This document shows positions 1-64,000 of a stretch of DNA of 64,000 bases, in pieces. Where the stretch lies: the NCBI GenBank assembly GCA_015231795.1, contig JADGAX010000002.1:434001-498000 (forward strand), read 5' to 3'. Position 1 is the first letter of the stretch; the number at the start of each line of letters is the position of its first letter. Source of the DNA: Alphaproteobacteria bacterium (GTDB lineage: Bacteria > Pseudomonadota > Alphaproteobacteria > Rhodospirillales > WMHbin7). Under the pieces are notes generated by a model. The model was given only the letters and a program-made list of their open reading frames with translations, searched no databases and was not told where the DNA came from. A program made the translations under genes and the position numbers.

Positions 1-2772
1 CTTCTTGAAGCCCCAGTGAAACTGATAAAGCATGGTGCGGTTGAGGTAAGGCAGCAAGGCCTTGGGTTCGACGCGCTCAATCAGCCTGGCGCCGAAGAAG
101 GGGGGCTTGGGCGCTTCGGCCAACGCCGCCAGTTCGGCCCGATGTTTGGCCACTGCGCTTGCATCGGCGACCTGGGCAGGGGCCTTGGCGGGCGCGTCCT
201 TGGCAGGCGTTCGCCTGGGCGCATGGCTGGTCACGAAGTCGTCGAAACTGCCGCCCGCCACGCGGGCCATCAGCTCCAATCCGTCGAAGGCGTCGCGGGC
301 ATAGGCGACGCGGCCCTGCACATAGGCACTGCGGCAATCACTTTCCACGAAGTTGCGGGTCAGCGCGGCCCCGCCCAACAGCACGGGCAGATCGATGCCT
401 GCATCCTTCATCGCCTCCAGATTCTCTTTCATGATGACGGTGGATTTGACCAACAGGCCCGACATGCCCACGGCGTCGGGCTTGTGGGCGCGCACCGCCT
501 CGATGATGGCGTTCACCGGCTGCTTGATGCCAAGATTGACCACCTTATAGCCGTTGTTGGATAGGATGATGTCGACCAGATTCTTGCCGATGTCGTGCAC
601 GTCGCCCTTTACGGTCGCCAGCACCATCGTGGCCTTGGCCTCGCCATCCTTCTTTTCCATGAAGGGTTCAAGATAGGCGACGGCTGCTTTCATGGTCTCG
701 GCCGACTGCAGCACGAAAGGCAGTTGCATCTTGCCCGAACCGAACAGCTCGCCCACCACCTTCATGCCTTCCAGCAGCAGCTGGTTGACGATGTCCAGGG
801 GCTTCCATGTCTTCATGGCTTCGGCAAGATCGTCGCCCAGGCCCGTGCGGTCGCCGTCGATGATGCGCAGCTTCAAACGCTCCTCGACCGATTCCGGGCG
901 CTCCTTCTTGACCGACACCGTCTGGCGATCCTCGAAGAAGGCGATGAAATCCTTCAGCGCCTCGGGGGAACGATCGAAGATCAGCGCTTCCGCCGCCGCC
1001 ACCTCTTCTGCGGGGATTTTGTGCAAAGGCAGAATTTTCGAGGTATGCACAATGGCCGCCGTCATGCCCGCCTGCATGGCATGATCCAGGAAAACTGAAT
1101 TCAGCACTTGGCGGGCGGCGGGTTTCAAGCCGAACGAGATGTTCGACAAGCCCAGCACGACGCCGCATTCGGGCAATTCGGCGCGAATGCGCCGGATGGC
1201 CTCCAGCGTCTCGATCGCCAGCTTGCGGTCGCTTTCGTTGCCAGTGCAAATGGTGAAGGTGAGCGGATCGAACAACAGGTCGCTGGCCTGCAAGCCATGC
1301 TTGTTGACGGCATAGTCGAACAGGCGGTGCGCGATCCTCAGCTTGGCGTCGGCATCCTTGGCCATGCCCTCTTCGTCGATGGTCAGCGCCACCACTGCCG
1401 AGCCGTGCTTCTTGGCTAATTGCAAGCGCTTGGCGGCGTCGCCCTCGCCATTCTCGAAATTGATCGAATTGATGACCGCCTTGCCGCCATAAAGCTCCAG
1501 CGCCGCTTCCAGCACCGGAAACTCGGTCGAATCGATGACCAGGGGGGCGGTGACGGCGCCGCGCAAACGGCTGACCACCTCGCACATCGCCGCCTTTTCG
1601 TCTTGGCCCACGAAAGCGGTGCAGACGTCCAGCGTATGCGAGCCTTCCTTCACTTGCTCCTTGGCCATGGCGGTGATGCCATCCCAGTTGGCGGCCGCCT
1701 GAAGCTCGCGGAACTGTTTCGAGCCGTTGGCGTTCAGCCGCTCGCCGATCGACAGGAAGGCGTTCTCCTGCACCATGGGAACTTGGCCATACAACGAGGC
1801 CAGCGAGGGTGCCCAATGATGCGAGCGCGTCTTGGGCTGCGGGCGCTTGGGATCGAGCGAAACCAGCATCTGATGCGTTGCGGCGATATGGGCGGGCGAG
1901 GTGCCGCAGCAGCCGCCCACGATATTGACGCCGTCCTCCAACACGAAACGCTTGTGCCAATGGGCGAAGGTTTCCGGCCCCAACGGATAGACCGCCTTGC
2001 CATCCACCACTTCGGGCAGTCCGGCATTGGGCTGCACCGAAAGGAAGCCTGGCCAGTTGGCGGCCAGCCAGCCGATATTCTCGCCCATCTCCTGCGGTCC
2101 TGTGGCGCAATTCATGCCCATCGAATCGACGCCCAGGGCTTGCATCAAGGTTGCTGCCGCCGCGATGTCGGACCCCACCAGCATGGTGCCGGTGGTCTCC
2201 ACCGTCACCTGCACGAAGATGGCCAGCCTTGCCTGCGCCTTCTCTCTGGCGATCTTGGCGGCATTGACGGCGGCTTTGATCTGCAAAGGGTCCTGACAGG
2301 TCTCGATCAGCACCGCATCGGCCAGGCCCGCGATCAGACCTTCCATCTGCGTGACATACGAGGCTTCCAGTCGCGCGTAATCGATATGCGCCAGCGTGGG
2401 CAGCTTGGTGCCGGGGCCGATTGATCCCAGCACATAGCGTTTGCGCCCATCGCCCTTGAATTTGTCCATCGCCTCACGGGCCAGTTCGGCCGAGCGCTTG
2501 TTCAGCTCGAAGGCTTCGGCTTCAAGGCCGAATTCGGACAAGGTCGTTGGCGACGCGCCGAAGGTGTTGGTTTCCACCATGTCGGCGCCAGCCTCGAAAT
2601 AGGCTTGGTGGATGGCGCGCACCACGTCGGGACGCGTGCGGGTGAGAATGTCGGTGCAATTCTCGTGGCCGTCGTAATCCTCCAGGGTCAGATGCCGGGC
2701 CTGGACCTGCGTGCCCATGGCGCCGTCGCACAGCAAGACCTTGCTTTTCAGGGCTTCGAGAATGTCGGACAT
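1..2772 (-). CDS. metH: Cobalamin-dependent methionine synthase MetH (C-terminus outside window)
   Basis: Transfers the methyl group of 5-methyltetrahydrofolate to homocysteine through enzyme-bound cobalamin, in the cytoplasm. 924 codons are visible and remain open at base 1, so the C-terminal part, including most of the reactivation domain, lies outside. The N-terminal homocysteine domain starts with DGAMGTQ (residues 16-22) and has the zinc cysteines in MNCATG (Cys222) and GGCCG (Cys288/289). The folate domain follows, then the cobalamin domain with GDVHDIG, whose His726 is the expected lower cobalt ligand (Asp724-x-His726-x-x-Gly729). The start at 2772 has GGAG 8 bases upstream. An in-frame ATG at 2778 is too close to that site. 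It is the last gene of the regulator-metF-metH operon. Confidence 0.97.
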   Translation of the reverse strand, partial: MSDILEALKSKVLLCDGAMGTQVQARHLTLEDYDGHENCTDILTRTRPDVVRAIHQAYFEAGADMVETNTFGASPTTLSEFGLEAEAFELNKRSAELAREAMDKFKGDGRKRYVLGSIGPGTKLPTLAHIDYARLEASYVTQMEGLIAGLADAVLIETCQDPLQIKAAVNAAKIAREKAQARLAIFVQVTVETTGTMLVGSDIAAAATLMQALGVDSMGMNCATGPQEMGENIGWLAANWPGFLSVQPNAGLPEVVDGKAVYPLGPETFAHWHKRFVLEDGVNIVGGCCGTSPAHIAATHQMLVSLDPKRPQPKTRSHHWAPSLASLYGQVPMVQENAFLSIGERLNANGSKQFRELQAAANWDGITAMAKEQVKEGSHTLDVCTAFVGQDEKAAMCEVVSRLRGAVTAPLVIDSTEFPVLEAALELYGGKAVINSINFENGEGDAAKRLQLAKKHGSAVVALTIDEEGMAKDADAKLRIAHRLFDYAVNKHGLQASDLLFDPLTFTICTGNESDRKLAIETLEAIRRIRAELPECGVVLGLSNISFGLKPAARQVLNSVFLDHAMQAGMTAAIVHTSKILPLHKIPAEEVAAAEALIFDRSPEALKDFIAFFEDRQTVSVKKERPESVEERLKLRIIDGDRTGLGDDLAEAMKTWKPLDIVNQLLLEGMKVVGELFGSGKMQLPFVLQSAETMKAAVAYLEPFMEKKDGEAKATMVLATVKGDVHDIGKNLVDIILSNNGYKVVNLGIKQPVNAIIEAVRAHKPDAVGMSGLLVKSTVIMKENLEAMKDAGIDLPVLLGGAALTRNFVESDCRSAYVQGRVAYARDAFDGLELMARVAGGSFDDFVTSHAPRRTPAKDAPAKAPAQVADASAVAKHRAELAALAEAPKPPFFGARLIERVEPKALLPYLNRTMLYQFHWGFKK

Positions 2773-2774
2773 GA

Positions 2775-3650
2775 TCATTGCTCCTTCGGGCGAACGCCCA
2801 GGATATGGCAGATGGCGAAAACCAAGTCGGCGCGGTTCAGTGTGTAGAAATGGAAATGTTCGACGCCTTCGCCAGCCAGGGCGCGGCATAGTTCGGCGGT
2901 GACGGTGGCGGCGACCAGCCTTCTGGTGTCGGGGTCGTCGTCCAGTCCCTTGAACAGATCGGCCATCCAGGCGGGCACGTTGGTGCCGCAGGCCGCCGAG
3001 AATTTCTGCACCTGGGCGAAATTGGTCACCGGCAGAATGCCGGGTACGATGGGCACTTGGATGCCCGCCTTGCGGGCGCGTTCCAGGAATCTCAGATAAG
3101 TCGATGTCTCGAAGAAATACTGGGTGATGGCGCGGGTCGCCCCGGCATCGATCTTGCGCTTCAGATTGTCGAGATCGGCCTCGGCGCTAGCCGCCTCGGG
3201 ATGGGTTTCCGGATAGGCGGCAACACTGATTTCGAAATCGGCGATGCGCTTCAAACCCTTCACCAGATCGACGGCATAGGCGTAGCCGTCCGGGTGGGGT
3301 TGGTACTTGCCGCCGTCGGGCGGATCGCCCCGAAGCGCCACGATGTGGCGAACGCCCTCCTGCCAGTAAAGGCGCGCCACGTCGTCCACTTCGGCTTGGC
3401 TTGCGGCAACGCAAGTCAAATGCGCCGCCGGGGCCAGGCCCTTCTCGCGCTTCAAGCGCAGAACCGTGTCGTGGGTGCGTTCCCGCGTCGAGCCGCCGGC
3501 GCCATAGGTGACCGACACGAAACCCGGCTGCAAGGGGGCCAGACGCGCCACGCTCTCCCACAACTGTTCTTGCATCTTCTCGGTCTTGGGCGGGAAGAAC
3601 TCGAACGAAACGGAAACTGAAAGCGGCAAGATGCGTTCGGAAACGGTCAC
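2775..3650 (-). CDS. metF: 5,10-methylenetetrahydrofolate reductase MetF
   Basis: Reduces 5,10-methylene-THF to 5-methyl-THF with FAD, supplying the methyl donor used by the downstream MetH. The 291 residues match the usual family length of about 290. The N-terminal barrel shows SFEFFPPKT with the catalytic-type Glu, then SVTYGAGGST and the flavin/folate region ALRGDPP. The start is GTG at 3650 and forms a GTGA overlap with the stop of the upstream regulator, so the genes are translationally coupled. Its stop falls 2 bases before the chosen metH start. Confidence 0.97.
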   Translation of the reverse strand: MTVSERILPLSVSVSFEFFPPKTEKMQEQLWESVARLAPLQPGFVSVTYGAGGSTRERTHDTVLRLKREKGLAPAAHLTCVAASQAEVDDVARLYWQEGVRHIVALRGDPPDGGKYQPHPDGYAYAVDLVKGLKRIADFEISVAAYPETHPEAASAEADLDNLKRKIDAGATRAITQYFFETSTYLRFLERARKAGIQVPIVPGILPVTNFAQVQKFSAACGTNVPAWMADLFKGLDDDPDTRRLVAATVTAELCRALAGEGVEHFHFYTLNRADLVFAICHILGVRPKEQ

Positions 3651-4642
3651 GAATTGGGTCCTTTGTCGGTTGCTTCGGCGGGCTGCGGTTTGGCCGCCAG
3701 CCAGATGGTGACGGCAAGCGGGCGTCCAGGCAAGGTCCGGGTGTCGTAAGGGATCAGACCGGCTTCGCGCAAGGCCTCTTCCAACTCGGCGGCGGCGAAT
3801 CCCAGGCGGCGGTGCTGATGCTCAAGGCGCAAGACCTCCAGATCGTGCGGGGCAAGGTCGATGACGGCCAGCCTTCCGCCGGGCGCTAGGATGCGCGCCG
3901 CTTCAGCCAGCAGCTGCTCGGGATGGGGGGCGAAATGCAGAACCTGATGAATCAGCGCCAGATCGAAACTGGTGCTTTTAAGGGGCAGGTGAGTCAGATC
4001 GGCATGTCTGAGATCGACGTTCCGGATGCCTCGCGCCTCGAGTTTCAGGCGCGCGACGTCCAACATCTCGCGCGAGCCGTCGATGCCTGCCGCCTGAACG
4101 ACATGCGGCGCGAACAGTTCCAGCATGCGTCCCGTGCCGGTGCCGATATCGGCCAGACGCTTTGGCTGGTGCCCCAACAGCGCGTCCAACAGGGTGCGTT
4201 CGATCACCGCGTCATCGACATGCAGCGAGCGCAGCGCGTCCCAGCGTCTGGCATTGGCCGCAAAATAGGCGCTGGCCTTTTGCGCGCGGCGTTGGCGCAA
4301 GTCCTTAAGGCGCCCCCGGTCACTTGCCAATTCTGGATCCTGCTGGGGCAAAAGGGCCGCCAAGCGCTCGGCCAGGGGGCTGGAGGGGGTCAAGCGGTAG
4401 AAGACGGAAGCGCCGTCGCGATTGCGCACCAGCAAGCCCGATTCGGCCAGCAATTTCAGGTGGCGCGACACCCTTGGCTGGCTTTGCCCCAAGATCTCGA
4501 CCAGTTCGCCGACCGACAAGGCCTCGCCTTCGCACAGCGACAACAGGCGCAGTCGAGTCGGGTCCGCCGCCGCCTTCAAGGCGGCTAGCAAGTCTGCAAG
4601 GCTGGCTGGTCCGGCAGAACGGCCTAATTTGTGGTCAGTCAT
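3647..4642 (-). CDS. ArsR-family regulator fused to a SAM-dependent methyltransferase (SahR type)
   Basis: A 331-residue two-domain protein. Residues about 15-95 form an ArsR winged helix (AALKAAADPTRLRLLSL, then QSQPRVSRHLKLLAESGLL). The rest is a class I methyltransferase fold with the SAM loop ADIGTGTG and a GGRLAVIDL strand. Proteins of this build head metF-metH operons in many alphaproteobacteria. From family knowledge the ArsR regulator SahR senses S-adenosylhomocysteine and represses the methionine cycle. That role here is inferred from context and from the adjacent operator. The start is uncertain: ATG at 4642 or 4651. I prefer 4642 because the predicted transcript starts there. The stop overlaps the metF start by 4 bases. 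Confidence 0.85.
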   Translation of the reverse strand: MTDHKLGRSAGPASLADLLAALKAAADPTRLRLLSLCEGEALSVGELVEILGQSQPRVSRHLKLLAESGLLVRNRDGASVFYRLTPSSPLAERLAALLPQQDPELASDRGRLKDLRQRRAQKASAYFAANARRWDALRSLHVDDAVIERTLLDALLGHQPKRLADIGTGTGRMLELFAPHVVQAAGIDGSREMLDVARLKLEARGIRNVDLRHADLTHLPLKSTSFDLALIHQVLHFAPHPEQLLAEAARILAPGGRLAVIDLAPHDLEVLRLEHQHRRLGFAAAELEEALREAGLIPYDTRTLPGRPLAVTIWLAAKPQPAEATDKGPNS

Positions 4643-4647
4643 TATGT

Positions 4648-4669
4648 ACATATAAACATGTCTTTATGT
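4648..4669. promoter_or_regulatory. Probable operator of the methionine-cycle regulator
   Basis: A 22-base inverted repeat with 18 of 22 positions symmetric. Read on the minus strand, it runs from ACATA to TATGT around a central ACATGT. It lies directly upstream of the ArsR/methyltransferase gene, in the spacer and over the -10 box of the predicted promoter, where a bound repressor would block RNA polymerase. AT-rich and isolated in GC-rich DNA. The link to this ArsR protein is inferred. Confidence 0.7.
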
Positions 4670-4678
4670 AATGGGCAA
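4649..4678 (-). promoter_or_regulatory. Predicted promoter of the regulator-metF-metH operon
   Basis: On the minus strand, TTGCCC (4678-4673) and TATATG (4654-4649) are separated by 18 bases. Transcription would start about 7 bases further on, at the A of the ATG at 4642, giving a leaderless or nearly leaderless message. No Shine-Dalgarno sequence is visible before either candidate ATG, which agrees with this. Confidence 0.5.
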
Positions 4679-4950
4679 GTCGAATCACTCAACGACTCGT
4701 AATCAAGGGCTTCTGGCTGTGGCACGATGGCAACAGTGATGCAGAGAGGCTTCAGACCCCCTAGGTGGTTCTGGAAAGCCGTTGCGGGTTATGCTAATCG
4801 AAACGCTAAGAATGCGGGACGTGGGTGTCTGATCCCTGTCTGAACGAGCAACGGAGTTTTAACGCCGTTGAGGGAAAGTCGTGTTATAGTCTGGCTTCAA
4901 GCGCTGCCGCGCGGATGGCCTCCAATGTGTCGATCGAAAGCAGGGGACCT
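4679..4950. other. Divergent intergenic region before mlaA
   Basis: This gap separates the divergent methionine operon and mlaA. No convincing gene is visible. TATAGT at 4885-4890 is a candidate -10 box for mlaA, but no good -35 box stands at the right distance. The reading frame of mlaA stays open to 4825, but the lipoprotein signal sequence and the ribosome binding site place the start at 4951. Confidence 0.4.
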
Positions 4951-5754
4951 ATGAAGAGCAATAAAACGAAGACATTCGCCTCCAGCTCCGCCGTTTCACT
5001 CTTCGCGCTGGCTCTTCTGGCCGGTTGCGCCGCCGCCCCTGAGGCTGGCGACAAGGAAGCTCAGGCCGAGTGGAAGCAGATCAACGATCCCGCCGAGCCG
5101 ACCAACCGCAACATTCATGGTTTCAACAAGGGCGTTGACGACAACGCTTTGAAGCCGATGGCCGAGGGATATCGCGAATATGTGCCGGGCAACTTCCGCA
5201 CCAATATTCGCAACGTGCTGACCAATCTGGGCGAGCCGGTGACGGCGGTGAACGACCTGCTGCAGGGCGAATTCCTGCGCGCCGCTTCGGCAGTCGGCCG
5301 CTTCTGCGTGAACAGCACTTTCGGCTTCCTGGGCATGGGCGATGTCGCCGGCGGCGGCGGCATGGAGCATCACAGCGAAGACTTCGGCCAGACGTTGGCC
5401 GTTTGGGGCGTCGGCGAAGGGCCTTATATGGTCCTGCCGATCCTGGGACCCTCGAATCCGCGCGACGCCACGGGCTTCGTCGTTGATCGCTTCTTAGACC
5501 CAATCAGCTGGGTGATGCCGTCGATGCCGCTGGTCGCTTCGGTCGGCAAGGGCACGGTAGAGGCGGTCGACAAGCGCGAGAAATACATCGATCCTCTGAA
5601 CGAGATTCAGCGCACGTCGCTTGATTACTACGCTTCTCTGCGCAGCCTTTATCGCCAGAAGCGGGCCGATGACATCCTCAACGGCAAGAAGGGTCCGATG
5701 ATGCCTGCTCCCGGTCTTGCCTATGAAAGCAAGTCTGGCCAAGCTGGCAACTGA
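4951..5754 (+). CDS. mlaA: MlaA (VacJ) family outer-membrane lipoprotein
   Basis: Outer-membrane component of the Mla pathway, which removes misplaced phospholipids from the outer leaflet and hands them to periplasmic MlaC. The 267-residue product has a lipoprotein signal with the lipobox LLAGC (Cys26). The family core follows: PAEPTNRNIHGFNKGVDD, then FCVNSTFGFLGMGDVA and FGQTLAVWGVGEGPYMVLP. AGGGGA-like sequence lies just before the ATG at 4951. mlaC follows after 115 bases. The inner-membrane ABC part (MlaD, MlaE, MlaF) is not in this window. Confidence 0.95.
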   Translation: MKSNKTKTFASSSAVSLFALALLAGCAAAPEAGDKEAQAEWKQINDPAEPTNRNIHGFNKGVDDNALKPMAEGYREYVPGNFRTNIRNVLTNLGEPVTAVNDLLQGEFLRAASAVGRFCVNSTFGFLGMGDVAGGGGMEHHSEDFGQTLAVWGVGEGPYMVLPILGPSNPRDATGFVVDRFLDPISWVMPSMPLVASVGKGTVEAVDKREKYIDPLNEIQRTSLDYYASLRSLYRQKRADDILNGKKGPMMPAPGLAYESKSGQAGN

Positions 5755-5869
5755 GGCCTCGATCCATCTCGGGGGAGAGTGGTGAGGGCAGACGGACGTC
5801 CGCGCTTTTGCGGGCGCGCCGTGCCCTGTAAATGAACCGGTCATGCAACTCGGGTGGAATTGACGCATC

Positions 5870-6532
5870 ATGAACAAGCTTCTGCTTAACGCCTCGTTGG
5901 CTTTCGCCCTGGCGGCTTCCTGCTTTGTGGGCTTGCCCGCCAGCTCTTCGGAACTGGCCAATGGCGCGAAAACATTCGTCGCCCAACTGTCCGACCGCGC
6001 GGTCAATCAGATCGGCAAGGCGCAAGTCAGCGAGGAAGAGCGCGCCAACCGCGTGCGCGCCCTGATGCAAGACAGTTTCGACATTCCCTGGATCTCCCGT
6101 TTCGTGACCGGGCGCGTGGGCGCCGCCGCCACCGAGGCCGCCCGCAAGGAGTTCGAGCAGGTTTTTCTCGACTATCAGGTTTACACCTGGACCAAGCGCT
6201 TCAAGGATTATGGCGGCCAGACCCTGACGATCGGCAGCGCCATGCCGCCAGATGAGTCGGGCGAAGTCTCGGTGGACAGCCGACTGGTCGATCCGGCTGG
6301 CAAGCCGCCGGTGAATGTGACTTGGCGGGTGCGCCCCGAAGGCGGCAGCTACAAGGGCGTCGATATCGTCGTCGAAGGGGTGAGCATGCGGATCACCATG
6401 CAGTCCGATTACCGCTCTCTTTTGCAGCGGCAAGGCCTGCCCGGTCTGACCGCGGCGCTCAAGGAAAGGGTCGACGGCATCCGTTCCGGCAAGTTCGAAG
6501 TGCCGCCCCTGAAGGCCGGAACGGCAAAATAG
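5870..6532 (+). CDS. mlaC: MlaC (Ttg2D) family periplasmic phospholipid carrier
   Basis: Soluble periplasmic carrier expected to shuttle phospholipid between MlaA and the inner-membrane Mla ABC complex. The 220 residues begin with a Sec signal peptide (hydrophobic LLLNASLAFALAASCFVGL, cleavage near the following Ala/Ser-rich stretch). The tolerance-type domain has FDIPWISRFVTGR, FEQVFLDYQVYTW and VDIVVEGVSMRITMQSDY. Length matches the family (about 200-215 mature plus signal). It lies directly downstream of mlaA. The 115-base gap holds short GC-rich inverted repeats but no clear terminator. Confidence 0.93.
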   Translation: MNKLLLNASLAFALAASCFVGLPASSSELANGAKTFVAQLSDRAVNQIGKAQVSEEERANRVRALMQDSFDIPWISRFVTGRVGAAATEAARKEFEQVFLDYQVYTWTKRFKDYGGQTLTIGSAMPPDESGEVSVDSRLVDPAGKPPVNVTWRVRPEGGSYKGVDIVVEGVSMRITMQSDYRSLLQRQGLPGLTAALKERVDGIRSGKFEVPPLKAGTAK

Positions 6533-6637
6533 CTTAAAAAAGCCGGGTTTTTCCCCGTTATCCACAACCCGCCCCCCTGGACGCCAGGGGAGTGGCGCTC
6601 TACACTCCGTCCCCCATCGGATAGAGGGATTTTGCGC

Positions 6638-7240
6638 GTGATCCGTCGATATCAGCTTGCATTCGCGGCGCTGCTGGCGCTTTTCGGTTTTCTGGGGGCG
6701 CCCGCCAGGGCCGCCAATCCCATGGATGAGATTGCGTTGGGCAAGCCCGACGCCAAGATCACCATCATCGAATATTTTTCGATGACCTGTTCGCATTGCG
6801 CCACTTTCGAAATCGAAACCCTGCCCGAGCTGCGCAAGGCCTGGATCGATACCGGCAAGGCGCGCTTCGTTTTCAGGGATTTCCCGCTTGATCAAGTGGC
6901 GCTGCTCGCGGCGCAGCTGGGCCGTTGTCTGGCGGCCGACAAGGGCGCTGAAACCTACGCACGCTTCGTCTCCCTTCTGATGAAGGGTCAGCAGAGCTGG
7001 GCAATCAGCAAGGATCCGATCCAGTCGCTGGGCGCTTCGGCGCGGCTGGCCGGGATGAGCAAGGAGAGGATCGAATCTTGCGTTCTAGACAAGAAGCTGG
7101 AAAACGACATTTTGCAAAGCCAGCTTGATGCTCAGAAGAAATACGGCATCAGATCGACCCCCAGCTTCGTCGTCAACGGCAAGCTCTATAGTGGCAGCAT
7201 GACATTCGAGCAATTCGACAAAGTGCTTAAGGGGCAGTGA
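6638..7240 (+). CDS. DsbA-family thiol:disulfide oxidoreductase
   Basis: Periplasmic protein with a thioredoxin fold and the redox motif CSHC at residues 51-54 (EYFSMTCSHCATFEIE). It probably oxidises or isomerises disulfides. The cis-proline region is present in GIRSTPSFVVNGK. A signal peptide (LAFAALLALFGFLGAPARA) precedes the domain. The start is taken as GTG at 6638, 8 bases after AGAGGGA; a TTG at 6632 is only 2 bases from that site. The product is 200 residues. It is followed after 4 bases by smc, an arrangement that suggests cotranscription. Confidence 0.9.
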   Translation: MIRRYQLAFAALLALFGFLGAPARAANPMDEIALGKPDAKITIIEYFSMTCSHCATFEIETLPELRKAWIDTGKARFVFRDFPLDQVALLAAQLGRCLAADKGAETYARFVSLLMKGQQSWAISKDPIQSLGASARLAGMSKERIESCVLDKKLENDILQSQLDAQKKYGIRSTPSFVVNGKLYSGSMTFEQFDKVLKGQ

Positions 7241-7244
7241 TCGG

Positions 7245-10200
7245 ATGATCCAGTTCGAGAGCATCCGGCTCACGGGCTTCAAGTCCTTTGTCGATCCGTC
7301 CGAGCTTGTGATCGAGCCGGGACTGACCGGCGTGGTCGGCCCCAACGGATGCGGCAAATCGAATTTGGTCGAGGCGTTGCGCTGGGCGATGGGCGAGACA
7401 TCGGCCAAGCAGATGCGCGGCGCCGACATGGACGACGTGATTTTCGGCGGCACCCAGTCGCGACCGGCGCGCAACATCGCGGAAGTGCTGATCACGCTCG
7501 ACAATCGCGCCCGCGTGGCGCCCGCCATGTTCAATGAGCATGACCGGCTGGAAGTCCTGCGCCGCATCGAGCGTGGCCAGGGGTCGCATTACAAGGTCAA
7601 TGGGCGCGAAGTGCGCGCCCGCGACGTGGCGCTTTTGTTCGCCGACGCCGCCACAGGCGCCCGCTCGACGGCCATGGTCAGCCAGGGGCGCATCGGCGCC
7701 ATCATCAACGCCAAGCCCGCCGACCGCCGCTCGCTTCTGGAAGAGGCGGCGGGCATTTCGGGCCTGCATACGCGCAGGCACGAAGCGGAAATCCGCTTAA
7801 AGGCCGCCGAAGCCAATCTGTCGCGCCTGGACGACGTGCTGGTCACTTTGGAAGCGCAGATGCAAAGCCTGTCCAAACAGGCCAAGCAAGCGTCGCGCTA
7901 CCGCACCATCAACGACCAAATCCGCTCGGTGGAAGCCAGGCTCTTGCATCTGCGCTGGCAGCAGGCGATCGACTCGCTCGACGCCGCCGAGGCGGGCATG
8001 CGCGACATCGAGGTCGAGGTGGGCGCGCGCACCGGCGAGGCCGCCCAGGCCGCCACCCGTCAGGCCGAAGCCGCCGCCTCTCTGCCCCAGCTTCGTCAGA
8101 CCGAGGCCGAGGCTTCGGCGCGTTTCCAGCGCCTGCTGGTGGCGGGCGAACAATTGGACGCCGAGGAAAAGCGCGTTGCCGAAGCCAGGGCGGAAATTTC
8201 AAGGCGACTGTTGCAGATTGCCGAAGACCGGGCGCGCGAAGAGGCCAGAACGCAAGACGCCGCCAGCGCGCTGGAGCGCTTGTCGGGCGAGCGGCAAAAC
8301 CTGATTCAGGCAGGCGAGGGCGAGGAACAGGCCCAGGCCAAGGCCAAGGAGCAATTGTCCCAGGCGGCCCAGGTCGTGAACGCCACCGAGTCGGAATTGT
8401 CGCAACTGACCGAACGGGTCGCCGCCCAGGAAGCCAGACGCGCCGCCCTGGAACGCCGCAAGAGCGAAATCTCGGAACGTTTGGCCCGTCTGAAGGCCAG
8501 GGCCGAGGAATTGGGCCGCCAGATTGCCGCCTCGGAAGCTGAGGCGGCGCAAGATTCGGAAGTGATCGCCGCCGAAGCGCGCATTGCTGCGGCGGCAGGC
8601 GCGCTCGACGAGGCGCGTGGCCAGTTGGAAGGCAGCGAGAAGCTGCTGGAACAAACCAGCCAAGCGCGCAGTCAGGCCAGAACCCGCCTGCAGGACGAAG
8701 AAGCCCAGATGAGCCGCCTGAAGGCCGAGGCCGAGGGCTTGAAGGCTTTGCTGTCGGCGGGCAAGCGCGAAGGCACGCCCATCCTTGACGCCGTTTCCGT
8801 GGCGCCGGGCTATGAAGCTGCCCTGGGCGCCGCGCTGGGCGAGGATTTGGAAGCGCCCGCCGATGACAGCTCGCCCCATCGCTGGAGCCGCCTTGATCCT
8901 TACGCCGAACCGCAGCCCTTGCCTGTCGGCGTCCGGCCTTTGTCCGAACTGGTCAAAGCTCCGCCCGAATTGGCTAGGCGCCTAAGCCAGACCGGCCTGA
9001 CCGAAAACGGCGCGCATCTGGCGGCTTCGCTCAAGCCCGGTCAACGCTTGGTCAGTGCCGAGGGGGCGCTTTGGCGCTGGGACGGTTTCGTGATCGCGGC
9101 GGGTGCGCCCAGCGCCGCCGCCACAAGGCTGCAAACGCGCAATCGTTTGGCCGAGGTGGATGGGCTGATGCAGTCCGCCCAGGCCGCGCTGGCCAGCGCG
9201 CAAAGCGAGGACAAAAGTGCTCAGGACGCGGCGCAGGCCGCCCAGGACGCGGCCCGGCTGGCTCGCGAGCGGGTGCGCCACGCCGAAGCCGAACAACAAA
9301 ACGCGACCAGGGCGCAGGCCCAGTTGATGGAACGCGCCCAGGCCAGGGCCAGCAAGCTGGCTGGCCTGAAGGCGCAGGCAAGCCAGATCGAGGGCGATGT
9401 GGCCGAAGCCGAAAGCCAACTGGACGAGGCGACCAAGCAGGTGGCGGAATTGCCCGATCCCTCGACCGGACGCCAGGAAGCGGCCAGTCTGCGCGACCGT
9501 TTGGGGGCCGAGCGGTCCGCCTTGCTGGAAGCCAGGGCGGCGCATGACCGTTTGATGCGCGAAGCGGGCGAGCGTCAGCGCCGTCTGGAAAGCGTCAATC
9601 TGGACATCGAATCTTGGAAAAGCCGCGAGGCCGAGGCTTTGGGCCACCGTCAGGCCCTCGACGTTCGTCAGGCCGAAGCGGCTGGTGAGGAAGCTAGGCT
9701 GGCCGCGCTGCCCGGCGAGATTGCCGAAAAGCGCGAGCGTTTGCTGACCGAAAAGCAAACGGCGGAAACCGTCCGGCGCGAGGCGGCCGATGCGCTGACC
9801 GTGGCCGAGACGGCCTTGCGCGAAGCCGACAAGGCCCTGAAGACCGCCGAGTCGGAATTGGCCCGCGTGCGAGAAGAGCGCGTGCGCAAGGAAGCCGCCA
9901 TCGAGCAAGGCAAGCAGACCTGCCGCACGGTGGCCGAGCGGATCGCCGAGCGTCTGGAATGCCGTCCCGAGCAGATTGCCGAAGTGGCCGACATCGCGCC
10001 CGACGAAAAACTGCCCGAACCCGACGAACTGGATCGCAAGCTGGAGCGACTGGTGCGCGAGCGCGACGGCATGGGGCCGGTCAATCTGCGCGCCGAAACC
10101 GAATCGGAAGAGCTGGGGCTGCAAATCAATTCGCTGAAGACCGAGCGCGAAGACCTGATCAACGCCATCGCAAGGCTGCGCCAGGGTATTTCGGAACTTA

Positions 10201-10700
10201 ACCGTGAAGGGCGCGAGCGCCTGCTGGCCTCGTTCAAGGCGGTGGACCAGCATTTCCGCGAGCTGTTCGTGCGCCTGTTCGGCGGCGGGCGCGCCCATCT
10301 GACCCTGACCGAGGCCGAAGACCCGTTGGATTCGGGCCTGGAAATCATGGCCAGCCCGCCCGGCAAGAAGATGCAGGTGCTCAGCCTGCTTTCGGGCGGC
10401 GAGCAGGCCCTGACCGCTCTGGCCCTGTTGTTCGCCGTGTTCCTCACCAATCCCGCCCCCATCTGCGTGCTGGACGAAGTGGACGCCCCCTTGGACGACG
10501 CCAACGTGGACCGCTTTTGTTCGCTTTTGTCGCAGATCACCGAAAGCTCGAAGACGCGCTTCATGGTGGTCACCCATCACCGCATGACCATGGCCCGCAT
10601 GGACCGCCTGTTCGGCGTCACCATGTCCGAAAGGGGCATCTCGCGACTGGTCTCGGTCGATCTTCGCACTGCCGAAAGACTGCGCGACGCGGTGTTGTAG
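7245..10700 (+). CDS. smc: Chromosome segregation ATPase SMC
   Basis: Forms the condensin core that compacts and segregates the chromosome. The 1151 residues match the family length. Walker A is GPNGCGKSN near residue 33. Two long coiled coils of Ala/Glu/Arg-rich heptads flank a central hinge near residues 500-640. The C-terminal head has the signature LLSGGEQALTALALLF and Walker B VLDEVDAPLDDANV. The partners ScpA and ScpB are not in this window. The gene starts 4 bases after the DsbA-like gene and is followed by the F0 promoter region. Confidence 0.98.
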   Translation: MIQFESIRLTGFKSFVDPSELVIEPGLTGVVGPNGCGKSNLVEALRWAMGETSAKQMRGADMDDVIFGGTQSRPARNIAEVLITLDNRARVAPAMFNEHDRLEVLRRIERGQGSHYKVNGREVRARDVALLFADAATGARSTAMVSQGRIGAIINAKPADRRSLLEEAAGISGLHTRRHEAEIRLKAAEANLSRLDDVLVTLEAQMQSLSKQAKQASRYRTINDQIRSVEARLLHLRWQQAIDSLDAAEAGMRDIEVEVGARTGEAAQAATRQAEAAASLPQLRQTEAEASARFQRLLVAGEQLDAEEKRVAEARAEISRRLLQIAEDRAREEARTQDAASALERLSGERQNLIQAGEGEEQAQAKAKEQLSQAAQVVNATESELSQLTERVAAQEARRAALERRKSEISERLARLKARAEELGRQIAASEAEAAQDSEVIAAEARIAAAAGALDEARGQLEGSEKLLEQTSQARSQARTRLQDEEAQMSRLKAEAEGLKALLSAGKREGTPILDAVSVAPGYEAALGAALGEDLEAPADDSSPHRWSRLDPYAEPQPLPVGVRPLSELVKAPPELARRLSQTGLTENGAHLAASLKPGQRLVSAEGALWRWDGFVIAAGAPSAAATRLQTRNRLAEVDGLMQSAQAALASAQSEDKSAQDAAQAAQDAARLARERVRHAEAEQQNATRAQAQLMERAQARASKLAGLKAQASQIEGDVAEAESQLDEATKQVAELPDPSTGRQEAASLRDRLGAERSALLEARAAHDRLMREAGERQRRLESVNLDIESWKSREAEALGHRQALDVRQAEAAGEEARLAALPGEIAEKRERLLTEKQTAETVRREAADALTVAETALREADKALKTAESELARVREERVRKEAAIEQGKQTCRTVAERIAERLECRPEQIAEVADIAPDEKLPEPDELDRKLERLVRERDGMGPVNLRAETESEELGLQINSLKTEREDLINAIARLRQGISELNREGRERLLASFKAVDQHFRELFVRLFGGGRAHLTLTEAEDPLDSGLEIMASPPGKKMQVLSLLSGGEQALTALALLFAVFLTNPAPICVLDEVDAPLDDANVDRFCSLLSQITESSKTRFMVVTHHRMTMARMDRLFGVTMSERGISRLVSVDLRTAERLRDAVL

Positions 10701-10761
10701 AAGCCTTTCTACGTGGGCTTTTTGGCAAATAGTGCGGCGCAGCGAAAAGGGGTTTTGGCGC

Positions 10762-10791
10762 TTGACACCCAAAGGGGTAGGACGCTATTGT
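10762..10791 (+). promoter_or_regulatory. Predicted sigma-70 promoter of the F0 operon
   Basis: TTGACA (10762-10767), 18-base spacer, TATTGT (10786-10791). It is the best promoter match seen by eye in the window and stands 65 bases before atpI. Confidence 0.65.
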
Positions 10792-10856
10792 GCGACCCGC
10801 TTTCGGGGCGGCTTCGCGGCCCGAAAAGCGGCTTGCGTTTCTTGAGGGTGGCGGCC

Positions 10857-11228
10857 ATGGGCGACGACGCTTCTTCCCCGACCCCAAAGGAAATCGAGGC
10901 CCGGCTGCGAAAGTTGCATGCCGAGGGCGGACAGCAAGGCGCTTCTTCGGACAAGAACGGCCCGGACCCATCGTCGATGACGGCGGGACTGGGGGTTGCG
11001 ATGCGCATCGGCGTCGAATTGGTTTCGGCGCTGATGGTCGGAGTGGGGATCGGCTTCGGGCTTGATTACCTCTTCGATACCAAGCCCTGGTTGATGTTGG
11101 TGTTTTTCTTCGTAGGTTCCGCCGCCGGAATCATGAATGTCTGGCGGGTGGTTTCGGGGCAGGGCTTTACGGCCGGTTACCGGGATCAAACAGGGGGCGA
11201 CGACAAGAAGGACAATGCGAAGCGCTAG
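10857..11228 (+). CDS. atpI: AtpI-type F0 assembly protein
   Basis: Small membrane protein encoded first in F0 operons and thought to help assemble the c-ring or supply Mg2+. The 123-residue product has a charged N-terminus and two membrane segments in the region VGVGIGFGLDYLFDTKP and WLMLVFFFVGSAAGIMN, typical of the family. The ATG at 10857 follows GAGGG at 8 bases. The open frame extends upstream to 10713, but that part overlaps the promoter. It precedes atpB by 46 bases. Confidence 0.9.
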   Translation: MGDDASSPTPKEIEARLRKLHAEGGQQGASSDKNGPDPSSMTAGLGVAMRIGVELVSALMVGVGIGFGLDYLFDTKPWLMLVFFFVGSAAGIMNVWRVVSGQGFTAGYRDQTGGDDKKDNAKR

Positions 11229-11274
11229 CCGTCGGTTGGCGCGGTTGAGGACGAGAAGATAAGGATCGCAAACT

Positions 11275-11997
11275 GTGGCCAGTCCGCTGCATCAGTTCGA
11301 AGTGACGCCCTTGATCCCCATCCATATCGGGGGCGTCGATCTGTCCTTCACCAATTCCTCGGCCTTCATGGTGGCCGCCGTGGGCGCCGCCGCCTTGTTC
11401 TTCATTTACGGATCGAAGGGCCGCGCTCTGGTGCCGGGCCGCTGGCAGTCGCTGGCCGAGCTGACCTATGAATTCGTGGCCGGCATGGTGCGCGAGAATG
11501 TGGGGCAGGAAGGGCGCAAATATTTTCCCGCCGTGCTCTCGCTGTTCTGCTTCATCCTGTTTTGCAATTTGCTGGGCCTGCTGCCCTATTCCTTCACCGT
11601 AACCAGCCACATCGTCGTCACTTTCGCGCTGGCCTTCACCGCCTTCATCGGCGTGACGCTGGTCGGCATCATGCGCCATGGGCTGCATTTCTTCTCGCTG
11701 TTCGTGCCTTCGGGCGTGTCGCCGGTGTTGCTGCCGCTCTTGATCCCGATCGAGATCGTCTCGTACCTCTCGCGCCCGGTCAGCCTGTCGGTTCGTCTGT
11801 TCGCCAACATGATGGCGGGCCACACGATGATGAAGGTGTTCGCCAGCTTCATCCTGCCGCTGGGCGTGTTCGGCATCGCGCCTTTCGCCATTGACGTGGT
11901 GCTGACCGGCTTCGAGTTCGGCATCGCCATCATTCAGGCTTACATCTTTACCGTGCTTACCTGCCTTTATCTGCACGACGCCGTGCATCTGCACTGA
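11275..11997 (+). CDS. atpB: ATP synthase F0 subunit a
   Basis: Membrane stator subunit forming the proton half-channels against the c-ring. The 240 residues have five or six hydrophobic segments. The essential arginine sits in the SLSVRLFANMMAGHTMM segment, and the C-terminal helix has FEFGIAIIQAYIFTVLTCLY. The start is GTG at 11275, preceded by AAGATAAGGA. It lies between atpI and atpE, the standard alphaproteobacterial F0 order. Confidence 0.98.
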   Translation: MASPLHQFEVTPLIPIHIGGVDLSFTNSSAFMVAAVGAAALFFIYGSKGRALVPGRWQSLAELTYEFVAGMVRENVGQEGRKYFPAVLSLFCFILFCNLLGLLPYSFTVTSHIVVTFALAFTAFIGVTLVGIMRHGLHFFSLFVPSGVSPVLLPLLIPIEIVSYLSRPVSLSVRLFANMMAGHTMMKVFASFILPLGVFGIAPFAIDVVLTGFEFGIAIIQAYIFTVLTCLYLHDAVHLH

Positions 11998-12044
11998 AGG
12001 CTAAGAACATTTCTGCCCAACGTTAACTGTAAGGAACTTAGACG

Positions 12045-12272
12045 ATGGAAGTTGCAGCCGCAAAATTGATTGGCGCCGGTTTGGCCGTGATTGGCCTGGG
12101 TGGCGTGGGTGCCGGTATCGGCCAGATCTTCGCGACCCTGGTCTCGTCGGTGGCCCGCAATCCGGCCGCCAAGCCGCAGGTTCAGGGCTTGGCCTTCATC
12201 GGCTTCGCGCTGGTGGAAGCGGTGGCTCTGTACGCGCTCGTGATCGCGTTCCTGATCCTGTACGCTTTTTAA
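12045..12272 (+). CDS. atpE: ATP synthase F0 subunit c
   Basis: Proton-carrying ring subunit, 75 residues and two transmembrane helices. Helix 1 has the glycine-rich GLGGVGAGIGQIFATL. The loop has ARNPAAKP. Helix 2 has the proton-binding acidic residue as Glu in GFALVEAVALYALV. The family is made in many copies per complex; a strong stem-loop just downstream may help raise its yield. Confidence 0.99.
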   Translation: MEVAAAKLIGAGLAVIGLGGVGAGIGQIFATLVSSVARNPAAKPQVQGLAFIGFALVEAVALYALVIAFLILYAF

Positions 12273-12290
12273 TTAGCTCCGTATCTTCCG

Positions 12291-12322
12291 GCCCGGACCG
12301 CCACATGCTGGCGGCTCCGGGC
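12291..12322 (+). promoter_or_regulatory. Stem-loop between atpE and atpF'
   Basis: GCCCGGA (12291-12297) pairs with TCCGGGC (12316-12322), and CCGCCA (12298-12303) pairs with TGGCGG (12109-equivalent at 12309-12314), leaving one bulged C and a 5-base loop. The 13 base pairs are not followed by a T run, so it is more likely an RNA-stability or processing element than a terminator. Function inferred. Confidence 0.6.
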
Positions 12323-12339
12323 GGATTAGAGGACGTGCC

Positions 12340-12828
12340 ATGCCTCAGCTGAATATCGCCATGTTTCCCACCCAGCTTTTCTGGCTGGCTGTCTGCTTCG
12401 TGGCGCTGTACCTGATGGTCAGCTACGTGATCGTGCCGCGCCTTGGCTCGGTGCTTGATGAACGCCAGCGCCGCATCGACGACAATCTCGAGCGGGCGAC
12501 CGAATTGAAGGCCGAGGCCGAAACCGCCATCGCCGTCTATGAGAAGGCGCTGGCCGAGGCCAGATCGAAAGCCCAGGAAACCTTGCGCGAAAAGACGGCG
12601 GCCATGCAGGCCGAAGCCGAGACGCGTTCGCGTTCGTTAAGTGAAAAGCTGGCGGCTGAAATCAAGGCGGGCGAAGCTCGCGTGGCGGCAGCCAAGGAAG
12701 CGGCCATTCAGGGCGTGCGCGGATTGGCCGCCGAAGTGGCGGGCGATCTGGCTTCGCGCCTGACCGCTGGCGCGGTGGATGGGGCCAAGGCCTCGACCGC
12801 GGTCGATAGCGTGATGGGGAGCCGCTGA
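12340..12828 (+). CDS. atpG: ATP synthase F0 subunit b' (peripheral stalk)
   Basis: One of two different b-type stalk subunits found in phototrophs and alphaproteobacteria; the pair forms a heterodimer linking F0 to F1. The 162 residues have an N-terminal membrane helix ([21 protein letters not shown]), then a long Ala/Glu/Arg coiled coil. The family name is F', and the symbol atpG or atpF2 varies between annotations. Its stop overlaps the first base of the atpF start. Confidence 0.93.
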
Positions 12829-13364
12829 TGTTCATTTCCCAAGCCTTTGCCGCCGACGCCGGGCACGCCGCCGCCGCTCCTTTCTGGCAGGCGCCCGAAT
12901 TCTTCGTGATGCTGGCCTTCTTCGTGATGATCGGCTTGGCTCTAAAGCCGGTGTCGCGCGCCTTAGCTTCGGCGCTCGATCTTCGGGCCGAAAAGATCAA
13001 GGCCCGGCTCGACGACGCGCAGAAGCTGCGCGAAGACGCCCAGGAAATGCTGGCCCGCTATCAGCGCCGCCAAGCCCAGGCGCTGAAGGAAGCCGAGGAA
13101 ATCGTCGCCCATGCGCAGGCCGAAGCCGAACGCTTGTCAAAGCAGGCGGCCAAGGATCTGGAAGAAACGCTCAAGCGGCGCGAGCAGCAAGCTATGGAGC
13201 GCATCGCCCAGGCCGAAGCCAAGGCGGTGAAGGAAGTGCGCGATATCGTGGTCGATATCGCCACGCAAGCCGCCGAGAAGGTGATCCGCGAACAATTGCC
13301 CGCCCAGGCCGCTTCGTCGCTGATCGACGCCGCCATCAAGGAAGTGGGCGTCAAGCTGAACTAG
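12828..13364 (+). CDS. atpF: ATP synthase F0 subunit b (peripheral stalk)
   Basis: Second b-type stalk subunit, 178 residues. A membrane helix near residues 22-42 ([17 protein letters not shown]) is followed by a charged helix with the usual [19 protein letters not shown] pattern that dimerises with b'. The start ATG overlaps the stop of the b' gene by one base (TGATG). It is the last F0 gene; F1 genes are elsewhere in the genome, as is usual in this class. A strong terminator begins 23 bases after the stop. Confidence 0.95.
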
Positions 13365-13386
13365 ATTTAGGCGGCATTGAATTGCG

Positions 13387-13417
13387 AAAAGGCCGGGTGA
13401 ATGCCCGGCCTTTTTTA
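13387..13417. terminator. Bidirectional rho-independent terminator
   Basis: GGCCGGG and CCCGGCC form the core of the stem around GTGAATG (loop variants possible). It is flanked by AAAA on the left and TTTTTT on the right, so it can end transcription in both directions. It separates convergent atpF and the 41-residue microprotein gene, whose stop codon (13415-13417) lies in the T tract. Confidence 0.85.
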
Positions 13418-13540
13418 TAGCCTGCCCAGCCAGATCAGCACGGCGAAGAACAGCGCCAGCAGGGCGAAGGTGGCCAGGATGCGCCATTTCCCCGGCGGCT
13501 TCTTGCTCTCGAACGGGCAGTTGCAATTTGGTTCGTTCAT
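13415..13540 (-). CDS. 41-residue single-helix membrane microprotein
   Basis: A short reading frame encoding [10 protein letters not shown] followed by a basic stretch (SKKPPGKWR) and one strong hydrophobic helix (ILATFALLALFFAVLIW), ending GRL. The topology suggests a cytoplasmic N-terminus with a CNC motif that could bind a metal. The start overlaps the stop of the upstream 39-residue frame as ATGA, and the stop runs into the terminator. The position at the end of the PEPCK operon with coupled translation supports a real gene. I do not recognise a family. Confidence 0.6.
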   Translation of the reverse strand: MNEPNCNCPFESKKPPGKWRILATFALLALFFAVLIWLGRL

Positions 13541-13656
13541 CCGAAAATCGCCAGTCCGATCAGCCACAACAAAAACAGCAGACTGCCCGCCAAGGGCACC
13601 GCGGCCAGGCCAAGGCAGCCGCTAAGAGGGCCGGATTTGGCGCCGCTATTTGCCAT
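13537..13656 (-). CDS. 39-residue single-helix membrane microprotein
   Basis: A short frame encoding [17 protein letters not shown], then a hydrophobic stretch ([21 protein letters not shown]) that should span the membrane once. It starts 11 bases inside the end of the PEPCK gene, with GGGAG just upstream, and overlaps the next microprotein frame by four bases (ATGA). The overlaps on both sides indicate translational coupling. No family is recognised. A role in anchoring or tuning the upstream enzymes is only a guess. Confidence 0.55.
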
Positions 13657-15487
13657 CCAGCTCCCACACGGCGGGCGCTCGCCACAAGCGCGACTTCAAC
13701 AGCATGCGTTCATACAGCATTTCCTTGGGCGCCCTGTCGAAGAAGCGGTCGAACAATTCTTCCTGGCTTTGCGCGTCGGCCACACCCGCCCCTTGATCGA
13801 CCCGCATCAATTCTTGGAACTTGTCCTTTGGATAATCGAGGCCCGACCATTCCAGATCGTCATATTGGGGCACGAAGCCAAGGGGGCTTTCCACCGCCTT
13901 GGCACGGCCATGCACGCGCTCGACGATCCATTTCAGCACGCGCATATTCTCGCCGAAGCCCGGCCACATGAACTTGCCCCGCTCGTCCTTCCGAAACCAG
14001 TTGACGCGGAAAATCGGCGGCGGGTAATTCACCTTGCGGCCCATATCCAGCCAGTGATTGAAGTAATCGGCCATGTTGTAGCCGCAGAAGGGCAGCATGG
14101 CGAAAGGGTCGCGCCGGATGGCGGCCTGGCCGACGGCGGCGGCGGTGGCTTCCGATCCCATGGTCGCCCCCAGATAGACGCCATGCGTCCAGTTGAAGGC
14201 CTGCAGCACCAAAGGCGCGTTCTTGCTGAGGCGTCCGCCAACGATGAAGGCCGAGATCGGCACGCCCTGGGGATCATCCCAGCCGGGATCGGTCGAGGGA
14301 CATTGCTGCAAGGGGGCAGTGAAGCGGGCATTGGGGTGGGCGGCCAGACGCCCGCAGTCGGGGGTCCAGTCCTGTCCCAGCCAATCGGTCAGATGGGCGG
14401 GCGGCTGGTCGGTCATGCCCTCCCACCACACGTCGCCGTCATCTGTCAGCGCCACATTGGTGAAGATGCTGTTGGCCGAGCAGGACGCCATGGCGTTGGG
14501 ATTGGTGGCGGCACCGGTGCCCGGCGCCACGCCGAAAAATCCGGCCTCGGGATTGATGGCGTAGAAGCGTCCGTCGGCACCGGGCTTGATCCAGGCGATG
14601 TCGTCGCCGATGGTGTGAATCTTCCAGCCTTCGAATCCTTTAGGCGGCACCAGCATGGCGAAATTGGTCTTGCCGCAAGCCGAGGGAAAGGCGGCGGCGA
14701 CATAGGTTTTCTCGCCCTGGGGCGATTCGACGCCCACGATCAGCATATGTTCGGCCAGCCAACCCTGGTCGCGGCCCATCGAACTGGCGATGCGCAGCGC
14801 GAAACATTTTTTGCCCAGCAAAGCGTTGCCGCCATAGCCCGAACCGTAAGACCAGATGGCGCGTTCTTCAGGGAAATGCGAGATGTAGATGCTGTCAGGA
14901 TTGCAAGGCCAAGGCACGTCGGCTTGGCCCGCCGACAGCGGCATGCCCACCGAATGCAGGCAGGGCACGAAATCGCCGTCCTTGCCCAGCACGTTCAGCA
15001 CCGCTTGGCCCATGCGGGTCATGATGCGCATGTTCACGCAGACATAGGGTGAATCGGTGATCTCGACGCCAATATGGGCGATGTCGGACCCCAGCGGCCC
15101 CATCGAGAAGGGCACCACATACATGGTGCGCCCTCGCATGCAGCCATCGTAAAGACCCGTCATCAGGGCCTTCATCTCCTTGGGGTCCATCCAATTGTTG
15201 GTGGGACCCGCATCGCCACGGTTGTGCGAACAGATGAAGGTGCGGTCTTCGACCCTGGCGACATCCTTGGGGTCGGAACGGACCAGATAGCTGTTGGGGC
15301 GCTTGGCGTCGTTCAGGCGGATCATGGCGCCCTGTTCGATCATCTGGGCGCAAAGCTGGTCATATTCGCCCTGACTGCCGTCACAGATATGGATCTTGTC
15401 GGGGCGGCACAGTCTGGCGGCCTCGTCGATCCAGGCCAGCAGCCTGGCATTCATCGTGGTTCCGCCCAGAAGGCCCGCTTCTCCCAT
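13646..15487 (-). CDS. pckG: Phosphoenolpyruvate carboxykinase, GTP-dependent type
   Basis: Converts oxaloacetate and GTP to phosphoenolpyruvate, CO2 and GDP, the entry step of gluconeogenesis. The 613 residues match the GTP-type family (about 600-620), not the shorter ATP-type PckA common in alphaproteobacteria. Landmarks: substrate region [31 protein letters not shown] (213-227), P-loop FPSACGKTN (267-275) with the conserved cysteine, and kinase-2 motif TIGDDIAW (292-299). The ATG at 15487 is chosen because family homology starts there; the frame stays open further upstream. The DUF4914-like gene lies 79 bases upstream on the same strand. Confidence 0.95.
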
Positions 15488-15566
15488 GATCCTCGTCTCC
15501 CATGTTGAACGGCTTGCATCCGTTCTAACATGGGTAGGTCGGGTAGGGTGAACAAGAAAAAAAGTT

Positions 15567-17477
15567 CTAAAGAACCCCACCCAGGTAGGAGTCGTAATCC
15601 TTGACCTGTGCGCCATCCAGACAGGCTTTGATGATCTTGGCACCCAGGGGATCAAGCGTGGATTCGCTTAAATAGCCGACGATCTCTTGCTTGAAGAAGG
15701 CTTCCAGCATGGCGGCCCCGGCGTCATAGGCCTCGATGCCCATTTCAAGTTGGTTTTCGGTGCGCAAGAACCAGGTGGGGATCTGGTAGCCCTCGACCAG
15801 CATGGAATTCAGCGCATAGCCCAGCAGGGGCGAACGGGCGGGCACGATTTGATCGGCCCTGAATTTTGCGCCGCCTCGGCGGGCCAGATATTCGCGGGCG
15901 ATCATCTGGCCGTTGAAGCCCACTTTCCAGGCCCCGATATGCTGGTTGGGAATCAGAACATGGCGGGTGGCCTCGCAATCGCGAATTTGATCAAGCAGCA
16001 GATTGGCGTAATCCACCTTGCGCCCGGTGGCGAAGGGCCAGAACGAGCCGACGCCCTCGCTGACCAGCCCGTCGGCGGCGGCGATGATCGACGGATTGCC
16101 GTGGCCTCTGGGGGCGACCAGACGCCACAACCAGGCGATGGCGGGCGGCAGCAAATGCAACAGGCCGATGATGCCGTAGCTGGGAGCTTCCTTGGTGCAA
16201 GGCGGGCAGCGCACGCCGAAACTGCGCACATCGACTTCCACCGGCTCGTTGACGATGCGGTGAATGATGCTGCGCGGCAAGATCACACGCGGATTCGAGC
16301 AGCGCTTGCCGGGCGCATCCTCGATATGATCCCAGGGCAGGCAGGTCGCTCCCGGCACGCCCTCGACATTCAAGAACACCAACGGCTGCTCAGGGTGCAT
16401 GCACATGCGCTCGATCTCGGGATTGGCGCCGTAGCGGCCGATGCCGTCGACCCGCACGAACCAAGCATTCTCGGCGTCGGTGACCACCAGCTTCTTGTGC
16501 AGGCCCTGATGGGCGGGGTGGCATAGCGCCATATCGTCGGTGACTGGTTCCAACGAGCAATTCTGTCCCAAGGGAACCCGGCGCTGTTCGCCGGTCACTA
16601 CATTGGTGCCCAGCGGCAAGCGCCCGTCTTCTTCGCGGGTGGGATATTCCAGCATCTCGGATTTGCCGCCGCCCGAAGCGCCCTCATGCATGATGGTGAG
16701 CGGGCAATCATAGGGTGTCACCACCCGCACCGCCGAAGCGTGCGCCGTCACCCAGCCCTCGCTTTCGCCCAGATCGAGCAGCACGCCGTAAATGCCCTTC
16801 TTGGCGCTGGGACCGGGGTAAAGATTGAGCGCAAACACTTCGTGGCAAGCGTCCATGCGGTTATGCACCACAACTTGCTTGCCCTTGCAGTGGGTATGGC
16901 GAAAGGGCGGGGCCAGATACAAGATGGCCTTGGGGGAGAAACCGTCGCGCAACTCGCAGACGCGGACCATGCCTTGCAGGTCGGTCAGCGCCGCCGCGAA
17001 GAAGGCGGCGTTGGCCGGGCCTACGAACAAGGCGTCGTGATCGATGCGCCCCGATCCTGCCGAGAAGGGAATGCAGATCAATTCCTGGCTTCCCAGCCAA
17101 TCGAACATCTCGTCGCGCAGGTTTGCGAAAGGATAGCCGAAGCGCTCGGCAAAGCGCGGCTTGTCGGTAGGCAGATCGTCGCCAATCGCCATCGTGTCGG
17201 GATCGCGCCTGCGCATATAGGGTTCTGGATAATTGGCGGCGACGCCGTTCTTGCAGCGCACGATGTCGGCTTCGGTCACCATTCCCTGTCCGGGAACGTC
17301 ATAGGCCACGGTGAATCGGTCCTGGCCCGTGCCGCCCAGCGCCATATCGAGCAATTGCGAGCGTGACGTCGGCCAGATCACCTTGGGCGATTTCTTCAAG
17401 GCGCGGGCAAGATCGGGCAGATGCTCCAGCCAGGGCAGGTCGGGCACCAGACATTCGGCTTTCGACATTTCATTCAT
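15567..17477 (-). CDS. P-loop protein resembling the uncharacterised DUF4914 family
   Basis: A 636-residue cytoplasmic protein with no signal or membrane segment. Residues 266-274 are GASGGGKSE, a nucleotide loop of the kind seen in PEP carboxykinases and HPr kinase. Other conserved-looking blocks are [19 protein letters not shown] (133-151), [20 protein letters not shown] (194-213), a Cys pair in [16 protein letters not shown] and [20 protein letters not shown]. From memory this matches the DUF4914 group that occurs beside GTP-type PEPCK; its reaction is unknown to me. The start ATG at 17477 follows AAAGGGG. It is the first gene of the operon with pckG. Confidence 0.8.
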
Positions 17478-17613
17478 GGCGTCACCCCTTTGCAGGTGAA
17501 CCACAGTTAGCGCAAGGGAATTGGCCGCGGCACACCCGGGGCGGGTGGGACTGCGCTCTCTTTTCGGGGAGGGATTTGTGATACGATGCCAGCCTGCAAG
17601 AAAGGACAACTCG

Positions 17614-18339
17614 ATGCTCGCCATCCATCAACTGCTGGCCTTCAACGACAATTACATCCACGTAGCGCTGGACGAAGCCAGCGGCGAGGGTGCGGTGATC
17701 GATCCCGGTGATGCCGAACCGGTGCTGCGGGCGGCTGGCCAGAATGGTTGGAAGCTGACGCAGATTTGGACCACCCATCACCATGCCGATCATGCGGGCG
17801 GAACGGAAGAACTGAAGGCGAAGCTGGGGCTGAAGGTTTTCGGCGCCGCTATCGATGCGCACCGCCTGCCCGGTCTCGATGTGGGGCTTAAGGATCAAGA
17901 CGAGTTGCAACTGGGCGAACATCGGGCCAAGGCGCTGTTCGTGCCCGGCCATACGTCGGGACATCTGGCCTATTGGTTCGAAGAGGATAAACTTCTGTTT
18001 CCGGGCGACACGCTGTTCGCCATGGGATGTGGGCGATTGTTCGAGGAACCGGCCGAGGTCATGTGGGCCTCGCTGTCGCGTCTTAAGGCGTTGCCGGGCG
18101 ACACGCTGGTCTATTGCGCCCACGAATATACGCTGGCCAATGGACGATTCGCCAAAACCATCGAGCCGGAAAACGAATCCCTTCTCTTGCGCCTGAACGA
18201 GGCGCGGGCCATGCGCGACAAGGGGCTGTCCACCGTTCCCTTCCGCCTCGATCTGGATCTGGCGACCAATCCGTTCCTGCGCGCAGGCTCTGCCCCGGCC
18301 TTCGCCGACCTGCGCCGCCAAAAGGACGTTTTCAAATGA
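17614..18339 (+). CDS. gloB: Hydroxyacylglutathione hydrolase (glyoxalase II)
   Basis: Hydrolyses S-lactoylglutathione to lactate and glutathione, the second step of methylglyoxal detoxification. The 241 residues have the metallo-beta-lactamase zinc motif THHHADHAGG, then PGHTSGHLAYW, FPGDTLFAMGCGR and CAHEYTL, the full set of metal ligands. The C-terminal substrate domain is present (FRLDLDLATNPFLR). The ATG at 17614 follows AAAGGA. The next gene starts inside its stop codon (ATGA), so both are likely cotranscribed. The gene is divergent from the DUF4914/PEPCK operon. Confidence 0.96.
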   Translation: MLAIHQLLAFNDNYIHVALDEASGEGAVIDPGDAEPVLRAAGQNGWKLTQIWTTHHHADHAGGTEELKAKLGLKVFGAAIDAHRLPGLDVGLKDQDELQLGEHRAKALFVPGHTSGHLAYWFEEDKLLFPGDTLFAMGCGRLFEEPAEVMWASLSRLKALPGDTLVYCAHEYTLANGRFAKTIEPENESLLLRLNEARAMRDKGLSTVPFRLDLDLATNPFLRAGSAPAFADLRRQKDVFK

Positions 18340-19871
18340 GCCAGGAAGAGGTGCTGTCCTTTCTGGCCGATCCCGCCAGCTATGGATTGGCGGCGGGCGA
18401 GAAGATTGAGCGCATCGATACGCACATTTCGGCGGTGTTTCTGGCGGGCGACAAGGCCTACAAGCTGAAGAAGGCGGTCAAGCTGCCTTTCCTCGACTTC
18501 TCGACGCTTGAAGCGCGCCAAACATTTTGCCGCGCTGAGTTGACGGTCAATCGGCGCACGGCGCCCGATCTGTATCTGGGGGTCGAACCGCTGGTCAGGC
18601 GCGCCGACGGAACGCTCGGTTTTGGCGGCGAGGGCGAGGTCGCCGACTGGCTGGTGGTGATGAAACGCTTCGATCAGGAGGAGCGGCTGGATCGCCTGTC
18701 GGCCATGGGCGAACTTGACCGCCACGCCATGATGGAGCTGGCCGAAGTGGTGGCCGATTTTCACGTCAAGGCGCCGCATCGTTCCGACTATGGCGGTGTG
18801 GCCGGTCTGGCCCATGTGATCGGCACCAACGATTCCACATTCGCCGAAACCGATTTGCCGCGCGACTGCACGCTGCGCCTGACCCAGCATTCGATGGAGC
18901 GCCTTAGCGAGTGCGCCGAAATTCTGGAGGCCAGACGCCAACAAGGCTATGTGCGCCGCGTCCATGGCGATCTGCATCTGGGCAACGTGTTTCGCCACCA
19001 AGGCAAGCCGGTGCTGTTCGATGCCATCGAATTCAACGAGGATTTCGCCTGCGTCGATACTTTGTTCGATCTGGCCTTCCTGCTGATGGACCTTGATCAC
19101 GGCGGCTATCGCTCGCTGGGGTCGGTTCTGTTCAACCACTATCTGCCCTTTGCTGGCGAATGGGCGGGCGGCGAGGCGGGCGGGTTGAAGGCGCTGCCCT
19201 TGTTCTTGTCGCTTCGGGCCGCCATCCGCGCCCATGTGCTGGCGACCAGGGCGCGGCAAGCGAGCGGGGCGGAAGCCGAGCGCGCCCTCAAGGAAGCCAC
19301 GATGTATTTGGATGCGGCGCTCGATTATCTCGATCCGCCGCCGCCCCGCCTGTGCGCCATCGGCGGCTTGTCGGGCAGCGGCAAGTCGCGTCTGGCCCGC
19401 GATCTGGCCCGCTATCTGGGCGCTGCGCCCGGCGCTTTGGTGCTGCGCTCGGACGTAATCCGCAAGCGCCTGCTGGGCAAGACCATGTTCGAACGCCTGG
19501 TCCCCGAGGCTTATGGCGCCGAGATGACGATCCGCACCTTCGACACGCTGTTCCAAGAGGCCGAGGCGGCCCTGAAGGCCGGGCATTCGGTGATCTGCGA
19601 CGCCGTTTTCGCCAGGCCCGAACAGCGCAAGCAGGCGCAAGACTTGGCCTTGCGCCTGAAAGTGCCCTTTACGGCGGGTTGGGCCGACGCGCCGCCCGAG
19701 ATTTTGCGAAAACGCGTGGCCGAGCGAAAGCGCAACGCCTCGGACGCCACCGAACCCGTGCTTGAGATGCAATTCGGCTATGACCTAAGCGCTCTGGACT
19801 GGGCGAAAATCGACACTTCGGGGAGCAAGGACGAGTCCTTTCGCCTAGCTAGGCGGGTGCTAAGAATCTGA
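18336..19871 (+). CDS. Bifunctional aminoglycoside phosphotransferase-like / P-loop ATPase protein
   Basis: A 511-residue fusion. Residues 1-330 resemble the APH/ChoK kinase fold, with the catalytic loop HGDLHLGNV (210-218) and the metal-binding Asp in LFDAIEFNED. The C-terminal part is a small P-loop kinase or ATPase with GLSGSGKS (344-351), similar to zeta-toxin and shikimate-kinase-like domains. Such fusions are widespread in proteobacteria with no known substrate. The start overlaps the gloB stop as ATGA, which might link it to detoxification. No antibiotic-resistance role should be inferred from the fold alone. Confidence 0.85.
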   Translation: MSQEEVLSFLADPASYGLAAGEKIERIDTHISAVFLAGDKAYKLKKAVKLPFLDFSTLEARQTFCRAELTVNRRTAPDLYLGVEPLVRRADGTLGFGGEGEVADWLVVMKRFDQEERLDRLSAMGELDRHAMMELAEVVADFHVKAPHRSDYGGVAGLAHVIGTNDSTFAETDLPRDCTLRLTQHSMERLSECAEILEARRQQGYVRRVHGDLHLGNVFRHQGKPVLFDAIEFNEDFACVDTLFDLAFLLMDLDHGGYRSLGSVLFNHYLPFAGEWAGGEAGGLKALPLFLSLRAAIRAHVLATRARQASGAEAERALKEATMYLDAALDYLDPPPPRLCAIGGLSGSGKSRLARDLARYLGAAPGALVLRSDVIRKRLLGKTMFERLVPEAYGAEMTIRTFDTLFQEAEAALKAGHSVICDAVFARPEQRKQAQDLALRLKVPFTAGWADAPPEILRKRVAERKRNASDATEPVLEMQFGYDLSALDWAKIDTSGSKDESFRLARRVLRI

Positions 19872-19930
19872 CGGCGCTTTCTTTTTCGTTCATTTCGGTT
19901 CATGATGAAAGATCGCTTGGGGAGGACGAG

Positions 19931-20794
19931 ATGAGCAGCATCAAAAGTCTGATCGCCGTGATCGAAGACGCGAACAGTCGAGCGTCCCTGGAATCGGCGC
20001 TGGCCATCGGGCGCGCCTTTTCCGCCCATGTCACCGCCCTGCATGTGAAGGCCGACCCTTCCAACGCCGTGCCTTTGCTGGGCGAGGGCATGTCGGGCGG
20101 CATGATTGAGGAAATGATGTCGGTGGCCGAAAAGGAGGCCAACGAAAAAGCCAAGCTGGCACGCGCCATGTTCGACGAGATCGTGGCGGCGGCGAAAATC
20201 CCCCTGATCGCCACGCCGCCCGCCCCGTCTGAAGCGTCGGTCGCCTTTTACGAGGAAGCCGGGCTGGAAGAGGAAATCGTGGCCCGCAAGGGGCGCCTGG
20301 CCGACCTGATCGTACTGACCAGGCCCGAGGGCGAAACCGACCTGCCTGCCGCCACCACCTTGAATGCCGCCTTGTTTGAAACGGGCCGTCCGGTTCTGAT
20401 GACCGGCAAATCCCTGTCCGAGGCCGCTAGGCGGATCGCCATCGCCTGGAACGGTTCCGCCGAAGCCGCCAGGGCGCTGGCCGCCGCCATGCCCTTCCTG
20501 ACAAGGGACGGCGTTTCGGTGGCGCTGCTGGTGGGCGAGGAAGAGGGGCGCGCCGCCTATGGCCGCTCGGTTCAGGAATATCTGGCATGGCACGGGGTGG
20601 CTTGCGAGATTCGCCTGTTCGCCGCCCATGGCGGGCAGACCGGCGAAAGCCTGCTGCATGAAATGGAGCAGTTCAAGGCCGACATGCTGGTTATGGGCGC
20701 CTATACGCATAGCAGGTTGCGCCAATTGATCATGGGCGGCGTGACGCGCCATGTCGTGGCCAACTGCTCCGTGCCCGTGCTGTTCGCCCACTGA
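19931..20794 (+). CDS. Tandem universal stress protein (UspA family)
   Basis: A 287-residue cytoplasmic protein with two Usp folds. The first (residues 1-150) has lost the nucleotide motif. The second ends in MGAYTHSRLRQLIMGGVTRH, close to the ATP-binding Gly-x2-Gly-x9-Gly-Ser/Thr pattern of UspA proteins. Tandem Usp proteins of this type are common in Rhodospirillales and are induced under starvation or stress. GGGAGGA stands before the ATG. The SDR gene follows after 9 bases. Confidence 0.92.
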   Translation: MSSIKSLIAVIEDANSRASLESALAIGRAFSAHVTALHVKADPSNAVPLLGEGMSGGMIEEMMSVAEKEANEKAKLARAMFDEIVAAAKIPLIATPPAPSEASVAFYEEAGLEEEIVARKGRLADLIVLTRPEGETDLPAATTLNAALFETGRPVLMTGKSLSEAARRIAIAWNGSAEAARALAAAMPFLTRDGVSVALLVGEEEGRAAYGRSVQEYLAWHGVACEIRLFAAHGGQTGESLLHEMEQFKADMLVMGAYTHSRLRQLIMGGVTRHVVANCSVPVLFAH

Positions 20795-20803
20795 CGCGCC
20801 GGG

Positions 20804-21541
20804 ATGGATACTAAGAAAACCGTCATCGTCACCGGGGCCAGCCAAGGCATCGGTCACGCCATTGCGGCGCGCTTCTTGCTCGAAGATTGGCGCGTCATCA
20901 CCTGTTCGCGCCAGGACGTGCCCCCGCATTGCAAGATGAATCCCAACTGGGCGCACCATATCGTGACCGATCTGGTCAAGGACGAGGACGTCGCCCGTTT
21001 CATCGAAGCCGCCAACGCTATTCTGGACGGCGGCCCCTTGCACGCCTTGATCAACAATGCGGGCGTCTCGCCCAAGACCAGCTACAAGGAACGTTTGGGC
21101 ATTTTGAACGGCCCCATCCAGGGCTGGCGCGACGTGTTCGACCTTAATTTCTTCGCACCACTGAAACTGGCTCGCGGCTTCGCTTCGGCGCTCAATCGCG
21201 GCAAGGGGGCGATCGTCAACATCACCTCGATCGCCGGGCATTACGTGCATCCCTTCGCAGGCTCGGCCTATTCCACCTCGAAAGCGGCGCTGTCAGGATT
21301 GACCCGCGAAATGGCGGTCGAGTTCGCCCAGCTTGGCGTGCGCGTCAATGCGCTGGCGCCGGGCGAAATCAAGACCGGCATGATCTCGCCCGACTACGAG
21401 GCCTTCATTCCGCGCATTCCCCTGGAACGCATGGGATCGACCGACGACGTGGCGGGCGTGGCCTTCAGGCTTTGCTCGGACGATTTCGCCTATGTCACGG
21501 GCACCGAGGTCTTCGTGACCGGCGGCCAGCATTTGTTGTAG
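20804..21541 (+). CDS. Short-chain dehydrogenase/reductase
   Basis: A 245-residue NAD(P)-dependent oxidoreductase of unknown substrate. The Rossmann motif is TGASQGIG near the N-terminus. NNAG follows at about residue 82. The catalytic Ser is in NITSIAG, and the Tyr and Lys are in YSTSKAALSG. The C-terminal VTGTEVFVTGGQ is typical of the classical family. It probably shares a transcript with the upstream UspA gene. It converges with the methyltransferase gene across a short hairpin-forming repeat. Confidence 0.9.
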   Translation: MDTKKTVIVTGASQGIGHAIAARFLLEDWRVITCSRQDVPPHCKMNPNWAHHIVTDLVKDEDVARFIEAANAILDGGPLHALINNAGVSPKTSYKERLGILNGPIQGWRDVFDLNFFAPLKLARGFASALNRGKGAIVNITSIAGHYVHPFAGSAYSTSKAALSGLTREMAVEFAQLGVRVNALAPGEIKTGMISPDYEAFIPRIPLERMGSTDDVAGVAFRLCSDDFAYVTGTEVFVTGGQHLL

Positions 21542-21556
21542 GGAAGCCCTCAGCGG

Positions 21557-21606
21557 TCAGCCGTCAGCTTTCAGATAAAAAGGCTGATGGCTGAATGCTG
21601 AAAGCT
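21557..21606. repeat. Hairpin-forming intergenic repeat
   Basis: TCAGCCGTCAGC (21557-21568) pairs with GCTGATGGCTGA (21583-21594) at 11 of 12 positions. AGCTTTCAG (21566-21574) is also the exact complement of CTGAAAGCT (21598-21606). The 68-base gap separates two converging genes and could stop transcription. A similar TCAGCCGTC string lies after trmB at about 57160. Confidence 0.55.
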
Positions 21607-21609
21607 ATT

Positions 21610-22167
21610 TCAAACCCGATGCGGCCCGTAGGTCTTGGCGGCGCAGAGGCGCTGGATGACGGCGGGGCCTTTGCTGCGCGTCACGACGCCCTGTTCGAAG
21701 GCGATGACCGACAATTTGCCATGCACGATGTTCAGCAATTCGTCGGGTTGCAGCAGATGGGCTGGATTGCGCGGGCTGGTCAGCGCATAGGTTTCGTTGC
21801 CATGGGCGAAGGTTTCGTAGATCAGAACGCCGTCTTCGGCCAAGGCGTCGATCAGATGCGCAAAAAGCGGGCGAAAAAGGTAATTGGTGACCACGATGGC
21901 CTGGAATTTGCGGCCCTCGAGCGGCCAGGGCGCGCCATTCTCAAGATCGGCCTTGACGATTTCGAAGCCCGGGGCCGGGGTCAGCAGGCTGGTGTCGCGA
22001 TCAACAGCCGTCACCTTGTTGCCTTGCCGCAAGAACAGGCGGCTGTGCCGCCCGGCGCCCGCCGCTAGGTCCAGCACCTCGCCCTCTGGTGGAATCAAAG
22101 GCGCGAAGCGTTCCACCCAGGCTGAGGGGGCATCGGGTCCGGGCGTGACAATATGTTTGCAGCGCAT
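21610..22167 (-). CDS. Class I SAM-dependent methyltransferase
   Basis: A 185-residue protein. The SAM-binding loop is LDLAAGAGRHSRLFL, followed by the acidic end of strand 2 (VTAVDRD) and a motif IV-like VVTNYLFRPLF. It resembles the small tellurite-resistance/TehB-like methyltransferase group, but the substrate cannot be told. It stands alone on the minus strand, converging with the SDR gene and divergent from the DUF1178 gene, 44 bases apart. Confidence 0.85.
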   Translation of the reverse strand: MRCKHIVTPGPDAPSAWVERFAPLIPPEGEVLDLAAGAGRHSRLFLRQGNKVTAVDRDTSLLTPAPGFEIVKADLENGAPWPLEGRKFQAIVVTNYLFRPLFAHLIDALAEDGVLIYETFAHGNETYALTSPRNPAHLLQPDELLNIVHGKLSVIAFEQGVVTRSKGPAVIQRLCAAKTYGPHRV

Positions 22168-22211
22168 GGAAGGAGATTGCCCATCAGCGCCGGGCGCGGT
22201 AAAGGAAAATC

Positions 22212-22679
22212 ATGATCCTGTTCATGCTGAAATGCCCGTCCGACCACCGGTTCGAGGGCTGGTTCAAGGACGGCGCCGCCTATGAGCGCCAGGCCAAGCG
22301 TCGTCTGATCGCCTGTCCGGTCTGCGAAAGCAGCGAGATTTCCAAGGCCCCGATGGCGCCCCGCATCTCGAAAGGGCTGGCGCGCAACGAGGAAGCGGCC
22401 CCTTTGGCGCCGCCGCAAGACTCCATCCCCACGCCGCCGGTTCCCGCCCAGGAGGCAACCCTGCCCGCCTCGCCCGAATTGCTGACGGCTTTGCGGGACG
22501 TGGTGGAAAAACACTGCGAAAACGTGGGCAGCCGCTTCGCCGAGGAAGCCCGGAGAATCCACTACGGGGAATCCGAGGCGCGGGGCATTTACGGCCAGAC
22601 CGATCCAGAAGAGACCAAGGCCTTGCTCGAGGAAGGCATCGACATCCTTCCCCTGCCCTGGCCGACCCGCAACGCCTGA
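22212..22679 (+). CDS. DUF1178 family protein (putative zinc-ribbon protein)
   Basis: A 155-residue conserved alphaproteobacterial protein of unknown function. The N-terminal MLKCPSDHRFEGWF and the later ACPVCESSEISKAPMAPRI give a Cys/Cys-x2-Cys arrangement that suggests a small zinc site. The C-terminus has IYGQTDPEETKALLEEGID and PLPWPTRNA, which match the family signature from memory. No signal peptide or membrane helix. The stop is followed by 101 bases before the HAD gene, which hold no clear element. Confidence 0.88.
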   Translation: MILFMLKCPSDHRFEGWFKDGAAYERQAKRRLIACPVCESSEISKAPMAPRISKGLARNEEAAPLAPPQDSIPTPPVPAQEATLPASPELLTALRDVVEKHCENVGSRFAEEARRIHYGESEARGIYGQTDPEETKALLEEGIDILPLPWPTRNA

Positions 22680-22780
22680 CCGGCGATTATGGGTCTCTGC
22701 CATCACATTTCGTCATATCTGAAAACTGGCAGACCGGCCCGACTGGGGTTAAGATTATCGCCCAACAACCAAGGGTCCGC

Positions 22781-23452
22781 ATGGCCAGCAGCCAGGATTT
22801 GCGTCTCGTCGTCTTCGATGTCGACGGCACGCTGATCGACAGTCAGCACAATATCGTGAACGCCGTGGCGGACGCCTGGCGGGCGGAGGGGCTTGACGTT
22901 CCCGCCCCCTGGCAAGTGCGGCGCAATATCGGCTTGCCCTTGGAAGAGGCCATCGCCGCTCTGATCCCCGAGGCCGAGCGCGATTTCCATCTGCATCTAA
23001 CCGAACTGTACAAACAGGCCTTCGCCGCCAACAGAAAGCGCGCCGACTATGCCGAGCCGCTCTATCCCGGCGTTCTGGAAGCGATGGACCGGCTGGAAGC
23101 CTGCGGCTGCCTGTTGGGCATCGCCACCGGCAAGTCGCGCCGGGGCCTGGACGCTGTTTTCGAACGCCATGGCTTTGGGCACCGCTTCGTGACCGTGCAA
23201 ACGGCCGACGACGCGCCCGGCAAGCCAAATCCGGGCATGTTGCTGAACGCCATGCAAGAAACCGGGGTCCTGTCCTTGCGGACCTACATGGTGGGCGATA
23301 CCTGGTTCGACATGCAGATGGCGGCCAATGCGGGAACGCGAGCAATCGGCGTCGATTGGGGCTATCATGACGTCAGCGAATTGAAACAGGCGGGGGCCGA
23401 GCTGATACTCAGCGCCTTTGCCGAACTACCCGGCGCCGTCGCCGATTTATGA
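22781..23452 (+). CDS. HAD-superfamily phosphatase, phosphoglycolate-phosphatase-like
   Basis: A 223-residue hydrolase. Motif I is FDVDGTLIDS with the nucleophile and acid Asp, motif II is IATGKSRRG, motif III is the Lys in GKPNPGML, and motif IV is MVGDTWFDMQMA. An alpha-helical cap lies between motifs I and II, as in Gph. The neighbours give no pathway, so the substrate (phosphoglycolate or another small phosphate ester) is open. The AsmA gene starts 22 bases after its stop. Confidence 0.9.
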   Translation: MASSQDLRLVVFDVDGTLIDSQHNIVNAVADAWRAEGLDVPAPWQVRRNIGLPLEEAIAALIPEAERDFHLHLTELYKQAFAANRKRADYAEPLYPGVLEAMDRLEACGCLLGIATGKSRRGLDAVFERHGFGHRFVTVQTADDAPGKPNPGMLLNAMQETGVLSLRTYMVGDTWFDMQMAANAGTRAIGVDWGYHDVSELKQAGAELILSAFAELPGAVADL

Positions 23453-23474
23453 ATTTGAAAAAAGGGGTGATGAT

Positions 23475-25442
23475 ATGAAACTGGCAAAAATCATAGGGAT
23501 CGTGGTTGGCGTGGTCGTGTTGGCCATTGGCGGCCTGCTGGGCTATCTGTCGACGATCGACGTCAACAAGTACAAGCCGATGATCTCGGAAGAGGTCAAG
23601 AAGGCGACCGGTCGCGATCTGGTGATCGGCGGCAACGTGTCGCTGAAAGTGTCGCTCTCGCCCGCCGTGGTGGTCGAGAACGTCACCTTCTCCAACATGG
23701 CGGGCGGTTCGCGTCCCGAGATGGCGAAGATCAAGCGCTTCGAAGCGCAAGTGTCGCTGCTTCCCTTGCTGTCGGGCGCCATTCAGGTCAACCGGCTGGT
23801 GATCGTCGAGCCCGACATCCTGATCGAGACCGACAAGCGCGGCAAAGGTAATTGGGAAATGGGCGACGTCGCCGCCAAGTCGGATCAAGCGGCGCCCGCA
23901 ACCCCGCCCGAGGGCGGCAAGGCAGCATTGCCCAACATCGCCGTCGAAGAAGTGCGCATCGAAAAAGCGATGTTCGTCAATCGCGACGGCGTCAAGGGCG
24001 AGGCGATGAAGGTGGCAATCGAACAATTGGTTCTGCGCGCCAAGTCGCTGACCAGCCCCTTGTCGATCGAGTTGGCCGGTTCGCTGGACGACAAGGCTTT
24101 CGAGTTGAAGGGCACCACCGGGCCGGTGGCCGATCTGCTGGCCGCCAAGGCTTGGCCGATGGACCTGAACGCCAAGGCGGGTTTCCTGCTGCCCGTTCCC
24201 ATTCAACTGGCGGGAACGCTGACCATGGGCGACAAAAGCTACGCCATGGACAATCTGAAGCTGGTGCTTGGCAAAAGCACGCTTTCGGGAACGGCCAAGA
24301 TGGCGATGGCCGACCGTCCCCGGGCCACGGTGCGTCTGTCTTCTGACCTGATCGATCTGTCGGAGATCACCCCGGTTTCCGACAAGAAGTCGGAACCGGC
24401 CAAGAAATCGGCCGATGGGCGCGTTTTCCCCGCCGATCCGTTGCCCTTGTCCGGCCTGAAGGCGGCCGACGCCGACGCCGAAATCAAGATCGGCAAGCTG
24501 ATTTTGCCCAACAAGCTGGCTTTCGACGGCATCAACGCCAAGATCTTGCTGAACAACGGGCGCTTGGAAACCAAGCCCTTCTCGCTGAACCTGGGTGGCG
24601 GCAATATCGCCACCAACATGGTGCTGGACGCCAGCTCCGGCAATTCGGCGGCGCTTAATCTGAATGTCGTCGGCAAGCAGGTGGTGGCGGGCACCATCGC
24701 CAAGGAAATGGGCCAATCCGACATGTTCACCGGCGGCCCCACCGACATCAATATCGACCTGCGCGGCAATGGCGGATCGGTGCGTTCCTTGATGGCGGGG
24801 CTGAACGGCGACATCCAGATCGTGATGGGCCAGGGCCGCGTCAACAATACGCTGATCAACTGGGGCGGCGGCGACATCCTGACCCAGGTCTTTAATGCCG
24901 CCAATCCGATGGCCAAGAAGGAAGACCACACGCCGATTTCCTGCGGCGTGGTGCGTTTCAAGGTCACCGACGGCATGGCCAACGCGCCCAAGGGCATCGC
25001 CGTCGAGACCGACAAGCTCGACATCGTGGGCGACGGCACGGCTAATTTGAAGACCGAGGGCCTCGACTTCGGCATCAAGCCCACCGTCAAGGAAGGGCTG
25101 GGGGTCGGCGTCGGCAATCTGGCCAGCATGATCCGCCTTTCCGGGACCATGGGCAGTCCTTCGGTGGGCGTCGATGCCGCCGAGGCCGCCAAGACGGCCC
25201 TGAAAACCGGCGCCGCCGTGGCGACCGGCGGCCTGTCGGTGTTGGGCGGCGCGTTGCTCGACAAGACGGGCGTGACCACCGCCGCCTCGTCGGGGCCGCC
25301 CTGCCAAGTGGCGCTGGGTAAGGGCACGCCCGCCAAGAGCGAGCCAGCGGGATCCAAGCCAGCCGCCCAAACCGCGCCTGCCAAGGATAGCGGTCCCGCC
25401 GGTGCGGTCGGCGGCGCCTTGAAGGGACTCTTCGGGCGCTAA
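23475..25442 (+). CDS. AsmA family protein
   Basis: A large envelope protein with one N-terminal membrane helix (IIGIVVGVVVLAIGGLLGYL) and a long periplasmic part. AsmA-like proteins are bridge-shaped and linked to phospholipid transport to the outer membrane and outer-membrane assembly. Family signs: GRDLVIGGNVSLKVSLSP near the N-terminus and DINIDLRGNGGSVRSLMAGL in the C-terminal region. The 655-residue product ends in a Pro/Ala/Lys-rich tail. The start at 23475 has AAAGGGG upstream. Its stop shares bases with the ATP12 gene start. Together with mlaA/mlaC it forms a lipid-trafficking theme, though not in one operon. Confidence 0.9.
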   Translation: MKLAKIIGIVVGVVVLAIGGLLGYLSTIDVNKYKPMISEEVKKATGRDLVIGGNVSLKVSLSPAVVVENVTFSNMAGGSRPEMAKIKRFEAQVSLLPLLSGAIQVNRLVIVEPDILIETDKRGKGNWEMGDVAAKSDQAAPATPPEGGKAALPNIAVEEVRIEKAMFVNRDGVKGEAMKVAIEQLVLRAKSLTSPLSIELAGSLDDKAFELKGTTGPVADLLAAKAWPMDLNAKAGFLLPVPIQLAGTLTMGDKSYAMDNLKLVLGKSTLSGTAKMAMADRPRATVRLSSDLIDLSEITPVSDKKSEPAKKSADGRVFPADPLPLSGLKAADADAEIKIGKLILPNKLAFDGINAKILLNNGRLETKPFSLNLGGGNIATNMVLDASSGNSAALNLNVVGKQVVAGTIAKEMGQSDMFTGGPTDINIDLRGNGGSVRSLMAGLNGDIQIVMGQGRVNNTLINWGGGDILTQVFNAANPMAKKEDHTPISCGVVRFKVTDGMANAPKGIAVETDKLDIVGDGTANLKTEGLDFGIKPTVKEGLGVGVGNLASMIRLSGTMGSPSVGVDAAEAAKTALKTGAAVATGGLSVLGGALLDKTGVTTAASSGPPCQVALGKGTPAKSEPAGSKPAAQTAPAKDSGPAGAVGGALKGLFGR

Positions 25443-26143
25443 TGACGGCACTTCGCAAGCGTTTCTACAAAGAAGCCGCCGCCGGTTCAGCCGACGGCGG
25501 CTTCGCCGTTCTTCTGGACGGGCGGCAGGTCAAAACCCCCAAGGGGCATCCGCTGATTCTGCCGACGCTGGGTTTGGCCGAGGCGATTGCCCAGGAATGG
25601 GCGGCGCAAGGTGAGAAGATCGAGCCGGAAACCATGCCGCAAATGCAGGTGGCGGCCACCGCCATCGACCGCGTGGGCAGCGAACGTGCCGCCATGCATG
25701 CGAGTTTGATGCGCTATTGCGAAACGGATCTGCTTTGCTACCGTGCTGCGCACCCTGCCGATCTGGTCAAGCGCCAGACTGAAGTTTGGCAACCGGTGCA
25801 AGATTGGGTGGCCTTGCATCTGGACGCTCCGCTTAGGATCACGGAAGGGCTGAGGCCCATAGAACAGCCCGAACAGGCGCTGAAGGCCATCGCGGCGCAG
25901 TTGGAACGCTACGATCACTGGCGCTTTACGGCTTTGTCGGTGGCGGCCTCGGCCAGCGGCTCGCTGCTGTTGGCCTTGGCTTTGGTCGAGGGGCATCTGG
26001 ACGCCCAAGGCGTGATCGCGGCCAGCCAGTTGGACGAAACCTATCAGCAGGAATTGTGGGGCGAGGACGAAGAGGCCCAGGAACGTCAAAGGGCGCTGGC
26101 GCAAGACATTCTGGCGGCTGGGCGTCTGCTGGCTCTGATATGA
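25442..26143 (+). CDS. ATP12-family F1-ATPase assembly chaperone
   Basis: Bacterial homologue of mitochondrial Atp12, which binds the F1 alpha subunit before assembly. The 233 residues show FAVLLDGRQVKTPKGHPLIL, AIAQEWAAQGEKIEP, MPQMQVAATAIDRV and the C-terminal EETYQQELWG-like segment (DETYQQELWGEDEEAQER). The family is restricted to alphaproteobacteria and mitochondria, which supports the taxonomic call. It starts at the last base of the AsmA stop and overlaps the EamA transporter start by 4 bases. It complements the F0 operon 12 kb upstream. Confidence 0.93.
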   Translation: MTALRKRFYKEAAAGSADGGFAVLLDGRQVKTPKGHPLILPTLGLAEAIAQEWAAQGEKIEPETMPQMQVAATAIDRVGSERAAMHASLMRYCETDLLCYRAAHPADLVKRQTEVWQPVQDWVALHLDAPLRITEGLRPIEQPEQALKAIAAQLERYDHWRFTALSVAASASGSLLLALALVEGHLDAQGVIAASQLDETYQQELWGEDEEAQERQRALAQDILAAGRLLALI

Positions 26144-27042
26144 TCGCCCATCTGTCCCGCCTGTCCCCCAACCAGCGAGGAGCGCTTTGGCTGTTGGGGT
26201 CGTCGGCGGCCTTCGCCGCCATGAACGGCGTGATCAAGCTGCTGGGTTCCGACATTCCAACCTCGCAGCTCGTGCTGTTCCGCTGTCTCTTTGGCCTAGT
26301 GGCGCTGTCGCCTTTCATTCTGGCCAATCCCAGACAAGCGCTGGTCGTTTCCAGGCCGGGGCTGCATGTGCTGCGCGCCCTTCTGGGCGTGGCCGCCATG
26401 TCGGCCAATTTCTGGTGCGTGGCCAATTTGCCGCTGGCCTCCGCCACCTCGCTGTTTTTCACCAAGCCGTTGTTCATGCCCCTGCTGGCCGCCTTGTTCC
26501 TGGGCGAGAGGTTTCGCCTGGGCAGGGGCTTGGCGACGCTGGTCGGATTTCTGGGCGTTCTGGCGATGCTGAATCCGCAAGACGGCGCCGATCCCATGTC
26601 TCTGGGCGTCGGCTTGGCCGGGGCTTTCTGCGTGGCGCTGGTGATGATCGTCATCAAGAAACTGACCTTGAGCGAGCAGCCGCTGGCCGTGCTGGTCTGG
26701 TTCACGCTGCTCTCGACGCTGGGCGCCGCACCCTTCGCCGCGATGAGCTGGGTGACCCCCGATTTCGCTCAATGGGGTCTGCTGGCATCCCTGGGCTTCA
26801 TCGGCACGCTGGGCCAGTATCTTCTGATCCGCGCCTACCGGGTTGGCGAAGCCTCGGCGATCACGCCGATCGACTTCACCCAGCTGCTGTTCGCCGGACT
26901 CATGGGCCTTCTGTTCTTCGGCGAATTGCCGTCGCTGCAAAGCTGGGCGGGCATCGCCATCATCGTCGCCGCTGCCTTGTTCCTGACCTTGCAGGAAAGA
27001 AAGTCGGCCCCCTCTCGTCCATTGCCCGGCGATCTGCTATAA
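26140..27042 (+). CDS. EamA/DMT-family transporter
   Basis: A 300-residue inner-membrane protein with about ten hydrophobic helices arranged as two EamA repeats (for example LLGSSAAFAAMNGVIKLLG and LASATSLFFTKPLFMPLLAA in the first, LAGAFCVALVMIVIKKL in the second). DMT transporters export or import small metabolites. The substrate cannot be read from sequence. The ATG at 26140 overlaps the ATP12 stop as ATGA. The longer open frame from 26056 lies inside ATP12 and is not used. Confidence 0.9.
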   Translation: MIAHLSRLSPNQRGALWLLGSSAAFAAMNGVIKLLGSDIPTSQLVLFRCLFGLVALSPFILANPRQALVVSRPGLHVLRALLGVAAMSANFWCVANLPLASATSLFFTKPLFMPLLAALFLGERFRLGRGLATLVGFLGVLAMLNPQDGADPMSLGVGLAGAFCVALVMIVIKKLTLSEQPLAVLVWFTLLSTLGAAPFAAMSWVTPDFAQWGLLASLGFIGTLGQYLLIRAYRVGEASAITPIDFTQLLFAGLMGLLFFGELPSLQSWAGIAIIVAAALFLTLQERKSAPSRPLPGDLL

Positions 27043-27073
27043 GAACTCCAGTTTACGTAAAGGGAGGCGCAGC

Positions 27074-27835
27074 ATGGATGTTCAAGGAAAAGCCGCCATC
27101 GTCACAGGCGGCGCATCGGGTTTGGGCGAGGCGACGGCGAAGGCGCTGGCCAAGGCGGGGGCCAAGGTCACGGTGATCGATCTGAAGGCCGAGGCCGCCC
27201 TTAAGGTGGCTGGCGAGATCGGCGGGCTGGGCTTGGCCTGCGACATCACCGACGGCCCGGCCACCGAGGCCGCCATCAAAACGGCCAGAGAGACGCACGG
27301 CCCGGCCCGCATCCTGGTCAATTGCGCCGGTGTGGCCACCGGCGCTCGCGTGATCAATCGCGACGGCCCGGCCTCGCTGGATGGTTTCGCCCGCACGGTG
27401 GCGATCAATCTGGTCGGCACCTTCAACGCCATGCGCCTGTGCGCCTGGGACATGTCGACGCTGGAGCCGCTGGCCGACGGCGAACGCGGCTTCATCGTCA
27501 ACACCTCCTCGATCGCCGCCTTCGAAGGACAGATCGGCCAGTGCGCCTATTCCTCGTCGAAATCGGGCGTGGCGGCGCTGACCTTGCCCGCCGCCCGCGA
27601 GTTGGCCAAATTCGGCGTGCGCGTGCTGTGCATCGCCCCCGGCCTGTTCGCCACCCCGATGATGTTCGGCCTGCCGCCCGAAGTGCAGGAAAGCCTGGGC
27701 AGCAAGACTCCTTTCCCGCAACGTCTGGGCAGGCCCGAGGAATTCGCGGCCCTGGTCATGATGATGGCGGGCAATGTGATGCTGAACGGCGAGGTGGTGC
27801 GCCTTGACGGCGGCGTGCGCCTTGAACCCAAATAG
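27074..27835 (+). CDS. SDR dehydrogenase, 3-hydroxyacyl-CoA dehydrogenase type II-like
   Basis: A 253-residue NAD-dependent enzyme. The cofactor motif is TGGASGLGEATA. LVNCAGVATGARV replaces the NNAG segment. The catalytic Ser is in VNTSSIAAFEGQIGQ, and the Tyr and Lys are in AYSSSKSGVAAL. The pattern VRVLCIAPGLFATPMM and the length match the HSD10-type enzymes that oxidise short 3-hydroxyacyl-CoA in isoleucine and fatty-acid breakdown. GGGAGG stands 6 bases before the ATG. The 31-base gap to the EamA gene holds the palindrome TTTACGTAAA. Confidence 0.9.
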   Translation: MDVQGKAAIVTGGASGLGEATAKALAKAGAKVTVIDLKAEAALKVAGEIGGLGLACDITDGPATEAAIKTARETHGPARILVNCAGVATGARVINRDGPASLDGFARTVAINLVGTFNAMRLCAWDMSTLEPLADGERGFIVNTSSIAAFEGQIGQCAYSSSKSGVAALTLPAARELAKFGVRVLCIAPGLFATPMMFGLPPEVQESLGSKTPFPQRLGRPEEFAALVMMMAGNVMLNGEVVRLDGGVRLEPK

Positions 27836-27838
27836 GGC

Positions 27839-28258
27839 ATGCGCCAGCATCAAACGCTTCTGACCATTGAAACCAAGGGGGCCGGGCTTTACGAGTTCAC
27901 CTCCGATGCGGCGTCCTTTGTCGCCAAGGCAGGCCTGCAAACGGGCCTGTTGACGCTGTTTTGCCGCCATACCTCGGCCTCGCTGACCATCCAGGAAAAC
28001 GCCGATCCCGACGTGGCCCGCGATCTGCAAGAATGGTTCGCGCGCGCCGCACCCGAAGGGGCGGGCTGGATGCGCCACACGCTTGAGGGACCCGACGACA
28101 TGCCCGCCCATATCAAGGCGGCGCTGACGAATGTGTCGCTGTCTATCCCCGTCATGGACAAGCGGCTGGCGCTGGGCAGCTGGCAGGGCTTGTATTTGTT
28201 CGAACACCGCAAAAACCCGCATCGACGCCAGATCGTCTTGCATCTGATGGGCGCCTGA
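27839..28258 (+). CDS. YjbQ (UPF0047) family protein
   Basis: A 139-residue protein. The signature HTSASLTIQENADPDVARDL contains the conserved His and acidic residues. Members have been annotated as secondary thiamine-phosphate synthases after weak activity of the E. coli protein; the true role is not settled. WQGLYLFEHR close to the C-terminus matches the family end. It starts 3 bases after the upstream SDR gene, so the two are probably cotranscribed. Confidence 0.93.
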   Translation: MRQHQTLLTIETKGAGLYEFTSDAASFVAKAGLQTGLLTLFCRHTSASLTIQENADPDVARDLQEWFARAAPEGAGWMRHTLEGPDDMPAHIKAALTNVSLSIPVMDKRLALGSWQGLYLFEHRKNPHRRQIVLHLMGA

Positions 28259-28400
28259 CCGTTCGTTGATGCGCCGTTGATATCTTTCCTCGCCTTGTGA
28301 AATGGACCGTTGATTAATCCTTTGGGTAGGGTGAACCACCGCTCATGCCGATCAAACAACCGCAACAACCGGGTCGGCGCAACACCCAAGGGAGTCCGTT

Positions 28401-28673
28401 ATGTCCGACAAAGAAAAGGAAATGCACGCCATATCGGCGTTGCGTTGGCGCGTAGCCACACTGCTTAGCGCCGCCATGCTTTCGATCTATTTCGGTTTTA
28501 TCTTGCTGGTCGCTTTCGACAAGCCGCTGCTTTCGACCTTGCTGACCGATGGTTTGTCGCTGGGCATTTTGCTGGGCGCTTCGGTGATCGTCGGCGCCTG
28601 GGTGCTGACGACGATTTACGTCTGGTGGGCCAACACCACCTATGACAGCGCCGTCGCAAAGATCAAGGGGTAA
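28401..28673 (+). CDS. DUF485 membrane protein of the acetate-transport operon
   Basis: A 90-residue inner-membrane protein with two helices: LLSAAMLSIYFGFILLVAF and LGILLGASVIVGAWVLTTIY. The YFGFILLVAFDKP and WANTTYD segments are the family marks. DUF485 genes almost always precede actP (E. coli YjcH). The product may assist the symporter, but its activity is unknown. It starts 142 bases after yjbQ, in a gap that should hold the operon promoter, and ends 6 bases before actP. Confidence 0.93.
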   Translation: MSDKEKEMHAISALRWRVATLLSAAMLSIYFGFILLVAFDKPLLSTLLTDGLSLGILLGASVIVGAWVLTTIYVWWANTTYDSAVAKIKG

Positions 28674-28679
28674 GCCGAC

Positions 28680-30203
28680 ATGGAATCGATTCTCTTATTC
28701 TTCTTCTTCATCGCTGCGACGATGGGCATCACCTATTGGGCGGCCAAGCGCACGAAAACGGCCGAGCATTTCTATACCGCCGGACATTCGGTCACCGGCT
28801 TTCAGAACGGCCTGGCCCTGGCGGGCGACTATATGAGCGCCGCCAGCTTCCTGGGCATCGCGGGCCTGGTGGCGCTGAACGGCTTTGACGGATTGATCTA
28901 TTCCACCGGCTGGCTGGTCGGCTGGCCGATCATTCTGTTCCTGATCGCCGAGCCTTTGCGCAACCTGGGCAAATACACCTTCACCGACGTGGTGGCCTAT
29001 CGCCTGAAGCAAAAACCCGTCCGTATCGCCGCCGCCGTCGGCACGATGTCGGTGGTGCTAACCTATCTGATCGCTCAGATGGTGGGCGCCGGCACGCTGA
29101 TCAAGCTGCTGTTCGGCCTGGATTACAAGCTGGCCTGCACCATCGTCGGCGTGGTGATGATGATCTACGTGCTGTTCGGCGGCATGATCGCCACCACTTG
29201 GGTGCAGATCATCAAGGCCTGCCTATTGCTGGGCGGCGCCACCGCCATGGCGATCATGGTTCTGGCCCAGTTCGATTTCAATCCCCTGAACCTGTTCGCC
29301 AAGGCCTCCGAAATGTACGGCCAGAAAGTGCTGGAACCCGGCACCAAGGTGGTGACCGGCGCCTGGGACGCCGTATCGCTGGGCTTGGCCCTGATGTTCG
29401 GCACGGCTGGCCTGCCCCACATTCTGATGCGCTTTTACACGGTGCCGTCGGCCAAGGACGCGCGGGTATCCGTGAAATGGGCGACCATCTGGATCGGTTC
29501 GTTCTACCTGATCACCTTCATCCTGGGCTTCGGCGCCATGGTGCTGGTGGGCATGGATGGCATCAAGGCGGCGGGCGGCGGCGGCAACATGGCGGCTCCG
29601 CTGCTGGCCAAGGCGCTGGCCGGCGACGCCTTCTTCGGCTTCATCTGCGCCGTCGCCTTCGCCACCATTCTGGCAGTGGTGGCCGGTTTGACGCTTTCGG
29701 GCGCCGCCGCCTTGTCGCACGATCTGTGGGTGAACGTCGTCAAGGGCGGCCATGCCTCGGAAAGCGAGCAGTTGAAAGTGGCCAGGATCGCATCGATCAT
29801 CCTGGGCATCTGCGCCATCCTTCTGGGCATCGTCTTCGAGGGACAGAACGTCGCCTACATGGTGGGCCTTACCTTCTCGATCGCGGCATCGGCCAATTTC
29901 CCGGCCCTGGTGATGTCGATCTTCTGGAAGAAGTTCACCACGGCAGGCGCGGTCACCAGCATCCTGTTCGGCTCGATCGGCACCTTGGTGCTGATCTATC
30001 TGGGGCCGACCATTCAGGTCGATCTGTTGAAGAACGATCCGGCCAGCGTGCTGTTCCCGCTGAAGAACCCCTGTCTGGTCACCATGACCGGGGCTTTTCT
30101 GATCGGAGCCATCGTTTCCTTGCTTGCCCCTGAAAAGTCGGCGGAGGAAGGCTTCAAGGAAGTCGAGCACCGCACCTTGATGGGAGCCGATGGCTACCAC
30201 TGA
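28680..30203 (+). CDS. actP: Acetate/cation symporter ActP
   Basis: Sodium:solute symporter family permease that takes up acetate and similar small monocarboxylates. The 507 residues have about thirteen membrane helices. Family blocks include HFYTAGHSVTGFQNGLALAG, DYMSAASFLGIAGL and AGLPHILMRFYTVPSAKDAR. It is shorter than the 549-residue E. coli protein, as in many alphaproteobacteria, with the loss at the N-terminal signal-like end. It follows DUF485 directly and ends before a strong terminator. Confidence 0.95.
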   Translation: MESILLFFFFIAATMGITYWAAKRTKTAEHFYTAGHSVTGFQNGLALAGDYMSAASFLGIAGLVALNGFDGLIYSTGWLVGWPIILFLIAEPLRNLGKYTFTDVVAYRLKQKPVRIAAAVGTMSVVLTYLIAQMVGAGTLIKLLFGLDYKLACTIVGVVMMIYVLFGGMIATTWVQIIKACLLLGGATAMAIMVLAQFDFNPLNLFAKASEMYGQKVLEPGTKVVTGAWDAVSLGLALMFGTAGLPHILMRFYTVPSAKDARVSVKWATIWIGSFYLITFILGFGAMVLVGMDGIKAAGGGGNMAAPLLAKALAGDAFFGFICAVAFATILAVVAGLTLSGAAALSHDLWVNVVKGGHASESEQLKVARIASIILGICAILLGIVFEGQNVAYMVGLTFSIAASANFPALVMSIFWKKFTTAGAVTSILFGSIGTLVLIYLGPTIQVDLLKNDPASVLFPLKNPCLVTMTGAFLIGAIVSLLAPEKSAEEGFKEVEHRTLMGADGYH

Positions 30204-30225
30204 GGACTGATCGCTCATGATGCGG

Positions 30226-30256
30226 GGGCCGGGTGGCTTTGTCGCCCGGCCCTTTT
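30226..30256 (+). terminator. Rho-independent terminator after actP
   Basis: GGGCCGGG (30226-30233) pairs with CCCGGCCC (30245-30252), followed by TTTT. It ends the DUF485-actP transcript, so the CBS/nucleotidyltransferase gene downstream probably has its own promoter or relies on read-through. Confidence 0.8.
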
Positions 30257-30287
30257 CATTTCAACGGCAAGACATTAGGTTACGGCC

Positions 30288-31736
30288 ATGCTCATCGACA
30301 CCGCGCCGCTTTCCAAACTGGACAGTTTCCCCTATCGCCACCGCGTGGCGGAGGTGATGAACCGCCCCTTGCTGACCGGCCCAGCCTCGCTCTCGCTGGG
30401 CGAGGCCTGCCAGCGGATCGCCAAGGCCCGCGTCAGCGCCTTGGTGGTGGTGGACGGAGAGGACCGCCCCATCGGCGTGATGACCGAGCGCGATCTGGTG
30501 AACGCCATCGCCCATCGGGGCAAGGCGGCGCTGGACCTGATCGTGCACGACGTGATGTCGCGCCCGGTGCAAACGGTGGCCGACAAGGATTTCGTCCATG
30601 TCGCCCTGGGGCGCATGTCCCGGCTGGGCGTTCGGCATTTGGTGGCGGTCGATTGCGAGGGCAAGGCCATCGGCATGGTCACGGGCCGCGCGCTGCTGCA
30701 ACTGCGCTCGCGCGAGACCATCTTGCTGGCCGACGGCGTCGCCACGGCGCAGAACGCCTTCGATCTGTACCGCGTCAAGATGGCGCTGCCTGAACTGGCG
30801 CGCCATCTGCTGGCCGAAGGGTTGGGAATGTTGGAAATCGCGGCGGTGATGTCCTCGACCTTGAAGGGAATCGTGGCCCGCGCCAGCGAACTGGCCGTCC
30901 AGTCCTTGGCCGACGACGGATGGGGTCAGGCCCCGGTCAAATTCTGCCTGCTGGCTCTGGGGTCGGTGGGGCGCGGCGAATCCCTGTTGGGCGGCGATCA
31001 GGACACCGCCCTGATTTTCGACGGCGGGCCAGAGCACGACGCCTGGTTCGCCGAGTTCGGCAAACGCGTCAGCCGTCTGCTGGCCGATTCCGGCATCCCT
31101 TACTGCCAAGGCAAGGTGATGGCCAGCGAAGCCTTCTGGCGCCGTCCGCTCGCCGACTGGAAGATCGAGATTTCCCGCTGGGTCGACAAGGCCATGCCGG
31201 AAACCATGCTGAACGTCGACATCTTCTTCGACTTCGCGCCCGCTTTCGGCGACGTGACGCTGGCGGCTTCGCTGAAGGCGCATGCGTTGGCCACGGCCGG
31301 CGCTTCGCCTTTCTTCCTGCGCATGCTGGCCAACGAGGTCGAACGGGCCGAACCGCCCCTGGGCGTTCTGGGCGGCTTTGATCTCGAAGACGGACGCCTT
31401 GCCGTCAAGCTGCATGGCCTGCTGCCCATCGTCAACGCCGCGCGCGTCATGAGCTTGAAAGCCGGTGTGGACGCCAACGGCACGGCGGCGCGCCTGGCCG
31501 GTCTGGCCTCGCTTGGCAAGATCGAGGAAAGCGATGCGGCGGAAACCCGCGACATCTACGAGCTGTTCTTGTCCGTCCTGCTCGATCAGCAACTGTTCGA
31601 CTTGTCGGAAGGCCGTCCAGCCTCCTCCAAAATCGATCCCACGCGTTTCAAACGCTCGCAGCTGAACCGACTGAAGACAGGCTTCAAGCATCTGAAATTG
31701 ACCAAGTCGATGATTGCCCATCTGCTGGGTCATTGA
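30288..31736 (+). CDS. CBS-pair and DUF294 nucleotidyltransferase-like protein
   Basis: A 482-residue cytoplasmic protein. The N-terminal 140 residues form two CBS domains (VMNRPLLTG, then VVVDGEDRPIGVMTERDLV, then VMSRPVQTV and LVAVDCEGKAIGMVTGRAL) that usually bind adenine nucleotides. The middle has a GlnD-like nucleotidyltransferase core, ALGSVGRGESLLGGDQDTAL, with the Gly-Ser and Asp-x-Asp-type motif. A helical substrate-binding domain ends the protein. In many genomes it neighbours actP and a histidine kinase, suggesting a signalling role in acetate use. The target is unknown. No clear Shine-Dalgarno site is visible. Confidence 0.85.
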   Translation: MLIDTAPLSKLDSFPYRHRVAEVMNRPLLTGPASLSLGEACQRIAKARVSALVVVDGEDRPIGVMTERDLVNAIAHRGKAALDLIVHDVMSRPVQTVADKDFVHVALGRMSRLGVRHLVAVDCEGKAIGMVTGRALLQLRSRETILLADGVATAQNAFDLYRVKMALPELARHLLAEGLGMLEIAAVMSSTLKGIVARASELAVQSLADDGWGQAPVKFCLLALGSVGRGESLLGGDQDTALIFDGGPEHDAWFAEFGKRVSRLLADSGIPYCQGKVMASEAFWRRPLADWKIEISRWVDKAMPETMLNVDIFFDFAPAFGDVTLAASLKAHALATAGASPFFLRMLANEVERAEPPLGVLGGFDLEDGRLAVKLHGLLPIVNAARVMSLKAGVDANGTAARLAGLASLGKIEESDAAETRDIYELFLSVLLDQQLFDLSEGRPASSKIDPTRFKRSQLNRLKTGFKHLKLTKSMIAHLLGH

Positions 31737-31748
31737 AGGCGCGCCCGG

Positions 31749-33212
31749 ATGCCACCTCCCCTCTTGCCAGAAGTCTCGCCGCCGGAACAATCCTATGGCG
31801 CCAGATTGACCGGCGTGCTCGCCGCCCTGGCGGCCTTGGCCGGAACCGGCATGGCTGCTGGTATTCTTGGCGATCACCTGACCGGCAGCGACGTGACCAT
31901 GCTGTTCCTGATCGTCGTCGTCTGGGCGGGCCTGACCTTCGGCCATTTGGCGGGCGGCGTCGCCGCCGTGGCGGGCATGCTGGCCAGCAACTTCTTTTTC
32001 TTCGAACCGCAAGGGGCTTTCGGATTCGACACCACGCGCGACGCCATCACCTTGTTCGTCTTCATCCTGGTCGCGATGACCACCAGCACGCTGGCGGCCA
32101 AGCTGCGCGAGGAAAAGGAGCGTCAGCGCTGGCACGGCGAACTGGCCGACCGTACCGCAAAGGCGCTGTACACCTTGTTCGAAGTCAATCAAACCCTGGC
32201 CAAGGTCATGCGGCGCGAAGAGCTGGTCGATTTGGTGGAGCAGGACATTTCCAGGCTGCTTGGCCAGCGCGTTCGCATGCTCGAAGGCGAGGAGATCGAA
32301 ATTCCGCCCGCCTGCCACAGCGTAATCTTGAAAACGCCGCGCAAGATCTGGGGCGCGCTGGTGTTCGAGAATGCGCCGCAAGAATCCGAGGCGCTCGACC
32401 AGAACTTGCTGCACGAGGCGGTGGGCGAGCAGGTGGGGCTGGCGCTGGAGCGCATAGCGCTCACGGAAGAAATGGCCGAGACGCGCCTGCTGGCCGACGG
32501 CGAACGTTTAAGGCGCGCGCTGATGAATTCCATCTCGCACGATCTTCGAACGCCGATCGGCTCGATCATGGGGGCCGCTTCCAGCCTGCTGTCGGGCGAG
32601 GCGGAATTCAACGAACAGGCCAGACGCGATCAACTGACGACCATCATGCAGGCATCCAGGCGCCTAAGCCGCTATGTGCGCAACTTGCTGGACACGACGG
32701 TCATCGAGGCGGGCGCCTTGCAGCTGAATTGCGACTGGGTCGATCTGGCCGACACGGTTTCGGTGGCGCTCGATGCCGCCGAGCCGGTGTTGCAGGGCCG
32801 GCCTGTCGCCTTGAAAATGGATGCCGGCTTGCCGCTGCTGTGGCTGGATGCCATGCTGGTTGAACGCATTTTCGTTAACCTGTTCGAAAACGCCGCCAAA
32901 TATTCGCCGCCCGGCGGCCTGATCGAAGTCAGGGCCAGCGTCGCCGGTCAGGAACTGACGGCCAGCGTCTTCAACGAAACCGAACTGCCGCAAGGCTTGG
33001 CCCTGGAACGCCTGTTCGATTCATACTATCGCGGGCCGTCGCCCGACCAACAAAAAGGGTCTGGCCTGGGCCTGTCGATCTGTCGAGCCTTCATGCACGC
33101 GCATGGGGGCGAGATTTCGGCCCAGTACGACGCGCAAAGACAGGGCTTGACCATCCGCCTGCGATTCATGATGACTGAGCAGGCCCCATGCGAGGAGACG
33201 ATGGATGACTGA
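31749..33212 (+). CDS. KdpD-like membrane histidine kinase with abnormal G1 box
   Basis: A 487-residue sensor kinase. Three to four helices at residues 20-115 resemble the DUF4118 membrane part of KdpD (LTGSDVTMLFLIVVVWAGL, MLASNFFFFEPQGAFGF). The large N-terminal KdpD/Usp sensor region is missing. A short GAF-like segment precedes the phosphoacceptor His264 in MNSISHDLRTPIGSI. The N box is FENAAKYSPPGG and the G2 box KGSGLGLSIC. The G1 box, normally Asp-x-Gly-x-Gly, reads VFNETELPQGL and lacks the key Asp and glycines. No kdpFABC genes are near. It overlaps the regulator gene by 8 bases. Confidence 0.85.
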   Translation: MPPPLLPEVSPPEQSYGARLTGVLAALAALAGTGMAAGILGDHLTGSDVTMLFLIVVVWAGLTFGHLAGGVAAVAGMLASNFFFFEPQGAFGFDTTRDAITLFVFILVAMTTSTLAAKLREEKERQRWHGELADRTAKALYTLFEVNQTLAKVMRREELVDLVEQDISRLLGQRVRMLEGEEIEIPPACHSVILKTPRKIWGALVFENAPQESEALDQNLLHEAVGEQVGLALERIALTEEMAETRLLADGERLRRALMNSISHDLRTPIGSIMGAASSLLSGEAEFNEQARRDQLTTIMQASRRLSRYVRNLLDTTVIEAGALQLNCDWVDLADTVSVALDAAEPVLQGRPVALKMDAGLPLLWLDAMLVERIFVNLFENAAKYSPPGGLIEVRASVAGQELTASVFNETELPQGLALERLFDSYYRGPSPDQQKGSGLGLSICRAFMHAHGGEISAQYDAQRQGLTIRLRFMMTEQAPCEETMDD

Positions 33213-33900
33213 CCCGCGCAGAATCGCCGTCATCGAGGACGATCCGCAACTGCGCCGCTTTCTTAAGACCGGCCTGGAGGCGCATGGATTCGAGGTGACG
33301 GCCGTGGAAACCGGCCGCGAGGGGTTGGCCATGCTGGTCGCCCAGCCCGCCGACGTGCTGCTGTTGGATCTCATGCTGCCCGACGCCGACGGCGCCGATC
33401 TGGTCAGGGAAATCAGGGGCTGGTCGCAGGTGCCGATCATCGTTCTGTCCAGCAAAAGCGCCGCCCAGGACAAGATCGATCTGTTGGATCTGGGCGCCAA
33501 CGACTATCTCGCCAAGCCCTTCGACATGGGCGAGCTGCTGGCCCGCATCCGGGCGGCGCTGCGCCAGGGCATCGTCGCCAAGGGAAGCGATCCCGTCTTC
33601 AAAAGCGGCGCGCTTCGCATCGATCTGGTTCGCCATGTCGTTACCGTCGACGGCAAGACGATCCATTTGTCGCCGCGCGAATTCGCCCTGCTGCGCTATA
33701 TGGCCCAACATGCCGACAAGGTGATCACCCATCAGATGATCTTGAAAGAGGTCTGGGGGGCCGCGCATCTGAACGATACGCATTACCTGCGGGTTTTCGT
33801 GGGCCGCCTGCGCCAGAAGCTCGAAGCCGACCCCGCCCGTCCCAGGCTGTTGGTGACGGTGTCGGGCGTTGGTTACCGTCTGTGCCGGATCGACGATTAG
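33205..33900 (+). CDS. KdpE-like OmpR-family response regulator
   Basis: A 231-residue DNA-binding regulator. The receiver has the acidic pair EDD (residues 11-13), phosphoacceptor Asp55 in LLLDLMLPD and Lys in AKPFDMGELLARIRAAL. The C-terminal winged helix ends in TVSGVGYRL. Close to KdpE in layout. It overlaps the kinase gene by 8 bases, so the two form a pair. Targets are unknown; the adjacent actP operon is the most likely candidate by position. Confidence 0.9.
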   Translation: MTDPRRIAVIEDDPQLRRFLKTGLEAHGFEVTAVETGREGLAMLVAQPADVLLLDLMLPDADGADLVREIRGWSQVPIIVLSSKSAAQDKIDLLDLGANDYLAKPFDMGELLARIRAALRQGIVAKGSDPVFKSGALRIDLVRHVVTVDGKTIHLSPREFALLRYMAQHADKVITHQMILKEVWGAAHLNDTHYLRVFVGRLRQKLEADPARPRLLVTVSGVGYRLCRIDD

Positions 33901-33946
33901 CCGTTCCTTTGCTAAGCTGTCGGCTTGCAAGGAAGAGGGGGGCGGC

Positions 33947-34387
33947 ATGCGGCGGCAATTCATCTTGCTCTTCGAGCGACTGGTTTACGGCGACACCGAT
34001 CAGCCCTGTCGCGAACGCATCGAAAAAATCCTGCGGGGCATCGGCCTCTCGATCCTGACCCTGCACGCGTTGATCGTCTGGCAGCAAGTCACCCAGCTGC
34101 AGATCTCGTACTTCTTCAGCATCCTGATCGATTCGCCGCTGAAATACGCCAGCCGGACGGCAAGCACCGTGCTCTTCGCCTTCGACGGCTCCTGGTGGGA
34201 AATCGCCATCAAGCTGTTCTTGTTGGTCACCGGCTATCTGCCAAGCCTGGTGATCCTTGTCGGCCCGCTCTTGCTGGTTCTGGCGCGTCTGGCTGAAAGC
34301 CGTCACTGGCGCGTCTGGCTCGATATCGTCCTGGCCGCCAACTGGCTGCTGTTCGGCATGAATGTCATGGCGATGCGCTGGGAGTGA
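33947..34387 (+). CDS. Conserved-looking small integral membrane protein, unknown
   Basis: A 146-residue protein with about four hydrophobic segments (ILRGIGLSILTLHALIVW, then YASRTASTVLFAF, then LFLLVTGYLPSLVILVGPLL and WLDIVLAANWLLFGMNV). I recognise no family. The ATG at 33947 follows GGAAGAGGGG. The gene starts 46 bases after the response regulator and may be cotranscribed. Its stop abuts the stop of rlmE on the other strand with no base between. Confidence 0.6.
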   Translation: MRRQFILLFERLVYGDTDQPCRERIEKILRGIGLSILTLHALIVWQQVTQLQISYFFSILIDSPLKYASRTASTVLFAFDGSWWEIAIKLFLLVTGYLPSLVILVGPLLLVLARLAESRHWRVWLDIVLAANWLLFGMNVMAMRWE

Positions 34388-35056
34388 TCAAGCCTTCTTC
34401 GGCTCGCCCCTGAAACCCATCGCCACGACATAGGTTTCCTTGGAATCCTGGCGGCTGGCTTGCGGCTTGGCGTGGCGCACGGTGGCGAAATTCGTCTTCA
34501 TGCGGTCGAGCAGGATCTTTTCCGCCCCGCCCTGAAACAGCTTGGCCACGAAGGCGCCCCCCGGCGCCAGAACGCCAAGGGCGAATTCAAGCGCCGTCTC
34601 GGCCAGATGCATGATGCGCAGATGATCGGTCGGCGCATGGCCGGTGGTGGGAGCGGCCATGTCGGACAGAACCACGTCGCATGGTCCGTGCAGGGCCGCC
34701 TTCAGCCGCTCCTCGGCCCCCTCGGCCAAAAAGTCGCCCAGCAGAACTTCGGCGTTCGGCACCGGGTCCATGGGCAGGATGTCGAGACCGGCCACCAGGC
34801 CGCCGCCCGGCTCCCCGGCCTTGACCCTCGCCACCGCCACCTGCGTCCAGCCGCCCGGCGCGGCGCCCAGATCGGCCACCCGCGCTCCCTTTTTAAGAAA
34901 GTGAAACTTGTCGTCCAATTGTTCGAGCTTGAAGGCCGCCCTGGAACGGTAGCCCTGGCGCTTGGCCGCCTCGACATAGGGGTCGTTGATCTGGCGGGTC
35001 AGCCATTGGCGTTGCGACAAGGTGCGCTTTTTCTTCGATTTTAGATTCTGCTTCAT
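34388..35056 (-). CDS. rlmE: 23S rRNA 2'-O-methyltransferase RlmE (FtsJ/RrmJ)
   Basis: Methylates the 2'-hydroxyl of U2552 in 23S rRNA during late 50S assembly. The 222 residues have a Lys/Arg-rich N-terminus, RSRAAFKLEQLD (first catalytic Lys), the SAM loop DLGAAPGGWTQV, LSDMAAPTTGH with the catalytic Asp, AFVAKLFQGG with the second Lys and SKETYVVAMGF with the Glu. This Lys-Asp-Lys-Glu set is complete. The start overlaps the ppx stop by 4 bases. Last gene of a four-gene operon. Confidence 0.96.
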   Translation of the reverse strand: MKQNLKSKKKRTLSQRQWLTRQINDPYVEAAKRQGYRSRAAFKLEQLDDKFHFLKKGARVADLGAAPGGWTQVAVARVKAGEPGGGLVAGLDILPMDPVPNAEVLLGDFLAEGAEERLKAALHGPCDVVLSDMAAPTTGHAPTDHLRIMHLAETALEFALGVLAPGGAFVAKLFQGGAEKILLDRMKTNFATVRHAKPQASRQDSKETYVVAMGFRGEPKKA

Positions 35057-36000
35057 GCCGTAAGTCCATCAGCCAAAAGACATAATAGGCCTTCGCGCAG
35101 ACCGCGATCAGCGATCCCCAGCACGGGGGCAGGCCATTGGTCATGCAGGATGCGGAATATCTCGATGCCCGACGGTACCAAGTCGGCGCGCTCGGGTCCG
35201 ATGCAAGGATGGGCGGCGCGTTCAAGTTGCGACATGGCCGTCAGCCGTTCGCTGACCGCCCGCAGCTCGCTTAGGGTCAGCATCAAGCCATCGACCCGCT
35301 TGCGCTCGTAGCGGCCCAGGCCAAGGTGAACGGCCCCCATGGTGGTCACGGTGCCCGACGTGCCCAGCATGCCCGCCTCGCCACTTAGCAAACTATCGCG
35401 CAGGCGGTGGCGACGCTCGAAATTCTCCAGGCGCGAGCGCATGGCGGCCAGAGATTGGTTGCGCGCTTCTTCTGCGCGCTCCGACAGCGTGACCACGCCG
35501 ATGGGCAGGGAATCGCAAGCCACGACCCCGTGATTTTCGCTTTTCTCGCGATCGACCCAGGTGACTTCCGTACTGCCGCCGCCGATGTCGAAGATCAGCG
35601 CGAAACGCGTCCTGGCGTCCAGCAGCGACCGGCAGCCGAGCGCTCCCAGCGTGGCTTCCTCGTCGCTGCTGATGATGTCGAGCTTCAGCCCGGTTTCTTG
35701 GGCCACGCGTCCGATGAAGGCCTGGCCGTTGCTGGCCTGGCGGCAGGCCGCCGTCGCCACCAGGCGCGTTAGTTCAACGCCGCGCTTGGCGATCAGGCGC
35801 GCGCAGTGGTCCAGCGCTTCAAGCGTGCGCGCCTGGGCGGCCTCGCTCAGATAACCGTTGGCCGACAGGCCTTCGCCCAGCCGCGTGATGCGCGAAAAGG
35901 ACTCGACCACGTTAAAGCGCCCCTCGCCCATGGCGCGGGCCAGCAGCAGGCGGCAATTGTTGGTGCCCAGATCGAGGGCGGCGAGCATGGGGCCGTTCAT
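35053..36000 (-). CDS. ppx: Exopolyphosphatase/guanosine-pentaphosphatase, short form
   Basis: Ppx/GppA family enzyme that releases phosphate from polyphosphate or converts pppGpp to ppGpp. The 315 residues contain only the ASKHA catalytic core: ALDLGTNNCRLLLA, IISSDEEATLG (catalytic Glu), FDIGGGSTEVTW and GTSGTVTTMG. The C-terminal regulatory domain of E. coli Ppx (513 residues) is absent, as in other alphaproteobacteria. It overlaps the flanking genes by 4 bases at each end (fnr upstream, rlmE downstream). Confidence 0.93.
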   Translation of the reverse strand: MNGPMLAALDLGTNNCRLLLARAMGEGRFNVVESFSRITRLGEGLSANGYLSEAAQARTLEALDHCARLIAKRGVELTRLVATAACRQASNGQAFIGRVAQETGLKLDIISSDEEATLGALGCRSLLDARTRFALIFDIGGGSTEVTWVDREKSENHGVVACDSLPIGVVTLSERAEEARNQSLAAMRSRLENFERRHRLRDSLLSGEAGMLGTSGTVTTMGAVHLGLGRYERKRVDGLMLTLSELRAVSERLTAMSQLERAAHPCIGPERADLVPSGIEIFRILHDQWPAPVLGIADRGLREGLLCLLADGLTA

Positions 36001-37016
36001 GGGCCTGTCTTACCAGGAAGGCCCAGGCTGGTGGAATGGACTTCATGCAAGGACTGGCCGGGAAAAACATGTCCGTAGGCGCTTCTGGCCGCCAAGGCGG
36101 CCTCGGCGAAACCGGTCAGGATCAGTTTCAGCTTGCCGGGATAGCTGGCGATGTCGCCGATAGCGAAAACGCCGGGCAGGCTGGTGGCCATGGTGGCGGG
36201 GTCGGTCACGATGCGCCCCTTTTGCATTTCAAACCCCCAACTTGCCACGGGGCCGGGGTCGCCCAGCAAGCCGAAGAAACATAGCAGTCTGTCCGCATCC
36301 AGGCTTCTGCGCCCGCCCGCCAGATCGTCGATCACGATTTCGGACAGATGGCCTGACTCGCCTCGCAATTCGGCCAACTGGCCGGGAGCCACCAGTTCGA
36401 TCTTGCCCTCGGCCACCAGCGCCATCAGCGCATCGATGCTTGATCCGGCGGCCCTGAATTGCGGGCGGCGGTGAATCAGCCAGACCTTGGCCGCCGTCTT
36501 GGCCAGCAAGATGGCCCAGTCCACCGCCGAATCGCCGCCGCCCGCGATGGCTATGCGCTTGCCCGCCAGATCGGCGGCCCGCTTCACCATGTAATGGACG
36601 GAAATCCCCTCGAACCTTTCGATGCCCTCCAGGGGCGGGCGCTTGGGGCCGAAGGCTCCGGCTCCCGAGGCGATGATCACGGCGGGGGCGGACAAGACAA
36701 GGCCGGTCTGGGTCTCAATCCGCCAGCCGCCTTCATGGGCCAGCAGCCTCTCCGCGCGCTGGTTCATGTGATAGGCGGGGTCGAAGGGTTCCGCCTGCGA
36801 CACCAGACGGTCGATCAGTTCGCCGCCCAGGATCGTCGGCTGGGCGGGAATGTCATAGATCGGCTTTTCGGGATAGAGTGCGGCGCATTGCCCGCCCGGC
36901 TCGGGCAACGCATCGACCAGCAGCGCCTTCATGCGCGCCATGCCCAGGGCGAAGGCGGCAAACAGGCCTGCGGGTCCAGCGCCAACCACGATGGCTCCCG
37001 GAAAGGTTTCGCTCAT
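35997..37016 (-). CDS. Ferredoxin (flavodoxin)-NADP reductase, thioredoxin-reductase-like type
   Basis: FAD-dependent reductase exchanging electrons between NADPH and ferredoxin. The 339-residue protein has the FAD motif GAGPAGLFAAF, PGGQCAALYPEKPIYDIPA, the NADPH motif AGGGDSAVDWAI and the second FAD motif GVFAIGDIASYPGKLKLI. The redox Cys pair of thioredoxin reductase is absent, and the pattern matches Bacillus YumC-type FNR. Its start overlaps the upstream membrane-protein stop and its stop overlaps the ppx start. Confidence 0.93.
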   Translation of the reverse strand: MSETFPGAIVVGAGPAGLFAAFALGMARMKALLVDALPEPGGQCAALYPEKPIYDIPAQPTILGGELIDRLVSQAEPFDPAYHMNQRAERLLAHEGGWRIETQTGLVLSAPAVIIASGAGAFGPKRPPLEGIERFEGISVHYMVKRAADLAGKRIAIAGGGDSAVDWAILLAKTAAKVWLIHRRPQFRAAGSSIDALMALVAEGKIELVAPGQLAELRGESGHLSEIVIDDLAGGRRSLDADRLLCFFGLLGDPGPVASWGFEMQKGRIVTDPATMATSLPGVFAIGDIASYPGKLKLILTGFAEAALAARSAYGHVFPGQSLHEVHSTSLGLPGKTGP

Positions 37017-37411
37017 GGCTCTTCCTCGCTGCCCGTTTTGCGTCTTTGCGGTTCGGGCTTATTGCGAAACAGGCCGCCGGGCGGCGGGCGCTTGGGCATG
37101 GCCAGTTTGGTGACCAGCCAGATCAGCAGCAAGGGCGGGGCGAAAACGATGACGAAACGTTCGGTCCAGTCGTAGAATTCGCCGCGCAGCTTCGACAAGA
37201 TCAGCGATTCGCGGCAGTCGTAGCGCTGGCTGGAACGCTCGCCCCGGCATTCATCAATCTTGCGATTGTAGCGCTGCTGCTCGAAATAGGCTTCATGGCT
37301 GGGCACGTAAAATTCGCTCCAGCCCATGAAAAGGACCCAGATCAGGCCTGCCGCCATGGCAAGGTAGCGAAATCTCTGGGCGCGGCGCAGTTTGGCGTTA
37401 TATGGGTGCAT
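37013..37411 (-). CDS. Small two-helix membrane protein, unknown
   Basis: A 132-residue protein. A basic N-terminus precedes one helix (YLAMAAGLIWVLFMGWSEFY). A central part with two cysteines (DECRGERSSQRYDC), which may face the periplasm and form a disulfide, is followed by a second helix (FVIVFAPPLLLIWLVTKLAM). The tail is rich in Pro, Lys and Glu. No family is recognised. First gene of the operon with fnr, ppx and rlmE, joined to fnr by a four-base overlap. Confidence 0.7.
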   Translation of the reverse strand: MHPYNAKLRRAQRFRYLAMAAGLIWVLFMGWSEFYVPSHEAYFEQQRYNRKIDECRGERSSQRYDCRESLILSKLRGEFYDWTERFVIVFAPPLLLIWLVTKLAMPKRPPPGGLFRNKPEPQRRKTGSEEEP

Positions 37412-37440
37412 GACGGATCAAGTTTAGCCGCATTCCGTCA
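37411..37440. promoter_or_regulatory. Inverted repeat between divergent operons
   Basis: TGACGGA (37411-37417) and TCCGTCA (37434-37440) are exact complements, 16 bases apart. It begins at the start codon of the minus-strand gene and lies 51 bases before tsaE. It may be an operator for one or both promoters, but no regulator is known for it. Confidence 0.35.
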
Positions 37441-37491
37441 AGAATTCATCACCTGCTTGCCCGCCGCCGCGGGCTTGGCTACAACCTTGGC

Positions 37492-37947
37492 ATGCTGGTG
37501 ATCGATCTGGACGGCGAAACCGCCACCGCGACCTTGGGAGAACGCTTGGCCGCCCTGGCCAAGCCGGGCGACGTTCTGGCTCTAAGGGGCGGGTTGGGGG
37601 CGGGAAAAACGGCGCTGGCCCGGGCTTTCGTGCGCGCCTATACCGGCAGAAGCAATGAAGACGTGCCCAGCCCCACCTTCACCTTGGCGCAAATATACGA
37701 GGGTCCGCGCGGCGAATGCTGGCATTTCGACCTTTATCGGCTGGAGCGGGCCGAAGACGCCAGGGAGTTGGACATCGAAGAGGCTTTCGCCAACGCGGTC
37801 AGCCTGGTCGAATGGCCCGAGCGCCTGGGCGTCTTGCTGCCCGCCAGCGCCTTGCAGGTCGAGATCGGATTCGCCGATGATCCTTCTTGCAGGCGGGCTA
37901 GGCTGACCGGCTGGGACGAGCGGCTGAGGGGTGGTTTCAATGAGTGA
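37492..37947 (+). CDS. tsaE: tRNA threonylcarbamoyladenosine ATPase TsaE
   Basis: Drives turnover of the TsaB-TsaD complex in forming t6A37 on tRNAs. The 151-residue protein has Walker A GGLGAGKTALARA, the switch region VPSPTFTLAQIY, HFDLYRLE and LVEWPERLG. Family length and motifs are complete. The next gene, amgK, starts 8 bases before its stop. A tsaE-amgK-murU order is common in alphaproteobacteria. First gene of a run to addA. Confidence 0.96.
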   Translation: MLVIDLDGETATATLGERLAALAKPGDVLALRGGLGAGKTALARAFVRAYTGRSNEDVPSPTFTLAQIYEGPRGECWHFDLYRLERAEDARELDIEEAFANAVSLVEWPERLGVLLPASALQVEIGFADDPSCRRARLTGWDERLRGGFNE

Positions 37948-38938
37948 TGACTCGCGCCGCCAGGACATGGAGGCTTTTCTGAAGCGCGCGGGCTGGGCAG
38001 AGGCCCTGCGCCGCCCGCTGCCGGGCGACGCCTCATTTCGCCACTACATCCGCCTTGATCGCAATGGCCAAGCGGCCATGTTGATGGATGCCCCGCCGCC
38101 CAAGGAAGACGTGCGCCCCTTTCTTCTGGTGGCCCGCCATCTGACGGGGCTGGGCCTATCGGCGCCTAAGATTCTGGCCGAGGATTGCGACAAGGGTTTC
38201 CTGCTGCTCGAAGATCTGGGCGACGCCACCTTCACCCGCCAGTTGGCTTTGGGCGAAAGCGAGACGCGCCTGTACGATCTGGCGGTCGATACGCTGATCG
38301 GCCTGCATGCCAATCCATCGGCGGCCAGGATCGACGTGCCCCCCTATGACGACGACAGGCTGATGACCGAAGCCTGCCTGCTGGTCGATTGGTACATGCC
38401 CGCCATGCTGGGCTGCGAAACGCCAAAGGACGCAATCGACGATTATCGATCCATCTGGCGGCCTTTGTTCGAGCAAGCTAGGCGCGTGCCGGAAACGCTG
38501 GTGCTGCGCGATTTCCATGTCGACAATCTGATGGAGCTGCAGGGCCGCCAGAAGTCGGCCGCCTGCGGATTGCTCGATTTCCAAGATGCCGTGCTGGGGC
38601 CCATCACCTACGATTTGATGTCGCTGATCGAGGATGCCAGACGCGATCTGGCCCCCGGTCTGCCCGAAAGGCTGAAACAACGTTATTTGGCGGCCTTTCC
38701 AGCGCTTGACCGCCAAGCCTTCGACGCATCAATGGCGATCCTGGCCGCCCAGCGTCATTGCAAGGTGATCGGCATTTTCACAAGGCTCTATAAGCGCGAC
38801 GGCAAACCGGTTTATCTGGGGCACATTCCCAGGCTGTGGCGTTTGCTGAACTCCTCGCTTGCCCATCCGGCGCTGGGCGGGCTGAAAAACTGGCTGGACC
38901 AGCACATGCCCGCCGACCGGCGAGGCGTTCCGTCATGA
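37940..38938 (+). CDS. amgK: N-acetylmuramate/N-acetylglucosamine kinase AmgK
   Basis: Phosphorylates the anomeric hydroxyl of MurNAc or GlcNAc freed in wall recycling. Part of the fosfomycin-bypass recycling route with MurU. The 332 residues show the phosphotransferase fold: LPGDASFRHYIRL, LLLEDLGDATF, catalytic LVLRDFHVDNLM and LLDFQDAVLGP. The ATG at 37940 follows GAGGGG; a GTG at 37931 is inside that site. It overlaps tsaE by 8 bases and murU by 4. Confidence 0.93.
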   Translation: MSDDSRRQDMEAFLKRAGWAEALRRPLPGDASFRHYIRLDRNGQAAMLMDAPPPKEDVRPFLLVARHLTGLGLSAPKILAEDCDKGFLLLEDLGDATFTRQLALGESETRLYDLAVDTLIGLHANPSAARIDVPPYDDDRLMTEACLLVDWYMPAMLGCETPKDAIDDYRSIWRPLFEQARRVPETLVLRDFHVDNLMELQGRQKSAACGLLDFQDAVLGPITYDLMSLIEDARRDLAPGLPERLKQRYLAAFPALDRQAFDASMAILAAQRHCKVIGIFTRLYKRDGKPVYLGHIPRLWRLLNSSLAHPALGGLKNWLDQHMPADRRGVPS

Positions 38939-39639
38939 TGCGGGCCATCGCCCTTGCCGCTGGCCTTGGGCTGCGGCTGCGCCCGCTGACGCTGACGACG
39001 CCCAAGCCGCTGGTCAGCGTGGCGGGCAAGACGCTGCTTGATCACGCGCTGGACAAGATGGCGGCATTGGGCGTCGAAGACTGCGTCGTCAACATGCATC
39101 ATCTGGCCGACAAGATCGCTTCGCATGTGGCGGGGCGGCGCAAGCCCAAGATAACTTTGTCGGACGAGACCGGTCAGCTTTTGGAAACCGGCGGCGGCAT
39201 CGCCAAAGCGCTGTCCTTCTTTGAAGGACAGGCCTTCATTGCCGCCAATGCCGACATTTTATGGACCGATGCGCCCGCAGCGCCCCAAGCCCTCGAACGT
39301 TTGCGCATCGCTTGGGACGAAGACAAGATGGACGGGCTGCTGCTGCTTGTCCCCAGGCCGGGGGCCTTCGGCTATGAAGGTGCAGGCGATTTCTTCATAG
39401 AGGCGGATCAGCGCCTGCGCAGAAAGCAGCCCGGCCAGCAAGCGCCCTTTGTTTTCGCGGGCGTGCAAATCTTGCATCCGAACCTGTTCGACGAGGCACC
39501 CGCTGGCGCCTTCTCGCTTAACCTTCTGTATGACAAGGCGCTGGCCAGGGGCCGTCTGTTCGGCCTGATCCATGATGGCGGCTGGTACCATATCGGAACG
39601 CCCGAGGCATTGGCCCAGGCGCAAGAGCTGCTGGGCTAA
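38935..39639 (+). CDS. murU: N-acetylmuramate alpha-1-phosphate uridylyltransferase MurU
   Basis: Makes UDP-MurNAc from the AmgK product, returning wall sugars to peptidoglycan synthesis. The 234 residues carry the nucleotidyltransferase signature AIALAAGLGLRLRPLT with PKPLVSVAGKTLLDH, then ANADILW with the metal-binding Asp and GWYHIGTPEALAQA. The start ATG at 38935 overlaps the amgK stop (ATGA); a second ATG follows directly. addB starts 3 bases after the stop. Confidence 0.93.
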   Translation: MMRAIALAAGLGLRLRPLTLTTPKPLVSVAGKTLLDHALDKMAALGVEDCVVNMHHLADKIASHVAGRRKPKITLSDETGQLLETGGGIAKALSFFEGQAFIAANADILWTDAPAAPQALERLRIAWDEDKMDGLLLLVPRPGAFGYEGAGDFFIEADQRLRRKQPGQQAPFVFAGVQILHPNLFDEAPAGAFSLNLLYDKALARGRLFGLIHDGGWYHIGTPEALAQAQELLG

Positions 39640-39642
39640 TCG

Positions 39643-42540
39643 ATGAACGTCTATTCCATCTCGCCCGGCCTGGCCTTCGTCGATGTGCTGGCGGCTGGAC
39701 TGCTGGAACGCGCCCGGCGCGATCCGCTTCAACTGTCGGACTACACGGTTTTGCTGCCGACCCGCCGCTCGATCCGCGCCCTGAAGGACGCCTTCTTGCG
39801 CCATGCGGGCGAGATGGAGGGTGGCGGGGCCTTGCTGTTGCCGCGCCTGATGACGCTGGGCGATCTGGACGAGGACGAGCTGATCTTTTCGGCCAGCCTT
39901 GAAGCGGGCCTGCCGCCCGCCATTGATCCCCTGCGCAGAAAACTGCTGCTGGCCCGGCTGATCATGGCGGCCAGGGAAAATCTGACCTGGGACCGCGCGG
40001 CCCGGCTGGCGGGCGAGTTGGGACGTTTCCTGGATCAGATGCAAACCCAGGGCATCGCGCTCGAGCGTCTCAATGATCTGGTGCCCGAGGATTTCGCCAC
40101 CCACTGGGGCGAGGTGCTGAAATTCCTGGGGCTGTTGTCCGATTTGTGGCCGGGCCTGCTGGCCCAGGAACAGGCCATCGATCCGGCAGAGCGGCGCAAC
40201 CGGCTGCTGCTGGCCCAGGCCGAGGACTGGGAGCGCCAGCCGCCAGCCGGTCCGGTGATTGCAGCCGGTTCCACCGGCAGTCTGCCCGCCACCGCGGCCC
40301 TCTTGAAGCGGGTGGCGTCGCTTGAAAAGGGTGCTGTGGTGCTGCCGGGTTTGGACGCGCAACTTGAAGAGGCGGCCTGGAAACAATTGGACGCCAGCCA
40401 TCCGCAATTCGGCATGAAGCAGTTGCTAGACGAGTTGGGAATCGGGCGCGACGCCGTTCGCCCCTGGCACGATGCGCCGTCGCGCACCTTCCCAGCCCGG
40501 CTGAAACTGGTCAGCGAGGCCTTTCGCCCCGCCGCCGCCAGCGACGCCTGGCGCTCGCTGCCGCCACTCCCCGCCCAAGCGCTGGAGGGTCTTTTCTATC
40601 TTGAAGCGCCCGACGCCAGAAGCGAGGCCCTGGCCATCGCCCTTTTGCTGCGCAAGGCGGCGGAAAACAAAAGCCAGACGGCGGCCCTGGTCACGCCTGA
40701 CCGCGATCTGGCCCGACGGGTCAAGGGCGAGCTGGAACGTTGGAACATCGCCATCAATGATTCGGCGGGCAGTCCCTTGTCATCCACCGGCCCCGGCCTG
40801 TTCTTGCGCCTTTCGCTGGCGGCGCTGACGGAAGACTTCGCGCCCGTGCCATTGCTGGCGTTGCTGAAATCTCCGCTGGCTGGCCTGGGATTGAGCCCGG
40901 CCCGGCTGGGGAGCCTCGCGCGCAGGCTCGAGATCGAAAGCCTGAGAGGTCCGCGCCCAGCACCCGGCTTGGCGGCGTTGCTGCCCGCCCATGATTGGCT
41001 TGCCGCCTTGGATCAGGCGGCACAGCCGCTAATGGCCCTGCTTAAGATGCCGTCGGCGCCCTTGTCCGAGCTGGTTGCGGCGCATGCCTTGCTGGCCGAG
41101 CGATTGTCGGCCAGCGACGGCGAGACCGGGGCGGCGCGTCTGTGGGCAGGCGAGGCGGGCGAAGCGGCGCTGGATTTCATCACCCGCCTGATGGCGTCGG
41201 CAAAGGACAGCGCTGACATTCCGGGGGCGGCCTATCCGGCCCTGTTCGATGCGCTACTCGAGGAGGTGACGATACGCCCCGCCTTCGGCATGCATCCGCG
41301 CCTGCATATCTGGGGGCCATTGGAAGCGCGCCTGCAACAAGCCGATCTGCTGATTCTGGGCGGCATGAATGAAGGTGTGTGGCCCGCCCTGCCGCCCGCC
41401 GATCCTTGGCTTAGCCGTCCCATGCGCGAAAAACTGGGGTTGCTGTCGCCCGAGCGGCGCATCGGCCTGGCCGCCCATGACGCGGCCCAGGGCCTGTGCG
41501 CGCCGGAAGTCATCCTGACCCGTTCGGCCAGGTCGGGAGGGGCGCCCACCCAACCGTCCCGCTTCATCCGCCGTCTGGAAGCGGTGATGAACGCCACCGG
41601 CCTTTTGGGTCCGGCTGGCGGCGAGGCCTGGCGATTGGAAGAGCCGCTGGCCTGGGGCGAAGCGCTTGATCACGCCATGCGTCAGTTGGCCGTCGGCCCG
41701 CCCGCCCCTTGCCCGCCGTTAAAGGCCAGACCAAACAGCTTGTCGGTCACCCGCATCGAAACCTGGATGCGCGATCCCTATGCGCTTTACGCGCAAAAGA
41801 TATTAAGGCTCGAGGCGCTCGATCCCATCGATGCCGATCCGGGGGCCGCCGATTATGGCACCCTGATCCATAAGGTGCTGGAGCTTTACGTCCAGAAATG
41901 GCCGCAATCGCCGCCCGCTGATTGCCTGGGCGAGTTGCTGCGCCTGGGCGAGGATTGCTTCAGGGCGACATTGGATCGGCCCGGCATCTGGGCCTTTTGG
42001 TGGCCGCGCTTCAAAAGCGTGGCGGCTTTCGTGGCGGGGCTTGAGCAAGAGCGCGGTTCATCGGCGCGCCGGCGTTTCGCCGAATGCAAGGGAAGCCTTG
42101 AGATCGACGATTTCACGCTGACCGCCAAGGCCGACCGCATCGATCTGCTGACCGGCGGCGGTCTGTCGCTGATCGATTACAAGACGGGTGCCCCGCCGTC
42201 TTGGAAACAGGTGAAGGCGGGTTTCGCGCCGCAATTGCCGTTGGAAGCGGCGATGCTGATGGCGGGCGCCTTCAAGGACGTGCCCAAGGGCAAGGTGGAG
42301 GAACTGGCCTTCTGGCATTTGTCGGGCGGGCAGAAGGGGGGCGGCCAGTCGGTCTTCAAGGAAGATGTCGAGACGCTGGCGCAAGAAGCCCTTAAGGGCC
42401 TTAAGGGCCTGCTGGCGGCCTATCGCAGACCCGAAACCCCCTATCACGCCTGCCCAACCCCCGGCCAAGCGCCCGGCTGGTCGGATTATGCGCATCTGGA
42501 ACGCAGGCCCGAATGGCAAAGCGAAGAGGACGCGTCATGA
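39643..42540 (+). CDS. addB: Double-strand break repair protein AddB
   Basis: Subunit of the AddAB helicase-nuclease that resects broken DNA ends for recombination. The 965 residues match alphaproteobacterial AddB. The N-terminal pseudo-helicase part has TVLLPTRRSIRALKDAF. The C-terminal RecB-type nuclease has DYGTLIHKVLELY and LIDYKTGAPPSWKQ with the metal-binding Asp and Lys. The start is 3 bases after murU, and the stop overlaps the addA start by 4 bases. Confidence 0.95.
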   Translation: MNVYSISPGLAFVDVLAAGLLERARRDPLQLSDYTVLLPTRRSIRALKDAFLRHAGEMEGGGALLLPRLMTLGDLDEDELIFSASLEAGLPPAIDPLRRKLLLARLIMAARENLTWDRAARLAGELGRFLDQMQTQGIALERLNDLVPEDFATHWGEVLKFLGLLSDLWPGLLAQEQAIDPAERRNRLLLAQAEDWERQPPAGPVIAAGSTGSLPATAALLKRVASLEKGAVVLPGLDAQLEEAAWKQLDASHPQFGMKQLLDELGIGRDAVRPWHDAPSRTFPARLKLVSEAFRPAAASDAWRSLPPLPAQALEGLFYLEAPDARSEALAIALLLRKAAENKSQTAALVTPDRDLARRVKGELERWNIAINDSAGSPLSSTGPGLFLRLSLAALTEDFAPVPLLALLKSPLAGLGLSPARLGSLARRLEIESLRGPRPAPGLAALLPAHDWLAALDQAAQPLMALLKMPSAPLSELVAAHALLAERLSASDGETGAARLWAGEAGEAALDFITRLMASAKDSADIPGAAYPALFDALLEEVTIRPAFGMHPRLHIWGPLEARLQQADLLILGGMNEGVWPALPPADPWLSRPMREKLGLLSPERRIGLAAHDAAQGLCAPEVILTRSARSGGAPTQPSRFIRRLEAVMNATGLLGPAGGEAWRLEEPLAWGEALDHAMRQLAVGPPAPCPPLKARPNSLSVTRIETWMRDPYALYAQKILRLEALDPIDADPGAADYGTLIHKVLELYVQKWPQSPPADCLGELLRLGEDCFRATLDRPGIWAFWWPRFKSVAAFVAGLEQERGSSARRRFAECKGSLEIDDFTLTAKADRIDLLTGGGLSLIDYKTGAPPSWKQVKAGFAPQLPLEAAMLMAGAFKDVPKGKVEELAFWHLSGGQKGGGQSVFKEDVETLAQEALKGLKGLLAAYRRPETPYHACPTPGQAPGWSDYAHLERRPEWQSEEDAS

Positions 42541-45500
42541 GCGGCCTGTCCTTGGAAGCGGCGCGCGAGCAGCGCAGGGCCGCCGATGCAAAGGCTTCGG
42601 CCTGGGTCTCGGCCTCGGCGGGTTCGGGCAAGACCAAGGTGCTGGTTGACCGCTTGCTGACTCTGCTGCTGGCGGGCGCCAAGCCGCACCGCCTGCTGTG
42701 CCTGACCTATACCAAGGCGGCGGCGGCGGAAATGGCCAACCGCCTGTCGTCCATGTTGTCGTCTTGGGTCACGCTGCCCGAAGCCGACTTGACCAAAAGC
42801 CTTGAAGAGTTGCTGGGCCAACCGCCCCAAGCCGATCAATTGACCAGGGCGCGACGCTTGTTCGCCCAGGTGCTGGATGCGCCGGGGGGGCTGCATATCC
42901 AGACCCTGCATTCCTTCGCCCAATCGCTGCTGGCCCGCTTTCCGCTGGAAGCGGGGATTGCGCCGCATTTCACGGTGATGGACGAGCGCGACCAAGCGCA
43001 GCTGCTCGACGAAGCGCTGCAAGACGTGCTGAACCAGGCGCGCCTGGGGCTGGACGAACCTTTGGCCTTGGCGCTGGAACAAGTGACGGCGCGCATTCAC
43101 GAGACGCGCTTTGCCGATTTGATGAAGGAATTGTCCAGCGCAAGGGCCAGACTGGCCCGCCTGCTGGCGGCCAAGGGCGGCGTTTCGGGCGTCATGCGAG
43201 ACGTGCGCGTTCATCTGGGCCTTCATGATGCGGGCGAAACGCTTGAAACGGCGCTGTTGGCGGCCTGCCGCGAAACCGCCTTCGACCAAGCTGGTCTGAA
43301 AGCCGCCTTAAGCGCCTTGCAGCAAGGATCGAAAACCGACATGGCGCGCGGCGAGCTGATGGCGATTTGGATGGCGGCAAGCCATCAGGATCGGGCGGCG
43401 GGTTTCGATGCTTACGCCCAGGCTTATTTGAAACAGGATATGGGACCGCGCCAGAAAATGGCGACCAAGGCCGCCGCCGAAATCCTGCCCGGCATCGACG
43501 AGATTCTGCTAACCGAACAGGCGCGCCTGCTGGCGGTTTACGAGAAACTGCGCGCGCATAAGGTGGCCTTGTCGACGGGGGCCTTGCTGACTTTGGCCGA
43601 CGCCGTTCTCGACGGTTACGCCAGGCTCAAGGAGCGCCGGGGCAGGCTGGATTACGACGATCTGATCCAGGCGGCAAGGCGGTTGATCCGCCAGGGAACC
43701 TCGTGGGTTCTTTACAAGCTGGACGGCGGCATCGACCATGTGCTGATCGACGAGGCGCAAGACACCAGCCCGGATCAGTGGGACATCGTGACCAGCCTGT
43801 GCGACGAATTCTTCGCGGGCGAAGGGGCCGGGGTGCAGCCGCGCACCGTGTTCGCGGTGGGCGACGTCAAGCAGTCGATCTACAGTTTTCAAGGCGCCGA
43901 CCCGTCATCCTTCGAGATCATGCGAGACAGGCTGTCCAGGCAGGTGCCGGAAGGCGGCGGGCGCTGGGAGCCGGTCGATCTGGTGGTCAGCTTTCGTTCA
44001 ACACGTGCTGTGCTGGAAGCGGTGGACGCCGTTTTCGCCGAAGGCGAGGCCCTGGCGGGGGTCGATCTGGGGCGCGGCTATAAGCGCCATCTTGCGCATC
44101 GGGCGAAGGCGGGCGGGGTGGTGGATTTATGGCCGCCTCTGGAACCTCGGGCGCTTGACGAACCGGAACCTTGGAATCCGCCGGTCGAGCGACTGCGCGG
44201 CGATGCGCCATCGACCCGCATGGCCCGCCTGCTGGCTAGGCGCATCCAGGCCATGGTGGGCGGCGAACGGTTGGAATCGCAAGACCGGCTTATCGAACCC
44301 GGCGACATTCTGGTGCTGGTGCAAAGGCGCGGCGGCTTCATGGCCGATCTGGTGCGAGCGCTTAAATCCCTGGGCGTTCCGGTGGCGGGCGTCGATCGGT
44401 TGGTGGTGACCGACCAACTGGCGGTGGCCGACCTGATGGCGCTGGCCCGCTTTGCCCTGCTGCCCGAGGACGACCTGAATCTGGCCTGCGTCCTGAAAGG
44501 CCCCTTCCTGGGCTTTGACGAGGAACGCTTGTTCCAGGCCTGTCATCAGCGCAAGGCCAGCCTGTGGGCGGCGCTGGCCGAAAAGGACAAGGGCGCTCAT
44601 GCTTGGCTAGGCGATCTGCTGCCCCTGGCGGCCCGTTTGGCGCCGCATGATTTCTTCGCGCATCTCTTGGGGCCGCTGGGCGGGCGCAAGGCGCTGTTGG
44701 CTCGCCTGGGCCAGGAGGCCCTGGACGCGGTGGACGAATTCATGACGCTGGCCCTGGATTACGAGCGCAGCCATGCGCCCTCCCTGACCGGCTTTCTATC
44801 CTGGCTGGAAGCAGGAAAAGTCGAGATCAAGCGCGATCCCGAGCCGGGTTCGGGCGGTTTCGTGCGCGTCATGACCGTTCATGGCGCCAAGGGGCTGCAA
44901 GCGCCGGTGGTTTTTTTGCCCGATACGCTGTCGGCCTCGAAGGGGCGCGATTTCCTGGTTTGGACGGCCAAGGGCGCGGAAGGCCTGCCCCTATGGGCGC
45001 CCAGCGTCGCTGACCGGTGCCAAGCCGTGACAATTGCCGCTGAAGAGGCCGTGCAGCGGCGTCGCCAGGAATCGCATCGCTTGCTGTATGTGGCGATGAC
45101 CAGGGCCGAGGACCGGCTGACCATCGCTGGCTGGCAAACATCGCAAACCGCGCCCGCCGACGCTTGGTATCCGCTGATCAAGCAGGGCTTTCTGCGCGTG
45201 CAGGCCCCCGAGACCGACGACGCCTGGCTTGCCCAGGATGCCGATTCGCCCGGCCAGAAACTATGGCGTCTGTCATGTCCGCAAGAAGAAGCGGGAATTT
45301 CCAAAGAAAAGAAGGCGACAGGGCAAAAGAAAAGCCGGCTGCCGGACTGGGCGTTGCTGCCCGTGGCCAGCGAACCTTTGCCGCTGCGCCCCTTGATCCC
45401 TTCGGCGCCCGATTATGTCGAGCCGCTGGCCTTGTCGCCGCTCGATCCCCAAAACGCCCAGCGCTTCGAGCGGGGCCGCTTGATCCACCGCCTGCTGCAA

Positions 45501-45932
45501 ACCCTGCCCGATCTGGACCAGTCCCTACGGATCAACGCCGCCAGCCGCTATCTGGCCCATGCCGCCGCCCATTGGTCCGAAGAGGCCCGCCTAGCCCTGA
45601 TCAGCGAAGTGCTCATGGTTCTTCAGGACACAGCGCTATCCCCGCTGTTCGGGGCCGGATCGCGGGCCGAAGCGCCGCTGGTGGGGCTGGTCGATGGGCG
45701 GGTTCTTTCAGGACAGGTGGACCGTCTGGCCAGAGTGGGGGACGAAATCTGGGTGGCCGATTTTAAAACCAACCGCCCCGTGCCCGCCGATGTTTCGGAA
45801 ATTCCAGGCGCCTATCTGCGCCAGATGGCGCTGTACCGGGCTGCGGCGCGGCTGCTCTGGCCTGATCTGGCCGTCCGCACGTTCCTGTTGTGGACCGATG
45901 GTCCGCTGCTTATGGAAATCAGGCCTTCCTGA
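42537..45932 (+). CDS. addA: Double-strand break repair helicase AddA
   Basis: UvrD-like ATP-dependent helicase and nuclease, partner of AddB. The 1131 residues have Walker A ASAGSGKT (26-33), LTYTKAAAAEMANRL (motif Ia), DEAQDTSPDQWDI (motif II), VGDVKQSIYSFQGA (motif III), VMTVHGAKGLQAPVV (motif V), VAMTRAEDRL (motif VI) and a C-terminal nuclease with VADFKTNRPVP. All helicase motifs look intact. The start ATG overlaps addB. The last 14 bases overlap the tail of tusA on the opposite strand. Confidence 0.96.
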   Translation: MSGLSLEAAREQRRAADAKASAWVSASAGSGKTKVLVDRLLTLLLAGAKPHRLLCLTYTKAAAAEMANRLSSMLSSWVTLPEADLTKSLEELLGQPPQADQLTRARRLFAQVLDAPGGLHIQTLHSFAQSLLARFPLEAGIAPHFTVMDERDQAQLLDEALQDVLNQARLGLDEPLALALEQVTARIHETRFADLMKELSSARARLARLLAAKGGVSGVMRDVRVHLGLHDAGETLETALLAACRETAFDQAGLKAALSALQQGSKTDMARGELMAIWMAASHQDRAAGFDAYAQAYLKQDMGPRQKMATKAAAEILPGIDEILLTEQARLLAVYEKLRAHKVALSTGALLTLADAVLDGYARLKERRGRLDYDDLIQAARRLIRQGTSWVLYKLDGGIDHVLIDEAQDTSPDQWDIVTSLCDEFFAGEGAGVQPRTVFAVGDVKQSIYSFQGADPSSFEIMRDRLSRQVPEGGGRWEPVDLVVSFRSTRAVLEAVDAVFAEGEALAGVDLGRGYKRHLAHRAKAGGVVDLWPPLEPRALDEPEPWNPPVERLRGDAPSTRMARLLARRIQAMVGGERLESQDRLIEPGDILVLVQRRGGFMADLVRALKSLGVPVAGVDRLVVTDQLAVADLMALARFALLPEDDLNLACVLKGPFLGFDEERLFQACHQRKASLWAALAEKDKGAHAWLGDLLPLAARLAPHDFFAHLLGPLGGRKALLARLGQEALDAVDEFMTLALDYERSHAPSLTGFLSWLEAGKVEIKRDPEPGSGGFVRVMTVHGAKGLQAPVVFLPDTLSASKGRDFLVWTAKGAEGLPLWAPSVADRCQAVTIAAEEAVQRRRQESHRLLYVAMTRAEDRLTIAGWQTSQTAPADAWYPLIKQGFLRVQAPETDDAWLAQDADSPGQKLWRLSCPQEEAGISKEKKATGQKKSRLPDWALLPVASEPLPLRPLIPSAPDYVEPLALSPLDPQNAQRFERGRLIHRLLQTLPDLDQSLRINAASRYLAHAAAHWSEEARLALISEVLMVLQDTALSPLFGAGSRAEAPLVGLVDGRVLSGQVDRLARVGDEIWVADFKTNRPVPADVSEIPGAYLRQMALYRAAARLLWPDLAVRTFLLWTDGPLLMEIRPS

Positions 45933-46173
45933 CCAGCAGGCGGTGAATGCCCAAGGGCGATTCAGAAGACTCTGGAAGAAAAGACAAGATTTCATGGCCC
46001 AGTCCCTTGAGGGAACGTGGAACATTCGTCAGTGGTTCTTGACCACAAAGACGAACTTCCAAAACTTCGCCAGGCCTCATCCGCTCTATTTTCAGTTTCG
46101 TTTTGACAAAGGTCATAGGGCATACTTCGCCCGTGATATCGATGAAGTAATCAGCATTGGCGGTTTCAGACAT
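45919..46173 (-). CDS. TusA-family sulfur carrier-like protein
   Basis: An 84-residue protein. The motif is GEVCPMTFVKTKLKIERM, where the Cys matches the persulfide-carrying Cys of TusA, but the usual Cys-Pro-x-Pro is Cys-Pro-Met-Thr. LEVRLCGQEPLTNVPRSL and GHEILSF follow. The ATG at 46173 has GGGA about 6 bases upstream; an ATG at 46209 would add 12 residues that look unlike the family. It may work in sulfur transfer for tRNA thiolation or cofactor assembly. It converges with and overlaps addA by 14 bases. Confidence 0.85.
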   Translation of the reverse strand: MSETANADYFIDITGEVCPMTFVKTKLKIERMRPGEVLEVRLCGQEPLTNVPRSLKGLGHEILSFLPESSESPLGIHRLLVRKA

Positions 46174-46222
46174 AAACTTTCCCGGAACACTAACTTTTGC
46201 AGTTGCCAAGAAATCAAAAAAG

Positions 46223-46245
46223 ATGTAGGGAGGTTAGGTCTACAT
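46223..46245. promoter_or_regulatory. Inverted repeat upstream of mucR
   Basis: ATGTAG (46223-46228) and CTACAT (46240-46245) are exact complements separated by 11 bases, 18 bases before the mucR start. The intervening region includes GGGAGG. MucR/Ros proteins commonly repress their own genes through AT-rich sites, so this may be an autoregulatory site. Inference only. Confidence 0.35.
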
Positions 46246-46262
46246 TATCAGGGGCCATTATA

Positions 46263-46685
46263 ATGTCCGGTCTGAACGAATCAAACGAAATGCTCTCGCT
46301 GACGGCGCGCATCGTGGCGGCCCATGTCTCCAACAATACAGTGGCGCTTAACGACCTGACGGGTCTCATTCACGATGTCTATCGCGCCTTGACGAATGTT
46401 GGCGCCGCCGCGCCGGCCCCGGAACGCCCCCAGCCCGCCGTGCCGGTCAAGAAGTCGGTCACCCCGGACTACATCATCTGCCTGGAAGACGGCAAAAAAC
46501 TTAAGATGCTGAAGCGCCACCTGAAAACGGCTTACGGCATGTCGCCCGAACAGTATCGCGAACGTTGGGGCCTGACGCCCGACTATCCGATGGTGGCCCC
46601 CAATTACGCCGAGCATCGCTCGAGCCTTGCCAAGAAGATCGGCCTGGGCACCAAGCCTCGCAAGCGCTCGCGCCGCCACGACTGA
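46263..46685 (+). CDS. mucR: Ros/MucR-family transcriptional regulator
   Basis: Zinc-finger-like DNA-binding protein of 140 residues that represses many genes in alphaproteobacteria (exopolysaccharide, motility, cell-cycle genes). The N-terminus (LSLTARIVAAHVSNNTVAL) is the oligomerisation part. The DNA-binding core is DYIICLEDGKKLKMLKRHL followed by YGMSPEQYRERWGL. The second Cys of the Ros finger is replaced by Asp, as in many MucR proteins. The ATG at 46263 is preferred over an upstream frame. A strong terminator follows the stop. Confidence 0.93.
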   Translation: MSGLNESNEMLSLTARIVAAHVSNNTVALNDLTGLIHDVYRALTNVGAAAPAPERPQPAVPVKKSVTPDYIICLEDGKKLKMLKRHLKTAYGMSPEQYRERWGLTPDYPMVAPNYAEHRSSLAKKIGLGTKPRKRSRRHD

Positions 46686-46707
46686 AGTTAACGTTTCATG
46701 ACGAGCG

Positions 46708-46733
46708 AAGGGCGCCTTGCGGGCGCCCTTTTG
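46708..46733 (+). terminator. Rho-independent terminator after mucR
   Basis: AAGGGCGCC (46708-46716) pairs with GGCGCCCTT (46722-46730) around TTGCG. A short T run follows. It separates mucR from fur. Confidence 0.8.
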
Positions 46734-46758
46734 CTTCTGGCCGGTTCTCGGTTATAGT
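46731..46758 (+). promoter_or_regulatory. Predicted promoter of fur
   Basis: TTGCTT (46731-46736), 16-base spacer, TATAGT (46753-46758), 33 bases before the ATG. It lies partly in the tail of the mucR terminator. The string TTATAGTCT also occurs before mlaA. Confidence 0.45.
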
Positions 46759-46791
46759 CTTCGACCGTTTGCGTTTATTGACGAAGGAAAC

Positions 46792-47211
46792 ATGGCCTCG
46801 CGTCTCGAGGAACGTTGTATCGAACAGGGTTTGAAGATGACCGGCCAACGCCGCGTGATCGCCCGTGTGCTGTCGGATGCCGAAGACCATCCCGATGTCG
46901 AGGAAGTGTATCGACGGGCCAGCGGCATCGACCCCAAGATCAGCATCGCCACCGTCTACCGCACCGTCCGCCTGTTCGAGGAATCCGGCATTCTGGAGCG
47001 TCACGATTTTGGCGACGGCCGCGCCCGCTACGAGCGTCACCCCACCCAGCATCACGACCACCTGATCGATACCAGCACGGGACGGGTGATCGAATTCCAA
47101 AGCGGCGAGATCGAGTCTTTGCAACGCGAGATCGCCAAGCGTCTGGGTTTCAAGCTGACCGGACATCGGCTGGAACTGTTTGGCGTTCCCATCAAGGACG
47201 GCGACGCCTAA
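46792..47211 (+). CDS. fur: Fur-family metal-responsive regulator
   Basis: A 139-residue repressor of the Fur/Mur group. DNA-binding helices include GLKMTGQRRVIARVLSDAE and the recognition segment SIATVYRTVRLFEE. The metal-sensing region is RHDFGDGRARYE followed by HHDHLIDTSTGRVIEF. The C-terminal Cys pairs of many Fur proteins are missing, as in rhizobial Fur/Mur proteins that sense iron or manganese. The ATG at 46792 follows GAAGGAAA; the frame is open upstream to 46717. The olsB gene begins 29 bases after the stop. Confidence 0.9.
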   Translation: MASRLEERCIEQGLKMTGQRRVIARVLSDAEDHPDVEEVYRRASGIDPKISIATVYRTVRLFEESGILERHDFGDGRARYERHPTQHHDHLIDTSTGRVIEFQSGEIESLQREIAKRLGFKLTGHRLELFGVPIKDGDA

Positions 47212-47240
47212 GCGTGGCCGCCAAAGAAGGTCGAGGTTTC

Positions 47241-48050
47241 ATGCCGACACAAGCATCACCCGCCATCCGCGCCGGCCGCTTGGAAGTGCGCTTGGCCGAA
47301 TCCTTGGCCGAGATCGACGCCTCGCAGGCCCTGCGTTACCGTGTCTTCTATGACGAAATGGGGGCCAAGCCTTCCCCGGACATGGCCGCCAAGGCCCGCG
47401 ATTTCGACGCCTTCGACGAGGTGTGCGACCATCTGCTGGTTCTTGATCACGGCAAGGAAGAAGGGGCGGCAATCCAGGTGGTCGGCACCTACCGTCTGAT
47501 GCGCCGCGAGCACGCCCTGAAGGCGGGGCGTTTCTATTCGTCGGGCGAATATGACATCACCTCCATCCTGGCCCATCCCAAGCCGATCATGGAATTGGGA
47601 CGCTCTTGCGTCGATGCCGCCTATCGCACGCGGGCCAGCACCATGCAGCTTTTGTGGGCGGGCATCGCCGCCTATGTCTTCAAGCACGGCATCGACGTCA
47701 TGTTCGGCTGCGCCAGCCTGCACGGCACCGATCCCAAGGCGCTGTCGGTGCCACTGTCCTACCTGCATCATTTCTGCCAAGCGCCGCAAGCTCTGTGCCC
47801 CAGGGCTTTGCCCGCCCTGTATACCAACATGAACCTGCTGCCCAAGGACGCCATCGACGAAAAATCCGCCCTGGCCGAACTGCCGCCTCTGATCAAGGGC
47901 TATCTGCGCCTGGGCGGTTTCGTGGGCGACGGCGCGGTGATCGATCACCAGTTCAACACCACCGATGTGGCGGTGATCGTCAAGACCGACATGGTGGCCG
48001 AGAAATACTACAAGCATTACGAACGCACGGCCGGATCGGGAGAGGCTTGA
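47241..48050 (+). CDS. olsB: Ornithine-lipid 3-hydroxyacyltransferase OlsB-like (GNAT fold)
   Basis: Attaches a 3-hydroxyacyl chain to ornithine, giving lyso-ornithine lipid, a phosphorus-free membrane lipid made under phosphate limitation. The 269 residues resemble the OlsB/hemolysin-type acyltransferases: ALRYRVFYDEMGA, VVGTYRLMRREHALKAGRFY, IMELGRSCVDAAYRTRAS and FGCASLHGTDP. It is followed after 10 bases by the acyltransferase gene, the olsBA order known from Rhodobacter. Activity on ornithine is inferred from that pairing. Confidence 0.85.
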   Translation: MPTQASPAIRAGRLEVRLAESLAEIDASQALRYRVFYDEMGAKPSPDMAAKARDFDAFDEVCDHLLVLDHGKEEGAAIQVVGTYRLMRREHALKAGRFYSSGEYDITSILAHPKPIMELGRSCVDAAYRTRASTMQLLWAGIAAYVFKHGIDVMFGCASLHGTDPKALSVPLSYLHHFCQAPQALCPRALPALYTNMNLLPKDAIDEKSALAELPPLIKGYLRLGGFVGDGAVIDHQFNTTDVAVIVKTDMVAEKYYKHYERTAGSGEA

Positions 48051-48060
48051 CCCACCCGCC

Positions 48061-48888
48061 ATGGTTTCCACCGCAAGCGCCGCCATCCGCCTCTCCTTGT
48101 TCATCGCCTGGACATTGCTGTGCCTTGTTCCCTATTTGCTTTTGATGATCCTAAGGGCCGAGGGCGGGCTTTGCCTGTTCTACTGGCGGATCGTTTGCCG
48201 CATCACCGGGTTGAATGTCGCCGTTTTCGGACAGATGACCACTGAGCGCCCGGCGCTGTTCGTTTCGAATCACGTTTCCTATCTGGACATTCTGGTGCTG
48301 GGCGGTTTGATCCGGGCCAGTTTCGTGGCCAAAAGCGAGGTCGCCGGTTGGCCGGGGATCAACATCATCGCCAGATTGGGGCGCACCATTTTCGTCGAGC
48401 GGCGGCCCGTGCGCGCCGCCAAGCAAACCGGCCAACTGGCCAGACGACTTCTTAAAGGCGACTCGTTGATCGTGTTTCCTGAAGGAACCAGCACTGACGG
48501 CAACCGGCTGATGCCGTTCAAAAGCACGCTGTTTTCTGCGGCTGAAATCGAGATCAACGGCCAACCGGTCTTGGTGCAGCCTCTGACCATCACCTATACG
48601 CGCCTGAATGGCATGCCGATGGGCCGGGTGCTGCGCCCCCTCTACGCCTGGTATGGCGACATGAGTTTGGCGCCACATCTATGGAAAGTGCTGGGTCTGG
48701 GCCAGGCCCAGGTCGAAGTGGAATTCCATCCGCCGGTGCGTCTGACCGATTACGCCACGCGCAAAGGCTTGGCTTTGCATTGCCACCGCGCGGTCAGACA
48801 CGGCCTGTCGCGCGGCCTTTCCGGACGCAGAGACGAACCCGTTCGCACAAAAGCCCCGCAATCAGCTACAGTCGACGCCCATGGCTAA
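48061..48888 (+). CDS. olsA: 1-acyl acyltransferase (OlsA/PlsC family)
   Basis: Membrane-associated acyltransferase that would O-acylate lyso-ornithine lipid or lysophosphatidic acid. The 275 residues have an N-terminal helix (LSLFIAWTLLCLVPYLLLMI), the catalytic SNHVSYLDILVLGG (His-x4-Asp) and VFPEGTSTDGNRL. By motif it could equally be PlsC; the partner olsB upstream favours ornithine lipid. Its last 8 bases overlap the miaB start. Confidence 0.85.
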   Translation: MVSTASAAIRLSLFIAWTLLCLVPYLLLMILRAEGGLCLFYWRIVCRITGLNVAVFGQMTTERPALFVSNHVSYLDILVLGGLIRASFVAKSEVAGWPGINIIARLGRTIFVERRPVRAAKQTGQLARRLLKGDSLIVFPEGTSTDGNRLMPFKSTLFSAAEIEINGQPVLVQPLTITYTRLNGMPMGRVLRPLYAWYGDMSLAPHLWKVLGLGQAQVEVEFHPPVRLTDYATRKGLALHCHRAVRHGLSRGLSGRRDEPVRTKAPQSATVDAHG

Positions 48889-50191
48889 GAAATTGCACAT
48901 CAAGACCTATGGCTGCCAGATGAACGCCTATGATTCGGCGCGCATGTACGACGTGCTGGCTCCCTTGGGCTACGAGCCGACCGACACGCCCGATGGGGCG
49001 GACATGGTGATCTTGAACACCTGCCACATCCGCGAAAAAGCCGCCGAAAAGGTGTTTTCGGAACTGGGCCGCTTAAAGCGTTTGAAAGCGGATGGCCAGC
49101 CGATGATCTTGGCCGTTGGCGGCTGCGTCGCCCAGGCCGAGGGCGACCATATCTTGAAGCGTGCGCCGCAGGTCGATCTGGTTTTTGGTCCGCAAAGCTA
49201 TCACCGCCTGCCCGAACTGGTGGCCAGAGCCGAGCGCCAGCGCGGCCAAGGTGTGCTGGACATCGACATTCTGCCCGAGCCGAAATTCGATCAATTGCCC
49301 GAAAGCGGGGCCAGGGGTCCCGCCGCCTTCATCGCCATCCAGGAAGGCTGCGACCGTTTTTGCACCTACTGCGTGGTGCCCTATACCAGGGGCGCCGAAT
49401 ATTGCAGGCCCGCCGCCGACATTCTGGCCGAAGCCGGGCATCTGGCCGCCAGCGGCACGCGGGAACTGACGCTGCTGGGGCAGAATGTGAATGCTTGGCA
49501 GCAAGGCGGGCTGGGGCTGGGCCGCCTGATCCGCCAAGTGGCGGCCATACCCGGCATCGAGCGCGTGCGCTACACCACCTCGCATCCGGCCCATGTCGAT
49601 GAGGAACTGATCGAGGCCCATGCGAACGAAGCCAAGCTGATGCCTTATCTGCATCTGCCGGTGCAATCGGGGTCGGACAAGATTCTGAAGGCGATGAATC
49701 GCGGCCACGATGCCGATGATTACCGGCTGCTGGCCCATCGCCTGAAAAGCGCAAGGTCCGACTTGGCCTTGTCGTCCGATTTCATCGTGGGTTTTCCCGG
49801 CGAAAGCGAAGCCGATTTCCAGGCCACGCTGGACTTGATCGACGAAGTGGGCTTCGTGCTGGCCTACTCCTTCAAATTCAGCCCGCGTCCCGGCACCGGG
49901 GCCGCCGTCATGGATGGGCAGGTGCCCGAAGAGGTGAAGACCGAACGCTTGGCCCGCCTGCAAACCAAGCTGGAAGCCATCCAGGCCAATTGGTACCAAA
50001 CCATGGTGGGCCGCGACATGGATGTTTTGTTCGACCGCGTCGGACGCCACAAGGGTCAGTTGCTGGGCCGCAGTCCCTTCATGCAGCCGGTGCATGTGAA
50101 GGCGCCGGAAAGTCTGATGGGCGGGCTGGCCAAGGTGCGCATTCTGGAAAGCCACGCCAACAGTTTGGCGGGCATGCTGGTGGCGGCATGA
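48881..50191 (+). CDS. miaB: tRNA-2-methylthio-N6-dimethylallyladenosine synthase MiaB
   Basis: Radical-SAM methylthiotransferase that modifies A37 of tRNAs reading codons starting with U. The 436 residues have the N-terminal cluster cysteines in YGCQMNAYDS, NTCHIREKA and GGCVAQAEG, the radical SAM motif CDRFCTYCVVPYTRG and the TRAM domain at the C-terminus. All six cluster cysteines are visible. The start overlaps olsA by 8 bases; the stop overlaps phoH by 4. It heads the conserved miaB-phoH-ybeY-corC-lnt run. Confidence 0.97.
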   Translation: MAKKLHIKTYGCQMNAYDSARMYDVLAPLGYEPTDTPDGADMVILNTCHIREKAAEKVFSELGRLKRLKADGQPMILAVGGCVAQAEGDHILKRAPQVDLVFGPQSYHRLPELVARAERQRGQGVLDIDILPEPKFDQLPESGARGPAAFIAIQEGCDRFCTYCVVPYTRGAEYCRPAADILAEAGHLAASGTRELTLLGQNVNAWQQGGLGLGRLIRQVAAIPGIERVRYTTSHPAHVDEELIEAHANEAKLMPYLHLPVQSGSDKILKAMNRGHDADDYRLLAHRLKSARSDLALSSDFIVGFPGESEADFQATLDLIDEVGFVLAYSFKFSPRPGTGAAVMDGQVPEEVKTERLARLQTKLEAIQANWYQTMVGRDMDVLFDRVGRHKGQLLGRSPFMQPVHVKAPESLMGGLAKVRILESHANSLAGMLVAA

Positions 50192-51144
50192 AGACGCAGG
50201 AACTGACCTTCGCCGACAATGGCCGGCTGCGCGTCATGCTGGGGCCGCACAATCTGAATCTGGAACGATTGGCTAGGCGGGCGGGCATTCAGGCCACCAG
50301 CCGCGGCAACAAGATCACGCTGAAGGGACCCGCCGACAGTTTGGCCGAGGTCGAGGCGGCGTTGCTGAGCCTGTGGGAACGCGCGGGCCAGGACGGCGTT
50401 CTGGAAACCGCCGACGTCGATGCCGCCCTGCGTCTGTCCGAAGGCGGGGCGGGCGATGTGTCGGGCCTGATCATCCGCACCAAAAAGCGCGTCATCCATC
50501 CGCGCAGCCCCAATCAGGCCGCCTATGTGCAGGCCTTGAAAAGTTGCGACCTGGCTTTCGGGCTGGGACCGGCGGGGACAGGCAAAACCTATCTGGCCGT
50601 CGCCAAGGCGGTGGCGCAGCTGATCCGCGGCGATGTCGAGCGCATCGTGCTGTCGCGCCCGGCGGTCGAGGCGGGCGAACGGCTGGGCTTCCTGCCTGGA
50701 GACCTGCGCGAAAAGGTCGACCCCTATCTGCGCCCGCTTTACGACGCGCTCTACGACATGCTGCCCGCCGACCAAGTGAAGAAGAAACTGGAATCGGGCG
50801 AGATCGAAGTGGCTCCCCTGGCCTTCATGCGCGGGCGCACGCTGGCCAACGCCTTCGTCATTCTGGATGAGGCGCAAAACACCTCGCCCATGCAGATGAA
50901 GATGTTTCTGACCCGTTTGGGCGAAGGATCGCGCATGGCGGTGACGGGCGATCCCAGCCAGATCGATCTGCCTGCGGGCCAGGCCTCCGGCCTGTTGGAC
51001 GCCCTGGAGACGCTGAAAGGGGTGACGGGCGTGGGCGTCGTGCGCTTCGGCGCCGAAGACGTGGTGCGCCACGATTTGGTGACGCGCATCGTGAAAGCCT
51101 ACGAAGCCAAAGAGAAAAAGCGGGAGAGAGCCAGACATGGCTAG
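50188..51144 (+). CDS. phoL: PhoH-like ATPase (PhoL type)
   Basis: Cytoplasmic ATPase of 318 residues related to PhoH and linked to RNA handling with YbeY. Walker A is GPAGTGKTYLAVAKAV. Further on, VLSRPAVEAGERLGFLPGDL and Walker B VILDEAQNTSPMQMKMFLTR are family hallmarks, then MAVTGDPSQIDLP. The start overlaps the miaB stop as ATGA, and the stop lies 8 bases inside ybeY. Confidence 0.95.
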   Translation: MKTQELTFADNGRLRVMLGPHNLNLERLARRAGIQATSRGNKITLKGPADSLAEVEAALLSLWERAGQDGVLETADVDAALRLSEGGAGDVSGLIIRTKKRVIHPRSPNQAAYVQALKSCDLAFGLGPAGTGKTYLAVAKAVAQLIRGDVERIVLSRPAVEAGERLGFLPGDLREKVDPYLRPLYDALYDMLPADQVKKKLESGEIEVAPLAFMRGRTLANAFVILDEAQNTSPMQMKMFLTRLGEGSRMAVTGDPSQIDLPAGQASGLLDALETLKGVTGVGVVRFGAEDVVRHDLVTRIVKAYEAKEKKRERARHG

Positions 51145-51622
51145 CCTTGTCCTTTCCTTGCGCGTCGAAGACGCTGGCTGGAAGAAGAAATTGAAGGCGC
51201 CCGCCAAATTGCTGGGCGCCGCCGCGAAGAAAGCCGTGCTGATGGGGGCCAAGGATCTGTCGGGCAAGGTGGAGATCGCGGCCCTGCTGTCATGCGACGA
51301 CGAGGTCAAGGCGCTGAACAAGCAATGGCGGGGCAAGGCCAAGCCCACCAATGTTCTCTCCTTTCCAGCGCTTGCGGAATCGTCGCCGCCGGGCGGCCCG
51401 GTTTTTCTGGGCGATCTGGTTTTGGCGCTGGAGACCATCGAGCGCGAGGCCCTTCAGCAAGGCAAAAGTTTCGAGGCTCATGTCGTTCACCTGACGGTTC
51501 ACGGTGTTCTGCATCTGCTGGGCTATGACCATCTGGACGGCGAGCAGGCTCGCCAGATGGAGGGATTGGAGCAAGACGTCATGACGTCTTTGGGTTATCC
51601 TGACCCCTACCTTGAGGGATAA
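51137..51622 (+). CDS. ybeY: rRNA maturation endoribonuclease YbeY
   Basis: Zinc-dependent RNase acting in 16S rRNA 3' end maturation and ribosome quality control. The 161 residues contain the family zinc site HGVLHLLGYDHLDG with three His, and NKQWRGKAKPTNVLSFPA upstream. Complete for the family. It overlaps phoL by 8 bases and ends 6 bases before corC. Confidence 0.96.
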   Translation: MASLVLSLRVEDAGWKKKLKAPAKLLGAAAKKAVLMGAKDLSGKVEIAALLSCDDEVKALNKQWRGKAKPTNVLSFPALAESSPPGGPVFLGDLVLALETIEREALQQGKSFEAHVVHLTVHGVLHLLGYDHLDGEQARQMEGLEQDVMTSLGYPDPYLEG

Positions 51623-51628
51623 AAAAAG

Positions 51629-52516
51629 ATGGACGATGGCAGTAGTCGGTTCTTCGGCTTTTTCGGACGCTGGCTGAAGGAGTTCCAGAAGGGAAAGCAA
51701 GGCGAATCATCGACCGGGCTTGAGACTCTGGAAGAACTGATCGAGGAGCGCGAGGAAAACGAAGAGCCGTTGGACGCGCACGAACGCCGCTTGCTGGGCA
51801 ATGTGCTGCGCCTGCGCGACGTGACCGCCTATGACGTGATGGTCCCCAGGGCCGACATCGTGGGCGTGCCCTCGACGCTGACCCTTCCCGAACTGCTGGA
51901 AGTTTTCACCCGCGAGGGTCATTCGCGCATGCCGGTCTATCGCGGCACCATGGACGATGCGGTCGGCATGGTTCACATCAAGGACGTTCTGGCCGCCGAA
52001 ATTTCGGGCCAGCCCTTTCAACTGGGCCGCATCATCCGTCGCGTACTGTTCGTGGCCCCCTCGATGCGCGTCCTCGACCTACTGCTGGAAATGCGCATCA
52101 AGCGCATGCATCTGGCCCTGGTGGTCGATGAATATGGCGGCATCGACGGGCTGATCACCATCGAAGACTTGGTCGAGCAGATCGTGGGCGAGATCGAGGA
52201 CGAGCATGACGAAATGAACGCGCCCGACATCGTGCGCAGGCCCGACGGCCATCTGGATGCCGACGCAAGGGCCACTGTGGAAGAGTTGGAAGAATTGGTC
52301 GGCCCCCTTCTAAGCCAGGAAGAGCGCGACGAGATCGACACGTTGGGCGGCCTGGTGGTGGCGCTGGCGGGTCATGTGCCCGCACGCGGCGAATTGATCC
52401 GCCACCAGTCGGGCATGGAATTCGAAGTGCTGGAAGCCGATCCCAGGCGCGTGCGTCGCCTGCGCATCCGAAGGCCGACAGCCGACGCGGACGCGCCGCA
52501 GGCCGAGGTTTCGTGA
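51629..52516 (+). CDS. CorC/TlyC-type CBS-domain protein
   Basis: A 295-residue cytoplasmic protein with two CBS domains (DVMVPRADIVGVPSTLTL, then LVVDEYGGIDGLITIEDLVE) and a C-terminal CorC_HlyC domain (LGGLVVALAGHVPARGEL). CorC has been linked to Mg2+ and Co2+ efflux. The haemolysin label TlyC of some annotations is not supported by context. It lacks the DUF21 membrane domain of larger homologues. Conserved between ybeY and lnt. The stop overlaps the lnt start. Confidence 0.92.
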   Translation: MDDGSSRFFGFFGRWLKEFQKGKQGESSTGLETLEELIEEREENEEPLDAHERRLLGNVLRLRDVTAYDVMVPRADIVGVPSTLTLPELLEVFTREGHSRMPVYRGTMDDAVGMVHIKDVLAAEISGQPFQLGRIIRRVLFVAPSMRVLDLLLEMRIKRMHLALVVDEYGGIDGLITIEDLVEQIVGEIEDEHDEMNAPDIVRRPDGHLDADARATVEELEELVGPLLSQEERDEIDTLGGLVVALAGHVPARGELIRHQSGMEFEVLEADPRRVRRLRIRRPTADADAPQAEVS

Positions 52517-54072
52517 CCCCGTTCCTCGCCAAATTGGAAGCCTTGTCGGGTTGGCGTCGTCGCGGCTTTCTTGCCGCTTTGGGCGGGTTTGCCGCGCTGG
52601 CCTTGCCACCCATCTATTTTTTGCCTGTCCTTGGCTTGTCCTTTGCGGGTCTTGCCTTGCTGTTAAGCGGGGCGGCCAGCCGCAAAAGCGCCTTCGCTAC
52701 CGGCTGGTGGTTCGGGCTGGGCTTTTTTACCGCCGGACTGTACTGGATTTCCAACGCCCTGCTGGTCGATGCCGCCCGTTTTGCCTGGTTCATTCCCTTC
52801 TCCCTTTTCGGCCTGTCGGGCGTGCTGGCGATCTTTTGCGGCTTGGCCACGCTTCTGTCTTGGCGGATTTGCCGCAAGGGCGTGGGCGGCGCGCTGGCCC
52901 TGGCCGCCGCCTGGGTCTTGCTGGAATGGCTGCGCAGCTTCGTTTTCACCGGATTTCCCTGGAATCTGATCGCCAGCATCTGGGTGCCGGTCTTGCCGGT
53001 GCTGCAATCCGAAGCCTGGATTGGTCCCTATGGGCTGGGTTTCCTGACACTTTGGGCCGCCATCGTCTGGCCTCTGATTTTTCGTGATAGATCGGCGCGC
53101 CATCGCTTGCTGGCGGGCCTGCCATTTCTGATTTTGTTGCTGCTGGGAATGGGCGGCTTGATGCGCCTTCAGGGCGGCGACATCGTCATGACCGACGATG
53201 TGCGCCTGCGCCTCGTGCAGCCCAATATTCCCCAAACCCTGAAATGGAAGAACGAGCTGCGCTTCGCGCATCTCTTGAAGCTGATCGAGATGAGCCAAGT
53301 AGCCAGCGACGAGCCGCCCACGCATGTGATCTGGGCGGAAACCGCCGTGCCCTATATATTGGATCACGATGTGCAGGCTAGGCTGGCGGTGGCCAAGGCG
53401 GTTCCCGCGAATGGCTTGGTGATTACCGGCGCGGTGCGCACCACCGAGCCGGGTTTGGAACCCTACCAGATATGGAACAGCCTGCTGGCGATTGACGAAT
53501 CCGGCCTGATCCGGGGCGTCTTCGACAAATTCCATCTGGTGCCCTTTGGCGAATACATGCCGCTGAAATCGATCCTGCCCTTGAAGAAAATCACCGAGGG
53601 CGCCACCGATTTTTCGCCCGGCCCCGGCCCGCTGACCATCGCCCTGCCGGGTCTGCCTCCCGTCGGGCCTTTGATCTGCTACGAGGTCATCTTCCCCCAT
53701 GCGGTGGCCGAACCCGGCAAACGCCCAGATTGGCTGCTCAATCTCACCAATGACAGCTGGTACGGGATAAGCACCGGTCCTCACCAGCATTTTGCAACCG
53801 CCCGCATGCGCGCGGTCGAAGAGGGGCTGCCGCTCGTTCGAGTTGCAAACAGCGGCATCTCGGGCGTCATCGACCCCTATGGCCGCGTAGTGGCCGAATT
53901 GGGACTTGGGCAAGAAGGCATCTTGGATAGCCGCCTTCCCAAGCCATTGAATGAGGCAACGATTTACGCCCGGACAGGAGACGTGCCCAGCATTGGAGTT
54001 CTTATTCTTTTACTTATTGTCTTGAAATTCATGGTTTGTCACACGGGATTTTCCTCAATACGATACTCGTGA
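52513..54072 (+). CDS. lnt: Apolipoprotein N-acyltransferase Lnt
   Basis: Adds the third acyl chain to the N-terminal Cys of lipoproteins such as MlaA, in the inner membrane. The 519 residues have about six N-terminal helices and a nitrilase domain with the catalytic triad Glu in VIWAETAVPYIL, Lys in FDKFHLVPFGEYMP and Cys in PLICYEVIFPHAV. The start is GTG at 52513 with a GTGA overlap to corC. A C-terminal helix ends the protein. Last gene of the miaB run. Confidence 0.96.
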   Translation: MTPFLAKLEALSGWRRRGFLAALGGFAALALPPIYFLPVLGLSFAGLALLLSGAASRKSAFATGWWFGLGFFTAGLYWISNALLVDAARFAWFIPFSLFGLSGVLAIFCGLATLLSWRICRKGVGGALALAAAWVLLEWLRSFVFTGFPWNLIASIWVPVLPVLQSEAWIGPYGLGFLTLWAAIVWPLIFRDRSARHRLLAGLPFLILLLLGMGGLMRLQGGDIVMTDDVRLRLVQPNIPQTLKWKNELRFAHLLKLIEMSQVASDEPPTHVIWAETAVPYILDHDVQARLAVAKAVPANGLVITGAVRTTEPGLEPYQIWNSLLAIDESGLIRGVFDKFHLVPFGEYMPLKSILPLKKITEGATDFSPGPGPLTIALPGLPPVGPLICYEVIFPHAVAEPGKRPDWLLNLTNDSWYGISTGPHQHFATARMRAVEEGLPLVRVANSGISGVIDPYGRVVAELGLGQEGILDSRLPKPLNEATIYARTGDVPSIGVLILLLIVLKFMVCHTGFSSIRYS

Positions 54073-54077
54073 AGCGG

Positions 54078-54100
54078 TTGACTTACATATTTGCGTATGT
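54078..54100 (+). promoter_or_regulatory. Possible promoter and operator of the first XRE gene
   Basis: TTGACT (54078-54083) could be a -35 box. It is followed by ACATA (54085-54089) and TATGT (54096-54100), exact complements 6 bases apart. The region between lnt and the regulator is AT-rich compared with its surroundings. No convincing -10 box is seen. Autoregulation by the XRE protein is possible. Confidence 0.35.
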
Positions 54101-54181
54101 CTTACTTTCGGAAAGCCGACGACAACTAGCGTTGGGACAGATCGGCTAACCTTGCGGATCAACACGAAAGAACATAATAAA

Positions 54182-54682
54182 ATGGCTAAAAGTCCCACTC
54201 GGAATAAGGGTCCCGTTTCCCGTAAGTCCAGCCGCGGCCGGACGGCGACGGGCAAGCCGAACCCCATCGACGTGCATGTCGGCAACCGCGTTCGCCTGCG
54301 TCGGACGTTGCTGGGCATGAGCCAGGAGAAGCTCGGCGAAGCGATCGGGCTGACCTTCCAACAGGTGCAGAAGTACGAGCGCGGCGCCAACCGCGTCGGC
54401 GCATCGCGCCTGTACGACCTGTCGCAGGTTCTGGATGTGCCGGTGTCGTATTTCTTTGACGACATGCCTGACGAAGTCACCCGCTCAAGCCCGCGCCAGA
54501 TTCTCGGCATGTCCGAAGATCCGGCCGCCGATTTCGAGCACGACCCTATGACCAAGCGCGAAACGCTGGAACTGGTGCGCGCCTATTACCGCGTGACCAA
54601 TCCCGCCGTGCGCCGTCGCCTGTTCGAATTGGCCAAGTCGCTGGCCAATGTCGAAAGCGAAGAAGAAGTCAGCGAAGACTGA
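54182..54682 (+). CDS. XRE-family helix-turn-helix regulator (first of a pair)
   Basis: A 166-residue DNA-binding protein. A basic N-terminal tail (KSSRGRTATGKPNP) leads into the HTH: VGNRVRLRRTLLGMSQEKL, then AIGLTFQQVQKYERGANRV and LSQVLDVPVSYFFDDM. A helical C-terminus ends in RRRLFELAKSLANVESEEE. This type is highly conserved in alphaproteobacteria with no clear general role. It lies between lnt and metK. The C-terminal Arg-Arg...Leu-Ala-Lys-Ser-Leu segment recurs in the next gene, showing the two are paralogues. Confidence 0.9.
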   Translation: MAKSPTRNKGPVSRKSSRGRTATGKPNPIDVHVGNRVRLRRTLLGMSQEKLGEAIGLTFQQVQKYERGANRVGASRLYDLSQVLDVPVSYFFDDMPDEVTRSSPRQILGMSEDPAADFEHDPMTKRETLELVRAYYRVTNPAVRRRLFELAKSLANVESEEEVSED

Positions 54683-54749
54683 CGGCAACCATTGCGTGAA
54701 GTAATCGCGTATTATTTTTCGCGGTACGCGTAACAACTGCTAGACGCCA

Positions 54750-54793
54750 AAAACTCCATGTGTAACACTTGTAAAGTGTTAGCATGGAGTTTT
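54750..54793 (+). promoter_or_regulatory. Long hairpin covering the ribosome binding site of the second XRE gene
   Basis: AAAACTCCATG (54750-54760) pairs fully with CATGGAGTTTT (54783-54793), and TAACACTT (54763-54770) pairs with AAGTGTTA (54774-54781), with a small bulge and a 3-base loop. In total 19 base pairs. The right arm contains GGAG (54786-54789), the only Shine-Dalgarno match for the TTG start at 54797. It may be a translational switch, a DNA operator or a weak terminator (TTTT follows). Confidence 0.7.
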
Positions 54794-54796
54794 ACC

Positions 54797-55177
54797 TTGT
54801 CGCGTCCTCAGCCCTACGATTCATCTTCGCCCGCCCCCTCCCAGGATTTTCTTGCCCAGCTTGGACAACGACTTGAAAATCTGCGCCAAGCCAGCGGGTT
54901 CGAACGCGCGCAACTGGCAAAATGCGTAGGAATCACGGGCGGCAGGCTGAAGAGGATCGAAGAAGGCCAGGCGCGTCTCGAAGCCAGCCTGCTCTATGCG
55001 CTTCTGCAGGCGATGAACGTAAAAGTAGCCGACTTCTTCGATGGGGCCGCCCAAGCCGGGCCGTCGCCGCTTGATCCTGAGGCGCAAGAACTGATGCGCC
55101 TGTTCAGCACCATTCCGGACGCTGGCATCCGCCGCTCGATCTTGAAACTGGCCAAGTCTTTGTCGGAAAAACCTTGA
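54797..55177 (+). CDS. XRE-family helix-turn-helix regulator (second of a pair)
   Basis: A 126-residue DNA-binding protein with TTG as the likely start, 7 bases after GGAG; no ATG is available in frame near it. The HTH runs LGQRLENLRQASGFERAQL, CVGITGGRLKRIEEGQARLE and LLQAMNVKVADFFDG. The C-terminus (IRRSILKLAKSLSEKP) resembles that of the upstream regulator. It is more diverged in the recognition helix, so it may bind another site. It ends 87 bases before metK and might regulate it; no motif proves this. Confidence 0.82.
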   Translation: MSRPQPYDSSSPAPSQDFLAQLGQRLENLRQASGFERAQLAKCVGITGGRLKRIEEGQARLEASLLYALLQAMNVKVADFFDGAAQAGPSPLDPEAQELMRLFSTIPDAGIRRSILKLAKSLSEKP

Positions 55178-55264
55178 CGGTTGGCTGATTCCCTGGGAAA
55201 ACGCACTCCGCGCCAAGCCTTGCGGCATGGCGATTCCCTTTCCTTGATGCCGAAGGAGCCAAGC

Positions 55265-56437
55265 GTGTCCAAGGCCGACTTTCTGTTCACCAGCGAATCC
55301 GTTTCCGAAGGCCATCCCGACAAGGTCTGTGACCGCATTTCGGACGCCGTCGTCGACATCTTTCTGAGCGCCGACCCGTACGCCCGAGTCGCCTGCGAGA
55401 CGCTGTGCACCACCAACCGGGTTGTCCTGGCCGGCGAAGTGCGCGGACCCGCCTCGATCACGACGCAGCTGATCGAAGACACGACGCGCCAAGCCATCCG
55501 CGACATCGGCTACGAGCAGGACGGCTTCCATTGGAAGAACGCCAAGGTCGAGATTCTGCTGCACTCGCAATCGGCGGACATCGCGGTCGGCGTCGACGCT
55601 GCGGGCAACAAGGACGAGGGCGCTGGCGACCAGGGCATCATGTTCGGCTATGCCTGCACCGAAACGCCGGTTCTGATGCCTGCCCCCATTTATTACGCGC
55701 ATGAAATTCTGCGTTCGCTGGCCGAAGCGCGCCATTCGGGGGCCACCACCAAGCTGGGTCCCGACGCCAAGAGCCAAGTGACGCTGCAATATGTGAACGG
55801 CAAGCCGGTGCGCGCCACGTCGGTCGTGGTCTCGACCCAGCACACCGAAGACGTCAACCAGGAAGAAGTGCGCGAGATCGTGCGCCCGCACGTGCTGAAC
55901 GTTCTGCCCAAGGGCTGGATGTGCGACGAGCCGCATTTCTACGTCAATCCCACCGGTCGTTTCGTTATTGGCGGTCCCGACGGCGACGCCGGCCTGACCG
56001 GTCGCAAGATCATCGTCGATACTTACGGCGGCGCGGCCCCGCATGGCGGCGGCGCTTTCTCGGGCAAGGACCCGACCAAGGTCGACCGCTCGGCCGCCTA
56101 TGCGTCGCGCTATCTGGCCAAGAACGTGGTGGCCGCCGGTCTGGCCGACCGCTGCGTGATCCAGCTGTCTTACGCCATCGGCGTTTCGAAGCCCCTGTCG
56201 GTTTACATCGACACTTTCGGCACCGGAAAAGTGGACGAGGACAAGCTGTCCAACGTTCTGCAAGATCTGGTGAACTTAAGCCCGCGCGGCATTCGCGAGC
56301 ATCTGGGCCTGAACAAGCCCATCTATGCCCGCACCGCCTCTTACGGCCATTTCGGGCGCAACCCCGATGCCGACGGCGGCTTCTCGTGGGAAAAGACCGA
56401 TCTGGTCGATCAGCTCAAGAAAGCCTTTGGCGCCTGA
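55265..56437 (+). CDS. metK: S-adenosylmethionine synthetase MetK
   Basis: Makes SAM from methionine and ATP. The 390 residues contain [20 protein letters not shown] with the ATP-contacting His, the hexapeptide GAGDQG and the P-loop-like [16 protein letters not shown]. Complete for the family. The start is GTG at 55265, 6 bases after AAGGAG; an in-frame ATG at 55247 has no ribosome site. No SAM riboswitch motif is seen in the 87-base leader. It is functionally tied to metF/metH at the left end of the window. Confidence 0.97.
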
Positions 56438-57149
56438 TCAGCCCGATAAGGAACGATGCGACGGGGCGGCAGGTCAATCCTGCCGCCCTCCCCGTTTCTA
56501 TGGTCGGCGCAAGGGAAAGCCGCTGCGCCAGGGCAAGCAGGAACTGATTCAAAATCTGCTGCCCGGCTTGGCGATTTCCACGCCCGCTGCGGGCGAGACC
56601 ATCGATCCCTTTGCTTTGTTCTCACCCCCGCCAAGCGAGTTGTGGCTGGAAGTGGGATTCGGGGCGGGTGAACACACGGCGGCCCAGGCCAGCGCCAATC
56701 CGCATGTCGGGTTGATCGCGTCGGAAGTATTCCTGAACGGGCTGGGCGGACTGTTGAAACATATTGCGGCCTTGGATTTGGCCAACATCCGCATCTATCC
56801 CGAGGATGTGCGCAAACTTCTGCCCTCCCTGCCCGATGCTTGCCTGGGGCGCGTCTTCGTTCTCTTCCCCGATCCTTGGCCCAAAAAGCGCCATGCAGTG
56901 CGCCGCTTCATCGGACAGGACAATCTGGACCAATTGTCGCGCCTGCTGGCCCCTGGCAAAGAATTGCGCGTCGCCAGCGACCATCCGGTCTATATCGACT
57001 GGACGCAAGAACAGATGTCCTTGCGCGATGATTTCAAGCCGGTCTTGCAGACAAGCCTGCGGCCCAGCGATTGGCCGCCGTCCCGCTATGAGCAAAAGGC
57101 GCTCGAGAAGGGCGTCGGCTGCACCTATATGGCGTGGGAAAAAAAGTAG
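56427..57149 (+). CDS. trmB: tRNA (guanine-N7-)-methyltransferase TrmB, start uncertain
   Basis: Methylates G46 of tRNAs. The family core is in one frame: [32 protein letters not shown] (SAM loop), [27 protein letters not shown] and [10 protein letters not shown] at the end. No ATG or GTG lies upstream of the core in this frame; only TTG at 56427, inside metK, without a good ribosome site. An ATG at 56456 with AAGGA upstream reads in another frame and would join the core if one C of the CCCC run at 56490-56493 were absent. So either the start is TTG or the gene carries a one-base insertion. Confidence 0.8.
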
Positions 57150-57169
57150 CTGTCAGCTATCAGCCGTCT

Positions 57170-57350
57170 GCGCGCCCGGCGCCGAGGGTCGGCATCACGC
57201 GGGCAAGGCCCGCGCGGCGGGTTCCACCCCGCCGAGAGCCAAGCGCCCAAGGGGCGCGCCCGGCGTCTGAGGGACGGCATCACGCGGGCAAGGCCCGCGC
57301 GGCGGGTTCCACCCCGCCGAGAGCCAAGCGCCCAAGGGGCGCGCCCGGCG
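57170..57350. repeat. Tandem hairpin-rich repeat, period about 85 bases
   Basis: Two full copies (from 57170 and 57254) and the start of a third (57339-57350) each begin GCGCGCCCGGCG. Each copy can fold three hairpins: GCGGGC-AAG-GCCCGC, GGCGGG around TTCCAC with CCCGCC, and GCGCCC-AAG-GGGCGC. Copies differ by a few bases near the 5' end. It fills the gap between convergent trmB and ptsI and may act as a transcription barrier or a REP-type element. It begins after a TCAGCCGTC string shared with the repeat at 21557. Confidence 0.85.
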
Positions 57351-57364
57351 CCTGAGGGGCAGCA

Positions 57365-59134
57365 TTAAGAAGCATCCGCCTCGTCGTTGAAACTGTCAAT
57401 CAGGGCCGATATGCGTGCCGAATCCACCTGATCCATGATGCTGCGCGCCCTGCGGATGGCGCCGCTCAGATTCATGGCGCGGATGCGCTGCTTGACGCGG
57501 CCCAGATGGATGGGGGCCATCGACAATTCGCGGATACCCAATCCCAGCAGCAGCCCGGTCAAGCGGGCCTCGCCCGCCATTTCGCCGCAGACCGACACGG
57601 GAATGCGCGCCCGCAAAGCCGCCTCGGTGGCGAATTGAATCATGCGCAACACGGCGGGGTGCAGCGGATTGTAAAGACTGGCCACCTGCTCGTCCGAACG
57701 GTCGATGGCCAGCGTGTACATGGTCAGGTCGTTGGTGCCGATGGCGAAAAAATCGGCATGCGTGGCCAGGGCGTCGGCGGTGATGGCGGCGCCCGGAATT
57801 TCGATCATGATGCCCAGCGGCGGCAGCGGGTCAGCGATCGGCACCCGCTTGCGCTTCAATTTCTTGGCGATGCGCGTCATCGCCTCGCGCACGCAGGTCA
57901 CTTCGGCCACGGTCATGACCATGGGCAACAGAATGCGGATCGGTCCATGCGCCCCGGCGCGAAGGCAAGCCGCCAGTTGGGGTTCCAGCAGTTCCGGATG
58001 CTTGAGCGACAGGCGAATGGCGCGCAAGCCCAAGGCGGGGTTGAGGCCCGGCGAATCGAGATCGGGCAGTTTCTCGCTGCCCGCGTCCAGGGTTCTGATG
58101 GTGACGGGTCGGCCCTTCATCGCCTTGACGATGCCCGAAAGCGCTTGATACTGCTCGTCCTCGTTGGGCAAGTCGCTGCGGTTCATGAACAAGAACTCGC
58201 TGCGCAGCAGGCCAACCCCCATGGCGCCCGCGTTCAAAACGCCGTCGACTTCTCCGGGCAGTTCGATATTGGCCATCAGGGAAATCGTCTCGCCGTCCTT
58301 GGTCACGGCAGGCAGGCTCGACAGGCCTTCAAGCTGGCGGCGGATGCGCAGATGCTGGGCGCGCAGAGCGCGGTAAGCCGACAAAGTCGCAGCGGAAGGA
58401 TTGATGATGACCTGGCCAAGCCCGCCGTCGATGATGACGGTCTCGCCGCCGCGCAACCCATCGAGCAAGCCGGAAACGCCCAACACCGATGGAATGCCCA
58501 AGGAACGGGCCATGATGGCGGTGTGGCTTTCCATGCCGCCCGCTTCCGTCGCCAATCCAACAACCAGCTTGGGATCGAGAAGGGCGGTGTCGGCGGGCGA
58601 CAATTCATCGGCCAGCACGGCTGAATTCTTGTTCAATTGCTCGAAGGGCCGCCAGGCGGATTTGTTGAGGGCGCGGATCAGGCGCGATCCCACTTCGCTG
58701 ATGTCGGCGGCCCTGGCCGCCAGATAGGAATCATCGACCGCCGCCAGCCCCTCGACGATCTCGCCGATCTCGCGCATGACGGCGGATTCGGCATTGATAC
58801 GTTCTTGCTTGATGCGCGATTCAACGCCGCGCACCAAGCGCGACCCCTTCAGCATTTGAAGATAGGCTTCCAAAAGGTAACCCATTTCCTCGGCCGCCGC
58901 CGAAGGCAATTTCTTGGCCTTGTGCAGCAAGTCGTCGACCTGTCGTCCGGCCTGGCTGGCCGCCTGCTGAAAGCGCGCCAGTTCGTCGTCAATGCGAGAA
59001 GCGGGAATGCGGTATTCGGGCACATGCACTTGGCCGTGCTCGTGGCGATGCGCGACGCCAACCGCAATGCCGGGAGCTGCGGCCAGACCTTCTAAGATGC
59101 GCTCCTTGCCCGATACGGGCTGGCTAGTCTTCAT
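57365..59134 (-). CDS. ptsI: Phosphoenolpyruvate-protein phosphotransferase (enzyme I)
   Basis: First component of the regulatory PTS: takes phosphate from PEP to its active His and passes it to HPr. The 589 residues show the phospho-His204 in GGMESHTAIMARSLGI and the PEP site with LLRSEFLFMNR, IRTLDAGSEK and VCGEMAGEA. The N-terminal GAF domain of EI-Ntr (PtsP) is absent, so it is EI-like, though it works in a regulatory set without sugar permeases here. The ATG at 59134 lies 11 bases inside the HPr gene. It ends next to the tandem repeat. Confidence 0.94.
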   Translation of the reverse strand: MKTSQPVSGKERILEGLAAAPGIAVGVAHRHEHGQVHVPEYRIPASRIDDELARFQQAASQAGRQVDDLLHKAKKLPSAAAEEMGYLLEAYLQMLKGSRLVRGVESRIKQERINAESAVMREIGEIVEGLAAVDDSYLAARAADISEVGSRLIRALNKSAWRPFEQLNKNSAVLADELSPADTALLDPKLVVGLATEAGGMESHTAIMARSLGIPSVLGVSGLLDGLRGGETVIIDGGLGQVIINPSAATLSAYRALRAQHLRIRRQLEGLSSLPAVTKDGETISLMANIELPGEVDGVLNAGAMGVGLLRSEFLFMNRSDLPNEDEQYQALSGIVKAMKGRPVTIRTLDAGSEKLPDLDSPGLNPALGLRAIRLSLKHPELLEPQLAACLRAGAHGPIRILLPMVMTVAEVTCVREAMTRIAKKLKRKRVPIADPLPPLGIMIEIPGAAITADALATHADFFAIGTNDLTMYTLAIDRSDEQVASLYNPLHPAVLRMIQFATEAALRARIPVSVCGEMAGEARLTGLLLGLGIRELSMAPIHLGRVKQRIRAMNLSGAIRRARSIMDQVDSARISALIDSFNDEADAS

Positions 59135-59399
59135 CGAATTTGCGCTCCACAAGATCGGTCAAGGCAGTCAATGCCGCTTCGGCGTCGTCGCCCAGAGTGC
59201 GGATTTCGATTTGCGTGCCGGGGGCGGCGGCCAGCATCATCAGACCCATGATCGAGACGCCGGAAACTTCCTGTCCCTTGCGGCTGACGAAGGTTTGGGC
59301 GCTGAACTGCCCCGCCGTCTTGACGAATTTCGCGGCGGCCCTGGCGTGCAAACCCAGGCGATTGACGATGGTGACGGTGCGGCTAAGGGCTTCAGGCAT
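59124..59399 (-). CDS. ptsH: HPr phosphocarrier protein
   Basis: Small phosphocarrier of the PTS, 91 residues. The phospho-His is His18 in NRLGLHARAAAKFVK. The regulatory serine site is VSGVSIMGLMML (Ser49), the target of the HPr kinase encoded in the same cluster. Fully typical of alphaproteobacterial HPr. Its stop overlaps the enzyme I start by 11 bases; it starts 9 bases after the EIIA stop. Confidence 0.95.
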   Translation of the reverse strand: MPEALSRTVTIVNRLGLHARAAAKFVKTAGQFSAQTFVSRKGQEVSGVSIMGLMMLAAAPGTQIEIRTLGDDAEAALTALTDLVERKFDED

Positions 59400-59408
59400 G
59401 CTCGCCCC

Positions 59409-59807
59409 CTACTGCGCCAACAGGCGCGAGGCCACGTTGATATATTTGCGCCCCGCTTCCTGGGCGCTTGAAACCGCCATGCCCAGGGGTTCGGAATTGC
59501 GCACGCTGGCCAGCTTGATCAGCATGGGCAGATTGACGCCGGCGATCACTTCGATATGCGCCTTGTCCATGATCGAAATGGCCAGATTGGAGGGCGTGCC
59601 GCCAAACATGTCGGTCAGCACGACGACGCCCGCTCCCGCATCCACCTTGGCGACCTTGTCCAGAATTTCCTGGCGGCGCACCTCCATGTCGTCATCGGGC
59701 TGAATGCAGACCAGCTCGACGGCGGGTTGCTTGCCGACGACATGCTCAAGCGCCGCAACCAGTTCGACCGCCAGGCGGCCGTGGGTAACAAGGACAAGTC
59801 CGATCAT
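59409..59807 (-). CDS. PTS EIIA component, mannose family
   Basis: A 132-residue cytoplasmic EIIA domain of mannose type. The phospho-His is His9 in GLVLVTHGRLAVELV. Further blocks are VVVLTDMFGGTPSNLA and VIAGVNLPMLIKLA. With no membrane EIIC in the cluster, it probably serves as a signalling output of the phosphorelay. It lies between rapZ (25 bases upstream) and ptsH. Confidence 0.94.
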   Translation of the reverse strand: MIGLVLVTHGRLAVELVAALEHVVGKQPAVELVCIQPDDDMEVRRQEILDKVAKVDAGAGVVVLTDMFGGTPSNLAISIMDKAHIEVIAGVNLPMLIKLASVRNSEPLGMAVSSAQEAGRKYINVASRLLAQ

Positions 59808-59832
59808 GAAGAGATTCCGGTCAATTGAGTGA

Positions 59833-60747
59833 TCATGTGAGAGACGACAGCTCGCGGTGGCGCAATTCGACGGCTTGGCCCTGCAAGGAAAGCCAGTCGG
59901 CCAATCGCTCCGCCACGAAGACAGAGCGATGCCGTCCGCCGGTGCAGCCGATGGCGATGGTCAGATAGCTTTTTCCCTCGGCGGCGAAGCGGGGCAGCAA
60001 GGGCGCCAGAAGGCCGGTCAGGCGCGAAAAATAATCGTCGAAGCTGGGGTCTGCCGCGACATAGGCGGCCACCTTCGCATCGCGCCCGGTCAGCGGCCTC
60101 AGGTCCGGCACGTAATGGGGATTGATCAGAAAGCGGGCGTCGAAAACCAGATCGGCTTCGCGCGGCAGGCCCTGACGATAGGAAAACGAGGTGACGAACA
60201 CCACCAGCCGGTGGCGGCTATCCAGGCCGTATTGCGTCTCCATCAAATGGCGGAACTCGCCGATGGCCAGGCGCGAGGAATCGATGACCAGATCGGCGCG
60301 CAATTTCAAGGGAGCCAGCAAGGCGCGCTCATGCTGAATGCCGTCGATCAGGGGGCGGTCGGTGGCCAGGGGATGTCGGCGGCGCGTCTCGGTGAAGCGT
60401 CTGGCCAGCGCATCGTCGTCGGCGTCCAGAAACAAAAGTTTCACATCGACCGGCGTTTCATGGATCATGCGCGCGATGGCGGCGTCGATGTCGTTGACGC
60501 CAAAGTCGCGCGTGCGGATGTCGATGCCGACCGCCAGCGGGCGTTCCAGGACCGCATCGGGGCGCACCAACTGGGCAAACAGAGACAGCGGCAAATTGTC
60601 GACCGCTTCATAGCCCAGGTCCTCAAGCGCCTTCAGGGCCGAAGTGCGGCCAGCCCCCGACATGCCGGTCACGATAACCACGCGGGCGGACGCCGTTTGG
60701 GCGGGCGCCTGGGACATTTTGTTCTGGCTGGCCGGAGCGTCGGTCAT
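59833..60747 (-). CDS. rapZ: RapZ-family nucleotide-binding protein
   Basis: A 304-residue P-loop protein. In E. coli RapZ guides RNase E to the small RNA GlmZ and senses glucosamine-6-phosphate; whether the alphaproteobacterial protein does so is unproven. The Walker A region is VTGMSGAGRTSALKALEDLG, with Arg in place of the usual Lys. YEAVDNLPLSL and the C-terminal IGCTGGRHRSVFVAERL are family hallmarks. The gene overlaps hprK by 4 bases in the usual alphaproteobacterial order. Confidence 0.93.
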   Translation of the reverse strand: MTDAPASQNKMSQAPAQTASARVVIVTGMSGAGRTSALKALEDLGYEAVDNLPLSLFAQLVRPDAVLERPLAVGIDIRTRDFGVNDIDAAIARMIHETPVDVKLLFLDADDDALARRFTETRRRHPLATDRPLIDGIQHERALLAPLKLRADLVIDSSRLAIGEFRHLMETQYGLDSRHRLVVFVTSFSYRQGLPREADLVFDARFLINPHYVPDLRPLTGRDAKVAAYVAADPSFDDYFSRLTGLLAPLLPRFAAEGKSYLTIAIGCTGGRHRSVFVAERLADWLSLQGQAVELRHRELSSLT

Positions 60748-61178
60748 TGCGGGCGCATTATAGCCTCATCCCCACCCATGAGGGCAAGGCGCAGCTTGGC
60801 GGGCGTCGAGTCCGCGAAGGGGTCCAGCCGCAATAGAGGCAATTGGCCAAGATCGCACGTCCAGGCGGCGGGATCGGGCAGGCGCTCGACCAGCGCCCTG
60901 GCGACCAGCTCGACCGCCAGAACCAGGGGGGCCTTGGTCAGATAGGGCAGGCGCAGCAGGCCGATGCCCCTGGCTTCGATCAGTCCGGCGATGGGGGGCG
61001 GCGGCGAGGCCGTCAGACGACCGGCTTCAAGGGCGATTTCGACTTGATCGTCGGATATCAGAACGGCGCCCCGGTCGATCAGGCGCAAGGCCAGGTCGCT
61101 TTTTCCGCTGCCCGATGGACCGAGAAGCAAAAGGCCCTGCCCGTCAAGAGCGACCGATGTGGCATGAACGAGCGCCAT
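60744..61178 (-). CDS. hprK: HPr kinase/phosphorylase, short form
   Basis: Phosphorylates HPr on serine, tying the PTS to metabolic state. The 144 residues hold only the catalytic domain, as in other alphaproteobacteria (Gram-positive HprK is about 310). P-loop: LLGPSGSGKSDLALRLIDRG. Then LISDDQVEI and the signature EARGIGLLRLPYL. The ATG at 61178 matches the start of the family domain; the frame is open further upstream. It lies 31 bases after chvG and overlaps rapZ by 4. Confidence 0.92.
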   Translation of the reverse strand: MALVHATSVALDGQGLLLLGPSGSGKSDLALRLIDRGAVLISDDQVEIALEAGRLTASPPPPIAGLIEARGIGLLRLPYLTKAPLVLAVELVARALVERLPDPAAWTCDLGQLPLLRLDPFADSTPAKLRLALMGGDEAIMRPQ

Positions 61179-61209
61179 GGCCGAAGGTTGGCCGCAGGCG
61201 GGGCTTCTG

Positions 61210-62850
61210 TCAATCGTCCTTCGCGGGCAACAAGACGGTGAATCTGGCCCCCAGGACCGAGCCGTCCGGGCCGACGCGGTTTTCCGCCTGGATGCTTCCT
61301 TGATGGGCGGTGACGATCTGGCGTGAAATCGCCAGACCCAGGCCGGAATGGGTGCCGAATTTCTCGCCCGCCGGCCGCTCGCTGTAGAAGCGGTCGAAGA
61401 TGGCCTCGGTCTTGCCGTCGGGAATGCCAGGCCCTTCGTCTTCCACGTCGATGCGGACCAATCCATCTGACCGCAGGGCCCGCACGCGAATGGTTCCGCC
61501 CATAGGGCTGAAGGAAACGGCGTTGGCGATCAGGTTGCGCATGACCTGGGCCAAGCGGCTTTCAATGCCGGGCACGCTTAGAGAATCGTCGTCGGGAAGC
61601 GCAAGCTCAAGGCTGGGGGCGCCCGGCTTCTTGGTGGCGCCATGGATATCGGCCAGGGTTTGCAGCAGCGAGGCCAGGGGGACCGGCTGGGCCTCGGCGC
61701 GCGACAATTCGGCATCCAGGCGCGAGGCGTCGGAAATGTCGGTGATCAAACGGTCCAGACGTCCCACGTCATCGACGATGATCGCCATTAGGCGGGCCTT
61801 CTGGTCGGGATCTGCCACCAACGAGATGGTTTCCACGGCGCTTCTTAAGCTGGTCAGCGGGTTCTTAATTTCGTGCGCCACGTCGGCCGCGAAGGATTCG
61901 ATGGCGTCCATGCGCGCCCACAAAGCCTCGGTCATGTCGGCCAGGGCATGGGCCAGTTCCGAAATTTCATCATGTCGGCCCGGAAAGCGGGGAATGTCGG
62001 GCCGCCTGCCATGGCCCCGGCGCACCCGTTCGGCGGCAAGTGCTAACCTGCGCACCGGCCTTGCGATGGTGCCCGCCAGATAAAGCGACAACAGAACCGT
62101 AACGCCCAGGGCCAGGGCCGTCATTTCCAGGATGTTGAGGCGCACTTGCAAGAGGCGCTGTTCAATTTCGCGGCTGTCTTGCATCAGCATAAGCGCGCCG
62201 ACCACCTGCTTGAAGCGCTGCACAGGCACGGCGATGCTGAGAAAGACGCCACCCTCGGCGTTCGAGCGGATCATTTCCGACATGTCGCCATCCAGGGCGG
62301 ACAGCACTTCGACATAATCCTTGGCCTTCTGCGGGTGGCTTTCGCGGTAGCGTGGCAAGGCCGCCTCGTTGGCGACGGGGCGCATCAGCCAGGCGCGCAA
62401 TTTGTCGGTCAGACTCGACAATCCCTTCTCGCGGTGCGGCGGCGCCAATTCCTCGACTTCGATTTCGCCGGAAGGGCCGTACAGCGTGCGGCTGTCGGCC
62501 AGCAGCGCGCCCTCCAGCGAAAACAGGCGCGCCCGCAGCTCGGCCGGTTCGGCCAGCCTTCGCACCATGTTGCGGGCGATCGACAAATCGATTGGCGTCG
62601 CGCCTTCGGGGTCGTCCTCGCTGGACTCTTCATAGACGGCGCCCTCGGCCAGGGCGGCGGCGAACATCTGGCCTTGGGTGTGCAGCGAGGCCAGGGTCTG
62701 TTCGACCAAGGTGGCGCGATATTCGTCGAGATAGAGAAGGCCCACGACCAGAACCAGGATCGGCATCATGTTGACGGCCAGAATCCGGCGCGTCAGCGGC
62801 GACAGGCGCTGGTGGCGCGGCCTTGCTTCCTGAGGTCCGGTTTCGCTCAT
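61210..62850 (-). CDS. chvG: Envelope-stress sensor histidine kinase ChvG
   Basis: Membrane sensor kinase of 546 residues. Two membrane helices (ILAVNMMPILVLVVGLLYL and LNILEMTALALGVTVLLSLY) flank a periplasmic domain of about 200 residues. HAMP follows (ARPVRRLALAAERVRRG). The phosphoacceptor His is in FAADVAHEIKNPLTSL. N, G1 and G2 boxes are intact: MRNLIANAVSFSP, VEDEGPGIP and THSGLGLAIS. ChvG senses acid or envelope stress in alphaproteobacteria. The ATG at 62850 overlaps the chvI stop. Confidence 0.94.
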   Translation of the reverse strand: MSETGPQEARPRHQRLSPLTRRILAVNMMPILVLVVGLLYLDEYRATLVEQTLASLHTQGQMFAAALAEGAVYEESSEDDPEGATPIDLSIARNMVRRLAEPAELRARLFSLEGALLADSRTLYGPSGEIEVEELAPPHREKGLSSLTDKLRAWLMRPVANEAALPRYRESHPQKAKDYVEVLSALDGDMSEMIRSNAEGGVFLSIAVPVQRFKQVVGALMLMQDSREIEQRLLQVRLNILEMTALALGVTVLLSLYLAGTIARPVRRLALAAERVRRGHGRRPDIPRFPGRHDEISELAHALADMTEALWARMDAIESFAADVAHEIKNPLTSLRSAVETISLVADPDQKARLMAIIVDDVGRLDRLITDISDASRLDAELSRAEAQPVPLASLLQTLADIHGATKKPGAPSLELALPDDDSLSVPGIESRLAQVMRNLIANAVSFSPMGGTIRVRALRSDGLVRIDVEDEGPGIPDGKTEAIFDRFYSERPAGEKFGTHSGLGLAISRQIVTAHQGSIQAENRVGPDGSVLGARFTVLLPAKDD

Positions 62851-63542
62851 CAAGCGTCGCGATAGCGATAGCCGACGCCGTACAGCGTTTCGATGTGCTG
62901 GAACTCGTTGTCGATCTCGCGGAACTTGCGGCGCATGCGCTTGATGTGGCTGTCGATGGTGCGGTCGTCAACATAGACCGTTTCGCCATAAGCGGCGTCG
63001 ATCAGCTGGTCGCGGTTCTTCACATGGCCGGGGCGCATGGCCAGCGCCTTCAGCAACAGGAATTCGGTGACGGTCAATTCGACATGCTTGCCTTCCCAAC
63101 TACAGGCATGACGGGTGGGGGCCAGTTCAAGCTTGCCCCGCTTGATCAGGCTGGCGTCCGCCGCCTCGCCGCCCTCGACGGCTTCCTTGCGTCTGAGCAG
63201 CGCCTTGATGCGCTCCAGCAGCAAGCGCTGCGAGAAAGGCTTCTTGATGTAATCGTCTGCCCCCATGCGCAGACCGAGAAGCTCGTCGCTCTCATCGTCC
63301 TTCGAGGTGAGGAAGATGACCGGCAACTGGCTTTTCTGCCGCAGCTTTTGCAGCAGTTCCAAGCCGTCCATGCGCGGCATCTTGATGTCCAGCACGGCCA
63401 GATCGGGCGGTTCCGCGCCGATGCCCCGCAAAGCCTCGGCGCCGTCGGTATAGGTGCGGACCTTGAATCCTTCGGCCTCCAGCATCAGGGAAACCGAAGC
63501 CAGGATGTTGCGGTCGTCATCGACCAAAGCGATGGTGTTCAT
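62850..63542 (-). CDS. chvI: Response regulator ChvI
   Basis: OmpR-family regulator of 230 residues paired with ChvG. The receiver has DDD (8-10), phosphoacceptor Asp52 in [13 protein letters not shown] and Lys in [18 protein letters not shown]. The winged helix ends in [12 protein letters not shown]. First gene of the chvI-chvG-hprK-rapZ-EIIA-HPr-EI cluster. In rhizobia and relatives pckA lies next to this locus; here the neighbour is a cobalamin riboswitch. Confidence 0.95.
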
Positions 63543-63611
63543 ACGTTTGCCCCAATCGGTATTACCGAAAGCAATTGACGAGATGTTTGTGGCGAAATTA
63601 TAGTGGGACTT

Positions 63612-63812
63612 GACGGTTTCCGTGAGGGGATAAAATGTCCCGCCCCGGAAAAAGGGAACTTAGGTGCCGCGATTTCGCATCGCCAAGCCTGGGCTGCCCC
63701 CGCAACTGTAAGCGGCGAGCCGGTCTTTCGACAACGCCACTGAGGCCAAAACGCCTTGGGAAGGCAGAAAGATCAGCCAAGACCCGCGAGCCAGGAAACC
63801 TGCCGTCATCCG
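63612..63812 (+). promoter_or_regulatory. Cobalamin (B12) riboswitch
   Basis: The aptamer core is recognisable: GGGAAC then TTAGGTGCC (63654-63668 region), GGGCTGCCCCCGCAACTGTA (63691-63710), GCGGCGAGCC, CACTG, GGGAAGGC (63759-63766) and the B12 box AGCCAGGAAACCTGCC (63789-63804). These blocks are in the right order and spacing. It controls the downstream cbiM gene, lowering expression when adenosylcobalamin is abundant. Exact ends are estimated. Confidence 0.95.
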
Positions 63813-63857
63813 TTGCCTGTGCGTGCCTTTGGGGCGGGGTGTCCCCTTGGACGTGGC

Positions 63858-63877
63858 GTTTTCCCTTCAGGGGAAAC
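63858..63877 (+). promoter_or_regulatory. Hairpin in the riboswitch expression platform
   Basis: GTTTTCCC (63858-63865) pairs with GGGGAAAC (63870-63877) around TTCA, with one G-T pair. No T run follows. It lies between the aptamer and the cbiM start and may be part of the switch that exposes or hides the ribosome site GAGGAGAGG. Inferred. Confidence 0.4.
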
Positions 63878-63923
63878 CTCCCACCGCGGGTTCCGGTTTG
63901 GCTCAAACGGTGAGGAGAGGTCG

Positions 63924-64000
63924 ATGCACATCATGGAAGGCTACCTTCCCCCGGCGCATGCGGCGTTCTGGACGCTGGCGGCTGCCCCTTTCGTCATCCA
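63924..64000 (+). CDS. cbiM: Cobalt transport protein CbiM, N-terminus only
   Basis: Only the first 25 codons are inside the window. They read MHIMEGYLPPAHAAFWTL, the family N-terminus, where the His residues near the start bind the metal. CbiM is the substrate-specific membrane subunit of the ECF-type cobalt transporter feeding cobalamin synthesis. AGGAGAGG stands just before the ATG. Together with the upstream cobalamin riboswitch the call is strong despite the short length. Confidence 0.93.
   Translation, partial: MHIMEGYLPPAHAAFWTLAAAPFVI

Follow-up and report, generated by a model that had tools for sequence, protein, structure and literature searches.

A conserved hairpin over the ribosome site of a PraR-like XRE paralog: a candidate translation-silencing leader in one alphaproteobacterial genus

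How is a regulator gene expressed if its only Shine-Dalgarno (SD) sequence is locked in a stable stem directly before a TTG start codon? This question is raised by a pair of XRE genes in the window, that is, the whole 64,000-nucleotide stretch analysed here. Pfam profile search gives the gene order lnt - XRE1 - XRE2 - metK, with a gap of 114 bases between the two XRE genes:

52513-54072, + strand: lnt (apolipoprotein N-acyltransferase), the upstream neighbour; Pfam LNT_N 4.9e-25, CN_hydrolase 1.4e-23
54071-54108, + strand: fully conserved box directly before XRE1, TTGAC with an ACATA-N6-TATGT dyad
54182-54682, + strand: XRE1, a PraR/PhrR/CdxA-type regulator; HTH_3 1.4e-12 (read from 54152)
54797-55177, + strand: XRE2, the second XRE gene; 126 aa read from a TTG start, HTH_31 9.4e-10
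55265-56437, + strand: metK (S-adenosylmethionine synthetase), the downstream neighbour; Pfam S-AdoMet_synt N/M/C, start inferred to be GTG from alignment with relatives

An XRE gene standing between lnt and metK is the mark of the PraR/PhrR/CdxA group, and XRE1 is such a gene. In 26 of the 30 XRE1 loci compared across the order, the downstream flank includes metK; three have another XRE gene after XRE1 (two loci of the genus and one in G027, from another family). In G004, which represents another genus of the same family, metK directly follows XRE1 without XRE2; this XRE1-metK gap (L053 1300-1500, minus strand) has a GC-rich hairpin, different from the one described below, followed by a few Ts.

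The genus sample comprised four genomes, and the locus is present in three of them (G000, G003, and G001), the XRE1 copy of G001 being 98% identical to that of the window at the amino acid level. The fourth, G002 (81% complete), yielded no close XRE1: the best match (6.5e-25) has 47% identity, and this assembly seems to lack the locus. The genus is probably the magnetotactic Ca. Magneticavibrio, from which strain LM-1 is named Ca. Magneticavibrio boulderlitore in the cited part of PMC12724286.

Both genes evolve under constraint, which is far stronger for XRE1 (dN/dS 0.06 against L004 and 0.02 against L005) than for XRE2 (0.14 and 0.24, respectively, from the HTH onward). Judged from these ratios, XRE2 is a real gene under purifying selection, a diverged and fast-evolving PraR-like paralog of which XRE1 is the conserved partner. 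The box at 54071-54108 is identical in the three genomes at 38 of 38 positions, while the rest of the XRE1 leader agrees at 36 of 73 (window against L005); it probably holds the promoter of XRE1, overlapped by an operator.

The start of XRE2 is supported by its relatives. Since the frame 5' of the TTG is closed by in-frame stops in L004 and L005 (TGA in both), the in-frame ATG at 54758 cannot be a common start and was rejected. Moreover, TTG-Ser-Arg is kept in both loci with synonymous changes, which supports the TTG as the XRE2 start. The gap before it contains the following elements:

54692-54733, + strand: leader domain I of the RNAalifold consensus; helix 54692-54698/54727-54733 and inner helix 54704-54709/54720-54725 with an AT-rich loop
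54743-54801, + strand: predicted closing helix, 54743-54746/54798-54801, four pairs including two bases of the TTG start
54750-54793, + strand: hairpin hiding the SD; outer arms 54750-54761/54782-54793, inner arms 54763-54770/54774-54781
54786-54789, + strand: Shine-Dalgarno GGAG within the right arm, 7 bases 5' of the TTG at 54797-54799

The sequence-only reading had described perfectly paired arms at 54750-54760/54783-54793 and 54763-54770/54774-54781, with the only SD of the TTG-started XRE gene in the right arm. Both descriptions are borne out, and a U54761.G54782 wobble extends the outer arms, giving 20 pairs interrupted only by the bulged G54762 and closed by a 3-base loop (54771-54773). 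The segment 54740-54810 folds to -29.2 kcal/mol (z -6.0, reached by 0 of 200 shuffles), and the 60 bases 5' of the XRE2 start have a z of -6.2 (0/1000). In the fold model, the probability that the GGAG bases are unpaired at 37 C is about 1e-5 to 3e-4.

How unusual is such a stem in this DNA? Our comparison set consisted of the 200 start codons of the window, on both strands, that are preceded by GGAG, AGGA, or GAGG. The XRE2 SD stem is the longest among them (11 perfect pairs); next come two starts with 9 pairs, which share one palindrome inside 39206-39239, and all others have at most 6. The cost of opening the SD is also highest at XRE2, 14.8 kcal/mol against a median of 2.7. By shuffle z, the hairpin is the third-lowest locus on the + strand in a ranking of 6394 60-base segments, with z computed only for those whose fold reached -20 kcal/mol or lower (2376 segments); the low z of the second-ranked locus, at 9701, disappeared on closer folding. 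The hairpin occurs once in its own genome, and a repeat or mobile element was thus rejected.

Some other features of the window may be recorded here. An intergenic stem-loop at 21541-21611 (-39.7 kcal/mol, z -6.8), flanked by convergent ORFs resembling, by eye, a short-chain dehydrogenase and a methyltransferase, is probably a bidirectional terminator or a dispersed repeat. A tandem array at 57170-57365 (period 85, 2.3 copies, 94% matches) lies between genes that look by eye like trmB and ptsP. The only Rfam 15 family reaching its gathering score in the window is a cobalamin riboswitch at 63597-63821 (102 bits), far from XRE2.

The structure is retained in the three genomes of the genus that have the locus. 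All three leaders fold with z of -6.1 to -7.3 (each 0/1000 shuffles), opening the GGAG costs 14.8, 14.9, and 15.6 kcal/mol, and the spacing of 7 between SD and TTG is constant. Between the window and L005, the hairpin core is identical at 34 of 38 positions, compared with 45 of 67 in the intergenic DNA 5' of it and 242 of 381 in XRE2. Fifteen of the 20 hairpin pairs are invariant across the three genomes, and two inner-stem pairs are broken in L005.

An alignment of this leader in search of covarying bases had been proposed as a check, and in the three genomes it revealed three doubly changed pairs in the hairpin and three more in the inner helix of domain I. Those of the hairpin are neighbours in the lower stem, where AAA/UUU is replaced by UCG/CGA (A-U, A-U, A-U to U-A, C-G, G-C); three such pairs were matched by 17 of 500 shuffles. 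For the whole leader, tested without the weak outermost helix of the RNAalifold consensus, six double-changed pairs were reached by 1 of 500 shuffles, and slid structures gave 0 or 1. These counts come from three sequences only and from a structure derived from the same alignment, with five of the six pairs contributed by L005. Besides, DNA template switching at an inverted repeat can produce neighbouring double changes without selection. The closing helix is invariant in the three genomes, and conservation is therefore silent about it.

Could the hairpin have been kept by descent or chance, without any function? The genomes are few, and by sequence the leader belongs to one genus only. This explanation seems very improbable to us, given the 0/1000 shuffles, the double changes, and a core retained at an XRE2 dS of about 1.3 (window against L005).

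The same symmetry may be read at the DNA level. The inner TAACACTT-N3-AAGTGTTA dyad, 19 bp long, presumably matches XRE operators in size and symmetry, and the palindrome, mainly this inner part, might be a private auto-regulatory operator of XRE2 or XRE1, with RNA pairing as a by-product. Symmetric substitutions may follow the evolution of a bound dimer, and XRE2 is evolving rapidly; a precedent is given in the cited passages of PMC4149787, where the praR promoter is bound by PraR. However, the PraR operator consensus quoted from PMC5527310, CAAC-N5-GTTG, is absent from the hairpin at up to 2 mismatches (the best site has 3), and the published PraR operator was rejected on this ground. The inner dyad has no further copy at up to 2 mismatches in G000 and G003, and a single 2-mismatch match was found in G001. 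L005 has two inner changes, which are asymmetric, and a length of 44 bases, a bulge away from the centre, and the position of the SD suit RNA better. The suggestion that the palindrome could serve as an operator for the XRE proteins thus gained no support, in view of the missing PraR consensus and of the absence of a second dyad copy in this genome, and we regard a DNA operator as unlikely.

Since the hairpin lies 67 bases 3' of XRE1, it might instead be a 3' end element of that gene, which stops transcription or an exonuclease or is cut by RNase III, with any effect on XRE2 being secondary. In the window and in L004, the A-tract and T-tract arms resemble those of bidirectional terminators. 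But the terminator scan was negative for the hairpin, the four Ts lie within the stem, and L005 has TCGAGCC in place of a T-run; the negative scan and the L005 sequence make an intrinsic terminator unlikely. In addition, the G004 gap, which has no XRE2, carries its own hairpin of another, GC-rich kind. A 3' end element of any of these types appears rather improbable.

RNA thermometers commonly hold the SD of a regulator gene paired in a hairpin, and the pairing is itself borne out by folding. Yet GGAG faces a perfect CUCC, and in the three genus leaders the fold model keeps the SD closed over 20-55 C, with an unpaired probability of at most about 1e-3 at 55 C. Opening by temperature alone, one of the triggers first considered, is not what these values predict: a simple RNA thermometer is unlikely as a design, and that this hairpin acts as one at growth temperatures is hardly credible.

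To see how far the leader extends beyond the genus, we searched 317 genomes of the order with a covariance model built from it. The three genomes that matched are all members of the genus, so by sequence the leader is restricted to it. G027, of another family, was not matched by the model; nevertheless, its lnt-XRE1 pair is followed by a second XRE gene with a TTG start. Here GGAG lies 9 bases 5' of the TTG in a 9-pair stem, CTCCCTGCC/GGCAGGGAG, together with an inner 7-pair stem (z -4.7, 1/1000 shuffles). Opening this SD costs 10.9 kcal/mol, and its bases reach an unpaired probability of up to 0.06 at 55 C. The gene is not followed by metK, and in the tree, where branches are long, it falls outside the XRE2 group of the genus. 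This look-alike may reflect convergence, distant descent, or chance.

Tandem XRE genes are not always arranged in this way. In genus g22 of the order, the second copy is strongly diverged (L097, L098, L103, L104, and L105), and none of the five second genes has an SD-preceded start; by this test, they therefore lack such a hairpin. The tandem pairs of G048 and G061 have weak SDs only and no comparable stem. Among 63 folded leaders of XRE relatives, inspection revealed the SD-hairpin design in just four (the three of the genus and that of G027), in a survey where starts were picked automatically, several being doubtful, and where the edge loci L021, L029, L032, and L034 are unreliable. In L020 (G042), AGGAGG is located inside a smaller hairpin of 7-8 pairs 5' of an ATG.

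The reading that we favour, and consider probable though far from certain, is that the XRE1-XRE2 leader silences translation: its 3' hairpin pairs the sole ribosome site of XRE2, so that by default very little XRE2 is produced. Computation provides a conserved hairpin with doubly changed pairs, an SD buried in it, and a TTG start, and on this basis the following sequence of events may be proposed. XRE2 would be produced from a transcript carrying the whole leader; this RNA would fold, and the hairpin would close the ribosome site and repress XRE2 translation in the cell. With its sole ribosome site base-paired, XRE2 should be scarce unless the hairpin is opened, possibly by an RNA-binding protein, by an antisense or small RNA, or during a brief window of RNA folding. 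The likely use of such an arrangement would be to keep a PraR-like paralog scarce and conditional beside XRE1.

The claim that the hairpin sequesters the SD is strengthened by the opening energy, the three-genome conservation, and the double changes of the lower stem; in favour of silencing we also count the folding z, the constant spacing, the selection on XRE2, and the G027 look-alike. Against it we count that only three related sequences are available, that two pairs are broken in L005, that neither the tree nor the covariance model joins G027 to the genus, and that the g22 pairs have no hairpin.

A more elaborate version, which we hold only tentatively and think doubtful, treats the 114-base leader as a two-domain RNA switch absent from Rfam, where domain I or a bound factor would control the SD hairpin and activate XRE2, and where the design in G027 would have arisen separately. 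Searched against Rfam 15, the leader reached the gathering score of no family, the best sub-threshold match being a microRNA model (E 1.7); a riboswitch linked to the adjoining metK was rejected since there is no Rfam match. Thus the leader has no recognisable aptamer or known family by which a riboswitch is assigned, though it may hold a new aptamer.

Leaders that sequester the SD, including riboswitch expression platforms, translational operators, and thermometers, are of a well-known kind. As in these, the SD of XRE2 pairs with an upstream anti-SD arm immediately 5' of the start codon, it lies in a stable stem near the start, and the pairing has been kept in evolution across the three sequences. 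Unlike them, the XRE2 leader has no recognised aptamer, trigger, or Rfam family, its opening cost is very high, and by sequence it is limited to one genus. The silencing leader is accordingly a candidate new case of an otherwise ordinary device, and a full-text literature search brought up nothing on an SD hairpin preceding a paralog of the PraR type. Rhizobium rosR, compared by the title of PMC5748706, is likewise a regulator gene with a long regulatory upstream region, which affects mRNA stability; it is another gene from another clade.

As described in portions of PMC4149787, PMC5527310, and PMC10688885, regulators of the PraR/PhrR/CdxA type in Alphaproteobacteria govern traits of biofilm, symbiosis, and phage. 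Paralogs are frequent, RL0149 and the Caulobacter set being known examples, and protein anti-repressors such as CinS are known as well. XRE1 shares with them the HTH and the lnt-XRE-metK neighbourhood, and the difference is XRE2, a diverged second gene 5' of metK. In these portions, control is transcriptional or exerted via protein partners, whereas that of XRE2 would be exerted by an SD hairpin. If this is true, a very tight and conserved translational lock on a paralog adds an RNA layer to the PraR/PhrR/CdxA network, and the XRE2 leader offers a small testable RNA for a search for the opener.
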